Of a stretch of 64,000 bases of DNA, positions 1-64,000 are shown in pieces. The translations under genes and the position numbers were made by a program. How positions within the stretch are numbered: the first letter of the stretch is position 1; every line of letters starts with the position of its first letter. The stretch is from Agitococcus sp. (GTDB lineage Bacteria; Pseudomonadota; Gammaproteobacteria; Pseudomonadales; Moraxellaceae), in contig JAUSLJ010000042.1 in the NCBI GenBank assembly GCA_030646715.1, forward strand, positions 124,001 through 188,000, in the 5' to 3' direction. The notes below the pieces were generated by a model, which had not been told where the DNA came from, searched no databases, and saw only the letters and a list, made by a program, of their open reading frames with translations.

Positions 1-449
1 TTAGCAATCAAGATTTACGCAAGGCGGGTTTAAAAGTCACTTTACCGCGTATCAAAATTCTTGAATTACTCGAAAATTCGCCCGTTCATCACATGAGTGC
101 TGAAGATGTTTATAAGGCACTTTTAGAGCAGGGTGAAGATGTGGGTTTGGCGACGGTGTATCGCGTGTTAACCCAGTTTGAAGCGGCGGGAATCGTTGAG
201 CGTCATCACTTTGAAGGTGGTCATTCGGTGTTTGAAATCAGTCAAGGAGAACACCACGACCATATCGTTTGTGTTGCCTGTGGCAAAGTCTTGGAATTCA
301 ATGATGAGTTGATTGAAGAGCAACAGCATAAAGTTGCTGAGTCACTCGGTTTTACCCTAACGGGGCACGCACTGCATTTGTATGGAATTTGTAGTAATGC
401 CGAATGCCAAGAGCGTACGAGTGGCCGTAAAGTCGGCATGATGAAATAG
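1..449 (+). CDS. fur: Ferric uptake regulator Fur (5' truncated by window edge)
   Basis: Frame is open upstream of the 93 start (SNQDLRKAGLKVTLPRIKILELLENSPVHHMSAEDVYKALL...); winged-helix Fur pattern with HHDHIVCVACGKVLEF and a C-terminal Cys pair. Confidence 0.95.
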   Translation, partial: SNQDLRKAGLKVTLPRIKILELLENSPVHHMSAEDVYKALLEQGEDVGLATVYRVLTQFEAAGIVERHHFEGGHSVFEISQGEHHDHIVCVACGKVLEFNDELIEEQQHKVAESLGFTLTGHALHLYGICSNAECQERTSGRKVGMMK

Positions 450-535
450 TTGGCAAGACATCAATATACCTAAAGACTACGTACGCCCACAGCTTTTAGG
501 CTCAAAATGGCTCATTCTATCAGCACTTAAAATGG

Positions 536-1414
536 ATGCAAAAAAAAGTCATGGTCAGGCTCAAACTGTCTCTGGAATTGAATTACGAGATACAAGGACA
601 AGGTTCGGACTTTATCTTTAACATACATAATGCCCATACACATCATCAACGGGTGTCTGATGAGCATTTAGAGTTAAGCCAAAATATCGCCACAGACATT
701 TATACCGATCCTGCAACCGCAAATCGTTATCTCCGCATACACGCAGAAGCAGGGCACTTAAAGGTGCGTTATCAATCCACCGTTGATATTGACCATTATT
801 TTGCTGACCCTACACAGATTGCGGAAGTGTCCGTGGCGCAATTGCCTGCCCAAGCCTTGAGTTATATTTACCCGAGTCGTTACTGTCAGTCTGACCGCTT
901 ACATCGGCTGGCTATTCGTGAGTTTGGTCATTTATGGCAGGGTTACAGCCGTGTTAAAGCGATTCAAGATTGGGTGCAAAACCGCATTGTTTATACACCT
1001 AATACCTCGGACAGTAGTACGTCAGCCATTGATACGTTGATTGAGCAAGTCGGTGTTTGTCGAGATTATGCTCATTTAATGATTGCGTTGTGTAGAGCAG
1101 TCAATATTCCCGCGCGTTTTGTTACAGGCACAGATTACGGCGCGTATCCTGTGTGGGGGCCACCGAATTTTCATGCCTATGTTGAAGTCTATTTAGGCAA
1201 TCGGTGGTATATGTTTGACCCCACAGGTTCATCTATTCCGATGGGTTTTGTTCGTTTTGGTGTTGGACGCGATGCGGCAGATGTTCCCTTTGCCACCATT
1301 TTTGGTATGGTCAATGGTTCGCCACCGATGATTGATATTAACGCAGTGGTTGATGCGCAGCAGAATCTAGTATTGCCCTATCATTGCGTAGAAGCGATCT
1401 CGACTTCTGAGTAA
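536..1414 (+). CDS. Transglutaminase-like domain protein
   Basis: Catalytic triad context GVCRDYAHLMIALCRAVNIPARFVTG / FHAYVEVYLGNRWYMFDPTG. Confidence 0.9.
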   Translation: MQKKVMVRLKLSLELNYEIQGQGSDFIFNIHNAHTHHQRVSDEHLELSQNIATDIYTDPATANRYLRIHAEAGHLKVRYQSTVDIDHYFADPTQIAEVSVAQLPAQALSYIYPSRYCQSDRLHRLAIREFGHLWQGYSRVKAIQDWVQNRIVYTPNTSDSSTSAIDTLIEQVGVCRDYAHLMIALCRAVNIPARFVTGTDYGAYPVWGPPNFHAYVEVYLGNRWYMFDPTGSSIPMGFVRFGVGRDAADVPFATIFGMVNGSPPMIDINAVVDAQQNLVLPYHCVEAISTSE

Positions 1415-1446
1415 GCTTTAATTAGATGCTGATGTTTAAGTTTGCC

Positions 1447-1498
1447 CCTCCGACTCCGCTCAGGGAGCGTTTTGCGTTGGCTGAGCGGAGTCGAAGCC
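1447..1498. repeat. Dispersed palindromic repeat family C, copy 1
   Basis: CGACTCCGCTCAGGGAGCGTTTTGCGTTGGCTGAGCGGAGTCG; reverse complement of 58121-58171 matches at most positions. Confidence 0.8.
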
Positions 1499-1516
1499 AT
1501 TTGGTAAAAGAGATTC

Positions 1517-1798
1517 CTAATCGCCAAAACGTTCATTAACGGCAGAAAACGTCCATGAAGCCAACGCCACCACCAACATGGTCGAAAACGCGCGCCACAT
1601 TAAATCATCTTGCACAATAAAATCCCAAATCGCCAAAATACTCAGTACCGTACAAATCAACAAGCTGATTGAGACTAAGGTAAAAGAAATGGTCTTTACG
1701 ACGTGCGGATTAATAAAGCCTTTCGCTTTGGCTTTAGGCAGTTCAAACTCTGGCGTAAAGCTGACTTTATGGCTAGAGGACGAATCTTGATGTTCCAT
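1517..1798 (-). CDS. Small membrane protein of unknown function
   Basis: MEHQDSSSSHK... start preferred to the longer track ORF, which overlaps rarA; two hydrophobic segments. Confidence 0.6.
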   Translation of the reverse strand: MEHQDSSSSHKVSFTPEFELPKAKAKGFINPHVVKTISFTLVSISLLICTVLSILAIWDFIVQDDLMWRAFSTMLVVALASWTFSAVNERFGD

Positions 1799-1884
1799 AG
1801 TGACCAGCATAGATAAAAGTGATGAGCCAATCATGCGCTGATTGCGGGTACTTGCCAAGACCCTACCGTGGCCAAGAGAATAGT

Positions 1885-3168
1885 ATGAAAACACAGTATC
1901 AACCCCTTGCCGAACGTATGCGCCCGCAAATAATTGACGAGGTTTTAGGCCAAGATCATTTATTGGGTGCAGGCGCACCGTTGCGGGTGTTGTTGGCGAA
2001 CGGGCAATGTCCATCCTTAGTCTTTTGGGGGCCTCCTGGTGTTGGCAAAACGACCATTGCCCGTTTGATTGCCAAGCAAGTTGATGCCCATTTTATTGCC
2101 CTTTCTGCGGTATTGGCGGGAGTGAAAGAGCTAAGAGAAGCCGTGGCACAGGCTCAGCAGCAGCGACAAGGGTTATTGGCGAGACGTACCATTTTATTTG
2201 TTGATGAAATTCATCGGTTTAATAAGTCGCAACAAGATGCTTTATTGCCCTTTGTCGAAGATGGCACGCTGACCTTAATTGGTGCGACTACCGAAAACCC
2301 TTCATTTGAATTAAATTCGGCATTGCTGTCGCGCTTGCGGGTGATGGTGTTGAAGTCCTTAACGACAGAAATGATTATTTCTTTACTGCAACGGGCGTTA
2401 AGCGATCAAGTGCGTGGTTTAGGCACGGAAGCAACGGCTTTGCCAGCACATTGGTTGCAGCGTTTGGCAGAAACTGCCGATGGTGATGCGCGTAAATCTT
2501 TAGTGTTACTAGAAACAGTATATGAGTTGGCACGAGCCGAAGGCACAACCGATGATGAAGTCTTAGTCCGATTTTTGGGCAAAGGTTTGCGTCGTTTTGA
2601 TAAAGGTGGCGAGCAGTTTTATGACCAAATTTCGGCCTTACATAAATCTGTGCGTGGCTCGAATCCCGATGCGGCCTTGTATTGGTTTGCTCGAATGCTG
2701 GATGGTGGCGCGGACGGCAATTATGTAGCACGACGTATTGTGCGTATGGCGGTGGAAGATGTCGGTGTCGCTGATCCACGAGCCTTACAAGTGAGCATGG
2801 AAGCATGGCAAGCCTATGAGCGTTTAGGTAGTCCTGAAGGCGATTTAGCACTGGCCAATGCCGTGGTGTATTTGGCCTGTTGCTCCAAAAGTAATTCGGT
2901 TTATACGGCGTTGAAAGCGGTGAAACAAACCATTGAGCAAACAGGAAGCTTAGAGGTGCCGATGCACCTACGCAATGCGCCGACCAAACTGATGAAAGAG
3001 ATTGGCTATGGTGAAGGTTATCGTTATGACCACGACGAAATTAACGCCCATGCTCAGGGACAACAATTTTTACCAGATAGATTAAAAGATAAATTGTTTT
3101 ATCAGCCTACGGAACGCGGTTTAGAGGCGAAAATTGCCGAAAGATTGCGCGGCTTGCGAGCAAAATAA
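1885..3168 (+). CDS. rarA: Replication-associated recombination protein A (AAA+ ATPase)
   Basis: FWGPPGVGKTTIARLIA Walker A, LFVDEIHRFNKSQQDALLP, GATTENPSFELNSALLSR; internal Met at 1885 preferred. Confidence 0.93.
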   Translation: MKTQYQPLAERMRPQIIDEVLGQDHLLGAGAPLRVLLANGQCPSLVFWGPPGVGKTTIARLIAKQVDAHFIALSAVLAGVKELREAVAQAQQQRQGLLARRTILFVDEIHRFNKSQQDALLPFVEDGTLTLIGATTENPSFELNSALLSRLRVMVLKSLTTEMIISLLQRALSDQVRGLGTEATALPAHWLQRLAETADGDARKSLVLLETVYELARAEGTTDDEVLVRFLGKGLRRFDKGGEQFYDQISALHKSVRGSNPDAALYWFARMLDGGADGNYVARRIVRMAVEDVGVADPRALQVSMEAWQAYERLGSPEGDLALANAVVYLACCSKSNSVYTALKAVKQTIEQTGSLEVPMHLRNAPTKLMKEIGYGEGYRYDHDEINAHAQGQQFLPDRLKDKLFYQPTERGLEAKIAERLRGLRAK

Positions 3169-3265
3169 GCGATGACAGCGGAAGCTTGAATTAAAGTTTT
3201 AGTGTTACATTGATTTTATACGCTTTTTATTACACTCTCGGCGTAGAGTTATTGAGACTGACGGC

Positions 3266-4012
3266 ATGATTACAACAACTACTTTGGATTTGCCCCATTG
3301 CCAGCAGCAAACATTTCTACCTGCTTTTTGGCGTTTAGGCCAATTAAATAATGGCTTGCCGTTGTTGTGGCCAATGACCTATCAGCAAGCGATGATTGTT
3401 GAATGTAATGCTAAGTCCCATCTCGAAGCCTATCGCCTTGTTGAAAATTGTGTTTTGGCGCTATTGTTACAGTCACCCGCGCATTTATTGCAGGTGACGG
3501 TTTATGAACACTCTTTGCGTTCTTCTTTTCCTGCCTTAAAACAGACGGACAAAATCACCCGCATTACTTATAAAAAACAACTAAAAGACTATGTAGGCGA
3601 GTTGCAACAAATAGCTCATCAACGTCAGGCTTTACTCGCTGAATTAAAACTCGCGTCATGGTATGAATATCTTGCCATTAATCGGGATGCAGAACCCTTT
3701 AACGTTTTAGTATTAAGTCAGGTATGGCCAGATATTGAGCTGTTAGTTGAGTTGGCGGATCTATGTCAATATGGTGTGCGGCTGGGAATCTTGCCGATAT
3801 TGATTCTGTCCTCTCGTTACTTTCCCAAAATACCGCATGACGAATGGCAAATAAATATAAGCGGTGCGGTCGAAGAAATGATCGAAAATAGTTTGCGCGT
3901 AGTGGTACATAGAGATGCCCGTTTAGAAGTCAAACATCAACAATTACAAGACATGGCGGCGTTGTATCAGTTTTTTAACCCGAGCGTCGATCTTTACTCA
4001 CCAGTCAATTAA
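3266..4012 (+). CDS. FtsK/SpoIIIE-like pseudo-ATPase domain protein (no Walker A)
   Basis: Layout resembles FtsK-like ATPase cores (AYRLVENCVLALLLQSP...LQVTVYEH; RQALLAELKLASWYEYLAINRDAEPFNVLVLSQVWPDIELLVELADLCQYGVRLGILPILILSS) but has no GxxGxGKS. Confidence 0.45.
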   Translation: MITTTTLDLPHCQQQTFLPAFWRLGQLNNGLPLLWPMTYQQAMIVECNAKSHLEAYRLVENCVLALLLQSPAHLLQVTVYEHSLRSSFPALKQTDKITRITYKKQLKDYVGELQQIAHQRQALLAELKLASWYEYLAINRDAEPFNVLVLSQVWPDIELLVELADLCQYGVRLGILPILILSSRYFPKIPHDEWQINISGAVEEMIENSLRVVVHRDARLEVKHQQLQDMAALYQFFNPSVDLYSPVN

Positions 4013-4036
4013 TACGTTTTTAAATTGAGTCACAAT

Positions 4037-5095
4037 ATGCCTAACACCATTACGACCCATGATTTTACGTTGTATTTACACGATTTATTAGTCGCTAAAG
4101 CACAACAACAATTAGAACCTGTGCGTTTGTTATTTGCAGAATATCAAGGGGTGTTGACCAATTTTCCTCATCTGCAATCGGAAGTAGATAAATTGCTTCA
4201 GCCCTATACAGGGCGCGATTATTTACAGTTGGAACAAGCGCTGAGACAGGGCTTACAAGCACTAGAAAAATTAATGACCGCTTTGGTGAAGGCTCATGAT
4301 GAACAGGGTTTTAGCGTCATTGAAGTGGATGATATTACTTCTTTGGCAGAATTGCTGAATACGCGCTTAGCGAATCAAGTTTTACAAAAAACCATTACCG
4401 CCAAACGTAGAGAGCAGATGCGTACGGCTAAACAGCCAACAGCCACGCCATTTAGCCAAGAGCTGCCCATTGAGCAGGAAAATCATCAGGAGTTAATTGC
4501 TGCCAAAAAACGCAAGTCATTAGAACAACTCAGTATTGCAACAACGGCATCAGACATTGAAGCAAAACGTTTATCCAGTGCTGAGGGGCGGTTTGTTGGT
4601 TGGCAAAAAATAGGTAAAAAAGGTGAGGTATTAGCACCGACGAGTAGCCATTGGGCGGCGGTAATTGAAAAGCAAGCTCAATTGATGTGGGCAATTAATT
4701 GGCAACTCAGTGATCACTTTCCGAATTGTGGTGAGTTGACTTGGTTTAACCCCAATTCTGAAACGAATGGTGGCGATGCAGGTCATAAAAATGAAGGTAA
4801 AAACACCGATGCGTGGTTAGCGCACGTCAATAAAAAGGGTTGGTGTGGTTTTCACGATTGGCGTTTGCCGACGTTGGTGGAGTTGAAAAACCTGCTCACC
4901 AATGAGATTTCACAGTATTACCATATTCGTGAAGATATTTTTTCGGACATGCAAAGTTTGGGTAGTCGTTTTTGGACATCGACGGTGGATACAGCGAGTA
5001 AAGACTATGCGTGGGCGATGTATTTTGGTTATGGCCATGATGGTTTAGCGCATAAAAGTTATACCTTGAATGTGCGTTTAGTGCGTTCGGTTTGA
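4037..5095 (+). CDS. DUF1566 (Lcl C-terminal, C-type-lectin-like fold) domain protein with coiled N-terminal region
   Basis: C-terminal WCGFHDWRLPTLVELKNLL...RFWTSTVDTASKDYAWAMYFGYGHDG...NVRLVRSV; ATG at 4037 preferred to TTG at 4025. Confidence 0.75.
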   Translation: MPNTITTHDFTLYLHDLLVAKAQQQLEPVRLLFAEYQGVLTNFPHLQSEVDKLLQPYTGRDYLQLEQALRQGLQALEKLMTALVKAHDEQGFSVIEVDDITSLAELLNTRLANQVLQKTITAKRREQMRTAKQPTATPFSQELPIEQENHQELIAAKKRKSLEQLSIATTASDIEAKRLSSAEGRFVGWQKIGKKGEVLAPTSSHWAAVIEKQAQLMWAINWQLSDHFPNCGELTWFNPNSETNGGDAGHKNEGKNTDAWLAHVNKKGWCGFHDWRLPTLVELKNLLTNEISQYYHIREDIFSDMQSLGSRFWTSTVDTASKDYAWAMYFGYGHDGLAHKSYTLNVRLVRSV

Positions 5096-5099
5096 GATA

Positions 5100-6749
5100 T
5101 TAAACCAACATACTCGCCGCGTGCATCAACGTCTCTTGAGTAATGGTCACTCCACCTGACATGCGCGCGATTTCTTGAATCCGTTGTTCGTGGCTTAAAC
5201 TCACTACGCGACTCAAAGTTTTATCACCACTGTTATATTTTTCGACTTGCCAATGTTGATGGCCTTTAGCGGCTACTTGAGGTTGATGGGTAATACATAA
5301 AATCTGCGCTCTTTCGCCCAATTTGCGTAGTAAATTACCCACCACTTCGGCTGTTCCGCCGCTAATACCGACATCCACCTCATCAAATACCAACACGGGT
5401 ACATCGCTGTGTTGCGCTTGAATCACTTGAACCGCCAAAGAAAAGCGCGACAACTCACCACCTGAAGCAATTTTAGCCAGTGGTTGCGGTGTTTGGCCTA
5501 AGTTGGCACTGAACAATAGCTCCATATCATCTAGGCCGTAGCTACTGGGTTTGGCTAAAGGCGTAAAAACATATTCGGTTTGCGTGTCTGGCATACTCAA
5601 ATCACGCAGATGCTGAGCAATGGCGGCGGCTAGTGTAGGAGCAATTTGTTGCCGTTGTTGGCGTAGGGTTGCGGCACTGCTCATGTAATCAGTTTTACTT
5701 TCGACAACGGCTTGTTGTAATGCCTCGGTGTCTTGCGAGTGTTGGCATTGGGCGAGTTCTTGTTTTAATTGCGTCTGTAAATGGGGTAGTTCTGCGGCTA
5801 AGACTTTATGTTTACGCGCCAAACGTTGTGCTTCACCAATTTTATGTTCTAAATCGGCCAAGCGGGCTGGGTCTAATTCTTGGTTATCCAAAAAATGACT
5901 CAATTCGCGGCTACTTTCTTTAATCTCAATGAGTGCCGAGTTTAAGCTGCCACAAATATCGCGCAAGCTATCAGACCGAGAAGCATGGGCTTCTAAGCTG
6001 CGTAAGGCTTGCTGTAATTGCCGACTCATCGGGCTGTCGCCTTCGTTTAATAAACCCAAGGCGTGTTGGCTGTCGTGCATTAGCGCTTCAAAGTTGGCGA
6101 GGCGGTCGTATTCTTGTTCGAGCGTTTCATACTCGCCTGTTTTTAAAGCGAGTTTTTCGAGTTCTTCTAATTGACTGCTTAGTAATTCCAAACGTGCTTG
6201 TTGTGTTGCTTGATTAGCAAGGCTGTCGCGTAAGGCTTGTTGGCATTGTTGCCAAGTATGATAGTGAGCCGCGACTTCAAGGGCTAAAGGCTGTAATGCG
6301 CCGACATTATCAATCAATTGACGGTGACTGTCTTTTTTTAGCAGACTTTGATGGGCGTGTTGGCTATGAATACTAATCAATAATTCGCCTAATGAGCGTA
6401 ACTCTCCCAAAGAAACGGGACTGCCGTTAATCCATGCTTTGGAGCGACCTTCTTTGTGAATCACTCGTCTTAAGCTGCAATCTTGGCTGTCATCTAAATC
6501 GCGCTCGTCTAACCATTCTTTGGCGGCTTGATGGCGACTAATATCAAACATCGCTACTAATTCGGCTTTGTCTGCGCCATGACGGACGACTTGCGCATCG
6601 GCTTTATCTCCCAAGCATAAGCCCAAAGCGTCCAAGATGATGGATTTCCCCGCACCTGTTTCGCCTGTAATGACGGTAAAGCCACGAGCAATATCCAATT
6701 CCATCGTTTCGACTAAGGTAAATTGGCTGATTTTAAGCAGGGTAAGCAT
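5100..6749 (-). CDS. recN: DNA repair protein RecN
   Basis: ITGETGAGKSIILDALGLCLGDKAD; VFDEVDVGISGGTAEVVG; coiled-coil centre; upstream of grpE-dnaK. Confidence 0.95.
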   Translation of the reverse strand: MLTLLKISQFTLVETMELDIARGFTVITGETGAGKSIILDALGLCLGDKADAQVVRHGADKAELVAMFDISRHQAAKEWLDERDLDDSQDCSLRRVIHKEGRSKAWINGSPVSLGELRSLGELLISIHSQHAHQSLLKKDSHRQLIDNVGALQPLALEVAAHYHTWQQCQQALRDSLANQATQQARLELLSSQLEELEKLALKTGEYETLEQEYDRLANFEALMHDSQHALGLLNEGDSPMSRQLQQALRSLEAHASRSDSLRDICGSLNSALIEIKESSRELSHFLDNQELDPARLADLEHKIGEAQRLARKHKVLAAELPHLQTQLKQELAQCQHSQDTEALQQAVVESKTDYMSSAATLRQQRQQIAPTLAAAIAQHLRDLSMPDTQTEYVFTPLAKPSSYGLDDMELLFSANLGQTPQPLAKIASGGELSRFSLAVQVIQAQHSDVPVLVFDEVDVGISGGTAEVVGNLLRKLGERAQILCITHQPQVAAKGHQHWQVEKYNSGDKTLSRVVSLSHEQRIQEIARMSGGVTITQETLMHAASMLV

Positions 6750-6930
6750 AGTAAAAGTTCATCTGTGAATCAGTGATAAGAGCCTGCGCGATAATAACCT
6801 GACTTTTTGTTGTGGTAATAGCGTAAATGTCTTGAATATCGTTACTTTAACCCCATAAATCCCCCATCTTTTGACGGGTGGCACGTATTTTCAGGTCACC
6901 CATTTTGATGCCTCAGGGGAGAATCACATC

Positions 6931-7479
6931 ATGTCCGAACAGAAAACCGCAGAAAGCGCGCAAATTGACGCAGAAACTGAACAAGAACTGCAAGAATTTT
7001 TAGAAGTCACGGAAACGGAAGTGGAAGTGTTGAACGCGCGTGTTGCCGAATTAGAAGCGCAACTCAAAGATACCCAATTACGTAGCCAAGCCGAAGTCCG
7101 CAATATTCAAATGCGTGCTGACCGTGAAGTCAGTAACGCGCATAAATTTGCCTTAGAAAAGTTCGCAGGCGGTTTGTTAGAAGTCGTTGATAATTTAGAG
7201 CGTGCGATGTCAGTCGCTAACCCGCAAGACGAAACGCTAAAAAGTTTGATTGAAGGTCTGCAACTGACACATAAAGTGTTTGCAGACACCTTGAAAAAAT
7301 TTGGCGTTGAAGCTGTTGACCCCACAGGCCAGCCGTTTAACGCGGAACTTCATCAAGCGGTTGCCACCCAGCCCGCCAGTGAAGCCAATCCTGCGAACAC
7401 GGTGATTACTGCCTTCCAAAAAGGCTACACCTTGTCAGGCCGTTTGTTACGTCCTGCAATGGTCGTTGTGGCTCAGTAA
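6931..7479 (+). CDS. grpE: Nucleotide exchange factor GrpE
   Basis: NAHKFALEKFAGGLLEVVDNLERAM...GVEAVDPTGQPFNAELHQAV; followed by dnaK. Confidence 0.95.
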   Translation: MSEQKTAESAQIDAETEQELQEFLEVTETEVEVLNARVAELEAQLKDTQLRSQAEVRNIQMRADREVSNAHKFALEKFAGGLLEVVDNLERAMSVANPQDETLKSLIEGLQLTHKVFADTLKKFGVEAVDPTGQPFNAELHQAVATQPASEANPANTVITAFQKGYTLSGRLLRPAMVVVAQ

Positions 7480-7611
7480 TGATTATGTCCTCTCTTGTCT
7501 AAAGGAGAGGGTAGAGAAATATGACGATATTGCGCGAAAAAAGACCTTGAAAAAACTACGGTCATCGCCATATCAGTGACATACAAAGTTAACCCAATTT
7601 GGAGCAATATC

Positions 7612-9519
7612 ATGGGTAGAATTATCGGAATCGATTTAGGCACAACTAACTCTTGCGTAGCTGTGATGGAAGGCGACAAAGTTAAAGTCATCGACAACGC
7701 TGAAGGCGCACGTACCACGCCATCTATCGTTGCGTATGCCGAAAACAATGAAATTTTAGTGGGCGCAGGCGCAAAACGCCAAGCAGTAACCAATCCTAAA
7801 AACACCTTATTTGCTGTGAAGCGTTTGATTGGTCGTAAGTTTAAAGATGATGTCGTGCAAAAAGACATCAGCATGGTGCCTTACGAAATCGTTGGTGCAG
7901 ATAATGGCGACGCATGGGTATCGGTACGTGGCAACCGTATGGCGCCTCCGCAAATTTCGGCGGAAGTGTTAAAGAAAATGAAAAAGACCGCCGAAGATTA
8001 CTTAGGCGAGCCAGTGACAGAAGCGGTTATTACTGTTCCTGCGTACTTCAATGACTCACAACGTCAAGCGACTAAAGACGCGGGTCGTATTGCGGGCTTA
8101 GACGTTAAACGTATCATTAACGAACCCACCGCAGCGGCGTTGGCGTTTGGTATGGACAAAAAAGAAGGCGACCGCAAAATCGCAGTTTATGACTTGGGTG
8201 GTGGTACTTTCGATATCTCCATCATCGACATCGCCGATGTTGATGGCGAACAATCCTTTGAAGTATTAGCCACTAACGGCGACACTTTCTTAGGTGGTGA
8301 AGATTTCGATATGTTGTTAATCGACTATCTTGCCGATGAGTTCAAAAAAGAGCAAAGCATCAACTTGAAGGGTGATCCTTTAGCGATGCAACGTCTGAAA
8401 GAAGCGGCTGAAAAAGCAAAAATCGAGTTGTCCTCTGCTCAACAAACAGACGTGAACTTACCGTACATCACGGCTGACAACACTGGCCCTAAACACTTAA
8501 ACATCAAAGTGACTCGCGCCAAGTTAGAGTCCTTGGTAGAAGATTTAGTGGCTCGCACGATTGCACCATGCAAAATTGCGTTGAAAGATGCAGGCTTGAG
8601 TGTTGACCAAATTGGCGACGTGATTTTGGTCGGTGGCCAAACTCGTATGCCGTTAGTGCAACAAAAAGTGAAAGAATTCTTCGGTAAAGAGCCACGTAAA
8701 GACGTGAATCCTGATGAAGCCGTTGCTGCGGGTGCTGCGATTCAAGGTTCTGTATTATCGGGCGACCGTACCGACGTCTTGTTGTTAGACGTTACGCCGT
8801 TAACACTCGGTATTGAAACCATGGGCGGAGTGATGACCGCGTTGATCGAGAAAAACTCGACGATTCCGACGAAGAAATCGCAAGTATTCTCGACTGCCGA
8901 TGACAACCAAACAGCGGTAACGATTCAGGTATTCCAAGGTGAGCGCAAAATCGCTCAGCAAAACAAAATGTTAGGTCGTTTTGATTTGGCAGATATTCCA
9001 CCAGCACCACGTGGAATGCCACAAATTGAAGTGACTTTCGACATCAATGCGGATGGTATTTTGAATGTCTCGGCGAAAGACAAAGGCACAGGTAAAGCGC
9101 AAAGCATCGTCATTAAAGCCAACTCTGGTTTAAGTGAAGATGAAATCCAACAAATGGTGCGTGATGCTGAAGCGAATGCCGAAGAAGACAAAAAATTCGG
9201 TGAATTAGTCGATGCACGTAATCAAGCCGATAACTTGGTTCATGCCACACGTAAAACCTTGAAAGACTTAGGCGACAAAGCAACGGATGCCGAAAAAGCG
9301 TCTATCGAAGCGGCATTGTCTGAGTTAGAAGAAGCGATGAAAGGTAACGACAAAGATGCCATCACCGCTAAAACCGAAGCCTTGAGTGCGGCCTCTTTAC
9401 CGTTGATGCAAAAGCTATACGCTGACCAACAAGGTGCAGAAGGCGCAGCGCAACAAGCTGGCGGCAACAACAAAGCCGATGATGGCGTTGTTGATGCAGA
9501 GTTTGAAGAAGTTAAATAA
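7612..9519 (+). CDS. dnaK: Molecular chaperone DnaK (Hsp70)
   Basis: [37 protein letters not shown]-terminal [13 protein letters not shown]. Confidence 0.98.
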
Positions 9520-9539
9520 GCGAAAATGAGCACTGTTGC

Positions 9540-9629
9540 TCCTCCCCCTGATTGAGGGGGAGGTTGGGAGGGGGTTAATCGCAATAGCGAAGAACCCCAC
9601 CCTAGCCCTCCCCTAAATTAGGGGAGGGA
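9540..9629. repeat. Multi-hairpin GC-rich repeat between dnaK and dnaJ
   Basis: CCTCCCCCTGATTGAGGGGGAGG, GGGGTT...AACCCC and CCCTCCCCTAAATTAGGGGAGGG: three consecutive inverted repeats. Confidence 0.75.
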
Positions 9630-9687
9630 ACTAATTTCCTAACGCCAATCTTACATTGGCGTTTGTTGTTTCAGTGGAGAAGCCAAC

Positions 9688-10806
9688 ATGGCGAAGCGCG
9701 ATTATTATGAAGTCTTGGGCGTGGCCAAAGATGTCAACGAAGAAGATCTCAAAAAAGCTTATCGCCGTTTAGCGATGAAGTTTCACCCCGACCGTAATCC
9801 TGATAACAAGGAAGCGGAAGAAAAGTTCAAAGAAGGCAATGAAGCCTACGAAATCCTCTCAAATCCTGATAAACGTGCAGCCTATGATCGACATGGTCAT
9901 GCAGGTGTTGACCCAAGTATGGGCGCAGGTGCGGGTGGTTTTGGTGGCGGCGGTGGTTTTTCGGATATTTTTGAAGCCTTTGGCGATATTTTTGGCGGTC
10001 AACGTGGTGGCGGTGGTAGTCGTCAACGCGGCGGCGCAGACTTGCAATACACCTTAGAGTTAACGCTAGAAGAAGCGATCAAAGGGGTGAAAAAGCAAGT
10101 ACGCTTTACCACCGCAGCGGCTTGTGAAGTGTGTGATGGCTCGGGCGCGAAAAAAGGCTCAGGCATGACCACTTGTCGTACTTGTGGTGGCGCGGGTCAA
10201 GTCCGTATGCAACAAGGTTTCTTTACCGTTCAACAAACGTGTCCAACGTGTCGTGGTCGTGGCCAAATCATTAAAGATCCTTGTGGTTCTTGTAATGGTG
10301 AAGGCCGTACCAACAAACAAAAAACCTTAGAAGTAACGATTCCTGCGGGTGTTGATACGGGTGATAAAGTCCGTTTAGCAGGCGAAGGTGAAGCTGGTGC
10401 TAATGGCGCGCCCGCAGGTAATTTATTTGTTCAAGTTGTGGTGAAAGAGCACGCAATTTTCAAACGTGATGGCGGCGACTTGTATTGTGAAGTACCCATT
10501 AGTTTCCCAGATGCTGCGTTAGGTTGCGAGCTTGAAGTTCCGACTCTCGAAGGTAAAGTGAAGTTAAAAGTACCTGAAGGCACACAAACAGGCAAAGTTT
10601 TCCGTTTGCGGGGCAAAGGTGTTAAGCCCGTACGTGCTTATGATGTCGGCGATATGCTCTGTCGGGTGATTGTTGAAACGCCTGTGCACCTCAATAGCAA
10701 GCAAAAAGAGTTGTTGCGCGATTTTCAAGCCAGCTTAGATGGCAATGACAAGCAGTCACCAAACAAAAAATCGTTTTTTGATGGTTTGAAAGACTTATTC
10801 TCTTAA
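9688..10806 (+). CDS. dnaJ: Molecular chaperone DnaJ
   Basis: J-domain with HPD ([10 protein letters not shown]), G/F-rich region, four CxxCxGxG zinc motifs. Confidence 0.98.
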
Positions 10807-11682
<876 letters not shown>

Positions 11683-11704
11683 GCGATTATTTGACGATTA
11701 AAAG

Positions 11705-11730
11705 AAAAAGGGGCAATAGCCCCTTTTTTT
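11705..11730 (+). terminator. Rho-independent terminator downstream of dapB
   Basis: AAAAAGGGGCAATAGCCCCTTTTTTT stem-loop with U tract. Confidence 0.85.
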
Positions 11731-11743
11731 ATGGAGATGAACG

Positions 11744-12322
11744 ATGAGTAAACGTGTACTAGTGATTTTAGGCCATCCTGCCAACGATAGTTTTTGTGCT
11801 GCCTTAGTCGATAATTATGTTGAAGGCGCGCGTGAAGCCAAAGCAGAGGTCAAGGTATTGCGACTCGGTGAGCTTGATTTCAATCCGATTCTCCAAGGTT
11901 ATAAAACCTCAGCCCCTTTAGAGCCGGATTTAGTCGCTGCCCAACAAGCAATTACTTGGTCAGAGCATATTGTTTTTGTCTATCCCATTTGGTGGGGAGC
12001 AATGCCTGCGTTGCTGAAAGGTTTTATTGACCGTACCTTTTTACCGAGTTTTGCCTTCAAGTATCGTGACAAATCAGCCTTGTGGGATAAATTACTGACG
12101 GGACGTAGTGCGCGATTATTGGTGACGATGGATTCACCGCCGTGGTATTTCAAATGGGTTAACCATATGCCCAATCATTATCAAATGAAAAAAACAATTT
12201 TAGAGTTTTGTGGCATTAAGCCCGTCCGTATCTCTAGTTTTGGTGCAGTGAAAGGTTCAAGCGCACAACAAAAAGCACAATGGTTAGCACAAGCGAAACA
12301 ATTAGGACGAAAGTTGAGTTAA
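11744..12322 (+). CDS. NAD(P)H-dependent flavodoxin-fold oxidoreductase
   Basis: VLVILGHPANDSFCAALVDNY; VFVYPIWWGAMPALLKGFIDRTF. Confidence 0.88.
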   Translation: MSKRVLVILGHPANDSFCAALVDNYVEGAREAKAEVKVLRLGELDFNPILQGYKTSAPLEPDLVAAQQAITWSEHIVFVYPIWWGAMPALLKGFIDRTFLPSFAFKYRDKSALWDKLLTGRSARLLVTMDSPPWYFKWVNHMPNHYQMKKTILEFCGIKPVRISSFGAVKGSSAQQKAQWLAQAKQLGRKLS

Positions 12323-12398
12323 TGTTTGCTCTTTTCAGCGTTGTCAGATTGTAGTATTTTAACATTTCGCGCCATAACAATAATGAGAGGAGCGCATC

Positions 12399-13403
12399 AT
12401 GTTTAAAGGTCTGTTTATTACAGGTTCTATGCTTGGAATGCTCGGCGATTTTGTGCACGAGCAAGGTATTAATATCCCCGAAGTCGATGAAGCGATTGTG
12501 CAATATGGCTCGCAAAGCCGTGTTTCTTTTCAGTTGTGGTCGGGTTTATTAGAAAAAATCTCGGTAGCTGTAGCAGACCCCGCTGTCGGTTTGGCGATAG
12601 GCAGTCGAGTGGTGCCGCGTCATGTTGGAGTTTTAGGCTATTTGGTATTGTCTTGCCAAAATCTAGGGGAGGCCTTAGCGCGTTTTGCCCGTTATCAGCG
12701 TTTAGTGTATGACGTAAACCCATTTAATGTTCGCGTTGATGAAAAAGGCATGGAGTTAAGCTGGGGCATTGAGTATGGTAAAACGGGTGCATTAGCCGAT
12801 GAAAGCTCTATTTCTGCCTTGTTTAGTTTCGTGCGAATTTTAACCAATCAACCTTTGTATCCTTCCTATGTCAGCTTCGTCAATCCCACACCGAGCAATC
12901 TGCAACATTACGAAGATTTTTTCCATTGTCCTGTTAAGTTTGAAGATGATGCGACGCGTGTTTGTTTTCCTTTTGAGTATTTAGGCGCACCGCTATTACA
13001 CAGTGATCCGACTTTATTGGATTTGTTGTCACAACAAGCAGAAACATTGTTGTTGGTATTACCTAAAGCGGATGCCTTTGAAGAAAAACTCCAACAAATG
13101 ATTGTTCAATGTTTACACGAAGGAGAGCCGACCTTACCTGCGGTGTCTGCTCATTTAGCATTATCAACCCGAACCTTACAACGGCGTTTGCAAGAGCGCG
13201 GTTTAGTATTTCAAGACATTTTAGAGCATACGCGTCGTGAATTAGCGTTACGTTATTTAGAAGATAAGAGTTTATCGTTGACGGACATCGCCTTGTTATT
13301 AGGCTATTCGGAGCAGAGTGCTTTTAATCGGGCGTTTAAACGCTGGTATGAGCAACCACCAAAATCGTACCGTAAACAGTTGTTATTAAAAAAGAAAAGT
13401 TAG
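12399..13403 (+). CDS. AraC family transcriptional regulator
   Basis: C-terminal AraC HTH (LALSTRTLQRRLQERGLVFQDILEHTRRELALRYLED...LLGYSEQSAFNRAFKRWY). Confidence 0.92.
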   Translation: MFKGLFITGSMLGMLGDFVHEQGINIPEVDEAIVQYGSQSRVSFQLWSGLLEKISVAVADPAVGLAIGSRVVPRHVGVLGYLVLSCQNLGEALARFARYQRLVYDVNPFNVRVDEKGMELSWGIEYGKTGALADESSISALFSFVRILTNQPLYPSYVSFVNPTPSNLQHYEDFFHCPVKFEDDATRVCFPFEYLGAPLLHSDPTLLDLLSQQAETLLLVLPKADAFEEKLQQMIVQCLHEGEPTLPAVSAHLALSTRTLQRRLQERGLVFQDILEHTRRELALRYLEDKSLSLTDIALLLGYSEQSAFNRAFKRWYEQPPKSYRKQLLLKKKS

Positions 13404-13451
13404 TACAGGTAGCCGAGGGCAATAGAAACATCCATGTCTCGGATTATTCGT

Positions 13452-13679
13452 TTAGCTATTGTCTGCTTTGACTGTGAAGCTATAACCACCGTCTTTAGTT
13501 TGGGTGAAAATAAACTGTTTTTTCTTCTTTTTGCCAGAGCGACCTAAAATCACTTGCTGTTTACCGTCTTCTTTTTCTTCTGAGGCCACCACATCGTCTT
13601 TTTCGGCGAGCATAATCACTAAATCAAATAAATCAGGGTGTTTGCATAACACTTCACGTAAGGTTTTTTTGGCACTCAT
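13452..13679 (-). CDS. Hypothetical small protein
   Basis: 75-aa ORF in an otherwise unoccupied interval; Lys-rich centre. Confidence 0.5.
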   Translation of the reverse strand: MSAKKTLREVLCKHPDLFDLVIMLAEKDDVVASEEKEDGKQQVILGRSGKKKKKQFIFTQTKDGGYSFTVKADNS

Positions 13680-13804
13680 GACATTCTCTCTTTAAAAGTC
13701 TTTGATAGTTTATACCTATCTACATCACCTAATTGTGACAAAAAAATGAAATTCACTGATATCACTGTTGCCACTGTTAACTTTAATAGTCTATTCACGC
13801 TTTA

Positions 13805-14908
13805 TTAGTTTGAGGGAGGATAGTTTTCGATAAGTTCTCGTTGTCGAAAGTGTAGTGCCGCCAGTTGACGAAGACTAATTGGGCGATAACCCTTGGCGCG
13901 ATTGGCCGAACCAATAGCAAATAACAACCGTTGTTTAGCAAAAATAATGCGAAATGCTGTCCATAAAGACGTATTTGGATCCCATGCTTGTATGGCTTCC
14001 GAACCTGCACCGTTGATTTCCATGATTTTAAAGTGCTGACCTTGACGCAATGCGAATAAATCAGCAAAGCGCACATCAAAACGACCAAAGTAAAAATGCG
14101 GCATATCACGCGCAATAGTATCAATGGCAGCCGTCAAAGCGGGACTGATATGTTGGCTGCCATCCCGATACAAACCACCCACGCGTGTGGAGCCGATGGT
14201 TGCCAAACGCACAACCTGTCCTTGGGCAGGAATGTCATCAATAGGATAGTTGCATTGGTGTTTTTGGGCGCGAAACAGCCGTTGCGCTCTCGGATTCCGT
14301 TGAATCAATTCGCCAACGTTGAGTTGACCATCGCCAACCACTTGCGGATAGTGACGTAAGGTTAAGCCAATAATTTGCCCGTGAGCTTCTTCGGGGTGAC
14401 GCGCATAAAAAATACCTGCTTCACCGTCATCAGATAAATACTCTTGCACAACAACCACTTCGTCCACAGGAAATACGCGTAAATAATCACTTAACTCTTG
14501 GATATTGGCGACTAAACGCACACCATAACCACATAAGCCTAAATCGGGCTTGGCAATCACTGGAAACACTAAACCTGCGGCTGCTATCTGTTGTTGTAGT
14601 TCGGCGATGGTATAGGCGATGTTGTTGCGGATGGCACAGTGTTTTGCTGTTGCCGCCTGTGCTACCAAGCCCATAGCCCGAAAATACTCCAACTTACCTT
14701 CACCCACTAAACCACCTGCCGTAATGTCGGGATTGGCGACCGAAGGCAGTGTCGCGCTACGATAACGTAATGCTAAGCCAAGCCATTGTAGCGTCAGTGG
14801 CACACAAATAAGCCACGTGGGTAAACGTTCTAAGACACTACGCGGGTGATGGGCAAGCTCATGGGACATAGACGACTCGTGACGGTTTTTTAATAATAAG
14901 GGCGGCAT
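13805..14908 (-). CDS. ATP-grasp family ligase-like protein
   Basis: VFPVIAKPDLGLCGYGVRLV; VVVQEYLSDDGEAGIFYARHPEE; KIMEINGAGSEAIQAWDP; overlaps the methyltransferase by 19 bp. Confidence 0.7.
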   Translation of the reverse strand: MPPLLLKNRHESSMSHELAHHPRSVLERLPTWLICVPLTLQWLGLALRYRSATLPSVANPDITAGGLVGEGKLEYFRAMGLVAQAATAKHCAIRNNIAYTIAELQQQIAAAGLVFPVIAKPDLGLCGYGVRLVANIQELSDYLRVFPVDEVVVVQEYLSDDGEAGIFYARHPEEAHGQIIGLTLRHYPQVVGDGQLNVGELIQRNPRAQRLFRAQKHQCNYPIDDIPAQGQVVRLATIGSTRVGGLYRDGSQHISPALTAAIDTIARDMPHFYFGRFDVRFADLFALRQGQHFKIMEINGAGSEAIQAWDPNTSLWTAFRIIFAKQRLLFAIGSANRAKGYRPISLRQLAALHFRQRELIENYPPSN

Positions 14909-15846
14909 TTACGGACACTCAAACCCACGACAGCAATACGTTCGGCTTGATGATAAACAGGGCGTGCCAACTCCTCGCTAAAAACATCGGGATCAATTTC
15001 TTCATAGTGCCAGTCAAAGTCCTCACTTTCGAGTAACGCCGACATTTCAGCCAGAAAACCATCATCCCCATCGACAATCGCTACACCCGTATAAAGCAAT
15101 AAACGACCATCAACGGCTAAATGCTCTAAGGCTTCGCTGGCGATACGAACGCTAAGCGCGCGCCCTAAGTTGTCACCACCGTGCCGATAAAGTCGGGAAA
15201 AATCATCATGTAAATACGGAGGATTGGCAATAATAAGGTCAAAAAGTGTGGACGTTTCAGTCATGACATCACTCAATACCAGTGTTGCCGCTTGTGCGTT
15301 ACTGTGAGAGTTGATGGCACTATAGCGCAGAGCAATAGGGCTAATATCGCTGAGTGTTAAAATAGATTGTGGGCAGTATTGAGCGGCCATCAAGCCACCC
15401 GCGCCACTACCGCAGCCAATATCCAAGATTCTAAGTGCATTTTTTGCGTCGTCATTCGCTAATTGCTGACGGACAAAATTGACAAAACGATAGGTGTCTG
15501 GGCCAAAAAAAACGGCATTTTCACCATCAGTCGGAAAAGCCGAGTGCAGAAATAAGCGATTGCCGATACTGGATACTCTCACCGTACTACGATGCAGCCT
15601 ATCGGTGGTTGTCAATATGTCGGCCTGTGTTAATAGCGACATGATATTGGTGGGTAATAGCGCGTCGGTAAACGGTAAATTCCAGCCAAAAATATCGCTC
15701 AAGGTTTTGGCTTCTTCACCTTGCCGTTTAGACCAAAGACGTTGATGCGTGACAGGTGTCGGCGTGATAAAACGATAGTTTTCATTGCTAAGCCATTCCA
15801 ATAAAGCCACCAAAGCTTGTTCTGATGCGGAGAGTTCGGCGAGCAT
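14890..15846 (-). CDS. Class I SAM-dependent methyltransferase
   Basis: LRILDIGCGSGAGGLMAAQ motif I; DLIIANPPYLHDD motif IV. Confidence 0.88.
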   Translation of the reverse strand: MLAELSASEQALVALLEWLSNENYRFITPTPVTHQRLWSKRQGEEAKTLSDIFGWNLPFTDALLPTNIMSLLTQADILTTTDRLHRSTVRVSSIGNRLFLHSAFPTDGENAVFFGPDTYRFVNFVRQQLANDDAKNALRILDIGCGSGAGGLMAAQYCPQSILTLSDISPIALRYSAINSHSNAQAATLVLSDVMTETSTLFDLIIANPPYLHDDFSRLYRHGGDNLGRALSVRIASEALEHLAVDGRLLLYTGVAIVDGDDGFLAEMSALLESEDFDWHYEEIDPDVFSEELARPVYHQAERIAVVGLSVRKCRPYY

Positions 15847-16743
15847 TTAGTCGGTTTCCGTAGTGAAATGGGCGGATAATTCGTGAGCATAACGATCAAA
15901 ACAGTCTAGGCCGCAGCGCAAGCGCATTAATGCACCTTCGGCAATTAACGGTGCACAGCTGGGATTATCTTCAACCATCGGTTTAATCACTTCATCAAGC
16001 CAAGCGCGAGCATGAATAACATCCAGTGCCGCGTGTAAATCAAAATAGGCGTAAGTATGAGGATCAAAACCCAAACGCGTCATCCCTGCGGCTACTTTTG
16101 CGGCTCTAGTTGGTGCGGTCAGTTCTATCACACCAAGCGCGCCAATAGATTGATAAGCATAACGCCGATTCAACGCCAAACCGACCATGGTATTGTTGAG
16201 TGCCAATGCTTGCCAAACGGTGCTATTGATATCGGGCTTTAAATCCAATAGTTGCACCATGCGCTCCAGCAACAATCCGTGCATTGCGCCTTTTTTGCCA
16301 CGCCCCATTTCATCCCAATAATTACGCGCACATTCGAGTTTGGCGCGAACGGGAAGTTTGACTTGGGTGTAGGCGACTAAGTCATCAAAGCCTGCTTCAC
16401 CTGCGACTTCTTGGGTCAAAAACCAGCACATTTGTTCGTGCGTCGCTGTTGTCGCCAGCCAGTCAAATAACGGGTGATGTTGACCAAAGCCATTAACTTG
16501 TAAGGATTCAAACCAAGCGATAAAGGCCGTAGCATCGGTAATAGTTTGGACGATGTGTGGCGCAATATCTTGGCGTAATTGTTCTAAAAACTGCCCTTCG
16601 AGCAACTTAAATTCATATTCGCGCGCTAAGTCATTTTGCCAATTTGTTGTGAGCATAGCGGGTAAAAGACGCTGACTGTTAAAGTGAGCGAGAGTGAGAT
16701 GTAATTGCTCTGGCTTCATAGTGGTCATGCGTTTGATGTCCAA
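15847..16743 (-). CDS. Heme-oxygenase-like iron-containing redox enzyme (HDO-type)
   Basis: E/H-rich helical pattern: FLTQEVAGEAGFDDLVAY...ARNYWDEMGRGKKGAMHGLLLERM...YFDLHAALDVIHARAWLDEVI. Confidence 0.7.
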   Translation of the reverse strand: MDIKRMTTMKPEQLHLTLAHFNSQRLLPAMLTTNWQNDLAREYEFKLLEGQFLEQLRQDIAPHIVQTITDATAFIAWFESLQVNGFGQHHPLFDWLATTATHEQMCWFLTQEVAGEAGFDDLVAYTQVKLPVRAKLECARNYWDEMGRGKKGAMHGLLLERMVQLLDLKPDINSTVWQALALNNTMVGLALNRRYAYQSIGALGVIELTAPTRAAKVAAGMTRLGFDPHTYAYFDLHAALDVIHARAWLDEVIKPMVEDNPSCAPLIAEGALMRLRCGLDCFDRYAHELSAHFTTETD

Positions 16744-16816
16744 AAAACAATATTGGGATGAAAGAGCGAGCTTGTCTGTGCGCCAACGAACACGGATGAA
16801 TTATGCGCGGTATTGA

Positions 16817-17740
16817 TTATTGTCGTGTTGTCGCTTCGTACAAACCAACAAACTGCTCGCGTAACCAACGATTGGCAGGATCGTTATCGACATTATGATG
16901 CCAATATAAATGCACATCTAACGGTTGTGTTGGCATTGGAAAAGCAAAAATACGGTTCTGAAATTGAGCATTGGCAACACGGGCATATTGTTCGGGCATG
17001 GTGAGCAATAAATCCGACTGACTTACCACCCGACAGGCGGCAAAATAATGTTGGCAGCGTAAGGCAATGTGACGATGTTGGCCTGCACGATGTAATTCAA
17101 AGTCCTCTAGTCCTAAGCCTTTACGTCGTGACGACACCAATACATGGCGTTGACTCAGATAGTTTTTCATATCCAATTCATTTTGAATATGAGGATGATT
17201 GTCACGCACCAGCACAATTAAACGGTCTTGAAAAATACGTTGTTGGCGAATGTTATTACTGACGGCCAAGGGTACATCTAAGGCTAAATCGAGCGTACCT
17301 GCGGTCAGTTCGGCTTCAATATCACGGCGGTCAGTACGAATGCTGGCAATGTCTAGCGACGGCGCGGCATCTTGCAATCGTTGAATAAGGGCGGGCAGGG
17401 CAATGGCCTCAAAGACATCACGCAAACCAATGGCAAAACTGCGTTCGGTCAGGCGTGGGTCAAATTGCTGATGTTCAGAGACACTTAATTCCAGTGTTTG
17501 TAAAGCTTGGCGAATGGGTGTGATGATATTACGCGTCAACGGCGTGGCAACCATGTTCGCGCCTTGACGGACAAATAACGGGTCTTTTAATAAATCGCGT
17601 AAACGACCGAGTGCGTGGCTGACGGCAGGTTGCGTTAAGTTGAGTTTTTGACTGGCGCGAGTAATATTGCCTTCGCTGTAAATGGTTTCTAGTACCACGA
17701 ACAGATTTAAGTCCATACGGCTAATATGCATAATATTCAT
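16817..17740 (-). CDS. LysR family transcriptional regulator
   Basis: MDLNLFVVLETIYSEGNITRASQKLNLTQPAVSHALGRLRDLLKDPLFVR. Confidence 0.93.
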   Translation of the reverse strand: MNIMHISRMDLNLFVVLETIYSEGNITRASQKLNLTQPAVSHALGRLRDLLKDPLFVRQGANMVATPLTRNIITPIRQALQTLELSVSEHQQFDPRLTERSFAIGLRDVFEAIALPALIQRLQDAAPSLDIASIRTDRRDIEAELTAGTLDLALDVPLAVSNNIRQQRIFQDRLIVLVRDNHPHIQNELDMKNYLSQRHVLVSSRRKGLGLEDFELHRAGQHRHIALRCQHYFAACRVVSQSDLLLTMPEQYARVANAQFQNRIFAFPMPTQPLDVHLYWHHNVDNDPANRWLREQFVGLYEATTRQ

Positions 17741-17828
17741 AATCCACGATGCAAACTATTCATTTGCTGGATTGTATGGCGAGGATTAAGCTCCATGCAA
17801 CTTCTTCATACGCACCGAGTACCTGCTC

Positions 17829-19049
17829 ATGGAATTCGCCTACTCCGCCAAAGCGCAAGACTACATCACCCGTTTACAAGCTTTTATGGCACAGGAAGTC
17901 TATCCTGCCGAAAAAGCCTATTACGGCGGTTTTAGCCATAGCCCTGACCATACGAAATGGCAACAACCTGAAATCATGGAATCGCTAAAAGCGAAAGCGA
18001 AAGCGGCAGGTTTATGGAATTTGTTTTCGCCTCATGCCGAACACGGATTAAACAACGCTGACTATGCGCCCTTAGCGGAGATTACGGGTCGTTCTTTTAT
18101 TGCCCCAGAAGTCTTTAATTGCAACGCGCCTGATACGGGCAATATGGAAGTGCTGATTAAATACGGCTCTCCCGAACAACAAAAACAGTGGTTAGAGCCA
18201 TTATTAGCAGGTGAAGTTCGCTCAGCATTTTGTATGACTGAACCCGATGTGGCCTCCAGCGATGCCACGAATATGCAAGCCACCGCCATTGTTGAAGGTG
18301 ATGAAGTGGTGCTGAATGGCCGTAAATGGTGGAGTTCAGGCATTGGCCATCCGCACTGTAAAGTGGTTATTTTTATGGGTTTAACCGACCCAACAGCAGA
18401 AAAGCATCGTCAACATTCGATGGTCTTAGTGCCGATGGATGCTGTCGGGGTAAAAATCGAACGGATGTTACCTGTGTTTGGCGTTTATGATGAACCCTTT
18501 GGTCATGGTGAAGTGACGTTTACTAATGTCCGTTTGCCTGTGAGTAGCATTATTGCAGGGGCAGGGCGTGGTTTTGAAATTGCCCAAGGCCGTTTAGGGC
18601 CGGGTCGGATTCATCACTGTATGCGTGCCATTGGTGCGTCTGAACGGGCGTTAGAGTTATTGTGCCAACGTGCCATGACACGGGTGGCATTTGGCAAACC
18701 CTTAGCTAAACTAGGTGGCAATGCCGATATTGTTGCCAATTGTCGGATGGCGATTGAACAGGCGCGGTTGTTGACCTTAAAAGCAGCGTGGATGATGGAT
18801 ACTGTTGGTGTGAAAGGGGCAATGAGCGAAATTTCACAGATTAAAGTGATTGCCCCGAATGTTGCCCAGCAAGTCATTGATGCTGCGATCCAAATTCATG
18901 GTGCGGCAGGTTTGTCGGATGATTTCCCATTAACGGCATTATTTGCCTATGCGCGGGTGTTACGTTTGGCTGATGGGCCTGATGAAGTACATCGTGGGTT
19001 GATTGCGAAGTTGGAATATAAAAAGCAGTTGGCGAAGTTAACCACTTAA
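17829..19049 (+). CDS. Acyl-CoA dehydrogenase (ACAD10/11-like)
   Basis: [53 protein letters not shown]. Confidence 0.93.
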
Positions 19050-19086
19050 CTATTAATGATATAGCGAGTGTGGTTCGCTTTGCCGT

Positions 19087-19190
19087 TGCCTGCCGCAGGC
19101 CTTACTTTTGTTTCGACAAAAGTAAGCAAAACCATTTGTGACGCAAAACTCGGCATCCATGCCTCAAACAGTTGCGTCACAGCATCCCTG
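19087..19190 (+). repeat. Multi-hairpin dispersed repeat family A, copy 1
   Basis: GCCTGCCGCAGGC; CTTACTTTTGTttcgACAAAAGTAAG; GTGACGCAA...TTGCGTCAC; shared with copies at 20368, 22027 and 43417. Confidence 0.9.
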
Positions 19191-19280
19191 CAAAGGCAAA
19201 AAACAAAAGCATAAAATCGTTATAAATATCTACTCTCAGCGTGTACAAGTGTTGAGGGGAAGGCTAACAATAAAAGGATA

Positions 19281-20354
19281 ATGATGGAAAACTTTCTCGA
19301 TAAAGCAGGTTCAGTCCGCAATGGCGAAGAATTAGATCTTGCCCGCATTGATGCTTTTTTGAAAACGCATATTCCCCATTTAGACGGTGAGCCAAGCCTT
19401 GAGCAATTTGCAGGTGGCGCGTCGAATCTGACCTATTTACTGCGTTATCCAGAACGTGATGTTATTTTGCGGCGGCCACCGTTTGGTCATAAAGCCAAAT
19501 CTGCCCATGATATGTTGCGCGAAGCCCATATCATGACCGCTTTGAAACCTGTTTATCATTATGTGCCAACGGTGTTAGCGACTTGCCATGATTCTGAGGT
19601 AATGGATGCCGATTTTTATGTGATGGAACGCATTAACGGCATTATTCCTCGTCAAAACTTACCTAAAGGCCTACAACTTTCGCCCGAAGATACCCGTCAA
19701 TTGTGTTTGAATGTCATTGATAAAATGATTGATTTACATCAAGTCGATTATCAGGCCGCAGGTTTAGCTAATATGGGTAAAGGTGAAGGTTACGTTAAAC
19801 GGCAAATCGAAGGTTGGAGTGACCGTTTTCGTAAATCCCATACACCCGATGTCAGTAGTTTTGAAGCGGTGATGACATGGCTACACGCCAAAATGCCTGC
19901 TCACGATGTCGCGACTTGTTTTATTCATAATGATTTTAGGTTTGATAATGTCGTGCTGAATGCCAACAATCCCTTAGAAGTTATTGGAGTCTTAGATTGG
20001 GAAATGGCGACGTTGGGCGATCCGTTAATGGATTTAGGCAATACCTTAGCCTATTGGGTGCAAGCGGATGATGATGCCACCTTTCAAATGATGCGCCGTC
20101 AACCAACACATTTAGCAGGTATGTTAACGCGTCAAGAAGTGATTGCCTATTATGGTGAAAAAACGGGTTATAAAGTCGATAACTTTGATTTTTATACCAT
20201 TTATGGCTTGTTTCGCTTAGCCGTGATTATTCAGCAGATTTATTACCGTTTTTATCATGGTCAAAGCAAAAATCCCCAATTTGCGGTCTTTGGCAACATG
20301 GCTAATTATTTAGAACAGCGTTGTTTGGGATTAATTGCCCAATCCAGTTTGTGA
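19281..20354 (+). CDS. Phosphotransferase (APH-like kinase) family protein
   Basis: LEQFAGGASNLTYLLR; CFIHNDFRFDNVVLN; VIGVLDWEMATLGDPLMDLG. Confidence 0.92.
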   Translation: MMENFLDKAGSVRNGEELDLARIDAFLKTHIPHLDGEPSLEQFAGGASNLTYLLRYPERDVILRRPPFGHKAKSAHDMLREAHIMTALKPVYHYVPTVLATCHDSEVMDADFYVMERINGIIPRQNLPKGLQLSPEDTRQLCLNVIDKMIDLHQVDYQAAGLANMGKGEGYVKRQIEGWSDRFRKSHTPDVSSFEAVMTWLHAKMPAHDVATCFIHNDFRFDNVVLNANNPLEVIGVLDWEMATLGDPLMDLGNTLAYWVQADDDATFQMMRRQPTHLAGMLTRQEVIAYYGEKTGYKVDNFDFYTIYGLFRLAVIIQQIYYRFYHGQSKNPQFAVFGNMANYLEQRCLGLIAQSSL

Positions 20355-20367
20355 GTTTTGGTATTTT

Positions 20368-20470
20368 AGGGATGATGTGATGTAACTGTTTGAGGCAGGA
20401 TGCCGAGTTTTGCATCACAAAATGGTTTTGCTTACTTTTGTCGTAACAAAAGTAAGGCCTGCGGCCGGCA
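20368..20470 (-). repeat. Multi-hairpin dispersed repeat family A, copy 2 (inverted)
   Basis: Reverse complement TGCCGGCCGCAGGCCTTACTTTTGTTACGACAAAAGTAAGCAAAACCATTTTGTGATGCAAAACTCGGCATCC... Confidence 0.9.
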
Positions 20471-20519
20471 CAGAAATCGTTCTTAAATATGGCATTAGCC
20501 ATTATTGAGTTGAGTAAAT

Positions 20520-21221
20520 ATGGCTTCAATTTATCTTGTTCGTCATGGTCAAGCGAGTTTTGGTGCAGACGATTATGACCAATTATCGTCACGCGGCGAA
20601 GAACAAGCAGCATTACTAGGACAGTGGATAAAACACTGTCATCTACCGATCAATAAAGTCTATATGGGCGAAGCCAAACGCCATTTACAAACGGCACAAC
20701 ATTGCTTAGCCGTTGCCGATGATTTATCCGCGACGGTATGGCAGTCGTTAAGTGGTTTTAATGAATTTGACCATGAAGAAATTCTCGCTCGTTATCGCCC
20801 CGATTTAACCGACAAAGCCTCAATGGCGCAATTATTAGCCGCCAGCCCTAATCCGCGTAAAGCCTTTCAGCAATTTTTTAGTGAAGCGATTCAGCGTTGG
20901 TTAAGCGGTCAATATGACGAGGAATACACGGAAACATGGTCGCAATTCTGTCAACGTAGCCGCGATGCCTTAGCACAAGTGATGCGTGAGGCAGGCACAG
21001 CGCGTGATATTTGGGTATTTACCTCGGGCGGCACGATTAGCGCGATTTTGCAGACTATTTTAGGTATTTGTAATGACAAAATTTTTGACCTTAATTGGAC
21101 GCTAGTGAATAGCGGCGTGACCAAAATTTTGTATAGCGGCGAACGTATCAGTACCAGTTACATCAACAGTCAGGCGCATTTAGAACAGTATCAACGCGCT
21201 GAACTGATTACCTATCGTTAA
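20520..21221 (+). CDS. Histidine phosphatase family protein
   Basis: IYLVRHGQASFGADDYDQLSSRGEEQAALLG. Confidence 0.92.
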   Translation: MASIYLVRHGQASFGADDYDQLSSRGEEQAALLGQWIKHCHLPINKVYMGEAKRHLQTAQHCLAVADDLSATVWQSLSGFNEFDHEEILARYRPDLTDKASMAQLLAASPNPRKAFQQFFSEAIQRWLSGQYDEEYTETWSQFCQRSRDALAQVMREAGTARDIWVFTSGGTISAILQTILGICNDKIFDLNWTLVNSGVTKILYSGERISTSYINSQAHLEQYQRAELITYR

Positions 21222-21225
21222 CAGG

Positions 21226-22005
21226 ATGTCTATTATGAAAAAACCAAGCACCTTTGATTTAACAGGAAAAATCGCTTTAGTGACAGGCGCAAGCCGAGGC
21301 ATAGGCGAAGCGATTGCCCAACTACTCGCAGAACATGGCGCACACGTTATTGTTTCTAGTCGCAAAATAGAAGGTTGTCAGTTAGTGGTCGATGGTATTT
21401 TGGCCGAAGGCGGTTCAGCCGAAGCGATGCCCTGTCATATTGGTGAAATGGCGCAAATTGAAGGCATTTTTGCCGCAATTGAAGCGAAGCATGGTCGTTT
21501 AGATATTCTCGTCAACAATGCCGCCACCAATCCGCATTTCGGTTCCATTGTCGATACCGATATTGGTGCATTCCAAAAGACAGTGGATGTGAATATTCGC
21601 GGTTACTTCTTTATGTCGTCGTTGGGTGCAAAGCTGATGGCGAAACACGGTGGTGGCGCGATTGTGAATGTCGCTTCGGTTAACGGTGTGATACCGGGGT
21701 TATTTCAAGGGATTTACTCCATTACTAAAGCCTCCGTCATGTCGATGACCCAAGCGTTTGCCAAAGAATGTGCTCCGATGAATGTACGTGTAAACGCGTT
21801 ACTGCCGGGTTTTACCGACACTAAATTTGCCTCCGCCTTAACCAAAAACGTGCAGATTATGGAGCAAGTACTGAGTCATGTACCGATGCGCCGTATTGCT
21901 CAACCCGAGGAAATGGCGGGGGCGGTGTTGTATTTGGTGTCACCTGCGGCGAGCTATACGACGGGTGTGTGTTTGAATGTGGATGGTGGTTATTTGATAG
22001 GTTAA
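21226..22005 (+). CDS. SDR family oxidoreductase
   Basis: ALVTGASRGIGEAIAQLLAEHGA; NNAATNP; YSITKASVMSMTQAFAKE. Confidence 0.93.
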   Translation: MSIMKKPSTFDLTGKIALVTGASRGIGEAIAQLLAEHGAHVIVSSRKIEGCQLVVDGILAEGGSAEAMPCHIGEMAQIEGIFAAIEAKHGRLDILVNNAATNPHFGSIVDTDIGAFQKTVDVNIRGYFFMSSLGAKLMAKHGGGAIVNVASVNGVIPGLFQGIYSITKASVMSMTQAFAKECAPMNVRVNALLPGFTDTKFASALTKNVQIMEQVLSHVPMRRIAQPEEMAGAVLYLVSPAASYTTGVCLNVDGGYLIG

Positions 22006-22026
22006 TGAGCAAGATTCTTTTTTCAT

Positions 22027-22129
22027 TGCCTGCCGCAGGCCTTACTTTTGTTTCGACAAAAGTAAGCAAAACCATGTGTGGCGCAGAACTCGGCATCCTG
22101 CCTCAAACAGCTGCGCCACGTCGTCCCTG
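22027..22129 (+). repeat. Multi-hairpin dispersed repeat family A, copy 3
   Basis: Same architecture as copy 1; stem is GTGGCGCAG...CTGCGCCAC with compensatory changes. Confidence 0.9.
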
Positions 22130-22175
22130 AATTAGCCGTTGTTCATCGCATCTAGTCTTATTTAAAGGTAAAGAA

Positions 22176-23018
22176 GTGCAAAACCTAAAAAACAAAGTCG
22201 CAGTTATTACAGGTGCAGCCGAAGGTATCGGTAAAGCAATTGCCATTCGTGCCGCCTCCGAAGGTATGAAATTAGTCTTAGCCGATATTAATGCCGAAAA
22301 ATTACAAGCAACCGTCGCTGAATTTGAAGCGCAAGGGGTTGAGGTTATCGGCCAACGTATTGATGTCGCCGATGCAACGCAAATGGATGCCTTTGCCGAT
22401 GCCGCGTTTGCGCGTTTTGGCAATGTACATTTACTGGTGAATAATGCAGGTGTTGCCATTTCGCGGCCTGTTTGGGAAACGACGCTTGAAGATTGGCAAT
22501 GGGTGATGGGCGTTAATTTTTACGGTGTTACTAACGGGTTACGCGCCTTTATTCCGCGTATGTTAGCTAACGGTGATGAAGGTCATATAGTTAATACCGC
22601 ATCGGTGGCGGGCTTATTATCGCAACCGAGTACCGCTGCTTACAACGCCAGTAAACATGCGGTGGTTACTGTTTCTGAAGGTTTATATTTTGATTTGCAA
22701 TTACGACAAGCTAAGTTAAAAGTGTCGGTATTGTGTCCTGCATGGGTAAAAACAGGCATTGCTGATGCCGAACGTAATCGCACGGTCGGAGAGCATATTG
22801 ATTTCAGCAAAGCCGATGCGGTTAATCAATTTACCGCAGGGATGATGCACAAAGCCGTCGCCAAAGGGATTAGTGTCGATAAAGTTGCTGACGATGTTTT
22901 TAATGCGATTGCTACCGAACAGTTTTATATTCTCACTCATCCTAAGATCAAACCCTTAATTCAAACGCGGATGGAAGACATTCTCCAACAGCGTAATCCC
23001 ACTTTAGCAGGGCTCTAG
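22176..23018 (+). CDS. SDR family oxidoreductase
   Basis: VAVITGAAEGIGKAIAIRAASEGM; NNAGVAISRP; YNASKHAVVTVSEGL; GTG start. Confidence 0.92.
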   Translation: MQNLKNKVAVITGAAEGIGKAIAIRAASEGMKLVLADINAEKLQATVAEFEAQGVEVIGQRIDVADATQMDAFADAAFARFGNVHLLVNNAGVAISRPVWETTLEDWQWVMGVNFYGVTNGLRAFIPRMLANGDEGHIVNTASVAGLLSQPSTAAYNASKHAVVTVSEGLYFDLQLRQAKLKVSVLCPAWVKTGIADAERNRTVGEHIDFSKADAVNQFTAGMMHKAVAKGISVDKVADDVFNAIATEQFYILTHPKIKPLIQTRMEDILQQRNPTLAGL

Positions 23019-23020
23019 TT

Positions 23021-23827
23021 ATGCCACGTATTATGCTCAACGGTGCGGCCATTTATTACGAAGAACACGGTAGCGGTGACGAAACCATTGTCTTTGCTCA
23101 TGGTTTATTATGGAGTGGGCAAATGTACGAAGCGCAAGTCGCCGCGCTCAAAGACCGTTATCGCTGTATTACCTTTGATTTTCGCGGGCAAGGCCAATCC
23201 GAAGCGACGGCAACGGGCTACGATATGGATACCCTCGCACAAGATGCGTTGGCGTTAATTAAAGAGCGAGTCGGCAAGCCTGTCCATTTTGTCGGTCTGT
23301 CGATGGGTGGTTTTGTCGGGATGCGCTTGGCGATTCATTATCCCGAATGGTTATTGTCTTTAAGTTTGCTCGAAACCTCTGCCGACCCTGAACCGAAAGA
23401 AAACCTGCTGAAATATAAACTTCTGCCTAAAGTTGCCCGTATGTTTGGTATGTGGATTGTTGCTCCTCAAGCCATGAACATTATGTTTGGCAAAACCTTT
23501 CTTAACGATCCTGCACGCAAAAGCCAACGTGCTGAGATGCGTCGTCGTTTATTGCAGAATGACAAAATCAATATTGCCAAAGCGATAGATGGCGTATTTT
23601 CACGGCAAGGCGTTTATGAATATTTACCTTCGATTAAGACACCGACCTTAATTGTTGTCGGTGATGAAGATATTGCGACTATTCCAGCCAAATCTCGGCG
23701 CATGAATACCGCGATTAAGGACAGTCAATTGGTGGTGATTCCTCATGCAGGACATACCTCAACGATAGAAACGCCTGATGCAGTCACCATCGCGATTCGT
23801 GAGTTTTTACACAGTCTCGCTTTATAA
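23021..23827 (+). CDS. Alpha/beta hydrolase
   Basis: VFAHGLLWSGQMY; HFVGLSMGGFVGMRLA; HAGHTSTIETPDAV. Confidence 0.92.
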   Translation: MPRIMLNGAAIYYEEHGSGDETIVFAHGLLWSGQMYEAQVAALKDRYRCITFDFRGQGQSEATATGYDMDTLAQDALALIKERVGKPVHFVGLSMGGFVGMRLAIHYPEWLLSLSLLETSADPEPKENLLKYKLLPKVARMFGMWIVAPQAMNIMFGKTFLNDPARKSQRAEMRRRLLQNDKINIAKAIDGVFSRQGVYEYLPSIKTPTLIVVGDEDIATIPAKSRRMNTAIKDSQLVVIPHAGHTSTIETPDAVTIAIREFLHSLAL

Positions 23828-23830
23828 AGC

Positions 23831-23929
23831 AGGACTTACGCATTTCACCGAAATTAGCGCGTTTTGTGAGCATGAAACCGTTAAAAACAGTTGAAATGAG
23901 AGCAAATAAGCGATAACCGCGTAAGTCCT
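23831..23929. mobile_element. Candidate MITE (~99 bp)
   Basis: Perfect 11-bp terminal inverted repeats AGGACTTACGC...GCGTAAGTCCT, no coding capacity, AT-rich TATAA-containing flanks. Confidence 0.55.
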
Positions 23930-23951
23930 ATATAAGGTTAAGGATATTTTG

Positions 23952-24338
23952 ATGAAATACATTGTCCCCAGTACAAAAAGCGTTGAACAAGCAGCAATTG
24001 ACTTAGAAAGTGCCGTTAAAAAACATAAATTTGGTGTTTTACACACCTTAAATCTTCGTCAAACCTTACAGGGTAAAGGGTTTGAGTTGGCCAATGACTG
24101 TTTGGTGTTTGATGTCTGTAATCCGCAAAAAGCCAAAGACGTACTCGATATGGATATGAGTATGAACCTAGCCTTGCCTTGCCGTATTTCGGTCTATAGC
24201 GAAAATCAGCAAACCTATATTGGTATGATTAGCCCAAAAGCGATGTTAGCGATGTTGTCGGATTCGGCTGAACTCGCAACGGCAGCCAGCGAAGTCGAAA
24301 GCACACTACAAACCATTATTAACGAAGCCGCGCATTAA
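23952..24338 (+). CDS. DUF302 domain protein
   Basis: AIDLESAVKKHKFGVLHTLNLRQTLQGKGFELANDCLVFDVCNPQKAKDVLDMDMSMNLALPCRISVY. Confidence 0.85.
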   Translation: MKYIVPSTKSVEQAAIDLESAVKKHKFGVLHTLNLRQTLQGKGFELANDCLVFDVCNPQKAKDVLDMDMSMNLALPCRISVYSENQQTYIGMISPKAMLAMLSDSAELATAASEVESTLQTIINEAAH

Positions 24339-24350
24339 CGAGGACAACCC

Positions 24351-25328
24351 ATGAAAGCTGTTTTATGCAAACAACATGGCCTGCCTGACACTTTAGTGGT
24401 TGAAGAGATTCCTTCACCCAAAGCAGGCGCAAAACAAGTCGTGATTACGGTGAAAGCCTGTGGTGTTAACTTTCCCGATACCTTAATTATTCAAAATAAA
24501 TACCAGTTTAAGCCTGACTTACCATTCTCACCGGGTGGCGAAGTGGCGGGTATTATTAAAGAAGTGGGTGAAGGCGTTAGTCATTTGAATGTCGGTGACA
24601 CCGTGATTGCGATGACGGGTTGGGGCGGCTTTGCCGAAGAAGTGTTAACCGATGCCTCGCGGGTATTTCCTGTGCCTCCTGTGTTTGATTTTAAAACGGC
24701 AGCCACGTTTGCCTATGTGTTTGGCACGTCCTATCACGCCTTAAAAGACCGCGCACAACTCAAAGAAGGCGAAACGGTATTGGTGTTGGGTGCGTCGGGT
24801 GGGGTGGGTTTAGCTGCCGTACAATTAGCGAAAGTGATGGGCGCGAAAGTGATTGCTGCGGCCTCGACTGAAGCCAAACTCGCGGTCTGTAGTCAATATG
24901 GCGCAGATGCGATTGTTAACTACAGTGACGACAACTGGCGCGAACAAGTCAAAACACTCACCGAAGGCAAAGGTGTTGATGTTGTTTACGATGCCGTTGG
25001 CGGCCATTATGCCGAACCTGCCTTACGGTCAATGGCATGGAATGGCCGTTATTTAGTGGTCGGTTTTGCCGCAGGCGATATTCCAAAAATCCCGTTAAAT
25101 TTGCCGTTGTTAAAAGGCTGTGCGGTGGTTGGCGTGTTTTGGGGGGAGTTTGCCACACGGCAGAAAAAAGACAATCAAGCCAATATGATGCAACTCTTTG
25201 GCTGGTTAATGCAGGGAAAAATCAAACCGCATATTTCCGCAGAATATCCACTGGAGCAAGCGGCACAAGCGTTAAATGATTTATTAGAACGTAAAGCGAC
25301 GGGGAAAGTGGTGCTGGTTGTTGATTGA
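24351..25328 (+). CDS. NADPH:quinone oxidoreductase family protein (MDR superfamily)
   Basis: ACGVNFPDTLIIQNKYQ; VLVLGASGGVGLAAVQLAKVMGAKVIA. Confidence 0.92.
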   Translation: MKAVLCKQHGLPDTLVVEEIPSPKAGAKQVVITVKACGVNFPDTLIIQNKYQFKPDLPFSPGGEVAGIIKEVGEGVSHLNVGDTVIAMTGWGGFAEEVLTDASRVFPVPPVFDFKTAATFAYVFGTSYHALKDRAQLKEGETVLVLGASGGVGLAAVQLAKVMGAKVIAAASTEAKLAVCSQYGADAIVNYSDDNWREQVKTLTEGKGVDVVYDAVGGHYAEPALRSMAWNGRYLVVGFAAGDIPKIPLNLPLLKGCAVVGVFWGEFATRQKKDNQANMMQLFGWLMQGKIKPHISAEYPLEQAAQALNDLLERKATGKVVLVVD

Positions 25329-25345
25329 TGCCTAGAGGCAGTTTT

Positions 25346-25389
25346 TTTAAGCCGCTATTGGCGAATTAATTCGCCAATAGCGGCTTAAA
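25346..25389. terminator. 44-bp perfect palindrome, possible bidirectional terminator/cruciform
   Basis: TTTAAGCCGCTATTGGCGAATT|AATTCGCCAATAGCGGCTTAAA with T run on the 5' side and T-rich sequence after. Confidence 0.7.
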
Positions 25390-25539
25390 GCTTTTTATAC
25401 AAACAATGCCTTGCTCAAAAAAATAATCCCAGCGCAAACTTGCACTATCGTACCAATTTCGGCATGATAAGCCCATTAAATAGGATATGTTGTCTCATTA
25501 ACATAGCCATAGAGTTTTACTTTTAGGGGGTAAGTAGTC

Positions 25540-26367
25540 ATGTCCAAATCATCCACATTGACGCAAAAATTAGCGTTAGTCACAGGCGCAGGCTCAGGCA
25601 TTGGTCGGGCAACGGCTATTTTGTTAGGCCAGTTAGGCGCACGAGTGATTATTTGTGACCGCAACCCAACCTCACTCCAAGAAACAGCGACCTTGTTGCA
25701 AAACAATGGGGTGGAAGTTTATAGCGAAACCGCCGATGTCGCTGATTGGCAAGCCATGCAAGCCTTGGCAACACGTGTGCATAATAAACACGGTGCTTTA
25801 GATATTTTGATTAACAATGCAGGCGTAGCTACGTCTGGTGATTTTTTAAGTACGCCCATTGAAGATTGGAATTGGGTTTTTAGTATTAATGTCATGGGCG
25901 TGGTGCATGGTTGCAAAGCTTTTGGTGCAGCGATGGCCGAACGTGGTAGTGGTCATATTGTTAATATCGCGTCGGCTGCTGGTTATTATGCTGCACCTGA
26001 TATGTCAGCTTATTCCGCCAGTAAGCACGCAGTGATGGGTTTAACGGAGTCTTTGCGTATCGAAATGGCAGAGTTTAATGTTGGCGTGAGTGCGATTTGC
26101 CCTGGTGTGATTAATACTAATATTGTGGCAGCGATGCGTACTAATGGTCAGTTAGTCGAAGCACAAAGCAAAATTGTTGATATTTATAAGAAGCGTAATT
26201 ATGGCCCAGAAGGGGTTGCGGCAGCGGTGGTGAGCGCGATTGTTCATAATCGTAGTGTTGTGCCTGTCAGTCCTGAAGCATGGGTGTTATATGCAGGAAA
26301 ACGCTTAGTGCCAGAAATGATGGATATGGTGCAAAGAACGTCATTGTTTAGAAAGTTAAAGCCGTAG
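25540..26367 (+). CDS. SDR family oxidoreductase
   Basis: LALVTGAGSGIGRATAILLGQLGA; NNAGVATSGD; YSASKHAVMGLTESL. Confidence 0.92.
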   Translation: MSKSSTLTQKLALVTGAGSGIGRATAILLGQLGARVIICDRNPTSLQETATLLQNNGVEVYSETADVADWQAMQALATRVHNKHGALDILINNAGVATSGDFLSTPIEDWNWVFSINVMGVVHGCKAFGAAMAERGSGHIVNIASAAGYYAAPDMSAYSASKHAVMGLTESLRIEMAEFNVGVSAICPGVINTNIVAAMRTNGQLVEAQSKIVDIYKKRNYGPEGVAAAVVSAIVHNRSVVPVSPEAWVLYAGKRLVPEMMDMVQRTSLFRKLKP

Positions 26368-26427
26368 TTTGTTGGGGAAACTCCCTCTAACTCCCCTTTT
26401 ATAAAGGGGAGAACCGACTGACCGTCT

Positions 26428-27186
26428 TTACGAATGGAAAATTTTTGTATTTGGCTTGCGTCGTAGCTCTTCAAAAACCTTTAGTTCCCATGGCCGCATC
26501 GCCAATACTAAACTTGTACCAAAGCGTTGTTCCAATGCCATTTGTTCATCTTCCCGATGGAGCATATTAAATTCCATGGCAAGTTTTTCCATGCGTTTGA
26601 TGATTTCGTTATTGGCATGGTGTGACAGCATTCCCGTCATAAAAATCCGCATTTCACCAGGCGCGTCAAAATGGCAACGGAAAAAGTCGTTTTGCACGTG
26701 TTTCTCAAAAAAAACCTGAATCGGCCCTTGTTTACGCCAATGAAAATGTCGAGAAATCAGGAGTTTGACGCGGTTGCTTGGCAGCATTTGAATTAAGCCC
26801 ATCCGATCAAGCCGCGCCAGTAGCCGAATACCTTCGATTTCGGATATATGATAAGTTTCGATAATTTCCGTAAACGTCCAGCGATTAAACAGGGAGTGCG
26901 CCGTAATCAATAACTTGAGATCACTGACTAATTCTTGTTCTTGCTCCTCGCTCATTTGACTCACTTGTTGTTGTTTATACTCCATTTGCTGCACTAATTC
27001 GGCAATGTCCATACCCAACCATTGACACAAAATGTCCAACCGCTCTAGGGAAAAACTTTTTTCCGAAAACAATCGTTTAACGCTCGCTTCTGATAGTCCC
27101 AACGCCAATGCCGCGTCAGCATAGGTTTTACCTTGGCGACGAATTTCTTGCTTCAAGGTTTCTAATAATAATGTGGTTTGGCTCAT
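26428..27186 (-). CDS. Helix-turn-helix transcriptional regulator
   Basis: LKQEIRRQGKTYADAALALGLSEASVKRLFSEKSFSLERLDILCQWLGMDIAELVQQ (XRE-type HTH); start at MSQTT. Confidence 0.85.
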   Translation of the reverse strand: MSQTTLLLETLKQEIRRQGKTYADAALALGLSEASVKRLFSEKSFSLERLDILCQWLGMDIAELVQQMEYKQQQVSQMSEEQEQELVSDLKLLITAHSLFNRWTFTEIIETYHISEIEGIRLLARLDRMGLIQMLPSNRVKLLISRHFHWRKQGPIQVFFEKHVQNDFFRCHFDAPGEMRIFMTGMLSHHANNEIIKRMEKLAMEFNMLHREDEQMALEQRFGTSLVLAMRPWELKVFEELRRKPNTKIFHS

Positions 27187-27198
27187 GGTATCACCATT

Positions 27199-27212
27199 CA
27201 ATACTAATATTG
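27199..27212. promoter_or_regulatory. Possible operator palindrome in regulator/membrane-module intergenic region
   Basis: CAATACTAATATTG, dyad just upstream of the regulator start. Confidence 0.35.
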
Positions 27213-27304
27213 GTCAAATATGACACTTTGTACGTATTTGTTGCCTATGGCAATACCTAAGTGTCCAATAGCGGCATCAAAACAAAAAATTAAAGGAGTA
27301 CGCT

Positions 27305-28078
27305 ATGAGTACGGTGTTGATTGTTCTGATGATAGCGTTATTGATGATGATTCTGGAGCGATGGTTTTCAGGTCGTCAATTCCAAACGGTAACGGGTTGG
27401 TGGCCGCGAGCATTATTTTTTAATGGTGTTCAGGCAGCCAGCGTGTTTGTTAGCGCACAAACGTGGGATATCTGGTTGCCGCAACTGCCGTTGTTGTCTG
27501 GCCAAAGCTGGCCATTATCGGTGCAAATTGTCGCTGGTTATCTGTTAATTACCTTTGTTTATTATTGGTGGCATCGTGCGCGTCACGAAATTCCCTTGCT
27601 GTGGCGTGGTTTGCATCAGTTACATCATAGTCCTGTCCGTATCGAAATTCTCACCACGTTTTACAAGCATCCAGTGGAAATTCTTATCAACGGTTTTCTG
27701 TCGGCTTTTATCCTTTATGTGTTGTTGGGGCTGTCCCCGCAAGCAGTGACAATTACCGTGTTAATTACTGGCATTGCCGAATTGTTTTATCACTGGAATG
27801 TTCGTACACCGTATTGGTTGGGATTCTTGTTTCAACGTCCAGAAAGCCATTGTGTGCATCATCGTCAAGGTCATCATCGCAACAATTTCAGTGATTTACC
27901 GTTGTGGGATATGTTTTTTGGCACCTTTGAAAACCCGCGTGTTGCACCAGAACGCTGTGGTTTCGCCGATGAGTTGGAGAGGCAGATAGTACCCATGCTT
28001 TCTGGTAAAGATGTGTTGGCAGGAAATGGAACGCCACAAATCAGCCAAACCTTAAACGCTAAGGGGAAGCTGCTATGA
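27305..28078 (+). CDS. Sterol desaturase / fatty acid hydroxylase family membrane protein
   Basis: WWHRARHEIPLLWRGLHQLHHSPVRIE...FYHWNVRTP...ESHCVHHRQGHHRNNFSDLPLWDMFFGTF histidine boxes. Confidence 0.9.
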   Translation: MSTVLIVLMIALLMMILERWFSGRQFQTVTGWWPRALFFNGVQAASVFVSAQTWDIWLPQLPLLSGQSWPLSVQIVAGYLLITFVYYWWHRARHEIPLLWRGLHQLHHSPVRIEILTTFYKHPVEILINGFLSAFILYVLLGLSPQAVTITVLITGIAELFYHWNVRTPYWLGFLFQRPESHCVHHRQGHHRNNFSDLPLWDMFFGTFENPRVAPERCGFADELERQIVPMLSGKDVLAGNGTPQISQTLNAKGKLL

Positions 28079-28593
28079 ATCAGTTATCAACAACAGTTGC
28101 AGCGGTGATGTTGATGGGCTTAGGCTGTGTACAAATGGTTGGTGATTTGACGCATTCCAAGATGCTTAAAGCCTTTGGAGCGGCCAGTCAAGCGTCACCT
28201 GCACCCAAAGTATTTACTGCTCACGAGGGGTTTGAAACCTTTTCTTCTCGATTTTATTTGCAATGGCGAAGCCGTGATGGTGTTGCCCATTCTTTGCAAC
28301 TGACACCTGAAATTTATCGCCAATTGCATGGCCCGTATAACCGCCGTAATGCCTACGGCGCGGCCTTGTCTTATGGACCCGTGTTATCGGCCAATCCGCT
28401 CACTCAACCGATGTTTGCCAGTGTCAGTCGTTATGCCTTGTGCGGGCGTGCGCCTTTATTGCGTGAGTTAGGGATGAATCCTGCCTCTATTCACGGTGCG
28501 GTCACCGTAAAACTTGTGCCGCGAGACTCCGCAAGTGCAGATGGCCATTGGCAGTTATCTTTTGTCGCGCCGTGCCAGTTGGAGAAAAAATAA
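28075..28593 (+). CDS. Hypothetical protein with N-terminal signal-like segment
   Basis: ATGA overlap with the upstream gene; ends in an overlap with the downstream gene start. Confidence 0.7.
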   Translation: MNQLSTTVAAVMLMGLGCVQMVGDLTHSKMLKAFGAASQASPAPKVFTAHEGFETFSSRFYLQWRSRDGVAHSLQLTPEIYRQLHGPYNRRNAYGAALSYGPVLSANPLTQPMFASVSRYALCGRAPLLRELGMNPASIHGAVTVKLVPRDSASADGHWQLSFVAPCQLEKK

Positions 28594-29852
28594 TGAGCAA
28601 TAACATCGCTAAAACAGGCTGGACGGGTGGCCAATACAGTCTGTTTCGTATCATTTTTGGCTTATATTTGATGGTGCATTTTGTCCATTTATTGCCTTGG
28701 GCGGCGGAAGTATTTTCTAGTGCTGGCATGTTGGCAGAAGGCGAACTTAGTCCATTATTTTCTTTAGTGCCGAACATTTTACGTCTAAACGATAGCCCGT
28801 TTGCCGTAACAGCTTTGGTGTTATCCGCCGTGATTGCTGCGTTAGCATTTACGATGGGTTGGCGTGACCGATTTGCTGCCTTTTGGTTGTGGTATGTATT
28901 GCTTTGTCTTTACACCCGTAACCCATTAATTGCTAATCCCGCCTTACCTTATGTCGGGTGGATGTTGCTAACGCATTTGTGTATTCCTTCTAGCCCGTAT
29001 GGCTCATTTGTAGCGCGTAGCCGAATCCATCCTAGTGGCGATTGGGTGATGCCTGCAGCCATTTTTAGTGCCGCTTCGTTAGTGTTGGCATTGTCTTATA
29101 GCTACAGCGGTTATACCAAATTGCTGAGTCCGTCATGGGTTAGCGGCGATACTGTGGCTTATGTGTTGCAAAATCCCTTGGCGCGTGATTGGTGGCTGCG
29201 TGACTTATTTTTGAATTTGCCTACTGAGATTTTAACGGGCATTACTTGGTTTATTTTAGTCATCGAGTTGTTGTATGCGCCATTGGCATTGATCGCAAAA
29301 TTACGGCCTTGGCTGTGGAGCAGTATGTTACTGGTGCAATTTGGTTTTCTAATGCTGTTAGATTTTCCTGACTTGACTTTTGGCATGTTGGTATTCCATT
29401 TGCTGACCTTTGATCCAACATGGCTGTCTCGCAAAACGAATGCAGGCAGCTGGATCTATTACGATGGCGATTGTGGTTTGTGCCATCGTGTGATTCGTTT
29501 TGTGCTGGCGGAAGATAGTCAGCAGGTTTTTCGTTTTGCCCCGTTAACGAGCGATTTTTTTACCTCTCAAGTGAGTCAGGATGTTCGCTCTCGTTTACCC
29601 GATAGCTTAGTCGTACAAGTGGATAGTGGTGATGTTTATATTCGCAGTGAAGCTGTGATTCAGATTTTGACGCAGTTGGGGGGTATATGGCGAGGCGTTG
29701 CCTTGCTGTTGCAAGTCATACCTAAACGTGTTCGTGATTGGGGTTATGACTGGGTCGGCGCGCATCGTCACACTTTTTTCGCTCGCCCGCAGCAGCTTTG
29801 TCCCTTAGTACCTACCGAGTTGAAATCTCGTTTTGCGAGGGATGCAGCATGA
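28593..29852 (+). CDS. HTTM-like membrane domain fused to DCC (DUF393) thiol-oxidoreductase domain
   Basis: Polytopic N-terminus (SLFRIIFGLYLMVHFVHLLPWAAEVFSSAGM...); C-terminal WIYYDGDCGLCHRVIRFVLAEDSQQVFRFAPL. Confidence 0.8.
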   Translation: MSNNIAKTGWTGGQYSLFRIIFGLYLMVHFVHLLPWAAEVFSSAGMLAEGELSPLFSLVPNILRLNDSPFAVTALVLSAVIAALAFTMGWRDRFAAFWLWYVLLCLYTRNPLIANPALPYVGWMLLTHLCIPSSPYGSFVARSRIHPSGDWVMPAAIFSAASLVLALSYSYSGYTKLLSPSWVSGDTVAYVLQNPLARDWWLRDLFLNLPTEILTGITWFILVIELLYAPLALIAKLRPWLWSSMLLVQFGFLMLLDFPDLTFGMLVFHLLTFDPTWLSRKTNAGSWIYYDGDCGLCHRVIRFVLAEDSQQVFRFAPLTSDFFTSQVSQDVRSRLPDSLVVQVDSGDVYIRSEAVIQILTQLGGIWRGVALLLQVIPKRVRDWGYDWVGAHRHTFFARPQQLCPLVPTELKSRFARDAA

Positions 29853-30415
29853 ATAAGCTCAGTTTGTGGTTATTACTGTCTTTAAGCTCTCCTATTTTTG
29901 CCGATACTATTTGGGTAGAGCGCGAGAGTTATCATACTGCTCTGTTATTACCCACAGCCGTTGTTGTTGCCCATACGCCTGCTTTGCAGACGGTTATCGG
30001 GGAGCAACGGTATGTTCGTTTTGGTTGGGGTAATCAGGATTATTATGGAGCGAGCCAAAAAAGTATCGCTAAAGCGATGAAAGCGTTATTTATTCCTAGT
30101 GCTTCGGTAGTAGAAATAGCAGGCTTTGCTGAGCCCGCAGAGGCGGGTGCTAAGGTAGTGGCGGTGGAGGTAAACAAAGAGGAAGTTCAACAGTTGTTAG
30201 GTTTTATTAGCACAACGTTCAAGTTTGATAGTGAGCACAAGCCAATACTGGTACGAACCGAGCCAACAGGGTTTCGTTATTACGCGGCGTTGGGACGTTA
30301 CCATCTGTTCCGTAATTGTAATAACTGGACCGCCGAAGGTTTGAAGCATAGCGGGAAAGATGTCTATTTTCGCTGGTCTTTTTTAGCGGGGCAGGTGATG
30401 GGGCAGTTGCCATAG
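29849..30415 (+). CDS. DUF2459 / TIGR02117 family protein
   Basis: WVERESYHTALLLPTAVV...RYVRFGWGNQDYYGA...YHLFRNCNNWTAEGLKHSG; ATGA overlap with upstream gene. Confidence 0.75.
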   Translation: MNKLSLWLLLSLSSPIFADTIWVERESYHTALLLPTAVVVAHTPALQTVIGEQRYVRFGWGNQDYYGASQKSIAKAMKALFIPSASVVEIAGFAEPAEAGAKVVAVEVNKEEVQQLLGFISTTFKFDSEHKPILVRTEPTGFRYYAALGRYHLFRNCNNWTAEGLKHSGKDVYFRWSFLAGQVMGQLP

Positions 30416-30441
30416 AGCCTTTCGAATGGTGGAATGACGTA

Positions 30442-30511
30442 GTAGTGGGGCGATTCATGAATCGCCCCTACAGATTTAAACAATTAAGGGCAAATGATTA
30501 TTTGCCACTAC
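30442..30511. repeat. Double-hairpin repeat family B, copy 1
   Basis: GTAGTGGGGCGATTCATGAATCGCCCCTAC-AGATTTAAACAATTA-AGGGCAAATGATTATTTGCC; cf. 44277-44342. Confidence 0.8.
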
Positions 30512-30748
30512 AGCACTTACAACTTATTTTTGTCACCGCGCACCACCAAAACGCATTTCCCCCTCTATTGATGAAATATTAGTGCAACAAAAACATACCT
30601 TGAGGTGTGTTCGTTGTGCGTTTTATTTTCACTTCATTACCTTTTCAAAAGTCGCAATTTAATTTCTGTTTCTAACTTATTGAATTTTATTATATTTATA
30701 TTGTTTTTGTTGTCGAATGGTAAAACTTGGCATGACTCCTGCTTTGCA

Positions 30749-30762
30749 ACTTGTATACAAGT
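30749..30762. promoter_or_regulatory. Candidate GntR/FadR-type operator upstream of allophanate hydrolase
   Basis: Perfect 14-bp palindrome ACTTGTATACAAGT, ~25 bp before the proposed start. Confidence 0.65.
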
Positions 30763-30786
30763 GGGAATACATACGAGTTCAATCAC

Positions 30787-32601
30787 ATGTTACAGAGCAC
30801 AGCGTGGACTTTAGGAGAGTGGCAGCAAGCCTACCGTCAAGGAGCAACACCTGAGGTGTTGTTATCGACCTTATTAGATAACGTCAGCACTCACGATAAT
30901 GCATGGATTTCTTTATTATCTCAATCTCAATTAACTGTTATTTTGGCGGAGTTAGATGCACGTTTACAGCAAGTTAACGGAGATTTAACGCAATTACCAT
31001 TATACGGCATTCCCTTTGCCGTTAAAGACAATATCGACGTGAAGGGTTTCGCTACAACTTGTGCTTGCCCCGAATTTGCCTATCAACCCGAACAATCAGC
31101 CACGGTTGTTGCCAAACTGGTGGCCGCAGGTGCAGTTGTTATCGGTAAAACTAATCTTGATCAATTTGCCACAGGTTTAGTCGGTACACGTTCGCCCTAT
31201 GGTGCAGTCGCTAATAGTTTTAATGCCGATTTCATTAGCGGTGGTTCAAGCTCAGGTTCGGCAGTGGTGGTAGCGCGTGGTTTAGTACCTTTTTCTTTAG
31301 GCACAGATACCGCAGGTTCAGGTCGCGTGCCCGCAGGTTTAAATAATATTGTTGGCTTAAAGCCCACGTGCGGCTGGTTAAGCACGACAGGAGTTGTACC
31401 TGCCTGTCGCAGTTTGGATTGTGTCTCGGTGTTTGCCTTAACGGTGGATGATGCTGAATACATTGCTCGTATTGCCAGTGGTTTTGATGAGCAAGACCCG
31501 TATTCACGCACGATACCTGTTGCTCAAGGCGCATTGCCCAAGCAACCCATTTTTGCCATTCCTGAACAATTACATTGGTTTGGTGATGACTTAGCCGCGC
31601 AAGCCTTTGAAGCCAGTTTAGAAAAATTATCAGCAACAGGTGCGGTCTTTAAAAAGATTGATTTCACCCCGTTTTATCAGGTCGCCGCCCTGTTATATGA
31701 AGGGGCGTGGGTCGCCGAACGCTTTATTGCCTTAGAAGAATTGTTATTAACGAATCCTAATGTTGTCCATCCTGTCGTCCGTAGCATTATTGAACGCGCT
31801 AAGACGATGAGCGCAGCAGATGCGTTTAAAGGTCAATATCAATTAGCCGAATTAAAACGTGTCGTTGAAAGTATTTATCAAGGCATTGATGGCTTATTAG
31901 TGCCCACTGCGCCCAGTATTTATCGCACCGAAGACGTGCTAGCAGACCCCATCACGCTCAATACCCAACTCGGGACTTATACCAATTTTGTCAATTTATT
32001 AGATGGTTGTGCCTTGGCCTTGCCTGCGGGTTTACGCGCCGATGGTTTGCCGTTTGGTATTACCGTGATTGCGCCTGCGTGGTGTGATGGTCAGTTAGCA
32101 GAGTTCGGTCGTCGTTGGCAGTCGATGGCAGCAGTCACGTTGGGGGCAACAGGCAGTGCTTTAGTCAGATGCCCACCGACCCCGACGATTCCTTTAGCAA
32201 TTGAAACCATTCCTCTAGCCGTTGTTGGCGCTCATCTCACGGGTATGCCGCTGAATTATCAATTACAAGAACGTGGCGCGGTATTGCTAGAAACAACCTA
32301 CACCGCAGATTGTTATCGCCTATTTGCCTTAGCGGGCACAGTCCCACCTAAGCCAGGTTTGCTACGTGTTAAAGCAGGCGAGGGTGCAGCCATTATTGTT
32401 GAAGTTTGGGCGATGCCTGTCGCGCATTTCGGTTCATTTGTTAGTTTGATTCCTGCGCCTTTAGGCATTGGTACGCTGACCTTAGAAGATGGCCGCGAAG
32501 TCAAAGGTTTTATTTGTGAAGCATGGGCAATTGCTGAGGCACAAGACATTACCGCATTAGGCGGATGGCGCGCGTATATCGCCTCAAGGAATAAGGGTTA
32601 A
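30787..32601 (+). CDS. atzF: Allophanate hydrolase
   Basis: Amidase signature GGSSSGSAVVVARGLVPFSLGTDTAGSGRVPAGLNNIVGLKPT; C-terminal extension; upstream of urea carboxylase. Confidence 0.94.
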   Translation: MLQSTAWTLGEWQQAYRQGATPEVLLSTLLDNVSTHDNAWISLLSQSQLTVILAELDARLQQVNGDLTQLPLYGIPFAVKDNIDVKGFATTCACPEFAYQPEQSATVVAKLVAAGAVVIGKTNLDQFATGLVGTRSPYGAVANSFNADFISGGSSSGSAVVVARGLVPFSLGTDTAGSGRVPAGLNNIVGLKPTCGWLSTTGVVPACRSLDCVSVFALTVDDAEYIARIASGFDEQDPYSRTIPVAQGALPKQPIFAIPEQLHWFGDDLAAQAFEASLEKLSATGAVFKKIDFTPFYQVAALLYEGAWVAERFIALEELLLTNPNVVHPVVRSIIERAKTMSAADAFKGQYQLAELKRVVESIYQGIDGLLVPTAPSIYRTEDVLADPITLNTQLGTYTNFVNLLDGCALALPAGLRADGLPFGITVIAPAWCDGQLAEFGRRWQSMAAVTLGATGSALVRCPPTPTIPLAIETIPLAVVGAHLTGMPLNYQLQERGAVLLETTYTADCYRLFALAGTVPPKPGLLRVKAGEGAAIIVEVWAMPVAHFGSFVSLIPAPLGIGTLTLEDGREVKGFICEAWAIAEAQDITALGGWRAYIASRNKG

Positions 32602-32605
32602 TCAT

Positions 32606-35600
32606 ATGTTTAGCACGGTATTAATTGCCAATCGTGGCGAAATAGCAGTTCGGATTGCCAAAACCTTAAAGAAAATGGGCATTCGTAGCGTTGCAGTTTA
32701 TAGCGAAGCGGATAAACACAGTTTACACGTCACGGCTGCCGATGAAGCAGTGTGTATTGGCGGTAGCAATCCCAGCGAAAGTTATTTGTGTGGCGATAAA
32801 ATCATTGAAGTCGCCAAACACGTTGGCGCACAAGCGATTATTCCCGGTTATGGCTTTTTGTCCGAAAATGCCGATTTTTCTGAAGCGTGTGCCGCCGCAG
32901 GTTTGATTTTCGTTGGCCCAACGCCGACACAAATGCGTCAGTTTGGTTTAAAACACGCCTCGCGCGAAATTGCTGAACAAGCAGGTGTACCACTGACCAA
33001 AGGCACGCCGTTATTAGCTTCTTTAGAAGAAGCGGTGACTTCTGCGGCAGCGTTAGGCTACCCCGTCATGCTAAAAAGCACCGCTGGTGGCGGTGGTATT
33101 GGTTTGTCGCGTTGTAATAATGAGCCCGAATTAGCGGCAGCTTTTGACTCGGTACAGCGTTTAGGCAAAAACTTTTTTAACGATGGTGGCGTGTTTTTAG
33201 AGCGTTTTATTGATGAAGCGCGTCATGTCGAAGTGCAAATTTTTGGTAATGGTTTGGGTGATGTTGTTGCCTTAGGTGAACGTGATTGTTCAGTGCAACG
33301 TCGTAATCAAAAAGTGATTGAAGAAACGCCAGCACCAAATTTACCTGCGGCCACACGCACCGCGTTATTAGCGGCAGCGGTGAGTTTAGGTAAAGCGGTT
33401 GGCTATCAATCCGCAGGCACGGTGGAGTTTATTTACGACGGTAAACGCGACGAATTCTACTTTTTAGAAGTGAATACTCGTTTGCAAGTCGAGCACCCGA
33501 TTACCGAATCGGTGACAGGGATTGATCTAGTTGAATGGATGATTTTGACCGCCGAAGGTCAACCGCCGTCATTTGAGAATCTGCCTGAGCCTAAAGGTGC
33601 AGCGATTGAAGTTCGGATATACGCCGAAGACCCTGTGAAAAACTTTCAACCTTCACCGGGTATTTTGACTGATGTCGCCTTTCCTGACGATGTGCGTTTG
33701 GATGGTTGGGTTGAAACAGGCACGGAAGTATCGCCTTACTACGACCCGATGTTAGCCAAGCTCATCGTCACTGGTGCAGACCGTGCCGAAGCCTTAGCCA
33801 AATTACAAACTGCTTTAGCTAATACCCGTTTATACGGTATTGCCACTAATTTAGATTATTTACGGCAAATTATCGCCAGTTCAGCCTTTAGCGAAGCGCA
33901 ATTATCCACCCAATTTTTAGCGCACTTTGATTATTTACCACGTCAAATTGAAGTCATCGAAGCAGGAACGTATACCAGTATTCAAGATACAGGACGTTTT
34001 GGTTATTGGGATATTGGTGTGCCACCCTCAGGGGCAATGGATGATTATGCCTTTAGATTAGCCAATCGTATTGTCGGTAATCATGCCTCTGCCGCAGGCA
34101 TTGAATGCACGATTCAAGGGCCAATGTTACGTTTTCATGGCGATGCTGTTATCGCTTTAACTGGCGCGCAAACCCCTGCGACTTTAGATGGCGAAGCGGT
34201 TGAGTTTTGGTCGCCGATTAGCGTTAAAACAGGTCAAGTATTAAAAATCGGTCGGGCGACCTCGGGTTGCCGTACCTATATTGCTGTACGTAATGGTTTT
34301 GATGTGCCTGATTATTTAGGCAGTAAATCGACCTTTGCCTTGGGGCAATTTGGGGGGCATGCAGGGCGCATCTTACGCACAGGAGATATGTTAGCGGTCA
34401 GTTCGCCAGACATGGCAGCCTGTAATGCGCCTGCACCGATTGCCGAGCCAGCCGCCGCACCACAAGCATTAGTGCCTAATTATGTCAGTGAGTGGGATAT
34501 TGGCGTGTTGTATGGCCCACATGGTGCGCCTGACTTCTTCACTCAACAATATATTGATGAATTTTTTGCCGAGCCGTGGCAAGTCCATTACAACTCCAAT
34601 CGTTTAGGTGTGCGTTTAGTGGGTCCTAAACCTTCTTGGGCACGCTCGGATGGTGGCGAAGCAGGTTTGCATCCCTCCAATATCCACGACTGCGAATATG
34701 CTATTGGCAGTATTAACTTTACGGGCGATATGCCTGTGATTTTAGCTTGTGATGGCCCAAGCCTAGGCGGTTTTGTGTGTGTCGCAACGATTGCCAAAGC
34801 CGAATTATGGAAAGTCGGGCAAGTCAAACCGGGCGATAAAATCAATTTCCGTCGTTTGAGTTTTGATGAGGCGCTGGCTCTTGAGTTAGCGCAAGACCAA
34901 GCCATCGAACAACTTGCGCCAGTTGTTAGCAGCACCGAGCATCACAGTACATGGCATAGCATTAGCACCTATTTGAAGGGTTTATTTAGCCGCAAAGAAG
35001 TACAACCCGAAACGTCTTCTGCTTGTATCGTCGCCAGTTTAGAAGCCACTGAACAACGTCCTATTGTTACTTATCGTCAAGCAGGCGATAAATACATTCT
35101 GCTCGAATATGGTCAAAACGTCCTTGATTTGCGGTTGCGTTTCCGTATTCACGCCTTAATGGAAGCGCTAAAACAAAGCCCGATTGTTGGTATTCACGAA
35201 TTGTCACCGGGTGTGCGTTCTCTACAAATTCGTTATGACAGTCGCGTTTTACATCAACAAGAATTGATTAAGCAGTTATTGGTACTCGAAGAAAGTTTAC
35301 CACTGGTAGATAGCATGACCGTGCCAACCCGTGTCGTTTATTTACCTTTAGCCTTTGAAGATTCTGCTACTTTAGATGCCGTCACGCGTTACCGCGAAAC
35401 CGTCAAAGCGCAAGCCCCGTGGTTACCCAATAACGTCGATTTTATTCAACGTATCAATGGCTTAGACAGCCGTGAGCAAGTCAAAGAAATTGTCTATCAA
35501 GCCAGTTATATGGTTCTAGGTTTGGGCGATGTCTATTTAGGCGCGCCTTGCGCCGTGCCTGTAGACCCGCGCCACCGTTTAATGACCTCTAAATACAACC

Positions 35601-36265
35601 CCGCACGGACATTTACTGCCGAAGGCACAGTCGGTATTGGCGGTGTGTATATGTGTGTCTATGGCATGGACTCACCGGGCGGTTATCAATTAGTCGGTCG
35701 TACCTTGCCGATTTGGAATAAGTTTTTAAAGAACAAACAGTTTGCTTCTGGCTCGCCTTGGTTGTTGCGGTTTTTCGACCAAGTGCGTTTTTATCCCGTT
35801 AGCGAAGCCGAATTAACCGTGCTTCGTGAAGACTTCCGCGAAGGTAAAGCGAGCGTTCGTATTGAAGAAGAGCGTTTTGCCTTAGCCGATTACGAACAGT
35901 TCTTAGTCGATAACAACGACAGTATTCAAACTTTCCGTGACCAACAAAAAATTGCTTATGACCAAGAAGTCGCATTATGGCAAGCCGATAACGTTGGCGC
36001 ACAGGAAGAAGAAACCAAGCAAGTTGCAGCAGATTTAGACGACGACAGCATCCAACGGGTATGTGCCGATATTTCGGGCAACGTATGGAAGGTGCTCGTC
36101 GAAGCAGGTCAGCAGGTGGAAGTCGGTCAACCCTTGGTGATTTTAGAGGCGATGAAGATGGAGTTCCCCATTCATGCCTCAGTCAGTGGCATAGTACGCG
36201 ACTTGCATTGTCGCCCTAGTAAAGCCGTTGTTGCAGGGGAGGCATTGCTTGATATCGAACTGTAG
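32606..36265 (+). CDS. uca: Urea carboxylase
   Basis: Biotin carboxylase N-terminus (FSTVLIANRGEIAVRIAKTLKKMG), KipI/KipA-like middle domains, C-terminal biotin site EAMKME; 1219 aa. Confidence 0.95.
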   Translation: MFSTVLIANRGEIAVRIAKTLKKMGIRSVAVYSEADKHSLHVTAADEAVCIGGSNPSESYLCGDKIIEVAKHVGAQAIIPGYGFLSENADFSEACAAAGLIFVGPTPTQMRQFGLKHASREIAEQAGVPLTKGTPLLASLEEAVTSAAALGYPVMLKSTAGGGGIGLSRCNNEPELAAAFDSVQRLGKNFFNDGGVFLERFIDEARHVEVQIFGNGLGDVVALGERDCSVQRRNQKVIEETPAPNLPAATRTALLAAAVSLGKAVGYQSAGTVEFIYDGKRDEFYFLEVNTRLQVEHPITESVTGIDLVEWMILTAEGQPPSFENLPEPKGAAIEVRIYAEDPVKNFQPSPGILTDVAFPDDVRLDGWVETGTEVSPYYDPMLAKLIVTGADRAEALAKLQTALANTRLYGIATNLDYLRQIIASSAFSEAQLSTQFLAHFDYLPRQIEVIEAGTYTSIQDTGRFGYWDIGVPPSGAMDDYAFRLANRIVGNHASAAGIECTIQGPMLRFHGDAVIALTGAQTPATLDGEAVEFWSPISVKTGQVLKIGRATSGCRTYIAVRNGFDVPDYLGSKSTFALGQFGGHAGRILRTGDMLAVSSPDMAACNAPAPIAEPAAAPQALVPNYVSEWDIGVLYGPHGAPDFFTQQYIDEFFAEPWQVHYNSNRLGVRLVGPKPSWARSDGGEAGLHPSNIHDCEYAIGSINFTGDMPVILACDGPSLGGFVCVATIAKAELWKVGQVKPGDKINFRRLSFDEALALELAQDQAIEQLAPVVSSTEHHSTWHSISTYLKGLFSRKEVQPETSSACIVASLEATEQRPIVTYRQAGDKYILLEYGQNVLDLRLRFRIHALMEALKQSPIVGIHELSPGVRSLQIRYDSRVLHQQELIKQLLVLEESLPLVDSMTVPTRVVYLPLAFEDSATLDAVTRYRETVKAQAPWLPNNVDFIQRINGLDSREQVKEIVYQASYMVLGLGDVYLGAPCAVPVDPRHRLMTSKYNPARTFTAEGTVGIGGVYMCVYGMDSPGGYQLVGRTLPIWNKFLKNKQFASGSPWLLRFFDQVRFYPVSEAELTVLREDFREGKASVRIEEERFALADYEQFLVDNNDSIQTFRDQQKIAYDQEVALWQADNVGAQEEETKQVAADLDDDSIQRVCADISGNVWKVLVEAGQQVEVGQPLVILEAMKMEFPIHASVSGIVRDLHCRPSKAVVAGEALLDIEL

Positions 36266-36303
36266 AGCGTGATGCTAATCATGCTCACTTTGAGGATTAA
36301 GCC

Positions 36304-37038
36304 ATGAACGAAAACGCCATCACTGTTACGCCCTTACGCAGCCTTAAACGTAAGGAAACGCCCGAGAATTTAGCGGAGCGTATTTATCACCGACTGAAAC
36401 AAGAGATTTTTGATTTTCAGTTATTGCCCAGCGACCGTTTTAGTGAAAACGAAGTGGCTGAGCGTATGGAAGCAAGCCGAACGCCCGTGCGTGAAGCCTT
36501 ATTTCGCTTACAACGTGAAGGCTATGTCGAGGTGTTGTATCGCAGTGGTTGGCAAGTGAAAGCCTTTGATTTTCGTTTTTTTGAGGAAATTTACGATGTC
36601 CGCATCATCCTCGAATTAGCAGCGGTAAAAAAACTGTGTGAGCAAGAAGTGCGCTCCAGTTTGTTGGATGACTTGAAACGTATTTGGTTAGTAGAGCCTG
36701 AGCAACGGATTCAGGACTCACAAACCGTCGCGGGTTTGGATGAGCGTTTTCATCAGATGTTGGTGGAAGCCACTGGTAATCAGGAGATGGCAAAAATCCA
36801 TCAAGGTATTACCGAACGTATTCGCATTATTCGTCGTTTGGACTTCAACAAAACGGCGCGAATTGAAGCGACGTATATCGAACATGGTCAGATTTTAGGA
36901 GCGATTTTGACGCGCCGTGTTGAGCAAGCCCAGCGTTTGCTGAAAACTCATATTGAAGCGAGCAAAGCCGAAGTCCGAAAAATCACCATTCATATGTTAC
37001 ATAGCGCGCGCAATCCATTAGCGGGCGAAACGGAATAG
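36304..37038 (+). CDS. GntR family (FCD domain) transcriptional regulator
   Basis: AERIYHRLKQEIFDFQLLPSDRFSENEVAERMEASRTPVREALFRLQREGYVEV. Confidence 0.93.
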   Translation: MNENAITVTPLRSLKRKETPENLAERIYHRLKQEIFDFQLLPSDRFSENEVAERMEASRTPVREALFRLQREGYVEVLYRSGWQVKAFDFRFFEEIYDVRIILELAAVKKLCEQEVRSSLLDDLKRIWLVEPEQRIQDSQTVAGLDERFHQMLVEATGNQEMAKIHQGITERIRIIRRLDFNKTARIEATYIEHGQILGAILTRRVEQAQRLLKTHIEASKAEVRKITIHMLHSARNPLAGETE

Positions 37039-37156
37039 GACTGACACGATACCAGCAACTAAGCGTGTGAGTCCGTAATGAAAATGGCTTAGGCCGTATT
37101 TGCGGGGAGAACTGACCGACTCCTCGTGTTCTGATGGTCGTCAACGGAGATAGATC

Positions 37157-38269
37157 ATGCTTAGTACGTTTGTATTAAATCGCGGTAAAACCTTGCTGAT
37201 GGCCTCTATTGCATTGGCCACCTTGAGCAGCGTTGCTCAAGCAGCAGAACTTAAATTGCCAGAAACGACACTCACGGCGAGTTTACGCGCCAGTATGGTG
37301 TCTGCGTCAACAGATGTTCCCCCAGCTCCTGGTGCGTCGGCGGATACCGTTGATTTTAATTTGGAAAGCTTAAGTTTTTATGTCAACGGCAAAATTACTG
37401 ACAAAGTAAAGTTCAGTTTTTCTTCTGAAATCAATGGTACGGAGTCCGTTACTATTCAGGATGCTATTGCTCAGTTCGAGTTTTCTCCCACTGCCAATGT
37501 TTGGGTCGGTCGCTTTTTGCCACCAACTGATCGTGCCAATAGTTATGGTGCTTACTTCTCCAATAACTGGAACTTCGCCAATGATGGCACGCAAGACGGT
37601 TATCCTTTCATCACCTTTGGTCGTGCTGACGGTATCGCTTACTGGGGCGATTTTGCCGAAACTAAGTTAAAAGTTTCCGCAGGTTTCTTTGATTTGTCAC
37701 CCGCAAAAGCGTCAACGCCTTCTGAGAAAATCATGAGTGCTGCACGTGTGCAATACGACTTCTGGGATGCCGAGCCAGGGTATTACGTCAATGGTACGTA
37801 TTTGGGTGAAAAAGACATTCTCGCTACCGCCGTAGCCGTGAACTCTGTCGATGGCAAAAGTACCACTAGCTTTGATTTTCTGATGGAGAAAAAAGTTGCG
37901 GGTGGCGGAGCGGTCACTGTCGAAGCCGAGTACATCAAATATGACGGCTTAGGTGGCTACGGGCCTGGTTTTACCAAAGGAACAGGAAGTGCTGGTGATG
38001 GCGATAGCTGGTATCTCATGGGTTCTTATCTATTCCCCGAACCTGTGGGCATGGGCAAAGTCCAGCTCTTAGGTAAATTCGGTACTTCTAGCTTGGATGG
38101 TGTTGCGGGTGCCGCTGGCTCAGATATTGACACCACTGAACTGAACGTTAATTACATCATCAAATCCTTCAATGCCCGTGTCAGCTTGTTCTATCTAGAC
38201 CACAGCTATTCCAAAACAGGTTTGGATGATTCTGCCATCGGCCTCGGCGTTCAACTCATGACTTTGTAA
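37157..38269 (+). CDS. Outer-membrane porin-like protein
   Basis: Signal peptide, ELKLPETTLTASLRASMVSAS, alternating beta-strand pattern, C-terminal GLGVQLMTL. Confidence 0.75.
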   Translation: MLSTFVLNRGKTLLMASIALATLSSVAQAAELKLPETTLTASLRASMVSASTDVPPAPGASADTVDFNLESLSFYVNGKITDKVKFSFSSEINGTESVTIQDAIAQFEFSPTANVWVGRFLPPTDRANSYGAYFSNNWNFANDGTQDGYPFITFGRADGIAYWGDFAETKLKVSAGFFDLSPAKASTPSEKIMSAARVQYDFWDAEPGYYVNGTYLGEKDILATAVAVNSVDGKSTTSFDFLMEKKVAGGGAVTVEAEYIKYDGLGGYGPGFTKGTGSAGDGDSWYLMGSYLFPEPVGMGKVQLLGKFGTSSLDGVAGAAGSDIDTTELNVNYIIKSFNARVSLFYLDHSYSKTGLDDSAIGLGVQLMTL

Positions 38270-38303
38270 GTCAATACGGTTATTTCAACGGAGAGAGAAA
38301 AAC

Positions 38304-39587
38304 ATGAAGACCCTGCTAAAAACATTATCATCAGGCGTAATAGCCGCCACCTTAGCCATGAGCAGTATTACTGTTCAAGCGGCAGATACCATCAAAGTTG
38401 GTATCTTGCATTCGTTGTCAGGCACGATGGCGATTTCTGAAACTACCTTAAAAGACACTATGCTCATGCTCATTGAAGAGCAAAACAAAAAGGGTGGCTT
38501 ATTAGGTAAAAAGTTAGAGCCAGTTGTCGTTGACCCTGCCTCTAATTGGCCATTGTTTGCCGAAAAAACCCGTCAGTTAATTCAAAAAGACAAAGTCTCG
38601 GCCATTTTTGGTTGCTGGACATCGGTATCGCGTAAATCGGTATTGCCTGTTGTTGAAGAGTTGAATGGCTTGCTGTTTTACCCAGTTCAATACGAAGGCG
38701 AAGAGTCTTCTAAAAACGTCTTTTACACAGGCGCAGCGCCAAACCAACAAGCGATTCCTGCGGTTGATTACCTAATGAAGTTAGGCACAAAACGTTGGGT
38801 ATTAGCGGGTACAGATTACGTTTACCCACGTACCACTAACAAAATTTTGGAATCTTACTTAAAAGCGAAAGGTGTTAAGCAAGAAGACATCATGATTAAC
38901 TACACACCATTTGGTCATTCTGATTGGCAAGGTATTGTTTCTGATATCAAAAAGTTTGGTTCCGCAGGTAAAAAGACTGCCGTTGTTTCGACCATTAACG
39001 GTGATGCTAACGTACCTTTCTACAAAGAGTTAGGTAATCAAGGTGTTACAGCAGGGAAAATTCCTGTCGTTGCCTTCTCGGTCGGTGAAGAAGAATTGTC
39101 TGGTATTGATACCAAGCCATTGGTCGGTCATTTAGCGGCATGGAACTACTTCATGAGCGAAAAAAGCCCAGCTAATGCCGCTTTTATCAAAAAATGGCAG
39201 GCTTTTACCAAGAATCCTAAGCGTGTCACCAATGATCCAATGGAAGCACACGTGATTGGTTTCAATATGTGGGTTCAAGCAGTTGAAAAAGCAAAATCGA
39301 CTGATACCGACAAAGTGTCTGCCGCCATCATCGGTATTAAAACACCAAACTTAACAGGTGGCGTATCTGAGATGTTGCCTAACCATCACATTACTAAACC
39401 AGTGTTAATTGGTGAAATTCAAGCTAATGGCCAAATCTCTACTGTTTGGAAAACCAAAGGCTTAGTGGCAGGTGATGCATGGTCTGACTTCTTACCCGAC
39501 AGCAAAATCATCACCGCTGATTGGGTGAAATTGAAGTGCGGTAACTACAACACGGTCACTAAAAAGTGTTCTGGTCAGGTTTATTAA
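38304..39587 (+). CDS. urtA: Urea ABC transporter substrate-binding protein
   Basis: IKVGILHSLSGTMAISETTLKDTMLMLIEEQNKKGGLLGKKLEPVVVDPASNWPLFAEKTRQLI. Confidence 0.96.
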   Translation: MKTLLKTLSSGVIAATLAMSSITVQAADTIKVGILHSLSGTMAISETTLKDTMLMLIEEQNKKGGLLGKKLEPVVVDPASNWPLFAEKTRQLIQKDKVSAIFGCWTSVSRKSVLPVVEELNGLLFYPVQYEGEESSKNVFYTGAAPNQQAIPAVDYLMKLGTKRWVLAGTDYVYPRTTNKILESYLKAKGVKQEDIMINYTPFGHSDWQGIVSDIKKFGSAGKKTAVVSTINGDANVPFYKELGNQGVTAGKIPVVAFSVGEEELSGIDTKPLVGHLAAWNYFMSEKSPANAAFIKKWQAFTKNPKRVTNDPMEAHVIGFNMWVQAVEKAKSTDTDKVSAAIIGIKTPNLTGGVSEMLPNHHITKPVLIGEIQANGQISTVWKTKGLVAGDAWSDFLPDSKIITADWVKLKCGNYNTVTKKCSGQVY

Positions 39588-39607
39588 TCAAACCATCACT
39601 CTAATTC

Positions 39608-39648
39608 AGCCCCCTCTCCCCGAGGGAGAGGGTTGGGGTGAGGGCTAA
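39608..39648. repeat. Dispersed repeat family D, intergenic copy
   Basis: GCCCCCTCTCCCCGAGGGAGAGGGTTGGGGTGAGGGCTAAC; shares a 21-nt exact block with 59803-59843. Confidence 0.8.
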
Positions 39649-39725
39649 CAGGATTTGCACCATCAATACATCATTCGCGCAGGGATTGCTGCGGATGATG
39701 CCACCTGCTTCGAGGAGAAAAGTCT

Positions 39726-41423
39726 GTGAATGTCTTATTACGTGCGATGATGACTTTACTCTGTCTGTTAAGTTTACAAAGCACTCTTGTTTTTGCCGAA
39801 GAGGTGACAGCTACAGAACCCGTCATCACTGAATCTGCTACGGAAACATCCAGTACAGAAGTCGTAGCAGCACCAACACCTGCTGCCGATTTACCTTCTT
39901 TATTAAGTCAATTAGTACAAGCCGAAGACTTTGAACTTCGTGCAGCACTCATTCAACAATTAGCCAGTCGTACAGAACCGCAAGTATTAGGAATTTTAAA
40001 TGCACTCGTTGAAGGCCAATTAAACAGTAATTCAGCAAATCCTACACAAGTATTAATTGTCGCTGCCGAAGGTGAAGACCCTGACGTGGTGGATGCCCTG
40101 ACAGGCAAAAGCATCGGTAAATCCTCACAGTTTACGCTCGATACCATTCCTTTAAATAATGCCTTACGCGGTGAATTACGCGCCATTATTGCCCGTTTGC
40201 AATTATCGTCGGCGGATAAAAGTTTACGTTTAGCGGCCGCTAAACAATTAATTAGTAATGAGCCTGATATCGCCATGTTGCCAATCATCAATGAGCAACT
40301 GAAAAAAGAAAGCGACAGTAAAGTCAAAGCAGCATTACAAACGGTCAGTAGTTTATTGCAATTACAAAGCGAAGATGTCGCCACACGTACCGAAGCGGTA
40401 CATCAACTGAGCGAGTCTTTATATCCCGAAGTACGCGCCCGTTTACAGGATATTGCCGATAACGATAGTGCTAATGAAGTAAAAAATGCGGCTAAAGCCT
40501 CGCTAACTGCTTTAGAAAACCAATTAAAAGTCTATCAAGTGGCTGAAAATATCTTTTTTGGTTTGAGTTTGGGTTCAGTGTTGTTGTTATCGGCCGTCGG
40601 TTTAGCCATTACCTTTGGTGTCATGGGTGTGATTAACATGGCACATGGTGAGTTAATGATGCTTGGCGCTTATACCACTTATGTCATTCAACAAGTGTTT
40701 CCACAGCAATTGGGGATGAGTTTGTTGCTGTCGATTCCTGCTGCTTTTGTCGTTGCGGGCTTAGTGGGTATTGCGATTGAACGCGGTGTTATTCGTCATT
40801 TATATGGCCGTCCTTTAGAAACTTTATTGGCGACTTTTGGTATTAGTTTGATTTTGCAACAAGCAGTACGGTCGATTTTCTCCCCGTTAAATCGTGCGGT
40901 TGCCTCCCCAGAATGGATGAGCGGTTCTTTAGAAATTAACCCCGTGTTATCGCTCACCTATAACCGTTTATATATTTTGATTTTTGCCTTAGTCGTCTTT
41001 GCTGTGTTGTTAGTCGTACTTAAACGTACCAGTTTAGGCTTGAAGTTACGCGCGGTGGCACAAAACCGTTCCATGGCGCGAGCAGTGGGTGTGCGTGCCG
41101 ACTGGATTGATGCCATGACTTTTGGTTTAGGCGCAGGCATTGCAGGCATTGCAGGCGTGGCGTTATCGCAATTAACCAATGTCGGGCCCAATCTTGGCCA
41201 AGCTTACATTATTGATTCTTTCTTAGTTGTGGTGTTTGGCGGTGTCGGTAATTTGTGGGGAACATTGGTTGGGGCGTTTGGTTTGGGTATTGCCAATAAG
41301 TTTCTTGAACCCTATGCGGGTGCGGTGTTAGCTAAAATTCTGGTGTTGGTGTTTATCATCCTCTTTATTCAAAAGCGTCCACGCGGTTTATTTCCGCAAA
41401 AAGGCCGTGCGGTGGAGTCTTAA
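39726..41423 (+). CDS. urtB: Urea ABC transporter permease UrtB
   Basis: Long periplasmic N-terminus, then LivH-type permease (GLAITFGVMGVINMAHGELMMLGAYTTYV); GTG start. Confidence 0.95.
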   Translation: MNVLLRAMMTLLCLLSLQSTLVFAEEVTATEPVITESATETSSTEVVAAPTPAADLPSLLSQLVQAEDFELRAALIQQLASRTEPQVLGILNALVEGQLNSNSANPTQVLIVAAEGEDPDVVDALTGKSIGKSSQFTLDTIPLNNALRGELRAIIARLQLSSADKSLRLAAAKQLISNEPDIAMLPIINEQLKKESDSKVKAALQTVSSLLQLQSEDVATRTEAVHQLSESLYPEVRARLQDIADNDSANEVKNAAKASLTALENQLKVYQVAENIFFGLSLGSVLLLSAVGLAITFGVMGVINMAHGELMMLGAYTTYVIQQVFPQQLGMSLLLSIPAAFVVAGLVGIAIERGVIRHLYGRPLETLLATFGISLILQQAVRSIFSPLNRAVASPEWMSGSLEINPVLSLTYNRLYILIFALVVFAVLLVVLKRTSLGLKLRAVAQNRSMARAVGVRADWIDAMTFGLGAGIAGIAGVALSQLTNVGPNLGQAYIIDSFLVVVFGGVGNLWGTLVGAFGLGIANKFLEPYAGAVLAKILVLVFIILFIQKRPRGLFPQKGRAVES

Positions 41424-41425
41424 TC

Positions 41426-42562
41426 ATGCTGATACAACGTTTATTAACGAGTGATAAAGGCGGCATGGTGATGTTGGCGCTGTTAGCTTTGTTGGCGATC
41501 GTCGTGCCAACGCTGAATTTGGTCGTGCCTGTTGAGTCGGCATGGCATTTATCGAGTTATACCGTCACTTTATTGGGCAAGTTTTTGTGTTATGCCTTAT
41601 TGGCCTTGTCTTTAGATTTGATTTGGGGCTATTGCGGCATTTTATCACTCGGACACGGCGCATTTTTTACCCTTGGCGGTTATTGCATGGGCATGTATCT
41701 CATGCGTCAAATTGGTACACGTGGGACGTATGGCAATGCCGAACTGCCCGATTTTATGGTGTTTTTAAACTGGCAAGAGTTGCCTTGGTATTGGTACGGA
41801 TTTAGTAGTTTTCCTTTTGCCATGTTAATGGTTGTCGTTGTGCCTGCGTTATTAGCTTTTGTCTTTGGTTGGTTGGCGTTTCGCTCTCGGGTGACGGGGG
41901 TATATCTATCCATAATCACTCAAGCCTTAACCTTTGCTTTGTTATTAGCGTTTTTTAGAAACGAAATGGGCTTTGGTGGCAACAACGGCCTCACCGATTT
42001 TAAAGAAATTTTAGGCTTTCCTTTAGCGCATGATGGCGTGCGTATAGTGCTGTTTTTAACCTCTATTTTTGCTTTGGCGAGTGCTTACATTGCCTGTCGC
42101 TTTATCGTTACCTCGCGTTTTGGCCGTGTCATTACCGCCATTCGTGATGCCGAAAGTCGCACGCGGTTTTGTGGTTATGCGGTTGAATCTTATAAATTAT
42201 GGTTGTTTGTGTTTTCGGCGATGTTGGCAGGTATTGCAGGAGCGTTGTTTGTGCCGCAAGTGGGCATTATCAATCCTAGTGAGTTTTCACCGTTAAACTC
42301 CATTGAGCAAGTTGTGTGGGTGGCGGTCGGTGGTCGCGGTACGTTATTTGGTGCAGTAACTGGCGCGTTTGCTGTCAATTACAGCAAAACATGGTTGACC
42401 TCAGTTTACCCTGAAGCGTGGTTATTTGCCCTCGGTGCCTTGTTCGTGTTGGTGACTTTATTCTTACCCCAAGGCATCGTTGGTTTAGCTAAAAAACTGA
42501 TGACTAAAGTTAAAACACCAAAAGCTGAAAGTGAAGCGGCTGCAAAAGGAGTCAAAGCATGA
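41426..42562 (+). CDS. urtC: Urea ABC transporter permease UrtC
   Basis: LALSLDLIWGYCGILSLGHGAFFTLGGYCMGMYLM; LivM-type. Confidence 0.95.
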   Translation: MLIQRLLTSDKGGMVMLALLALLAIVVPTLNLVVPVESAWHLSSYTVTLLGKFLCYALLALSLDLIWGYCGILSLGHGAFFTLGGYCMGMYLMRQIGTRGTYGNAELPDFMVFLNWQELPWYWYGFSSFPFAMLMVVVVPALLAFVFGWLAFRSRVTGVYLSIITQALTFALLLAFFRNEMGFGGNNGLTDFKEILGFPLAHDGVRIVLFLTSIFALASAYIACRFIVTSRFGRVITAIRDAESRTRFCGYAVESYKLWLFVFSAMLAGIAGALFVPQVGIINPSEFSPLNSIEQVVWVAVGGRGTLFGAVTGAFAVNYSKTWLTSVYPEAWLFALGALFVLVTLFLPQGIVGLAKKLMTKVKTPKAESEAAAKGVKA

Positions 42563-43389
42563 GTATTTTTTCCATGCCTAAAGTGACGACACGCCGCAAA
42601 GCGGTGAATATGGCCTCTGGCTTGGTTAGCCCCTTAGTCTTAGATACTACGCATGGATCGGTATTGTATTTAGAAGATGTCTCGGTCAGTTTTGATGGTT
42701 TTAAAGCCTTAAATAACTTGTCTTTAGATATTAGCGAAGGCGAACTACGCTGCATCATCGGGCCAAACGGTGCTGGAAAAACGACGATGATGGATGTGAT
42801 AACAGGCAAAACGCGTCCTGATAGTGGAACGGTTTTTTTTGGTCAACACATTGATTTATTAGGCTTAAACGAACAACAAATTGCCAACGCAGGCATAGGC
42901 CGAAAATTTCAAAAGCCCACCGTGTTTGAAGCATTAACAGTATTTGAAAATTTAGAATTAGCGATGTCGTCGAATAAAAGCGTATGGGCGAGTTTGTTTT
43001 ATAAATTATCGGGCGAGCAACAAGATCAAATTGATGAAGTGTTAGCGTTAATTCGTTTGGGCGAGTTGCGTCATCAATTAGCAGGCATTTTGTCACATGG
43101 GCAAAAACAATGGTTAGAAATCGGTATGTTGCTGATGCAAAACCCGCGCGTGTTATTGGTAGATGAGCCCGTTGCAGGCATGACCAGCGAAGAAACCGAA
43201 CGCACGGCAGAATTATTAGTGTCCTTAGCGGGCGCGCATTCGGTGATTGTTGTTGAGCATGACATGGCATTTGTCCGCTCGATTGCCAAAAAAGTCACTG
43301 TTTTGCATCAAGGCTCGGTATTGGCCGAAGGCACAATGGACGAAATACAGGCCAATCCTAAAGTCATTGAAGTCTATTTGGGCGAGTAA
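42559..43389 (+). CDS. urtD: Urea ABC transporter ATP-binding protein UrtD
   Basis: CIIGPNGAGKTTMMDVITGKTRPDSG; LSHGQKQWLEIGMLLMQNPRVLLVDEPVAGM. Confidence 0.95.
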   Translation: MSIFSMPKVTTRRKAVNMASGLVSPLVLDTTHGSVLYLEDVSVSFDGFKALNNLSLDISEGELRCIIGPNGAGKTTMMDVITGKTRPDSGTVFFGQHIDLLGLNEQQIANAGIGRKFQKPTVFEALTVFENLELAMSSNKSVWASLFYKLSGEQQDQIDEVLALIRLGELRHQLAGILSHGQKQWLEIGMLLMQNPRVLLVDEPVAGMTSEETERTAELLVSLAGAHSVIVVEHDMAFVRSIAKKVTVLHQGSVLAEGTMDEIQANPKVIEVYLGE

Positions 43390-43416
43390 TTATTGCGATT
43401 TAGTAAACTGGAAGTG

Positions 43417-43521
43417 CAGGGATGATGTGATGCAACTGTTTGAGGCATGGATGCCGAGTTTTGCATCACAAGATGGTTTTGCTGACTTTTGCCGAAACAA
43501 AAGTCAGGCCTGCGGCAGGCA
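43417..43521 (-). repeat. Multi-hairpin dispersed repeat family A, copy 4 (inverted), between urtD and urtE
   Basis: Reverse complement GCCTGCCGCAGGCCTGACTTTTGTTTCGGCAAAAGTCAGCAAAACCATCTTGTGATGCAAAACTCGGCATCCATGCCTCAAACAGTTGCATCAC. Confidence 0.9.
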
Positions 43522-43579
43522 ATCGTCAGTAGATTTGGCCAGATTATTTGATTTAATCGTTTATCAAAGGTAAACAACC

Positions 43580-44275
43580 ATGTTGCGTGTCGAAAAACTC
43601 AACCAATTTTATGGCCAAAGTCATATCTTGTGGGACTTAGAATTCAACATTAAAGAAGGTTCGTGCGCCTGTTTAATGGGACGTAACGGCGTCGGCAAAA
43701 CCACCTTTTTAAAATGTTTAATGGGTTTATTACCGAGCAAAACTGGCGATATTTTTTTCAATGGTCAATCTTTAACAGGCATATCTACCGAGCAACGTGC
43801 GCGTCAAGGTTTAGGATATGTGCCCCAAGGCCGCGAGATTTTTCCGCTACTGACCGTCGAAGAAAACCTAAAAATTTCTTTAGGGGTACGTAAAGACAAA
43901 GCCAAACAAGTACCGAGCCATATTTACGAGTTATTTCCTGTGTTAAAAGAAATGCGTCAACGGCGTGGCGGCGATTTATCGGGTGGTCAGCAACAACAAC
44001 TTGCCATTGGTCGCGCTTTGGTATTAGAGCCTAAGTTATTGATTTTAGATGAACCCACCGAAGGGATTCAGCCAAATATTGTGCGGGATATTGGTGGCGT
44101 GATTCGTAAGTTAAACAGCGAACACGGTATTACCGTATTGTTGGTTGAACAAAAGTTACCTTTTGCGCGTGCTTATGCCACTGATTTTCATATTTTGAAT
44201 AAAGGTCGTTTGGTCGCGGAAGGTGAGATTAGTGAATTGAGTGATGAGATTGTCAAAGAGTATTTGAGTGTGTGA
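43580..44275 (+). CDS. urtE: Urea ABC transporter ATP-binding protein UrtE
   Basis: CLMGRNGVGKTTFLKCLMGLLPSKTG; LSGGQQQQLAIGRALVLEPKLLILDEPTEGIQPNIV. Confidence 0.95.
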   Translation: MLRVEKLNQFYGQSHILWDLEFNIKEGSCACLMGRNGVGKTTFLKCLMGLLPSKTGDIFFNGQSLTGISTEQRARQGLGYVPQGREIFPLLTVEENLKISLGVRKDKAKQVPSHIYELFPVLKEMRQRRGGDLSGGQQQQLAIGRALVLEPKLLILDEPTEGIQPNIVRDIGGVIRKLNSEHGITVLLVEQKLPFARAYATDFHILNKGRLVAEGEISELSDEIVKEYLSV

Positions 44276-44276
44276 C

Positions 44277-44342
44277 GTAGGGGCAAATAATCATTTGCCC
44301 TATGGATTCAAACAACAAGGGCGAATGATTATTCGCCCCTAC
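44277..44342. repeat. Double-hairpin repeat family B, copy 2
   Basis: GTAGGGGCAAATAATCATTTGCCC-TATGGATTCAAACAACA-AGGGCGAATGATTATTCGCCCCTAC. Confidence 0.85.
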
Positions 44343-45276
44343 GGGTGTTGATTGCCGCTTTAACCGCCATCAATGTCTCTTGCGTCGTTGGAGTATTTAA
44401 CACCTTCACCGCTTGCTCGGCAAAAGGCAGTGCTTCGCGAGCACGCCCTTGATGCAGCAACAAATCTGCCAAATTATTCCACCCCGACACTTCATCAGGA
44501 AAGCGACGAATTAACTCTCTCAAAGCAATTTCACCCTTGGCAGCATCACCCAAGGTCACCGAGCTATTGGCTAATCCCAACCATGCTATTTTTTCATTTG
44601 GCCAATACTGACTAGCATGTTCATAACCTGCTTGTGCGCCACGAATTGAACCCTGTTTCTCTAAAATACTGAGCTGTTGTAAGGTTTTATCCGCTTCTAA
44701 CCAAGATGGTAGTTTTTCAGGGTCAATAATCAAACTTGCCCAATAATTGCCACGCGCCCACGTATATTCAAAAGTGGAAAAAGACAACACCAAACGTTTA
44801 TCAACGCCTGAACGTAAGATTAATTGTTGGCGCGCATAATCAACACCCACCACCACTGCAAAATGCCAAACGGGATACAGCTTTAAGCCATTATTTTGTA
44901 AAACTAAAATGGGATAGCCATTGTCTAAAGCAGTAAAAATGGCATTTAAATTAGGAGCAAGTCGATAGGCAAAACGGCCATGTTGACGGGCGCTGGCAAG
45001 CATCTCAAGGCTAAAGCTGCCTTTACGTTTGGGGACATATACTTCGGCTACGAGCTGTTCAGGCAATATATTAACGCCTGTGTGTTGCAACATCGTTGCT
45101 AAGGCAGCAGGGCCACATTGATGGAGATTTTGCGCAAAGAATGGCACCGTTTGCAGTTCAACAGCGAGACGTTGTTTGAGCGTGGCTTGCTGTTGATACA
45201 GTGCGCGTGTTTGTGGTGCCGTACAAGCCACCATCAACACAGACATCAATACACAAAGTAGATGACGAATAGACAT
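44329..45276 (-). CDS. PA2778-family cysteine peptidase (C39-like, TPR tail), lipoprotein-like N-terminus
   Basis: SVLMVACTAP lipobox-like; VPFFAQNLHQCGPAALATMLQHTGVN; YPVWHFAVVVGVD; TPR-like C-terminus. Confidence 0.8.
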   Translation of the reverse strand: MSIRHLLCVLMSVLMVACTAPQTRALYQQQATLKQRLAVELQTVPFFAQNLHQCGPAALATMLQHTGVNILPEQLVAEVYVPKRKGSFSLEMLASARQHGRFAYRLAPNLNAIFTALDNGYPILVLQNNGLKLYPVWHFAVVVGVDYARQQLILRSGVDKRLVLSFSTFEYTWARGNYWASLIIDPEKLPSWLEADKTLQQLSILEKQGSIRGAQAGYEHASQYWPNEKIAWLGLANSSVTLGDAAKGEIALRELIRRFPDEVSGWNNLADLLLHQGRAREALPFAEQAVKVLNTPTTQETLMAVKAAINTRRGE

Positions 45277-45330
45277 AGAATTATTTTATCAATCAAAACA
45301 GGGGGAGGATGGGCTCCCTCCCCTCGTTCT

Positions 45331-45729
45331 TTAACGATGATGCGTAAACGGATACACGCTAGTTAAACCTAAAAGGTCAGTGACTAATAATACGAGAAAA
45401 ATAAAGACTAACGTCCCTAAAATATCACCACCTGCTGGCAGTGTTTGCATTTTACCGTACAGTTGTTGTACTTCAGCGTCAGAAAGTGCAGCAATACGCG
45501 CAGCGGCTTGGTCATGGTCAACACCCAAGCTCACTAACTGAGTTTGCACATCAGAGCGTGTTAAAAATGTCGTTAATTCACTACGTTGACGCGATAAATC
45601 CATCGCGCTTGCTTGGGCAATCACGGTATCCGTAGGAATAACGGCGGCAGAGGCTTGCATGGGAATACTGAGGCTGGTGCAACTAACAATCAGCATCGCG
45701 GCTGTGCTTTTCATCCATTTGGATTTCAT
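45331..45729 (-). CDS. PA2779-family protein
   Basis: Signal peptide, SRQRSELTTFLTRSDVQTQLVSLGVDHDQAAARIAALSDAEVQQL, C-terminal TM segment; paired with the PA2778-like gene. Confidence 0.8.
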   Translation of the reverse strand: MKSKWMKSTAAMLIVSCTSLSIPMQASAAVIPTDTVIAQASAMDLSRQRSELTTFLTRSDVQTQLVSLGVDHDQAAARIAALSDAEVQQLYGKMQTLPAGGDILGTLVFIFLVLLVTDLLGLTSVYPFTHHR

Positions 45730-46024
45730 GGTGATGTTTCCTGTTAAGCTAAAATATAGAGATAAGCAGCGTTAGTTTTTTGCTGCTTTAGTCACTAAAA
45801 TTAACATCATCATTGCCATTGTTCTGTTCGCTAGAGTACATAGGTACGCTTTCTTGACTGATATTTTTCGTTGATTAGCAATTATCCAAAATTTCCCTAA
45901 CTGTAACTGGAGTACACGTTTTATAATGAGCGGTTAAATTAAGACTTATGCAGCTAACAGTGCGTAGGTCGAATATGTTTTTTCTTGGGCAATTACAGCC
46001 CTGTTTTATTTGTGGTGTGGTGTT

Positions 46025-47911
46025 ATGCGTTATCCTAAAGTTTATGATGTGATTGTGATTGGTGGCGGTCATGCGGGGACAGAAGCGGCTTTAGCTTCGG
46101 CGCGTATGGGCTGCCAAACGCTATTGTTGACGCACAATATCGAAACTTTAGGACAAATGAGCTGTAATCCAGCCATTGGCGGTATTGGTAAAAGTCATTT
46201 AGTTAAAGAAATTGACGCGATGGGCGGGGCAATGGCCTTAGCCACTGACAAAGGTGGTATTCAATTTCGCGTTTTAAACGGCAGTAAAGGCCCTGCGGTA
46301 CGTGCCACGCGCGCCCAAGCCGACCGTGTGCTTTACAAAGCGGCGATTCGTAGCATCCTCGAAAATCAAGCCAATTTAGACATCTTCCAACAAGCCGCAG
46401 ATGATTTAATAGTTGAAGGCGATACCGTGAAAGGTGTCATTACGCAAACAGGTATTCATTTTAGTGCCAAATGTGTGGTGTTAACGACAGGTACCTTCTT
46501 AGGCGGCACGATTCATATTGGTTTAGAAAACTATCGTGGTGGTCGTGCAGGTGATCCTCCGTCTATTGCTTTAGCGAATCGTTTACGGGAGTTACCGTTG
46601 CGCGTTGGCCGTCTAAAAACAGGTACGCCTCCGCGTATTGATGCTAAATCGGTCGATTTTAGCCAATTGATTGAACAAGCAGGCGATACACCCACGCCAG
46701 TGATGTCGTTTATGGGCAACCAAGCGATGCATCCGCAACAAATCAGTTGTTGGATTACTCATACTAACGAAAAAACGCATGACATTATTCGCAGTGGTTT
46801 AGACCGTTCGCCGATGTACACGGGCGTGATTGAAGGCGTAGGCCCGCGTTATTGCCCGTCGATTGAAGATAAAATTCATCGTTTTGCCGATAAAAACTCG
46901 CACCAAATTTTTATTGAACCTGAAGGCTTAACCACTCATGAGTTATATCCCAACGGTATTTCAACAAGCTTGCCGTTTGATATTCAAATTCAATTAGTAC
47001 GGTCGATGAAAGGGCTAGAAAATGCTCATATCGTTAGACCGGGTTATGCTATTGAGTACGACTATTTTAATCCGCAAGATTTACAACACACGCTCGAAAC
47101 GAAAGTCATCAATAATCTGTATTTTGCTGGCCAAATAAACGGCACGACAGGTTATGAAGAAGCAGGTGCACAAGGATTATTGGCAGGAATTAACGCAGGG
47201 TTACGCGCTCAAGATAAAGAGCCGTGGTATCCCTTGCGTGACCAAGCCTATTTAGGCGTGTTGGTCGATGATTTAATTACCCATGGCACCAAAGAACCGT
47301 ATCGAATGTTTACTTCGCGTGCTGAATATCGTTTGTTATTGCGTGAAGACAATGCCGATGCCCGTTTGACCGAAGTTGGTCGTCGTTTAGGTTTGGTCGA
47401 TGATGCCCGTTGGCAAACGTATTGTGAAAAGCAAGAAGCCATCATTCAAGAAACACAGCGTATGAAACAGATTTTTCTCTTTCCTAATTCGGAGTTGGCG
47501 GCACGTTTTACTGCCGCGACAGGCCAAGAATTAGCGCGTGAAAATAGCTTGTTAGATTTATTGCGTCGTCCTCAAGTCAGTTATAGCCAATTGGCTTCGT
47601 TAACAGACACTGTGGTTGCGCCTGAAGTAGGCGAGCAAATTGAAATTAACGCTAAATATTCTGGTTATATCGACCGTCAACACGACGAAGTGGCGCGTTT
47701 GCGTAAGTCTGAAGAAATGATCTTGCCTGAGGATTTTGATTATGACCGCGTGCAGGGCTTATCGAATGAAGTGCGGTTAAAACTCAAAACCATCAAACCT
47801 GAAACCTTAGCGCAAGCAGGACGGATTTCGGGTGTCACTCCTGCGGCAGTGTCGTTGTTGCTGATTTATTTGAAAAAGCATGGCATGGCTAATATGAAAT
47901 TGGCGGGTTGA
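46025..47911 (+). CDS. mnmG: tRNA uridine-5-carboxymethylaminomethyl synthesis enzyme MnmG
   Basis: [62 protein letters not shown]. Confidence 0.98.
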
Positions 47912-47923
47912 GTGGAGTAAAAA

Positions 47924-48124
47924 ATGACTTTTCATCCTCAATATATTGTTAATGAACACAAGCAAACAACGGCAGTGATTTTGCCTGTGGCAGAGTGGGA
48001 CTCGTTGTTAGAAGAGATAGAAGAGTTGGAGGCGATTCGAGCTTATGATGCGGCGAAAGCAGAGCAGAGCGAAGTGATTTCTTTTGACCAAGCTTTATCT
48101 GAAATAGATGGACATATTTCTTGA
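47924..48124 (+). CDS. Antitoxin of RelBE/Phd-type TA pair
   Basis: QYIVNEHKQTTAVILPVAEWDSLLEEIEELEAIRAYDAAKAEQSEVISFDQALSEI; directly upstream of a RelE-like ORF. Confidence 0.8.
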   Translation: MTFHPQYIVNEHKQTTAVILPVAEWDSLLEEIEELEAIRAYDAAKAEQSEVISFDQALSEIDGHIS

Positions 48125-48375
48125 CCTATAGCATTCAAATTACACGAAAAGCGCAAAAGTCGTTGGCGGATATAGCATCGGATTATCAGCAAAGTATTCG
48201 TGTGGCGATTCGAGAATTAGCTGAAAATCCTTTTCCGCAGGGTTGTAAAAAATTGGTGGGAAGACCTGCGTGGCGTTTACGTGTCGGCGTTTATCGGGTG
48301 ATTTATGAAATAGATCAAGGTCAGGTATCGATATTAGTCGTTGATATTGGTCATCGACGTGATATTTATCGTTAA
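48121..48375 (+). CDS. RelE/ParE family toxin
   Basis: YSIQITRKAQKSLADIASDYQQSIRVAIRELAENPFPQGCKKLVGRPAWRLRVGVYRVIYEIDQGQVSILVVDIGHRRDIYR; TTG start overlapping the antitoxin stop. Confidence 0.9.
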   Translation: MTYSIQITRKAQKSLADIASDYQQSIRVAIRELAENPFPQGCKKLVGRPAWRLRVGVYRVIYEIDQGQVSILVVDIGHRRDIYR

Positions 48376-48413
48376 TCACTCCCTATTTATATCTTCGGTA
48401 TTAGTTTTCCATT

Positions 48414-49037
48414 ATGTCTGATTTATCGCAATTATTAACCCAAGGCATCGCTCAACTTGGCCTCACCATCCCCGATACCGCCATTGAGCAACTCGAATAC
48501 TATGTTGCTGCCTTGCAAAAGTGGAATGCGGCTTATAATCTCACCGCTATTCGTGAGCCGCGTGAGATTGTCATCAAACATTTGTTAGACTCACTCTCCG
48601 TGTTGCCGCATTTACGCGCTAATACCTTATTAGATGTGGGCACAGGCGCAGGTTTACCAGGTTTAGTACTCGCTATTGTTAAACCCGAATTGCAAGTTGA
48701 TTTACTCGATAGTAATAGCAAAAAAACGCGATTCTTACGGCAAATAGTCGCTGTGTTGGGGCTAAAAAACGTCAAAGTGCATCATGCGCGGGTAGAGCAA
48801 GCAGATTTGCCGCCGCAAATGCAGGTGATTAGTCGCGCATTTTCGAGTTTGAGTGATTTTAATCTGGGCTGTCGCCATTTTTTAGCCAACGAAGGCGTGT
48901 TGTTGGCAATGAAAGGACAGTTTCCGCAAGCAGAAATAGACGCATTGCCTACGGACATACGCGTATTGGAAAGTATTCCTTTGACCGTCCCTTTTTTGGA
49001 TGAGGCACGACATTTGCTAGTGCTAGGTAACGCTTAA
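48414..49037 (+). CDS. rsmG: 16S rRNA (guanine527-N7)-methyltransferase RsmG
   Basis: KWNAAYNLTAIREPREIVIKHLLDSLSVLP; LLDVGTGAGLPGLVLAI. Confidence 0.96.
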   Translation: MSDLSQLLTQGIAQLGLTIPDTAIEQLEYYVAALQKWNAAYNLTAIREPREIVIKHLLDSLSVLPHLRANTLLDVGTGAGLPGLVLAIVKPELQVDLLDSNSKKTRFLRQIVAVLGLKNVKVHHARVEQADLPPQMQVISRAFSSLSDFNLGCRHFLANEGVLLAMKGQFPQAEIDALPTDIRVLESIPLTVPFLDEARHLLVLGNA

Positions 49038-49057
49038 TTTAGAGTAGGAATGTGAAC

Positions 49058-49837
49058 ATGACCCAAATTCTCGCCATCGCCAACCAAAAAGGCGGTGTCG
49101 GTAAAACGACAACTACCGTCAATTTAGCTGCCTCGTTAGCAGCGGTAAAACGTCGCGTCTTGTTAATCGACCTAGACCCCCAAGGCAATGCCACCATGGG
49201 TTCAGGTGTGGATAAAAATGCCTTACCGTATTCCGTTTATGACGTGTTATTAGGTGATACACCGATAAAAGTCGCCATTCAAAAGACACCGAAAGCAGGT
49301 TATGACGTACTCGGCGCGAATCGAGAGTTAAGTGGTGCAGAAATTAGCTTATTTGATTTAGAACGACGTGAATTAAGACTGAAAGAAGCGATTGAAGAAA
49401 TTAGAAAGAGTTATGATTTTATTTTGATTGATTGCGCGCCGTCATTAAGCATGTTGACCTTAAACGCCTTAGTAGCCGCTGATGGTGTCATTATCCCCAT
49501 GCAATGCGAATATTACGCTTTAGAAGGCTTGGCAGATTTAACCAATACCATTGAGCGCATGACTGCCAAGCTTAATCCCCAATTACAAATTCGTGGCATT
49601 TTACGTACCATGTACGACCCGCGAATCACCTTAGCCAGTGATGTTTCCAACGAATTAACTCGGCATTTTGGCGATAAAGTTTTTACTACCGTCATCCCGC
49701 GTAATATTCGTTTAGCCGAAGCGCCCGCGCATGGTGTGCCAGTGATGTATTACGACAAAGGCTCGCGTGGTGCTTATGCCTATTTGAGTTTGGCTGCTGA
49801 ACTGATTAAAAAAGATAAAAAGAGAAAAAGCGTATGA
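49058..49837 (+). CDS. parA: Chromosome partitioning ATPase ParA
   Basis: ILAIANQKGGVGKTTTTVNLAASLAA; RVLLIDLDPQGNATMGSGV. Confidence 0.96.
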   Translation: MTQILAIANQKGGVGKTTTTVNLAASLAAVKRRVLLIDLDPQGNATMGSGVDKNALPYSVYDVLLGDTPIKVAIQKTPKAGYDVLGANRELSGAEISLFDLERRELRLKEAIEEIRKSYDFILIDCAPSLSMLTLNALVAADGVIIPMQCEYYALEGLADLTNTIERMTAKLNPQLQIRGILRTMYDPRITLASDVSNELTRHFGDKVFTTVIPRNIRLAEAPAHGVPVMYYDKGSRGAYAYLSLAAELIKKDKKRKSV

Positions 49838-50730
49838 GTACCAAAAAGCGTGGATTAGGCACAGGTCGCGGTTTAGATGCGCTGTTAGGTGCAGTGCGTC
49901 AAGTACGCGAAGAAGTCGCCGCAGTGGAATCAGACACAATTTCGCCCGCCATTCTCAATAGCTTACAGCACCTGCCTTTAGTGCATTTACAGCGTGGCCG
50001 TTATCAACCGCGTCGCGACATGAATCCGACCGCTTTACAAGAATTGGCGGAGTCGATTAAAGCGCAAGGCATTATGCAACCGATTGTGGTGCGCGTGCTG
50101 AGTGATGATCGTTACGAGATTATTGCGGGTGAGCGGCGTTGGCGCGCGGCACAAATGGCGGGTTTAGATACCATCCCTGCCATTATTCGTGAGATTAACG
50201 ACGACACGGCCATTGCCATGGCACTCATCGAAAACATTCAACGTGAAGACTTGAACCCAATGGAACAAGCCACAGCGATGCACAGTTTTGTCGAGCAATT
50301 TGCCTTTACCCATCAACAAATTGCCGAAGCGGTCGGTAAAGCACGCGCGACGGTGACTAATTTATTGCGCTTAATGTCCTTACCGCGTGAAGTTAAGACT
50401 TTATTAGAACATGGCGATTTAGAAATGGGTCATGCCCGCGCTTTGTTGTCGTTGCCTGAGGCACAACAAATTGATAGTGCTCGTTTAATTGTCGCCAAAG
50501 GTTTGTCGGTAAGACAAGCAGAAGCGCTTGTTCGGAGCTTATTGGCCGCGAATGATAAACCTGTAGATGACAAAAAAGTTGATCCGAATGTCGCCCAACT
50601 ACAACAGCGTTTAGCAGATACCTTAGGCGCGGCAGTGCAGATTGACTACAACAAAAAAGGCCAAGGTCGCTTAGTGATTCGTTACAATTCCTTTGAGGAA
50701 TTAGACGGCATCTTGGCGCATATTCAGTAA
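49834..50730 (+). CDS. parB: ParB/RepB/Spo0J family partition protein
   Basis: KRGLGTGRGLDALLG; YEIIAGERRWRAAQMAGLDTIPAIIRE; ENIQREDLNPMEQA. Confidence 0.96.
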   Translation: MSTKKRGLGTGRGLDALLGAVRQVREEVAAVESDTISPAILNSLQHLPLVHLQRGRYQPRRDMNPTALQELAESIKAQGIMQPIVVRVLSDDRYEIIAGERRWRAAQMAGLDTIPAIIREINDDTAIAMALIENIQREDLNPMEQATAMHSFVEQFAFTHQQIAEAVGKARATVTNLLRLMSLPREVKTLLEHGDLEMGHARALLSLPEAQQIDSARLIVAKGLSVRQAEALVRSLLAANDKPVDDKKVDPNVAQLQQRLADTLGAAVQIDYNKKGQGRLVIRYNSFEELDGILAHIQ

Positions 50731-50752
50731 GTTAGAGCGATAGTGTCTATAT

Positions 50753-50778
50753 CAAGGGCAGTGTTAGCTGCCCTTGTT
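50753..50778 (+). terminator. Putative terminator hairpin downstream of parB
   Basis: AAGGGCAGTGTTAGCTGCCCTT followed by a T-rich stretch. Confidence 0.6.
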
Positions 50779-50793
50779 AGTTTTAGGACGGCC

Positions 50794-51111
50794 ATGTTTC
50801 ATTCCTACGCTCATCAAAGCCTAAGCTTTGAACAACTCGCGCACTACGCCAAACAGTATCAAGATATTGATATGTGGCAGTTATTGGGGCAAGACGAAAA
50901 TAATTTTCCGTTTTTACTCGGCAGCGATGAGCGTGATTTTTGTATTGTTTATTGGTCAAAACGGCAGGGTATTATCAAGTATCACGATGATGACCCTGTG
51001 CGCTATTATGCCTTTGCCGCTTGGCTAAATAACAACGCTCACCCTGTGTTTGCCACGCTTGAGGAGGCCGAGAAATATGCGGCAGACCGAGAGTGGCCGC
51101 GTTTGGATTAA
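50794..51111 (+). CDS. Hypothetical protein
   Basis: MFHSYAHQSLSFEQLAHYAKQYQDIDMWQLLGQDENNFPFLLGSDERDF...; intact ORF, 3-bp gap to the next gene. Confidence 0.7.
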   Translation: MFHSYAHQSLSFEQLAHYAKQYQDIDMWQLLGQDENNFPFLLGSDERDFCIVYWSKRQGIIKYHDDDPVRYYAFAAWLNNNAHPVFATLEEAEKYAADREWPRLD

Positions 51112-51114
51112 ATT

Positions 51115-51777
51115 ATGTCGTATGTCGTTTTTATTCTCTGTTTGTTGCTGAGCGTAGTCTCCTACGCCGACAATGAATGGGAGTTAGCGAAAGAGGATAC
51201 ACAGCGTAATATCCAAGTTTACCTACGCCCGCAACTAACTAATCCCTACGATGAGTTTTACGCACAGACGAAAGTTCCTCAACCTATAGAGACAGTACTG
51301 GCTGTATTGGCTGATATTGGTGCATGGCCACAGTGGATCGCGCGCATCAAAAAAGTTCAAGTTTTAAAAAAACAAGAAAACCAAAGCTGGGTCTATGTGA
51401 TTTATAAATTACCGTATCCCTTCGTGGAACGTGACACAGTGTTATATGCGCGCTTAAGTAAAAATCCAAAAACGTCGATTGTTACTATTCAAAGTAATGC
51501 TCAAGCCAATTATCCTATCCCACAAGATGTCAGTGTTAAACGTGTGCGCCTCAATGAATTAAGTAGTACATGGCAACTAACGCCATTGCCAACGGGTGGC
51601 ACAAAAATAGAATTAACAGGCCGAGGCGAACCGGGTGGTTATATGCCGTCTTTAATTTTTAACTATAACTTAGCCGATGAGGCACAACAGACAGTGCGGT
51701 TATTACGGCAGATGTTAATTCGGCCACAATACGCGCTAAAACAGATCGAGAAAAAAGCCAATAATCATAAAAAATAA
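51115..51777 (+). CDS. START-domain-like protein with signal peptide
   Basis: ETVLAVLADIGAWPQWIARIKKVQVLKKQENQSWVYVIYKLPYPFVERDTVLYARL. Confidence 0.8.
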   Translation: MSYVVFILCLLLSVVSYADNEWELAKEDTQRNIQVYLRPQLTNPYDEFYAQTKVPQPIETVLAVLADIGAWPQWIARIKKVQVLKKQENQSWVYVIYKLPYPFVERDTVLYARLSKNPKTSIVTIQSNAQANYPIPQDVSVKRVRLNELSSTWQLTPLPTGGTKIELTGRGEPGGYMPSLIFNYNLADEAQQTVRLLRQMLIRPQYALKQIEKKANNHKK

Positions 51778-51789
51778 TAGGTTAAGTTT

Positions 51790-52101
51790 ATGTCAGTAGC
51801 GCGTTTATTGTTAAATGGTCGTGCAGCTAAAGCTTACGGTGTTGCCTCCATGATGTTGGTGTTATGGCTGGGTGGTTTTTTTGATAAACAAGCTAAGTTA
51901 GTTAAGATTTATCCCGCCCAAGGTGTGGTTGAAACGGTGTACCCAAAGGCATATTTGATTCGTTTAAATGATGGTCGCAAAGCACGGGTTAAACGGGAAA
52001 TAGAAGTCACTAAAGGCACAGCAGTGGAGTTAAAAGTTAGTTTATATGCCGATAACAGTGAAAAAGCGGTGTTAGTGGGAAAAGCTAAAATAATAAAATG
52101 A
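51790..52101 (+). CDS. Hypothetical protein
   Basis: Intact 103-aa ORF with an N-terminal hydrophobic segment, directly after the START gene. Confidence 0.6.
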   Translation: MSVARLLLNGRAAKAYGVASMMLVLWLGGFFDKQAKLVKIYPAQGVVETVYPKAYLIRLNDGRKARVKREIEVTKGTAVELKVSLYADNSEKAVLVGKAKIIK

Positions 52102-52247
52102 CTTAGAGCGACTCAAGTGGCACTAATTTTGCCTTAATAATCAGTTCAGTGTCGTTATTAGAGCGGCACGAGAATGTAGTGGGCAAGGAAGTTTCTCTCT
52201 TCAATAGACTATAACTGTCCCCGCTCAGATGATTTCATAGGTGGGTT

Positions 52248-53639
52248 ATGTCAAATACATACGAATCGGTCATCAACACTAAACCTTTAATGCTGGCGAT
52301 GGACACGGCAATGACCATCGTCATTGCAACAATGGCGCAAACTCGCAGTAGTTGTGTATTGGTGTTGAATGGGCAACGATTAGTCGGCATTTTTACCGAA
52401 CGTGATTTAGTGCGTGCGATTGCACGCCAGCAAGCCATTGCTGATCTCACACTATTGGATGTGATGACCATAGAGGTCATTCGTATTACCGAAGCAGAAG
52501 CACAAGATATCTTTGCCGTCTCGCGGCTATTTTCCCAGCATGGCATTCGTCATTTGCCTGTGGTCAATGACGAGCAAGTTGTCGGCGTAATTACCCCTCT
52601 CAGTTTACGAAACTTATTTAAGCCAGAGCATTTATTGCGGTATATCCGTGTTGCCGAAGTCATGCAGCGGCAAGTGGTGATGGTGAGTCCCTATGATTGT
52701 GTGCAAGATGTCGTCAAACGCATGACTGCCGCGCAAGTCAGTTGTGTGGTAGTGGTAGAACCACACAGTCAACAGCCACAAGGTGTCGTTACCGAGCATG
52801 ATATTGTGCGCTTGCAGTCGCTAGGCACTGATTTTGTGCAAACCTTGGCCAAGACTATTATGAGCGCACCCGTACGTAGTATGCGACCGAATGAGTCGTT
52901 GTGGCAGGTACATCAGTATATGTTACAGTCGGGGATTCGACGGTTATTGATTACTGATGATCGTAATCGCTTGTTGGGCATTGTCACGCAAACACAAATG
53001 TTACGGTTGGTTGACCCTGCCGAAATGTATCATGTCATGCAACAAATGCAGAATGTCATTGAAGAGCAAACGCAAGAATTACAACGTCTGAATGATAATT
53101 TGCAAATTGCTAATGAAGAATTACGCCAATTAGCCGCGCTGGATGAGTTAACGCAAATCGCTAATCGTCGTCGGTTTAATGAGTGTTTGGAGCATGAGTG
53201 GCGGCGTATGGCAGAGCATCAGCAGCCGTTGTCGTTGATTTTGGGGGATATTGATGATTTTAAAGCCTATAACGATTTATATGGCCATCCTGCGGGTGAT
53301 GAATGCCTAAAATCGGTGGCAGATATTTTTCATTTCTCCACGCATTCAGTGTCAGACGTTGTTGCGCGTTATGGTGGCGAAGAGTTTGTGATGATTTTGC
53401 CGTATACCGACCAACAGGCCGCCGAACGCATTGCGCAAAAAATATTAGCGACTATTGAGCATTTGCGGATGCCGCATGAGGGCAGTAGTACAGGCTTTTT
53501 AACGGTCAGTTTGGGGGTGGCGACGTGTATTCCCCAAATGACGGTTGAGTCAGTCACCTTAATTCAACACGCAGACCAACAGTTATATCGTTCTAAGGGA
53601 CAAGGGTGTAATCATTATCATGCGTCGATTATGGCCTGA
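52248..53639 (+). CDS. Diguanylate cyclase with N-terminal CBS domains
   Basis: Repeated CBS motifs (LVGIFTERDLVRAI, VVGVITPLSLRNLF, PQGVVTEHDIVRL, LLGIVTQTQMLRL), coiled linker, GGDEF with intact YGGEEFVMILP. Confidence 0.92.
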   Translation: MSNTYESVINTKPLMLAMDTAMTIVIATMAQTRSSCVLVLNGQRLVGIFTERDLVRAIARQQAIADLTLLDVMTIEVIRITEAEAQDIFAVSRLFSQHGIRHLPVVNDEQVVGVITPLSLRNLFKPEHLLRYIRVAEVMQRQVVMVSPYDCVQDVVKRMTAAQVSCVVVVEPHSQQPQGVVTEHDIVRLQSLGTDFVQTLAKTIMSAPVRSMRPNESLWQVHQYMLQSGIRRLLITDDRNRLLGIVTQTQMLRLVDPAEMYHVMQQMQNVIEEQTQELQRLNDNLQIANEELRQLAALDELTQIANRRRFNECLEHEWRRMAEHQQPLSLILGDIDDFKAYNDLYGHPAGDECLKSVADIFHFSTHSVSDVVARYGGEEFVMILPYTDQQAAERIAQKILATIEHLRMPHEGSSTGFLTVSLGVATCIPQMTVESVTLIQHADQQLYRSKGQGCNHYHASIMA

Positions 53640-53733
53640 GGTTAAATATGGGGCAGCCATCTGACAAATGAACAAGTTTTGCCGTAACTACGCCATAAAA
53701 CCCGTGTGGTGTGCTGTGCGCACCCAAAACTAT

Positions 53734-54192
53734 TTAGGTTCTCACCTTTGATAATTTGATAATTGATTGCACCACATTTTTCACTTTATCACTATTAAAA
53801 ACTTTAGAAACGAAATCATTAAAAATATCATTACTCTCAATAATTAGATGGTTATTCTCAACGGTATAAATCTCACCAGCATTAATCTCATTAAATATAC
53901 CCTCATCTAGCTTTATAATCATTGGGTATATTAATATGCTATGCCCAAAAGAAAAAACTTTAAATTTATAATCTAAAAGTTTTCCAATGATGCAATAGTC
54001 ATAACTAAATGACTTGGTATAAATCGGACTTGCTAGCGATAATAAATTACTATTGCTCTTAACAAAAACTATTGCATCGGCATAAACCTTTCCTTTGGTT
54101 ATTTTGAATAGTTCCTGCCCTTGCTCTTGCAAAAAATCTTTTGGTGCAGGGGTTGTATCTTCTTCAAAATCACTTGGCCACAAGCTAGTCAT
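53734..54192 (-). CDS. Hypothetical protein, partner of EEP nuclease-like gene
   Basis: AT-rich 152-aa ORF; ATGA overlap with the upstream EEP gene. Confidence 0.65.
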   Translation of the reverse strand: MTSLWPSDFEEDTTPAPKDFLQEQGQELFKITKGKVYADAIVFVKSNSNLLSLASPIYTKSFSYDYCIIGKLLDYKFKVFSFGHSILIYPMIIKLDEGIFNEINAGEIYTVENNHLIIESNDIFNDFVSKVFNSDKVKNVVQSIIKLSKVRT

Positions 54193-55004
54193 GTTATGAT
54201 ACCTTCTGTTAGATTAAGTTTAAAAAAAATCGGCAGATGGTCAGACAAACTTGGCCGACCATTCGCATTAATAAGTTGTGTATTATTAATTACAGTCATA
54301 ATGCATAAAGAGCTTTTATCTAATCTATTTGCAATACTAGGGCGGAGAATAACTTGGTCAAGCATATTCCAAAATGTAACATAATAAGAACTATCCCTAT
54401 AAAAATGGCTTCCTGCAGCCCCATTAAAATCACCTAACAAATTCCACATCGGGTTATAGAAAAATGAGTGTTCTCGGCCTTTAATAACCCTTGTATCAGT
54501 TTGAGCTGTGCGCAAACAAGAGATAGAGTGCATTTGTTGTGCTCCAATCATACCCTTGTCGTAAGGGTTCATATTGAAATCGCCAACAACAATAGTACCA
54601 TCAACTCTATAAGTGTTTTCTAGCTCTTCAATAGCACTTCTAAGATATATAACCTCTGCAGCTTGATCATCTTCACTTTGATGTAACTTACTTGGCAAGT
54701 GTACAAAAGCTAAAAGGACGGGTAAATATCCATCTTTACGAAACTCTCTAATAGAGTAATAACTTGTTTCATTTCTAATATGGAAATCAGTATCATTAAA
54801 TTTCGAAAATATATTTATTCTTTGACATCCGATATTTTGCAAGAAAAATATATTAATACCTCTTACAGAAGCATTGAGTACGATTTCGTGTGGATCACCT
54901 ATATATTCGGCAAGCGCAAGAATATCCAAACATTTACTTTCAATAAGATCAACTAATTGTGTTTGCACGTCTTTTTTTTCTGTATTCCAGAACACGCAAT
55001 TCAA
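54189..55004 (-). CDS. Endonuclease/exonuclease/phosphatase (EEP) family protein
   Basis: CVFWNTEKKD...DILALAEYIGD...TIVVGDFNMNPYDKG...LSDHLPIFFKL. Confidence 0.85.
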   Translation of the reverse strand: MNCVFWNTEKKDVQTQLVDLIESKCLDILALAEYIGDPHEIVLNASVRGINIFFLQNIGCQRINIFSKFNDTDFHIRNETSYYSIREFRKDGYLPVLLAFVHLPSKLHQSEDDQAAEVIYLRSAIEELENTYRVDGTIVVGDFNMNPYDKGMIGAQQMHSISCLRTAQTDTRVIKGREHSFFYNPMWNLLGDFNGAAGSHFYRDSSYYVTFWNMLDQVILRPSIANRLDKSSLCIMTVINNTQLINANGRPSLSDHLPIFFKLNLTEGIIT

Positions 55005-55236
55005 AAGAAGACTCCTTTAATCTTTACTTTTATGACGACCGAAGCCTTTTCTTAAACCAACATATAAAGTAAAAACTATCCTAACATATTAAATTGCTAT
55101 TGAACTGTCGGATTTATATTTGTTGTCAGTATGCCAGTATGGAATATAGTAAAGCCGTAGCCCAAATGCAATACGGCCAACCCAACAACTTCCGCCACCG
55201 TAAAAATCGTGTCTCACACGAGCTTCAACATAATAC

Positions 55237-55728
55237 TTAACCCTTACGTAAAATCTGCCAAACAACTACACCTGTCAAACCCAAAAACATCCCTAACGTC
55301 CATTCAGGCAAACTTAAACCCAGCATCACCCAATCGACTTTCGCGCATTCACCTGAGCCACGTAATACTTTTTGCACCACTTCTTGAAAGGGGAAAGTAT
55401 CCATCCAATAATCTAAACCCGGCCCACAAGAAGGCACTTCATCCGCTGGTAAATGCTGTAACCAAACATGACGGCCTGCGACACCCACGCCAGCCAAAGC
55501 GGCCAATAAGGTTAGCCCTGCATATAAACGACGACCCAAAGCTGCAGGATTATGCAAGGCCGCCACTAACGCGCTAATACCAACACCCATCAATGCCACA
55601 CGTTGAAAAATACACAGTGGACAAGGTTCTAAATGGTCGTGATGTTGTAAAAACAACGCCACACCCATGCCTGCTAACATAAACAAAAATAAGCCAAAAT
55701 TGGTGAGGCGTGGTGAAGGTAAAGTCAT
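55237..55728 (-). CDS. dsbB: Disulfide bond formation protein B
   Basis: HHDHLEPCPLCIFQRVALMGVG; SCGPGLDYWMDTFPFQEVVQKVLRGSGECAKVDW; four TM segments. Confidence 0.94.
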   Translation of the reverse strand: MTLPSPRLTNFGLFLFMLAGMGVALFLQHHDHLEPCPLCIFQRVALMGVGISALVAALHNPAALGRRLYAGLTLLAALAGVGVAGRHVWLQHLPADEVPSCGPGLDYWMDTFPFQEVVQKVLRGSGECAKVDWVMLGLSLPEWTLGMFLGLTGVVVWQILRKG

Positions 55729-55745
55729 ATCGTCATCTCTGTAAG

Positions 55746-55800
55746 CTCCTCTCCCTTTCATAAAAGGGGGAGGTTGGGAAGGGTGATTGTTTAACCCTAA
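55746..55800. repeat. GC-rich hairpin repeat upstream of dsbB (related to families at 9540 and 39608)
   Basis: CTCCTCTCCCTTTCATAAAAGGGGGAGGTTGGGAAGGGTG. Confidence 0.6.
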
Positions 55801-55833
55801 GAAAAATTGACTCAACAAACAACAGTAAATTAG

Positions 55834-57393
55834 TTACGCAATATAGGCTGCTAAAAAGTCATCAAAGCTCAAAGTGTCACTGTCTTCAATCGCTTTTTGT
55901 GCCGCATGAGACGCTTGTGCCTCTTGGTTGAAAAAATCCTGACGCTCTGCCGATAACGGACGACTCAAGAAATAATCGCGATGCTGTTCGGCAATACTAT
56001 GGCCAAAAGCAAAGAAGTTATTCTGATGCTTCTCCATTTCAACCAACACTTGAGCGGCATAAGTTTGTTCAGGATGTTCTATTTTTGCAATTTGTGCATC
56101 TATAGAGGCACTGTAACGTGTGGTGTTATGTGCTTCATCCAACACTAAAGCGACACGCTGCATTTCGGCCATTAAGCTTAAGGCAGAGTTTTTAAAGTCA
56201 GCGTCGGCACCGTTCATATCAATATGTAAATCTGGCTTGCGGCCTTGTTCGACCATTTGTTCTTGGCGCACGGCTAATTCGGCATATTCCGCTGCTTCAA
56301 AGTGAGGGCTGTCACTTAACAAACTATGCAGGGCAAAAACTTCTAAAAAGTGTGCGGTGGGGCTGTCAATGCCAGTCGGCGTGAATGGGTTTAAATCGAC
56401 ACAACGCATTTCGATATATTCAATGCCGCGCGACTTTAGCGCTTGAGTCGGTTTTTCGCCACGTTGAATGGTTTGTTTGGGGCGAATCAATCCGTAATAT
56501 TCATTTTCAATTTGCAAGACATTGGTATTCATTTGTTGATAAACACCGTCTTTTTTCACCCCTAATTCCGCGAAAGGGGGATACGGGGTATGAATCGCAT
56601 GGCTTAAATCACGAATATAATCAGGGAGATGATTATAAGAAACCTGTAAATCACGCTGAACGGTGTTTTGATAGCCTAAGCGACTCATCCGTAACGACGT
56701 GGCATACGGTTGATATAACGTGCCTGTTCCTAAACTCGCTAAATTATGGTCGCGACCCAATAAAAAGCAGGCGCAAACGGCAGGGCTAGCACCCAATAAA
56801 TACAATAATAAATAGCTATGACGCTGAAAATTACGAATCAATCCAAAGTACTGTTCGTTAATAAAATCTTGTAGCTCACCCGATGTTTCGCTGGCGGTTT
56901 GCCACGCTTGCCAAAACTCAGGAGGAAAGGACAAGTTATAATGAATGCCAGCAATGGTCTGCATTTTACGGCCATAACGAATCCCTAAACCATGACGGTA
57001 CAAGGTTTTGAGTTTGCCGATATTAGACTCGCCATAATAAGCAAGTGGAATACTTTCGTCTTCTAAACCAATCATACAGGGCATGGAGTTAAGCCATAAA
57101 CGCTCATCGCCAAGATGTTGATAGGTATAGCTGTGCAAGTCTTCTAAAAAAGTCAGTGTTTCATCAATGCTTTTAGTGGCAGGGGTAATCAGTTCAATTA
57201 ACGCTTCTGAATAGTCAGTAGTGATGTAGGGATGCGTGAGCGCAGCGCCTAAGCCGTCAGGATGGCGACTTTGGGTTAAATGGCCAGTCGGTGTCATGCG
57301 CAGTGATTCTTTTTCTAAACCACGACGCATATTTTTTAATACCGACGCTTGAGGACTTAACCAAGCCAGTTGTTGGGCGAGTTGGGCATTCAT
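55834..57393 (-). CDS. gshA: Glutamate--cysteine ligase
   Basis: RRGLEKESLRMTPTGHLTQSRHPDGLGAALTHPYITTDYSEALIELITP; IEYIEMRCVDLNPFTPTGID. Confidence 0.96.
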   Translation of the reverse strand: MNAQLAQQLAWLSPQASVLKNMRRGLEKESLRMTPTGHLTQSRHPDGLGAALTHPYITTDYSEALIELITPATKSIDETLTFLEDLHSYTYQHLGDERLWLNSMPCMIGLEDESIPLAYYGESNIGKLKTLYRHGLGIRYGRKMQTIAGIHYNLSFPPEFWQAWQTASETSGELQDFINEQYFGLIRNFQRHSYLLLYLLGASPAVCACFLLGRDHNLASLGTGTLYQPYATSLRMSRLGYQNTVQRDLQVSYNHLPDYIRDLSHAIHTPYPPFAELGVKKDGVYQQMNTNVLQIENEYYGLIRPKQTIQRGEKPTQALKSRGIEYIEMRCVDLNPFTPTGIDSPTAHFLEVFALHSLLSDSPHFEAAEYAELAVRQEQMVEQGRKPDLHIDMNGADADFKNSALSLMAEMQRVALVLDEAHNTTRYSASIDAQIAKIEHPEQTYAAQVLVEMEKHQNNFFAFGHSIAEQHRDYFLSRPLSAERQDFFNQEAQASHAAQKAIEDSDTLSFDDFLAAYIA

Positions 57394-57592
57394 AGGCAAT
57401 CCTCAAGACAAAATATATCATTAGTACAATGATTATAGAGCGTAAAACTGAGCAATTTACTCGGTTTATATGACATTCCAAACTTAATGGGGATGGTTTA
57501 GGCAATTTGCAAATTTTTAGCCGTAAAGTGGGTGGTGAGATGAGATTTTAGCCGCCATAATGAGTTGATGACTTTTTTTACGAGATACCACC

Positions 57593-58066
57593 ATGCACGC
57601 CAATGCTCATTTACTCGAAACCTTTTATCAAGCCTTTCAACAACGCGATGCCGAAACAATGGCGGCTTGTTATGCGCCTGACGCGCAATTTAGTGATGCC
57701 GTTTTTATCGGTTTGCAGGGTAGTGAAGTGGGCGATATGTGGCGGATGTTGACGGCAAAAGCAAAAAATTTTTCTTTAGTGTTTGATGGGATTAAAGCGG
57801 ATGAACAGAGTGGTGAGGCGCACTGGGTTGCCACCTATACCTTCTCACAAACGGGTAATACAGTCGTTAATGATATTCGTGCCCGTTTTACTTTTCGTGA
57901 CGGTAAAATTGTCAGTCATACCGATACCTTTGATTTGTGGCGTTGGTCGTCACAAGCATTAGGCATGAAAGGCTTATTATTGGGCTGGACACCGTTAGTA
58001 CAAAACGCGATTCGTAAACAAGCGCGCAAAGGTTTAGCGGATTATCGTCGGGAGTTGGGGCGTTAA
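57593..58066 (+). CDS. Nuclear transport factor 2 (SnoaL-like) family protein
   Basis: LLETFYQAFQQRDAETMAACYAPDAQFSDAVF...FTFRDGKIVSHTDTFDLWRW. Confidence 0.88.
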   Translation: MHANAHLLETFYQAFQQRDAETMAACYAPDAQFSDAVFIGLQGSEVGDMWRMLTAKAKNFSLVFDGIKADEQSGEAHWVATYTFSQTGNTVVNDIRARFTFRDGKIVSHTDTFDLWRWSSQALGMKGLLLGWTPLVQNAIRKQARKGLADYRRELGR

Positions 58067-58120
58067 ACGTCGGCTTTAACAAAAAAAATTAGAAAAAATA
58101 AATAGTCTTTCAAAGGCTTA

Positions 58121-58171
58121 GCTTCGACTCCGCTCAGCAGACGTAAAACGCTCCCTAAGCGGAGTCGAAGG
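58121..58171. repeat. Dispersed palindromic repeat family C, copy 2 (inverted relative to copy 1)
   Basis: GCTTCGACTCCGCTCAGCAGACGTAAAACGCTCCCTAAGCGGAGTCGAAGG. Confidence 0.8.
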
Positions 58172-58370
58172 GTGATGACGATACTCAACTCAGAACCTTT
58201 TTAAAATTTCCATCAAATACAATCCTATTGCAGATAATTTCATACTCGTCCTAAAAACACATTGCCACCAAGCAAGTGCTTGCTTTAATCTCGCGCCATC
58301 TGATAACGGATAGACCTTTGTGTGTATCCTACTATGCTTATTTAAACGCCTAATAATCGAGAAGTACGCG

Positions 58371-61300
58371 ATGACCACTTATCACAAGCCCGAACTCTAT
58401 CAACCTGCCAACAAAGTCCGTTTTGTCACGGCGGCGAGTCTGTTTGATGGCCACGACGCCGCCATTAACATTATGCGTCGGATGTTGCAGGCAACGGGCT
58501 GTGAGGTGATTCATTTAGGCCATAACCGTTCGGTCGATGAAATTGTCACCTGCGCCTTACAAGAAGACGCACACGGCATTGCCATTAGCTCGTATCAAGG
58601 TGGTCATAACGAGTTTTTTGCTTATATGATTGACCTGCTGAACGAGCGCGGCTTAGGTCATGTCAAAGTGTTTGGCGGTGGTGGTGGCGTGATTGTGCCG
58701 AGCGAAATTAAAGCCTTACAAGCCTATGGCGTAACGCGGATTTTCTCCCCCGAAGACGGTGCAAAAATTGGCTTACAAGGCATGATTAACCAATGTGCCG
58801 AAGGCGCAGATCAAGATTTAGCACATCAATATCCTGCTGATTTCAGTGATTTAGCGTCGGATGACACTATTGTCCGTCATCGTACTTTAGCGAGGATTAT
58901 TTCAGCCTTAGAAGCAGGCGTATTGCCGTATAAAGATGAGTTATTAAGGGCTTCCATTCCAAAAACAACGCCCGTCATTGGTATTACAGGCACGGGTGGC
59001 GCAGGTAAATCGAGTTTGACCGATGAAGTGTTACGTCGCTTCCGTTTGGATTTTAATGACCAAGTCAATATCGCGATTATTTCCATTGACCCATCACGCC
59101 GTAAATCAGGCGGCGCGTTATTGGGCGATAGAATCCGTATGAACGCCATTCATCATCCCAATATTTATATGCGTTCGTTGGCGACGCGCAGTACAGGCGG
59201 TGAGATTTCTCAAGCCTTACCCGATGTGATTGCTGCCTGCAAAGTCGCTGGTTTTGATTTAATCATTGTCGAAACATCAGGTATAGGGCAGGGTGATGCC
59301 GCAATTGTACCGTTTGTCGATTTGTCCTTATATGTGATGACTCCCGAATTTGGTGCCGCCTCGCAACTGGAAAAAATCGATATGCTCGATTTTGCCGATA
59401 TTGTCGCCATTAACAAATTCGATCGTAAAGGCGCAAAAGATGCGCAACGTGATGTCTGTAAACAAGTGCAACGCAACCGCGAAGCCTTTATGCAAATGCC
59501 CGACACCATGCCTGTCTTTGGCACCATTGCCGCCCGTTTTAATGATGACGGCGTCACCGCGCTCTATCAGCAATTAAAAACCGACTTAATCGCTAAAGGT
59601 TGGCAAGCCCCGAGCGCAAGTCAATTACCCGTAGTGACAGTGCGCGCTTCGAGCCAGCAACATACCATTGTCCCAGCCCAACGCGTCCGTTACTTGGCAG
59701 AGATTGCCGATGGTGTGCGTGGTTATCATGCGTGGGTTGAAGCACAGGCGCAATTAGCCCGTGAACGTCAGCAGTTACGCGCTACTCAACGGATGTTAAG
59801 TGAGGCTCCCTCTCCTGTGGGAGAGGGTTGGGGTGAGGGCTTAACGCAACTCATTACCCAAAAAGATGGGCAATTAACCCTAGAATCCAAACAACTCTTA
59901 AACCGTTGGCCTGAGCTAAAACAACGTTACGCACAAGATGAATTAGTGGTCAAAATTCGTGATAAAGAACTGCGGACGCAATTAACGTACACCAGTTTAT
60001 CAGGCTCTAAAATTCCAAAAGTGTCGTTGCCAAAATTCCACGATGACGGCGATATTTTAGCGTGGCAACTACGCGAAAACATTGCAGGTGAGTTTCCCTT
60101 TACCGCAGGCGTATTCCCCTTTAAACGTGAAGGCGAAGACCCCACGCGGATGTTTGCAGGCGAGGGTGATGCTTTTAGAACCAATGCTCGTTTTAAACGT
60201 GTTTCCGAAGGCATGCCTGCCAAACGTCTATCAACAGCTTTCGATTCCGTGACTTTATACGGCAATGACCCGCACGAACGACCTGATATTTATGGCAAAG
60301 TCGGTAATTCGGGCGTGTCGATTGCCACCTTAGAAGACATGAAAGTATTGTATAGCGGCTTTGATTTAACCAACCCCATGACTTCGGTATCCATGACCAT
60401 CAATGGCCCTGCACCGACAATTTTGGCGATGTTTTTGAATACGGCAATCCAGCAAAATGTGGATAAGTATGTGGATAAAAATAAAAAACAGCCTTCAGAT
60501 AGTGAATTGGCGCAAATAACAACATGGACGCTAGAGAACGTACGCGGCACGGTGCAAGCGGATATTCTGAAAGAAGACCAGGGGCAAAATACCTGCATTT
60601 TCTCCACTGAATTTAGCTTAAAAGTGATGGGTGATATTCAACAATATTTTGTCGAAAATCGAGTGCGGAACTTTTATTCGGTGTCGATTTCGGGTTATCA
60701 CATTGCTGAAGCAGGCGCGAACCCGATTTCGCAATTGGCCTTTACACTGGCGAATGGCTTTACCTTTGTTGAAGCTTATTTAGCGCGTGGTATGAGCATT
60801 GACGATTTTGCCCCGAATTTATCATTCTTCTTTAGTAATGGTATGGATCCTGAATATACCGTGTTAGGCCGTGTCGCGCGTCGTATTTGGGCAATTACCA
60901 TGCGGCAAAAATACGGTGCAAACGAGCGTAGCCAAAAACTGAAATATCATATTCAAACCAGTGGCCGTAGTCTTCATGCCCAAGAGATTGATTTTAATGA
61001 TATTCGTACCACTTTACAGGCGTTAATTGCTATTTACGATAACTGTAACAGCTTACACACCAACGCCTTTGACGAAGCGATTACCACCCCGACCGAAGAC
61101 AGCGTGCGTAGGGCAATGGCGATTCAGTTGATTATCAACCGTGAATGGGGCTTGGCGAAAAACGAAAACCCGAATCAAGGCAGTTTTATCATTGATGAAT
61201 TAACAGACTTGGTGGAAGAAGCAGTATTAAAAGAATTTGAAGCGATTAGCGAGCGTGGTGGTGTGTTGGGAGCAATGGAAACAGGCTATCAACGCGGCAA

Positions 61301-61643
61301 AATTCAAGAAGAGTCGATGTACTACGAACACTTAAAACACAGCGGCGAATACCCGATTATTGGCGTGAATACCTTCCGTAACCCTAAAGGTGAAACGGTG
61401 ATGGAAACGCTCGAATTGGCGCGTTCGACTGATGAGGAAAAACAATCGCAATTACAACGTTTACGCGGATTTCAGCATCAAAATGCTGACCATGCGGCGA
61501 CGGCTTTAGCGCGGTTGCAAGAAGTGTGCATTAACAATGGCAATATTTTTGCCGAGTTGATGACGACGGTGCGTTATTGTTCGTTGGGGCAAATTACCGA
61601 GGCGTTGTTTTCGGTGGGTGGGCAGTATCGAAGGAATATGTGA
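58371..61643 (+). CDS. icmF: Fused isobutyryl-CoA mutase (B12-binding, G-protein chaperone and mutase domains)
   Basis: B12-binding [28 protein letters not shown]; GTPase [21 protein letters not shown]; mutase [27 protein letters not shown]. Confidence 0.94.
59803..59843. repeat. Dispersed repeat family D, in-frame copy within icmF
   Basis: GGCTCCCTCTCCTGTGGGAGAGGGTTGGGGTGAGGGC, encoding [13 protein letters not shown]; matches the intergenic copy at 39608. Confidence 0.85.
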
Positions 61644-61722
61644 GGTGGTCTTTGTTAGGTCATTGACAATGGCTTATGCTGTATTTATATTCCCTCTATG
61701 GAATGTATTTGGGTTTTCTTAA

Positions 61723-62082
61723 ATGTCTTGGGAAGTGGAATATACCAACGAGTTTGAAGTATGGTGGCATGGCCTCACCGTTGAAGAGCAGGAGTCTGTT
61801 GCCGCTTCAGTGACGCTGCTTGAAAACTTGGGTACAAACTTAAAGTTTCCGCATAGTAGTGCTATTAATGGCTCGCGGCACGGACATATGCGTGAGTTGA
61901 GAACTCAGCACCAAGGTAGGCCATTTAGAACACTTTATGCGTTTGATCCTAGACGCTCGGCAATATTGCTGATTGCGGGGGATAAAACGGGTGATGGCCG
62001 TTGGTACGATACCCACATTCCGATCGCCGACCAGTTATATGACCAACATCTTGAACAGCTCAAACAAGAGGGGCTACTGTAA
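61723..62082 (+). CDS. HigB/Gp49-like toxin of type II TA system
   Basis: VEYTNEFEVWWHGLTVEEQESVAASVTLLENLGTNLKFPHSSAINGSRHGHMRELRTQHQGRPFRTLYAFDPRRSAILLIAGDKTG. Confidence 0.92.
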   Translation: MSWEVEYTNEFEVWWHGLTVEEQESVAASVTLLENLGTNLKFPHSSAINGSRHGHMRELRTQHQGRPFRTLYAFDPRRSAILLIAGDKTGDGRWYDTHIPIADQLYDQHLEQLKQEGLL

Positions 62083-62429
62083 TGGCTAAAAAATTCGCTG
62101 AACTTCGTGCTCGTCTGCCTGCGGATTCGCAACAACGCGCCCATGAGCTTGCTCATACTATGATGCAAGAAATGCCGTTGCAAGAGTTGCGACAAGCGCG
62201 TGGTTTATCTCAGAAAGTCATGGCCGAACTATTGCACGTTCAACAGCCTGCTATTGCCAAACTGGAAAAGCGCACTGATATGTATTTATCGACCTTGCGC
62301 AGTCATATTGAGGCAATGGGCGGACAACTTGATGTGATTGCACGTTTTGCTGATGGTTCGGTACGCATTACTCATTTTGCTGATATTGATGGCTTAGGTG
62401 ATGTTCATGCATCGTCAAGTATTGCATAG
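62082..62429 (+). CDS. HigA-like XRE-family antitoxin
   Basis: LQELRQARGLSQKVMAELLHVQQPAIAKLEKRTDMYLSTLRSHIEAMGGQLDVIARF; 1-bp overlap with toxin. Confidence 0.92.
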   Translation: MAKKFAELRARLPADSQQRAHELAHTMMQEMPLQELRQARGLSQKVMAELLHVQQPAIAKLEKRTDMYLSTLRSHIEAMGGQLDVIARFADGSVRITHFADIDGLGDVHASSSIA

Positions 62430-62461
62430 GTGCGTGGTACGCACCCTACGTGATTGAGTGC

Positions 62462-62757
62462 TTACTTTCTCTTTTTTGACGAGCTTGGATAAGTTTTTGT
62501 GACAGTGGGTAATGGTTGACCTTTTACCCATTTGCTGGCTAATTCTTGCGCTTCATTTAATTGTGCGGTTGTAAGTTTTTTACTTAAATGGTCTCGATTA
62601 TTCACAGATCTTTTATAACCATCTATGGCTGATTAGTTATAAAGCATATGGGCTAAGACTAAGTTTTTTGTAATACCTTCTCCATTTTCATACATTACGC
62701 CAAGATTGTTGAGAGCGTTAGAATCCCCTTGAGTAGCGGCTTTACGAAACCAGTCTC
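62462..62757 (-). pseudogene. Decayed Sel1-repeat protein gene: C-terminal remnant with in-frame stop, 5' part replaced by repeat
   Basis: WFRKAATQGDSNALNNLGVMYENGEGITKNLVLAHMLYN*SAIDGYKRSVNNRDHLSKKLTTAQLNEAQELASKWVKGQPLPTVTKTYPSSSKKRK*; TAA at 62633-62635, same frame on both sides. Confidence 0.8.
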
Positions 62758-62848
62758 GTAGCCCGCATGGAATGCGGGATAAACTTACGCCAAAATAACG
62801 ACTTAGTGTTTGATGCAACCTGTACCCGTGTTGCACACGGGCTACAAC
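62758..62848. repeat. GTAGCCCG...CGGGCTAC bordered dispersed element
   Basis: GTAGCCCGCATGGAATGCGGG at one end and CCCGTGTTGCACACGGGCTAC at the other; hairpin at each end. Confidence 0.75.
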
Positions 62849-62871
62849 TGATTTGATATAAGGCATTGATA

Positions 62872-63024
62872 ATGCAAAATTTCCCAGTCGAAAATGCCAC
62901 AAAACTGCCTAACTTAAAAGCTTTGTTACTTGAGCCGCCAGCAAAAGAGCTAACTATCCCTAAGCGAGGTAAACAAACTCGCCGCCTTACCCCACAACCT
63001 CATCTCCACCCAACTTACGACTAA
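62872..63024 (+). CDS. Small ORF, possibly a remnant of an antitoxin C-terminus
   Basis: MQNFPVENATKLPNLKALLLEPPAKELTIPKRGKQTRRLTPQPHLHPTYD; AAGG upstream of ATG. Confidence 0.25.
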   Translation: MQNFPVENATKLPNLKALLLEPPAKELTIPKRGKQTRRLTPQPHLHPTYD

Positions 63025-63051
63025 ATGTCCGTTAAGCACATATTAGACAAT

Positions 63052-63080
63052 AAAAAAGCAGCCATTAGGCTGCTTTTTTA
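63052..63080. terminator. Rho-independent terminator (symmetrical, possibly bidirectional)
   Basis: AAAAAAGCAGCCATTAGGCTGCTTTTTTA. Confidence 0.85.
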
Positions 63081-63120
63081 TGTTCAGTCTTTGGTAACAA
63101 TACCAAAGACTACTAGGCCG

Positions 63121-64000
63121 TTATTTAGCGTAGTTAATGATAATGTTCACTCGGCGGTTTTCTTGCTGACCTGCTGAACTACTATTATACGCAAAACGAC
63201 GCGACTGACCGAAGCCTTCTGCTGTTAAGCGTGAACGGGCAATGCCAAAATTATTGACTAAATAGTCAACCACATTTTGGGCGCGACGCTGAGACATTTC
63301 CATAGCCAATGCAGGTGTCGCTTGCAAATTGCCTGTGTGTCCTTCCACTGTTGCAGTAGTGGTTGGATTTGCTTTAAGAAACTTCGCCACTTTGCGTAGC
63401 TCACTATCGTACTGAGGTTTAACGTCAGCTTTGTCTTGGTCAAACTCCATATCCATCGCCATCGTCACTCTCGCTGGAACAACCGTCAGGCCTTCAACAT
63501 CCGTCGCACAAGCAATGACTGTGTCAATGCGTCTATTCTGACGTTTGCCTTCTTCAGTATTATTGTCCGCAATAGGGCGCGTATCACCATAACCTACTGC
63601 TGACAATCGGGATGGAGCAATCTTGAAGCTATTTTGGAGGTAACTAACGACACTCTCGGCACGATGTTGCGATAAGGCGATATTGTGTTCTGGCGCGCCG
63701 ACATTATCGGAGTGACCTTCGATAATCGCAGTAGTTTCAGGGTATTTCTGCAAGAAAGTACCGATGACAGCCAGTTTCTCACTTTCTTCACGCTGAATGT
63801 CGTCTTGGTTAATCTCAAACTGAATATCGAGAATGCTACAGTATTGTTGGCTCTGTGTAGTAGTGGCCGTGGGGCCAACGGTATTTGGCTCAGAGCTTGT
63901 TGATGAGTTCGTTGTTTTACCAAAACGATAAACTAAACCCAGTGAAAAAAGATCAACATCACCCAGATTACCGACAGCATCATCCAGTCGATACCTTTCA
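63121..64000 (-). CDS. OmpA family protein with two tandem OmpA domains (N-terminus beyond window)
   Basis: Frame open to the window end (ERYRLDDAVGNLGDVDLFSLGLVYRFGKTTNSSTSSEPNTVGPTATTTQSQQYCSILDIQFEIN...); two repeats EGHSDNVG...RIDTVI and EGHTGNLQ...RRVNIIINY. Confidence 0.9.
   Translation of the reverse strand, partial: ERYRLDDAVGNLGDVDLFSLGLVYRFGKTTNSSTSSEPNTVGPTATTTQSQQYCSILDIQFEINQDDIQREESEKLAVIGTFLQKYPETTAIIEGHSDNVGAPEHNIALSQHRAESVVSYLQNSFKIAPSRLSAVGYGDTRPIADNNTEEGKRQNRRIDTVIACATDVEGLTVVPARVTMAMDMEFDQDKADVKPQYDSELRKVAKFLKANPTTTATVEGHTGNLQATPALAMEMSQRRAQNVVDYLVNNFGIARSRLTAEGFGQSRRFAYNSSSAGQQENRRVNIIINYAK

What the first reader, a model, noticed from the sequence alone, without database searches (positions are those of the whole stretch)
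19087..19190. A ~100-bp, three- to four-hairpin dispersed repeat (family A) with compensatory base changes across four copies
Four copies (19087-19190 +, 20368-20470 -, 22027-22129 +, 43417-43521 -) share one layout: GCCTGC-CGCAGGC palindrome, 10-11 bp stem CTTACTTTTGT/ACAAAAGTAAG, linker GCAAAACCAT, stem GTGACGCAA/TTGCGTCAC enclosing GGCATCCATGCC. Stems change in paired fashion: GTGACGCAA/TTGCGTCAC (copy 1), GTGGCGCAG/CTGCGCCAC (copy 3), GTGATGCAA/TTGCATCAC (copy 4); and CTTAC../..GTAAG versus CTGAC../..GTCAG (copy 4). Paired change in two stems implies selection on the folded DNA or RNA. All four begin 14-38 bp after a stop codon. Possible roles: operon-internal processing/attenuation element, MITE-like element, or nucleoid-protein/gyrase site.
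Basis: seen in the sequence. Interest (0 to 1): 0.75.

Follow-up and report, generated by a model that had tools for sequence, protein, structure and literature searches.

The report
Folded DNA module in mobile repeats
The four repeats are copies of an apparently undescribed, three-hairpin module that is scattered by transposon-like elements through Agitococcus, Acinetobacter and their relatives, sits in the gaps after genes in either orientation, and keeps its base pairing even where it has stayed at the same site in different species.

Summary
Observation confirmed. The window (an Agitococcus-like Moraxellaceae) has exactly four copies, and its genome has 12. Across genera the family is: hairpin P1; hairpin P2 (CTTACTTTTGT-TTCG-ACAAAAGTAAG); near-invariant CAAAACC; covarying stem P3; AACTCG; variable loop (10-92 nt); CTCRRACA. 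Paired change is real: 15 of 26 pairs in a family alignment and 12 of 25 in Acinetobacter, reached by 0/500 shuffles. Paired changes also occur between orthologous copies at fixed sites.

It is not an operon-specific cis element. Copies lie sense or antisense to flanking genes (29:44), avoid divergent gaps, and occupy the same gap in opposite orientation in related species. It is a MITE-like mobile repeat. One Acinetobacter carries it in ~303-bp elements with inverted ends and TTA/TAA target duplications. A. lubricus carries it in elements with different ends and mostly TA duplications. A tyrosine-transposase/REP origin is not supported. No Rfam family matches and I found no paper describing it.

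Unusual: one folded core within unrelated inverted-repeat ends, and stem mismatches that are G-U on the complementary strand (20:3), suggesting that strand is the one that folds. The core's function remains unproven.

The parts
19087..19186 (+). Copy 1 of the family-A element, between the ORFs 17829-19049 and 19281-20354
   Evidence: CM R1 E=9.6e-27; no element at the orthologous A. lubricus gap, which holds other repeats
19088..19100 (+). Copy 1, P1 hairpin GCCTG-CCG-CAGGC
   Evidence: sequence; P1 varies between genera (AACC-TTC-GGTT in Acinetobacter) with one pair changed on both sides
19101..19126 (+). Copy 1, P2 hairpin CTTACTTTTGT-TTCG-ACAAAAGTAAG
   Evidence: sequence; 5 of 11 pairs changed on both sides in A2
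19127..19133 (+). Copy 1, near-invariant linker CAAAACC
   Evidence: invariant in the family alignment A2; copy L012 of the own genome has CAAAATC
19138..19146 (+). Copy 1, P3 5' arm GTGACGCAA
   Evidence: all 10 P3 pairs changed on both sides in A2
19147..19152 (+). Copy 1, invariant unpaired motif AACTCG
   Evidence: invariant in A2
19153..19162 (+). Copy 1, variable apical part (GCATCCATGC here; 59-92 nt in other genomes and in two copies of this genome)
19163..19170 (+). Copy 1, conserved unpaired motif CTCAAACA (CTCRRACA)
19172..19180 (+). Copy 1, P3 3' arm TTGCGTCAC
19080..19202 (+). Probable full extent of copy 1: short imperfect inverted ends TTTGCCgTTGC ... GCAAAGGCAAA
   Evidence: alignment of own-genome copies and their ends; no target duplication found
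20371..20470 (-). Copy 2, 14 bp after the stop of ORF 19281-20354; one C/A mismatch in P3
   Evidence: E=3.4e-23; orthologous A. lubricus gap is empty (stop to start about 20 bp)
22027..22125 (+). Copy 3, between two short-chain-dehydrogenase-like ORFs
   Evidence: E=1.5e-25; orthologous copy kept in A. lubricus (L104) while flanking intergenic DNA is not alignable
43421..43521 (-). Copy 4, between the ORFs 42559-43389 and 43580-44275; P2 changed in pairs to CTGAC/GTCAG
   Evidence: E=4.4e-26; orthologous A. lubricus gap has no element

Best explanation
Family A is a non-autonomous, MITE-like mobile repeat whose conserved part is a folded module: P1, P2, CAAAACC, then P3 closed over a variable loop between AACTCG and CTCRRACA. 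Shown: copies lie within inverted-repeat elements with 3-bp TTA/TAA duplications in one Acinetobacter genome. Copies lie within inverted-repeat elements with different ends and mostly TA duplications in A. lubricus. At least two window copies are absent from the orthologous gap of A. lubricus. Copies avoid divergent promoter gaps and ignore gene direction. Pairing is preserved by double changes between orthologous copies. Inferred: transposases encoded elsewhere act on the ends, and different transposases do so in different hosts. Inferred: insertions survive mainly downstream of genes, where they are tolerated.
For: Twelve copies in the own genome, and 116 of 298 sampled Moraxellaceae genomes with a match. 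Covariation in two alignments. Acinetobacter G282: 12 of 14 complete elements have matching TTA/TAA duplications, including all 6 with an intact core. A. lubricus: ends ACCTGAGTTCGGGATAA, with TA on both sides in 4 of 5 complete core-bearing copies, and a related element with the same ends and other cargo in G002. Two orthologous gaps in A. lubricus are empty, the copy-1 gap lacks the element, and copy 3 is shared. Divergent gaps 6 of 105 against 32 of 114 control gaps, p = 1e-5. Sense 29, antisense 44. Ortholog pairs show 49 double Watson-Crick changes, 34 single A-C and 0 single G-U cells. Distinct interior mismatches: 20 A-C against 3 G-U as written.
Against: No autonomous parent transposon was identified. 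In the window's own genome the ends are short and no target duplication was seen. In the Fluviicoccus genome the repeat seems to be little more than the core, without clear inverted ends. DDE transposition does not need an internal fold, so mobility alone does not explain why the core is conserved. Cells and distinct sequences are not independent events, so the strand-asymmetry p-value (0.0005) is optimistic. No transcript or cleavage data were available.
Confidence: 0.6

Rival explanations
1. Operon-internal cis-acting RNA (attenuator, processing or stability element) for the gene next to it, as the first reader suggested first.
For: All four window copies lie between co-directional genes shortly after a stop codon. 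In loci from many species the element lies in tandem gaps more often than elsewhere (73 of 105).
Against: In the window two copies are sense and two antisense. Overall 29 sense and 44 antisense. At four orthologous gaps related species carry it in opposite orientation. The gene neighbours have nothing in common.
Confidence: 0.12
2. REP/BIME-type repeat moved by a REP-associated tyrosine (Y1) transposase recognising the hairpins as single-stranded DNA.
For: Intergenic hairpin repeats in tandem gaps resemble REPs. Low-scoring Y1 genes of RAYT size exist in several carrier genomes (G001, G014, G027, G068, G485).
Against: 17 of 18 Acinetobacter genomes that carry the element, including the one with recent amplification, have no PF01797 match. 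None of 20 Y1 gene neighbourhoods contains a core. Target duplications of 3 and 2 bp are not expected for Y1 transposition.
Confidence: 0.05
3. Paired changes are made by mutation, not selection: template switching within the quasi-palindromes copies one arm onto the other, so stems stay matched although the fold does nothing. The repeats are then inert transposon relics.
For: P2 flips between C-G and G-C without a wobble intermediate (position 9), even between closely related orthologues (L281 against L236 and L239). Watson-Crick pairs dominate and G-U is rare on the written strand.
Against: The unpaired motifs CAAAACC, AACTCG, CTCRRACA and, in Acinetobacter, TCGCAGAAACA stay nearly invariant while the adjacent loop turns over. 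P3 arms are up to about 110 nt apart. Leftover mismatches are strand-asymmetric (20:3), which mutation between arms does not predict.
Confidence: 0.2
4. A stand-alone small RNA gene family (for example C4-like antisense RNAs) with its own promoter that has multiplied.
For: A. baumannii has multi-copy sRNA families, one homologous to the phage C4 antisense RNA (PMC5320573). The element is a conserved fold with a variable loop that could pair with targets.
Against: No match to C4 or any other of 4227 Rfam families at gathering score. The best sub-threshold match is 13.7 bits. No promoter is shared across genera, and 5' flanks differ between hosts.
Confidence: 0.13

Closest known systems
TA- or TNA-duplicating prokaryotic MITEs (ERIC/IRU, Correia/NEMIS and similar; comparison from general knowledge)
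   Same: Short, non-coding, intergenic, imperfect inverted ends, short A/T target duplication, large hairpins
   Different: Here the same folded core is found within unrelated inverted ends in different hosts, and has invariant unpaired motifs and a hypervariable apical loop
MITEAba12 (PMC6382973), the Moraxellaceae MITE described in Acinetobacter
   Same: Non-autonomous repeat of about 110 bp in Acinetobacter
   Different: Ends GGCTTTGTTGCACAAA with 9-bp duplications; family A has other ends and 3-bp or 2-bp duplications
REP/BIME repeats with RAYT transposases (GTAG and CGTC families, PMC3733652)
   Same: Dispersed palindromes in non-promoter intergenic gaps
   Different: About 100-390 bp rather than 20-40 bp; no RAYT in most Acinetobacter carriers; none flanks a Y1 gene
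BOX elements of Streptococcus pneumoniae (comparison from general knowledge)
   Same: Modular intergenic repeat with a conserved outer fold and variable inside
   Different: No sequence relation was tested; different phylum
C4 antisense RNA / Group 1 sRNAs of A. baumannii (PMC5320573)
   Same: Multi-copy folded sequence in Acinetobacter with a variable loop
   Different: No Rfam match of family A to C4; architecture differs

Membership tests
MITE (non-autonomous DDE-type element) | Terminal inverted repeats | tested here: met
   Acinetobacter G282: TACCATTC.../...GATTGGTA. A. lubricus: ACCTGAGTTCGGGATAA. In the own genome only a short imperfect TTTGCC-TTGC pair
MITE (non-autonomous DDE-type element) | Target-site duplication | tested here: met
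   G282: 12 of 14 TTA or TAA on both sides. A. lubricus: TA in 4 of 5. Not seen for the window copies
MITE (non-autonomous DDE-type element) | Small, no transposase gene | tested here: met
   About 100-390 bp in Moraxellaceae; only short chance ORFs overlap
MITE (non-autonomous DDE-type element) | Autonomous relative with the same ends | tested here: inconclusive
   End-pattern searches in G282 and in G000-G002 returned only non-autonomous copies or solo ends; the assemblies are partly fragmented
REP/BIME mobilised by RAYT | 20-40 bp palindrome tagged GTAG or CGTC | tested here: not met
   Core of about 100-160 bp with three hairpins
REP/BIME mobilised by RAYT | Y1 transposase gene in the genome, flanked by the repeats | tested here: not met
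   PF01797 absent from 17 of 18 Acinetobacter carriers; 20 Y1 neighbourhoods without a core
MITEAba12 | Ends GGCTTTGTTGCACAAA, 9-bp duplication | tested here: not met
   Other ends and duplications
C4 antisense RNA (RF01695) or any other Rfam family | Match at gathering score | tested here: not met
   0 matches in the window and in 9 carrier loci
Cis-regulatory structured RNA | Consistent orientation to a regulated gene | tested here: not met
   29 sense, 44 antisense; opposite orientations at the same gap
Cis-regulatory structured RNA | Transcription and effect on the neighbouring gene | not testable with these tools
   No expression data

The most novel reading that the evidence does not exclude
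A single portable RNA-folding module, read from the strand opposite to the one first described, is under selection at fixed chromosomal sites. It has been adopted as cargo by unrelated families of miniature transposons across Gammaproteobacteria and is replaced in place, sometimes in the opposite orientation, when lost.
Probability: 0.25. Interest if true: 0.8.

Novelty: new variant of a known kind. Interest (0 to 1): 0.52.

Why it matters
Many intergenic hairpin repeats are dismissed as inert MITE relics. Here one folded core recurs within unrelated transposon ends, its pairing is repaired at fixed orthologous sites, and its unpaired motifs outlast a fast-changing loop. That makes it directly testable whether such cores have a role, and on which strand. 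The covariance model from this work lets the family be annotated in Acinetobacter, including A. baumannii, where a public record of it carries no annotation at the site.

Tried and rejected
Rfam gathering-score scans and one permissive scan: nothing. Search of full-text papers for the core strings: only chance hits in unrelated papers. Stem-loop repeat surveys PMC2267715, PMC3733652 and PMC1590033 contain no mention of Acinetobacter. Y1/RAYT as mobiliser: rejected for Acinetobacter. Hypervariable loop as a captured 'spacer': rejected because in Acinetobacter the loops are alignable and share TCGCAGAAACA. Phage or plasmid cargo: only 8 phage-collection records and 4 plasmid-collection records, all Acinetobacter, three of the four at or near whole-chromosome size; the phage-collection contigs were not examined. 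Promoter within the element: looked for by eye on both strands, not convincing. One protein-family call failed on a malformed reference.

Full report
WHERE. The window is contig positions 124001-188000 of a 4.2-Mb Moraxellaceae assembly. A protein of its branched-chain transport region is 75% identical to Agitococcus lubricus. Relative G001 has a contig of exactly the A. lubricus DSM 5822 contig length, so I treat G001 as that species.

OBSERVATION. The four copies, their strands and the paired changes are as described, with small corrections: loop GGCATCCTGCC in copies 2 and 3, and one C/A mismatch in copy 2. A covariance model scores them at E = 1e-26 to 3e-23 and finds no fifth full copy in the window. 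Chance expectation of the core string is 0.1. The genome has 12 copies, two of them with about 80 extra bases in the loop of the third stem.

ANATOMY. Copies from other genera define the family: P1 hairpin; P2 hairpin of 11 bp with a four-base loop, usually TTCG; CAAAACC; P3 stem of about 10 bp; AACTCG; a variable loop (9-10 or 91-92 nt in Agitococcus, 58-70 nt elsewhere, mostly 59-61); CTCRRACA; P3 return arm. In Acinetobacter the loop also keeps TCGCAGAAACA.

COVARIATION. In 23 sequences from several genera, 15 of 26 pairs change on both sides, including all ten P3 pairs. All five measures exceed at least 497 of 500 shuffles, and all slid controls are far lower (the structure was chosen on these sequences, so the percentage paired leans towards it). 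In 34 Acinetobacter copies, 12 of 25 pairs change on both sides and 98% of cells pair. I grouped copies by both flanks into 14 groups. One of these is two copies on the same contig rather than orthologues (both L133). Between members of these groups there are 49 double Watson-Crick changes, 34 single A-C, 0 single G-U and 13 other cells. Counts are sequence pairs, not events.

WHICH STRAND. If the written strand folded as RNA, leftover mismatches should be mostly G-U. Among distinct stem sequences, interior mismatches are 20 A-C against 3 G-U (binomial p 0.0005, optimistic because of shared ancestry; 11:3 when collapsed by position and type). On the complementary strand these are G-U. This suggests, but does not prove, that the complementary strand is the one that folds.

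DISTRIBUTION. Elsewhere matches are weaker: 7 of 246 in the order sample and 17 of 274 in the class sample, own genome included in both. Those elements share P2 and the CAAAA linker but have a longer, nested third domain. Whether they are one family is open.

MOBILITY. In A. lubricus the gaps of window copies 2 and 4 are empty, the copy-1 gap holds other repeats instead, and copy 3 is shared. In Acinetobacter genome G282, 14 complete elements of 302-387 bp have inverted ends TACCATTC/GATTGGTA, and 12 of 14 have matching TTA or TAA duplications. Six of the 14 carry the intact core (all six with matching duplications); the others carry a changed hairpin region. In A. lubricus the ends are ACCTGAGTTCGGGATAA with TA on both sides in four of five complete core-bearing copies (read from the sequences). 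In G002 the same ends enclose other cargo. In genome G485 cores lie in composites of about 800-870 bp with ends TGAYACCGGACTGGCAAGTTTG. So one core occurs within several unrelated sets of ends. Y1/RAYT transposition is not supported.

CONTEXT. Elements lie in gaps between genes: 73 tandem, 26 convergent, 6 divergent, against 53, 29 and 32 for other gaps in the same loci (Fisher p = 1e-5; simple ORF calling). Within tandem gaps 29 are sense and 44 antisense (p = 0.10, not significant). In four pairs of related species, at three or more orthologous gaps, the element lies in opposite orientation with collinear flanks. Their stems differ too, so replacement by an independent insertion is likelier than simple inversion.

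HOW IT MOST LIKELY WORKS. Shown: a dispersed structured repeat; presence within inverted-repeat elements with target duplications in two genomes; turnover of sites; preserved pairing at old sites; no fixed orientation to genes. Inferred: transposases supplied in trans move it; survivors are insertions away from promoters; and the core is kept because a folded strand, probably the complementary transcript, is useful to the element or to its neighbours. The last step is the weakest. Template-switch mutation is the main rival for part of the paired changes, since P2 flips C-G to G-C even between close orthologues (L281 against L236 and L239).

KNOWN OR NEW. No Rfam match, no paper holding the core strings, and different from MITEAba12 and from GTAG/CGTC REPs. 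Absence from an open-access library is not proof of novelty. It works like a MITE, and in two genomes it meets the defining features; in the window's own genome target duplications were not shown. I file it as a new variant of a known kind.

Noticed in passing
window 1448-1496 and 58122-58170: A second dispersed repeat, CTCCGACTCCGCTCAGGGAGCG..., in two copies (73% identity); related sequence also fills the A. lubricus gap where window copy 1 would be.
   Followed up: no
window 39602-39646 and 59797-59841: A third repeat, CCCTCTCCC...GGGAGAGGG, in two copies; in G002 contig C78 (L372) a similar sequence is enclosed by the same inverted ends that carry family A in A. lubricus.
   Followed up: partly
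L344, L346, L348, L350, L352-L354, L356 (Acinetobacter G282): Eight copies of the ~330-390-bp element have part of the P2-P3 region replaced by another hairpin module (GCAAAATGAGCAGTGAAACTGCGCAAGAAAACCACC...), three of them also around P1: modular swapping inside one MITE.
   Followed up: partly
L276/L151, L145/L148, L275/L274, L147/L258: Orthologous intergenic gaps in related Acinetobacter species carry the element in opposite orientations; two of these pairs are at one locus, between a response-regulator-like gene end and a gene starting MKLDPIDPQKF.
   Followed up: partly
L297-L310 (G485): Composites of about 800-870 bp in which two different cores lie head to head inside long inverted ends.
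   Followed up: partly
L322-L341: Y1 transposase genes of several sizes (about 120-240 aa) occur in Moraxellaceae and other carrier genomes without the family-A core nearby; what repeats they serve was not examined.
   Followed up: no
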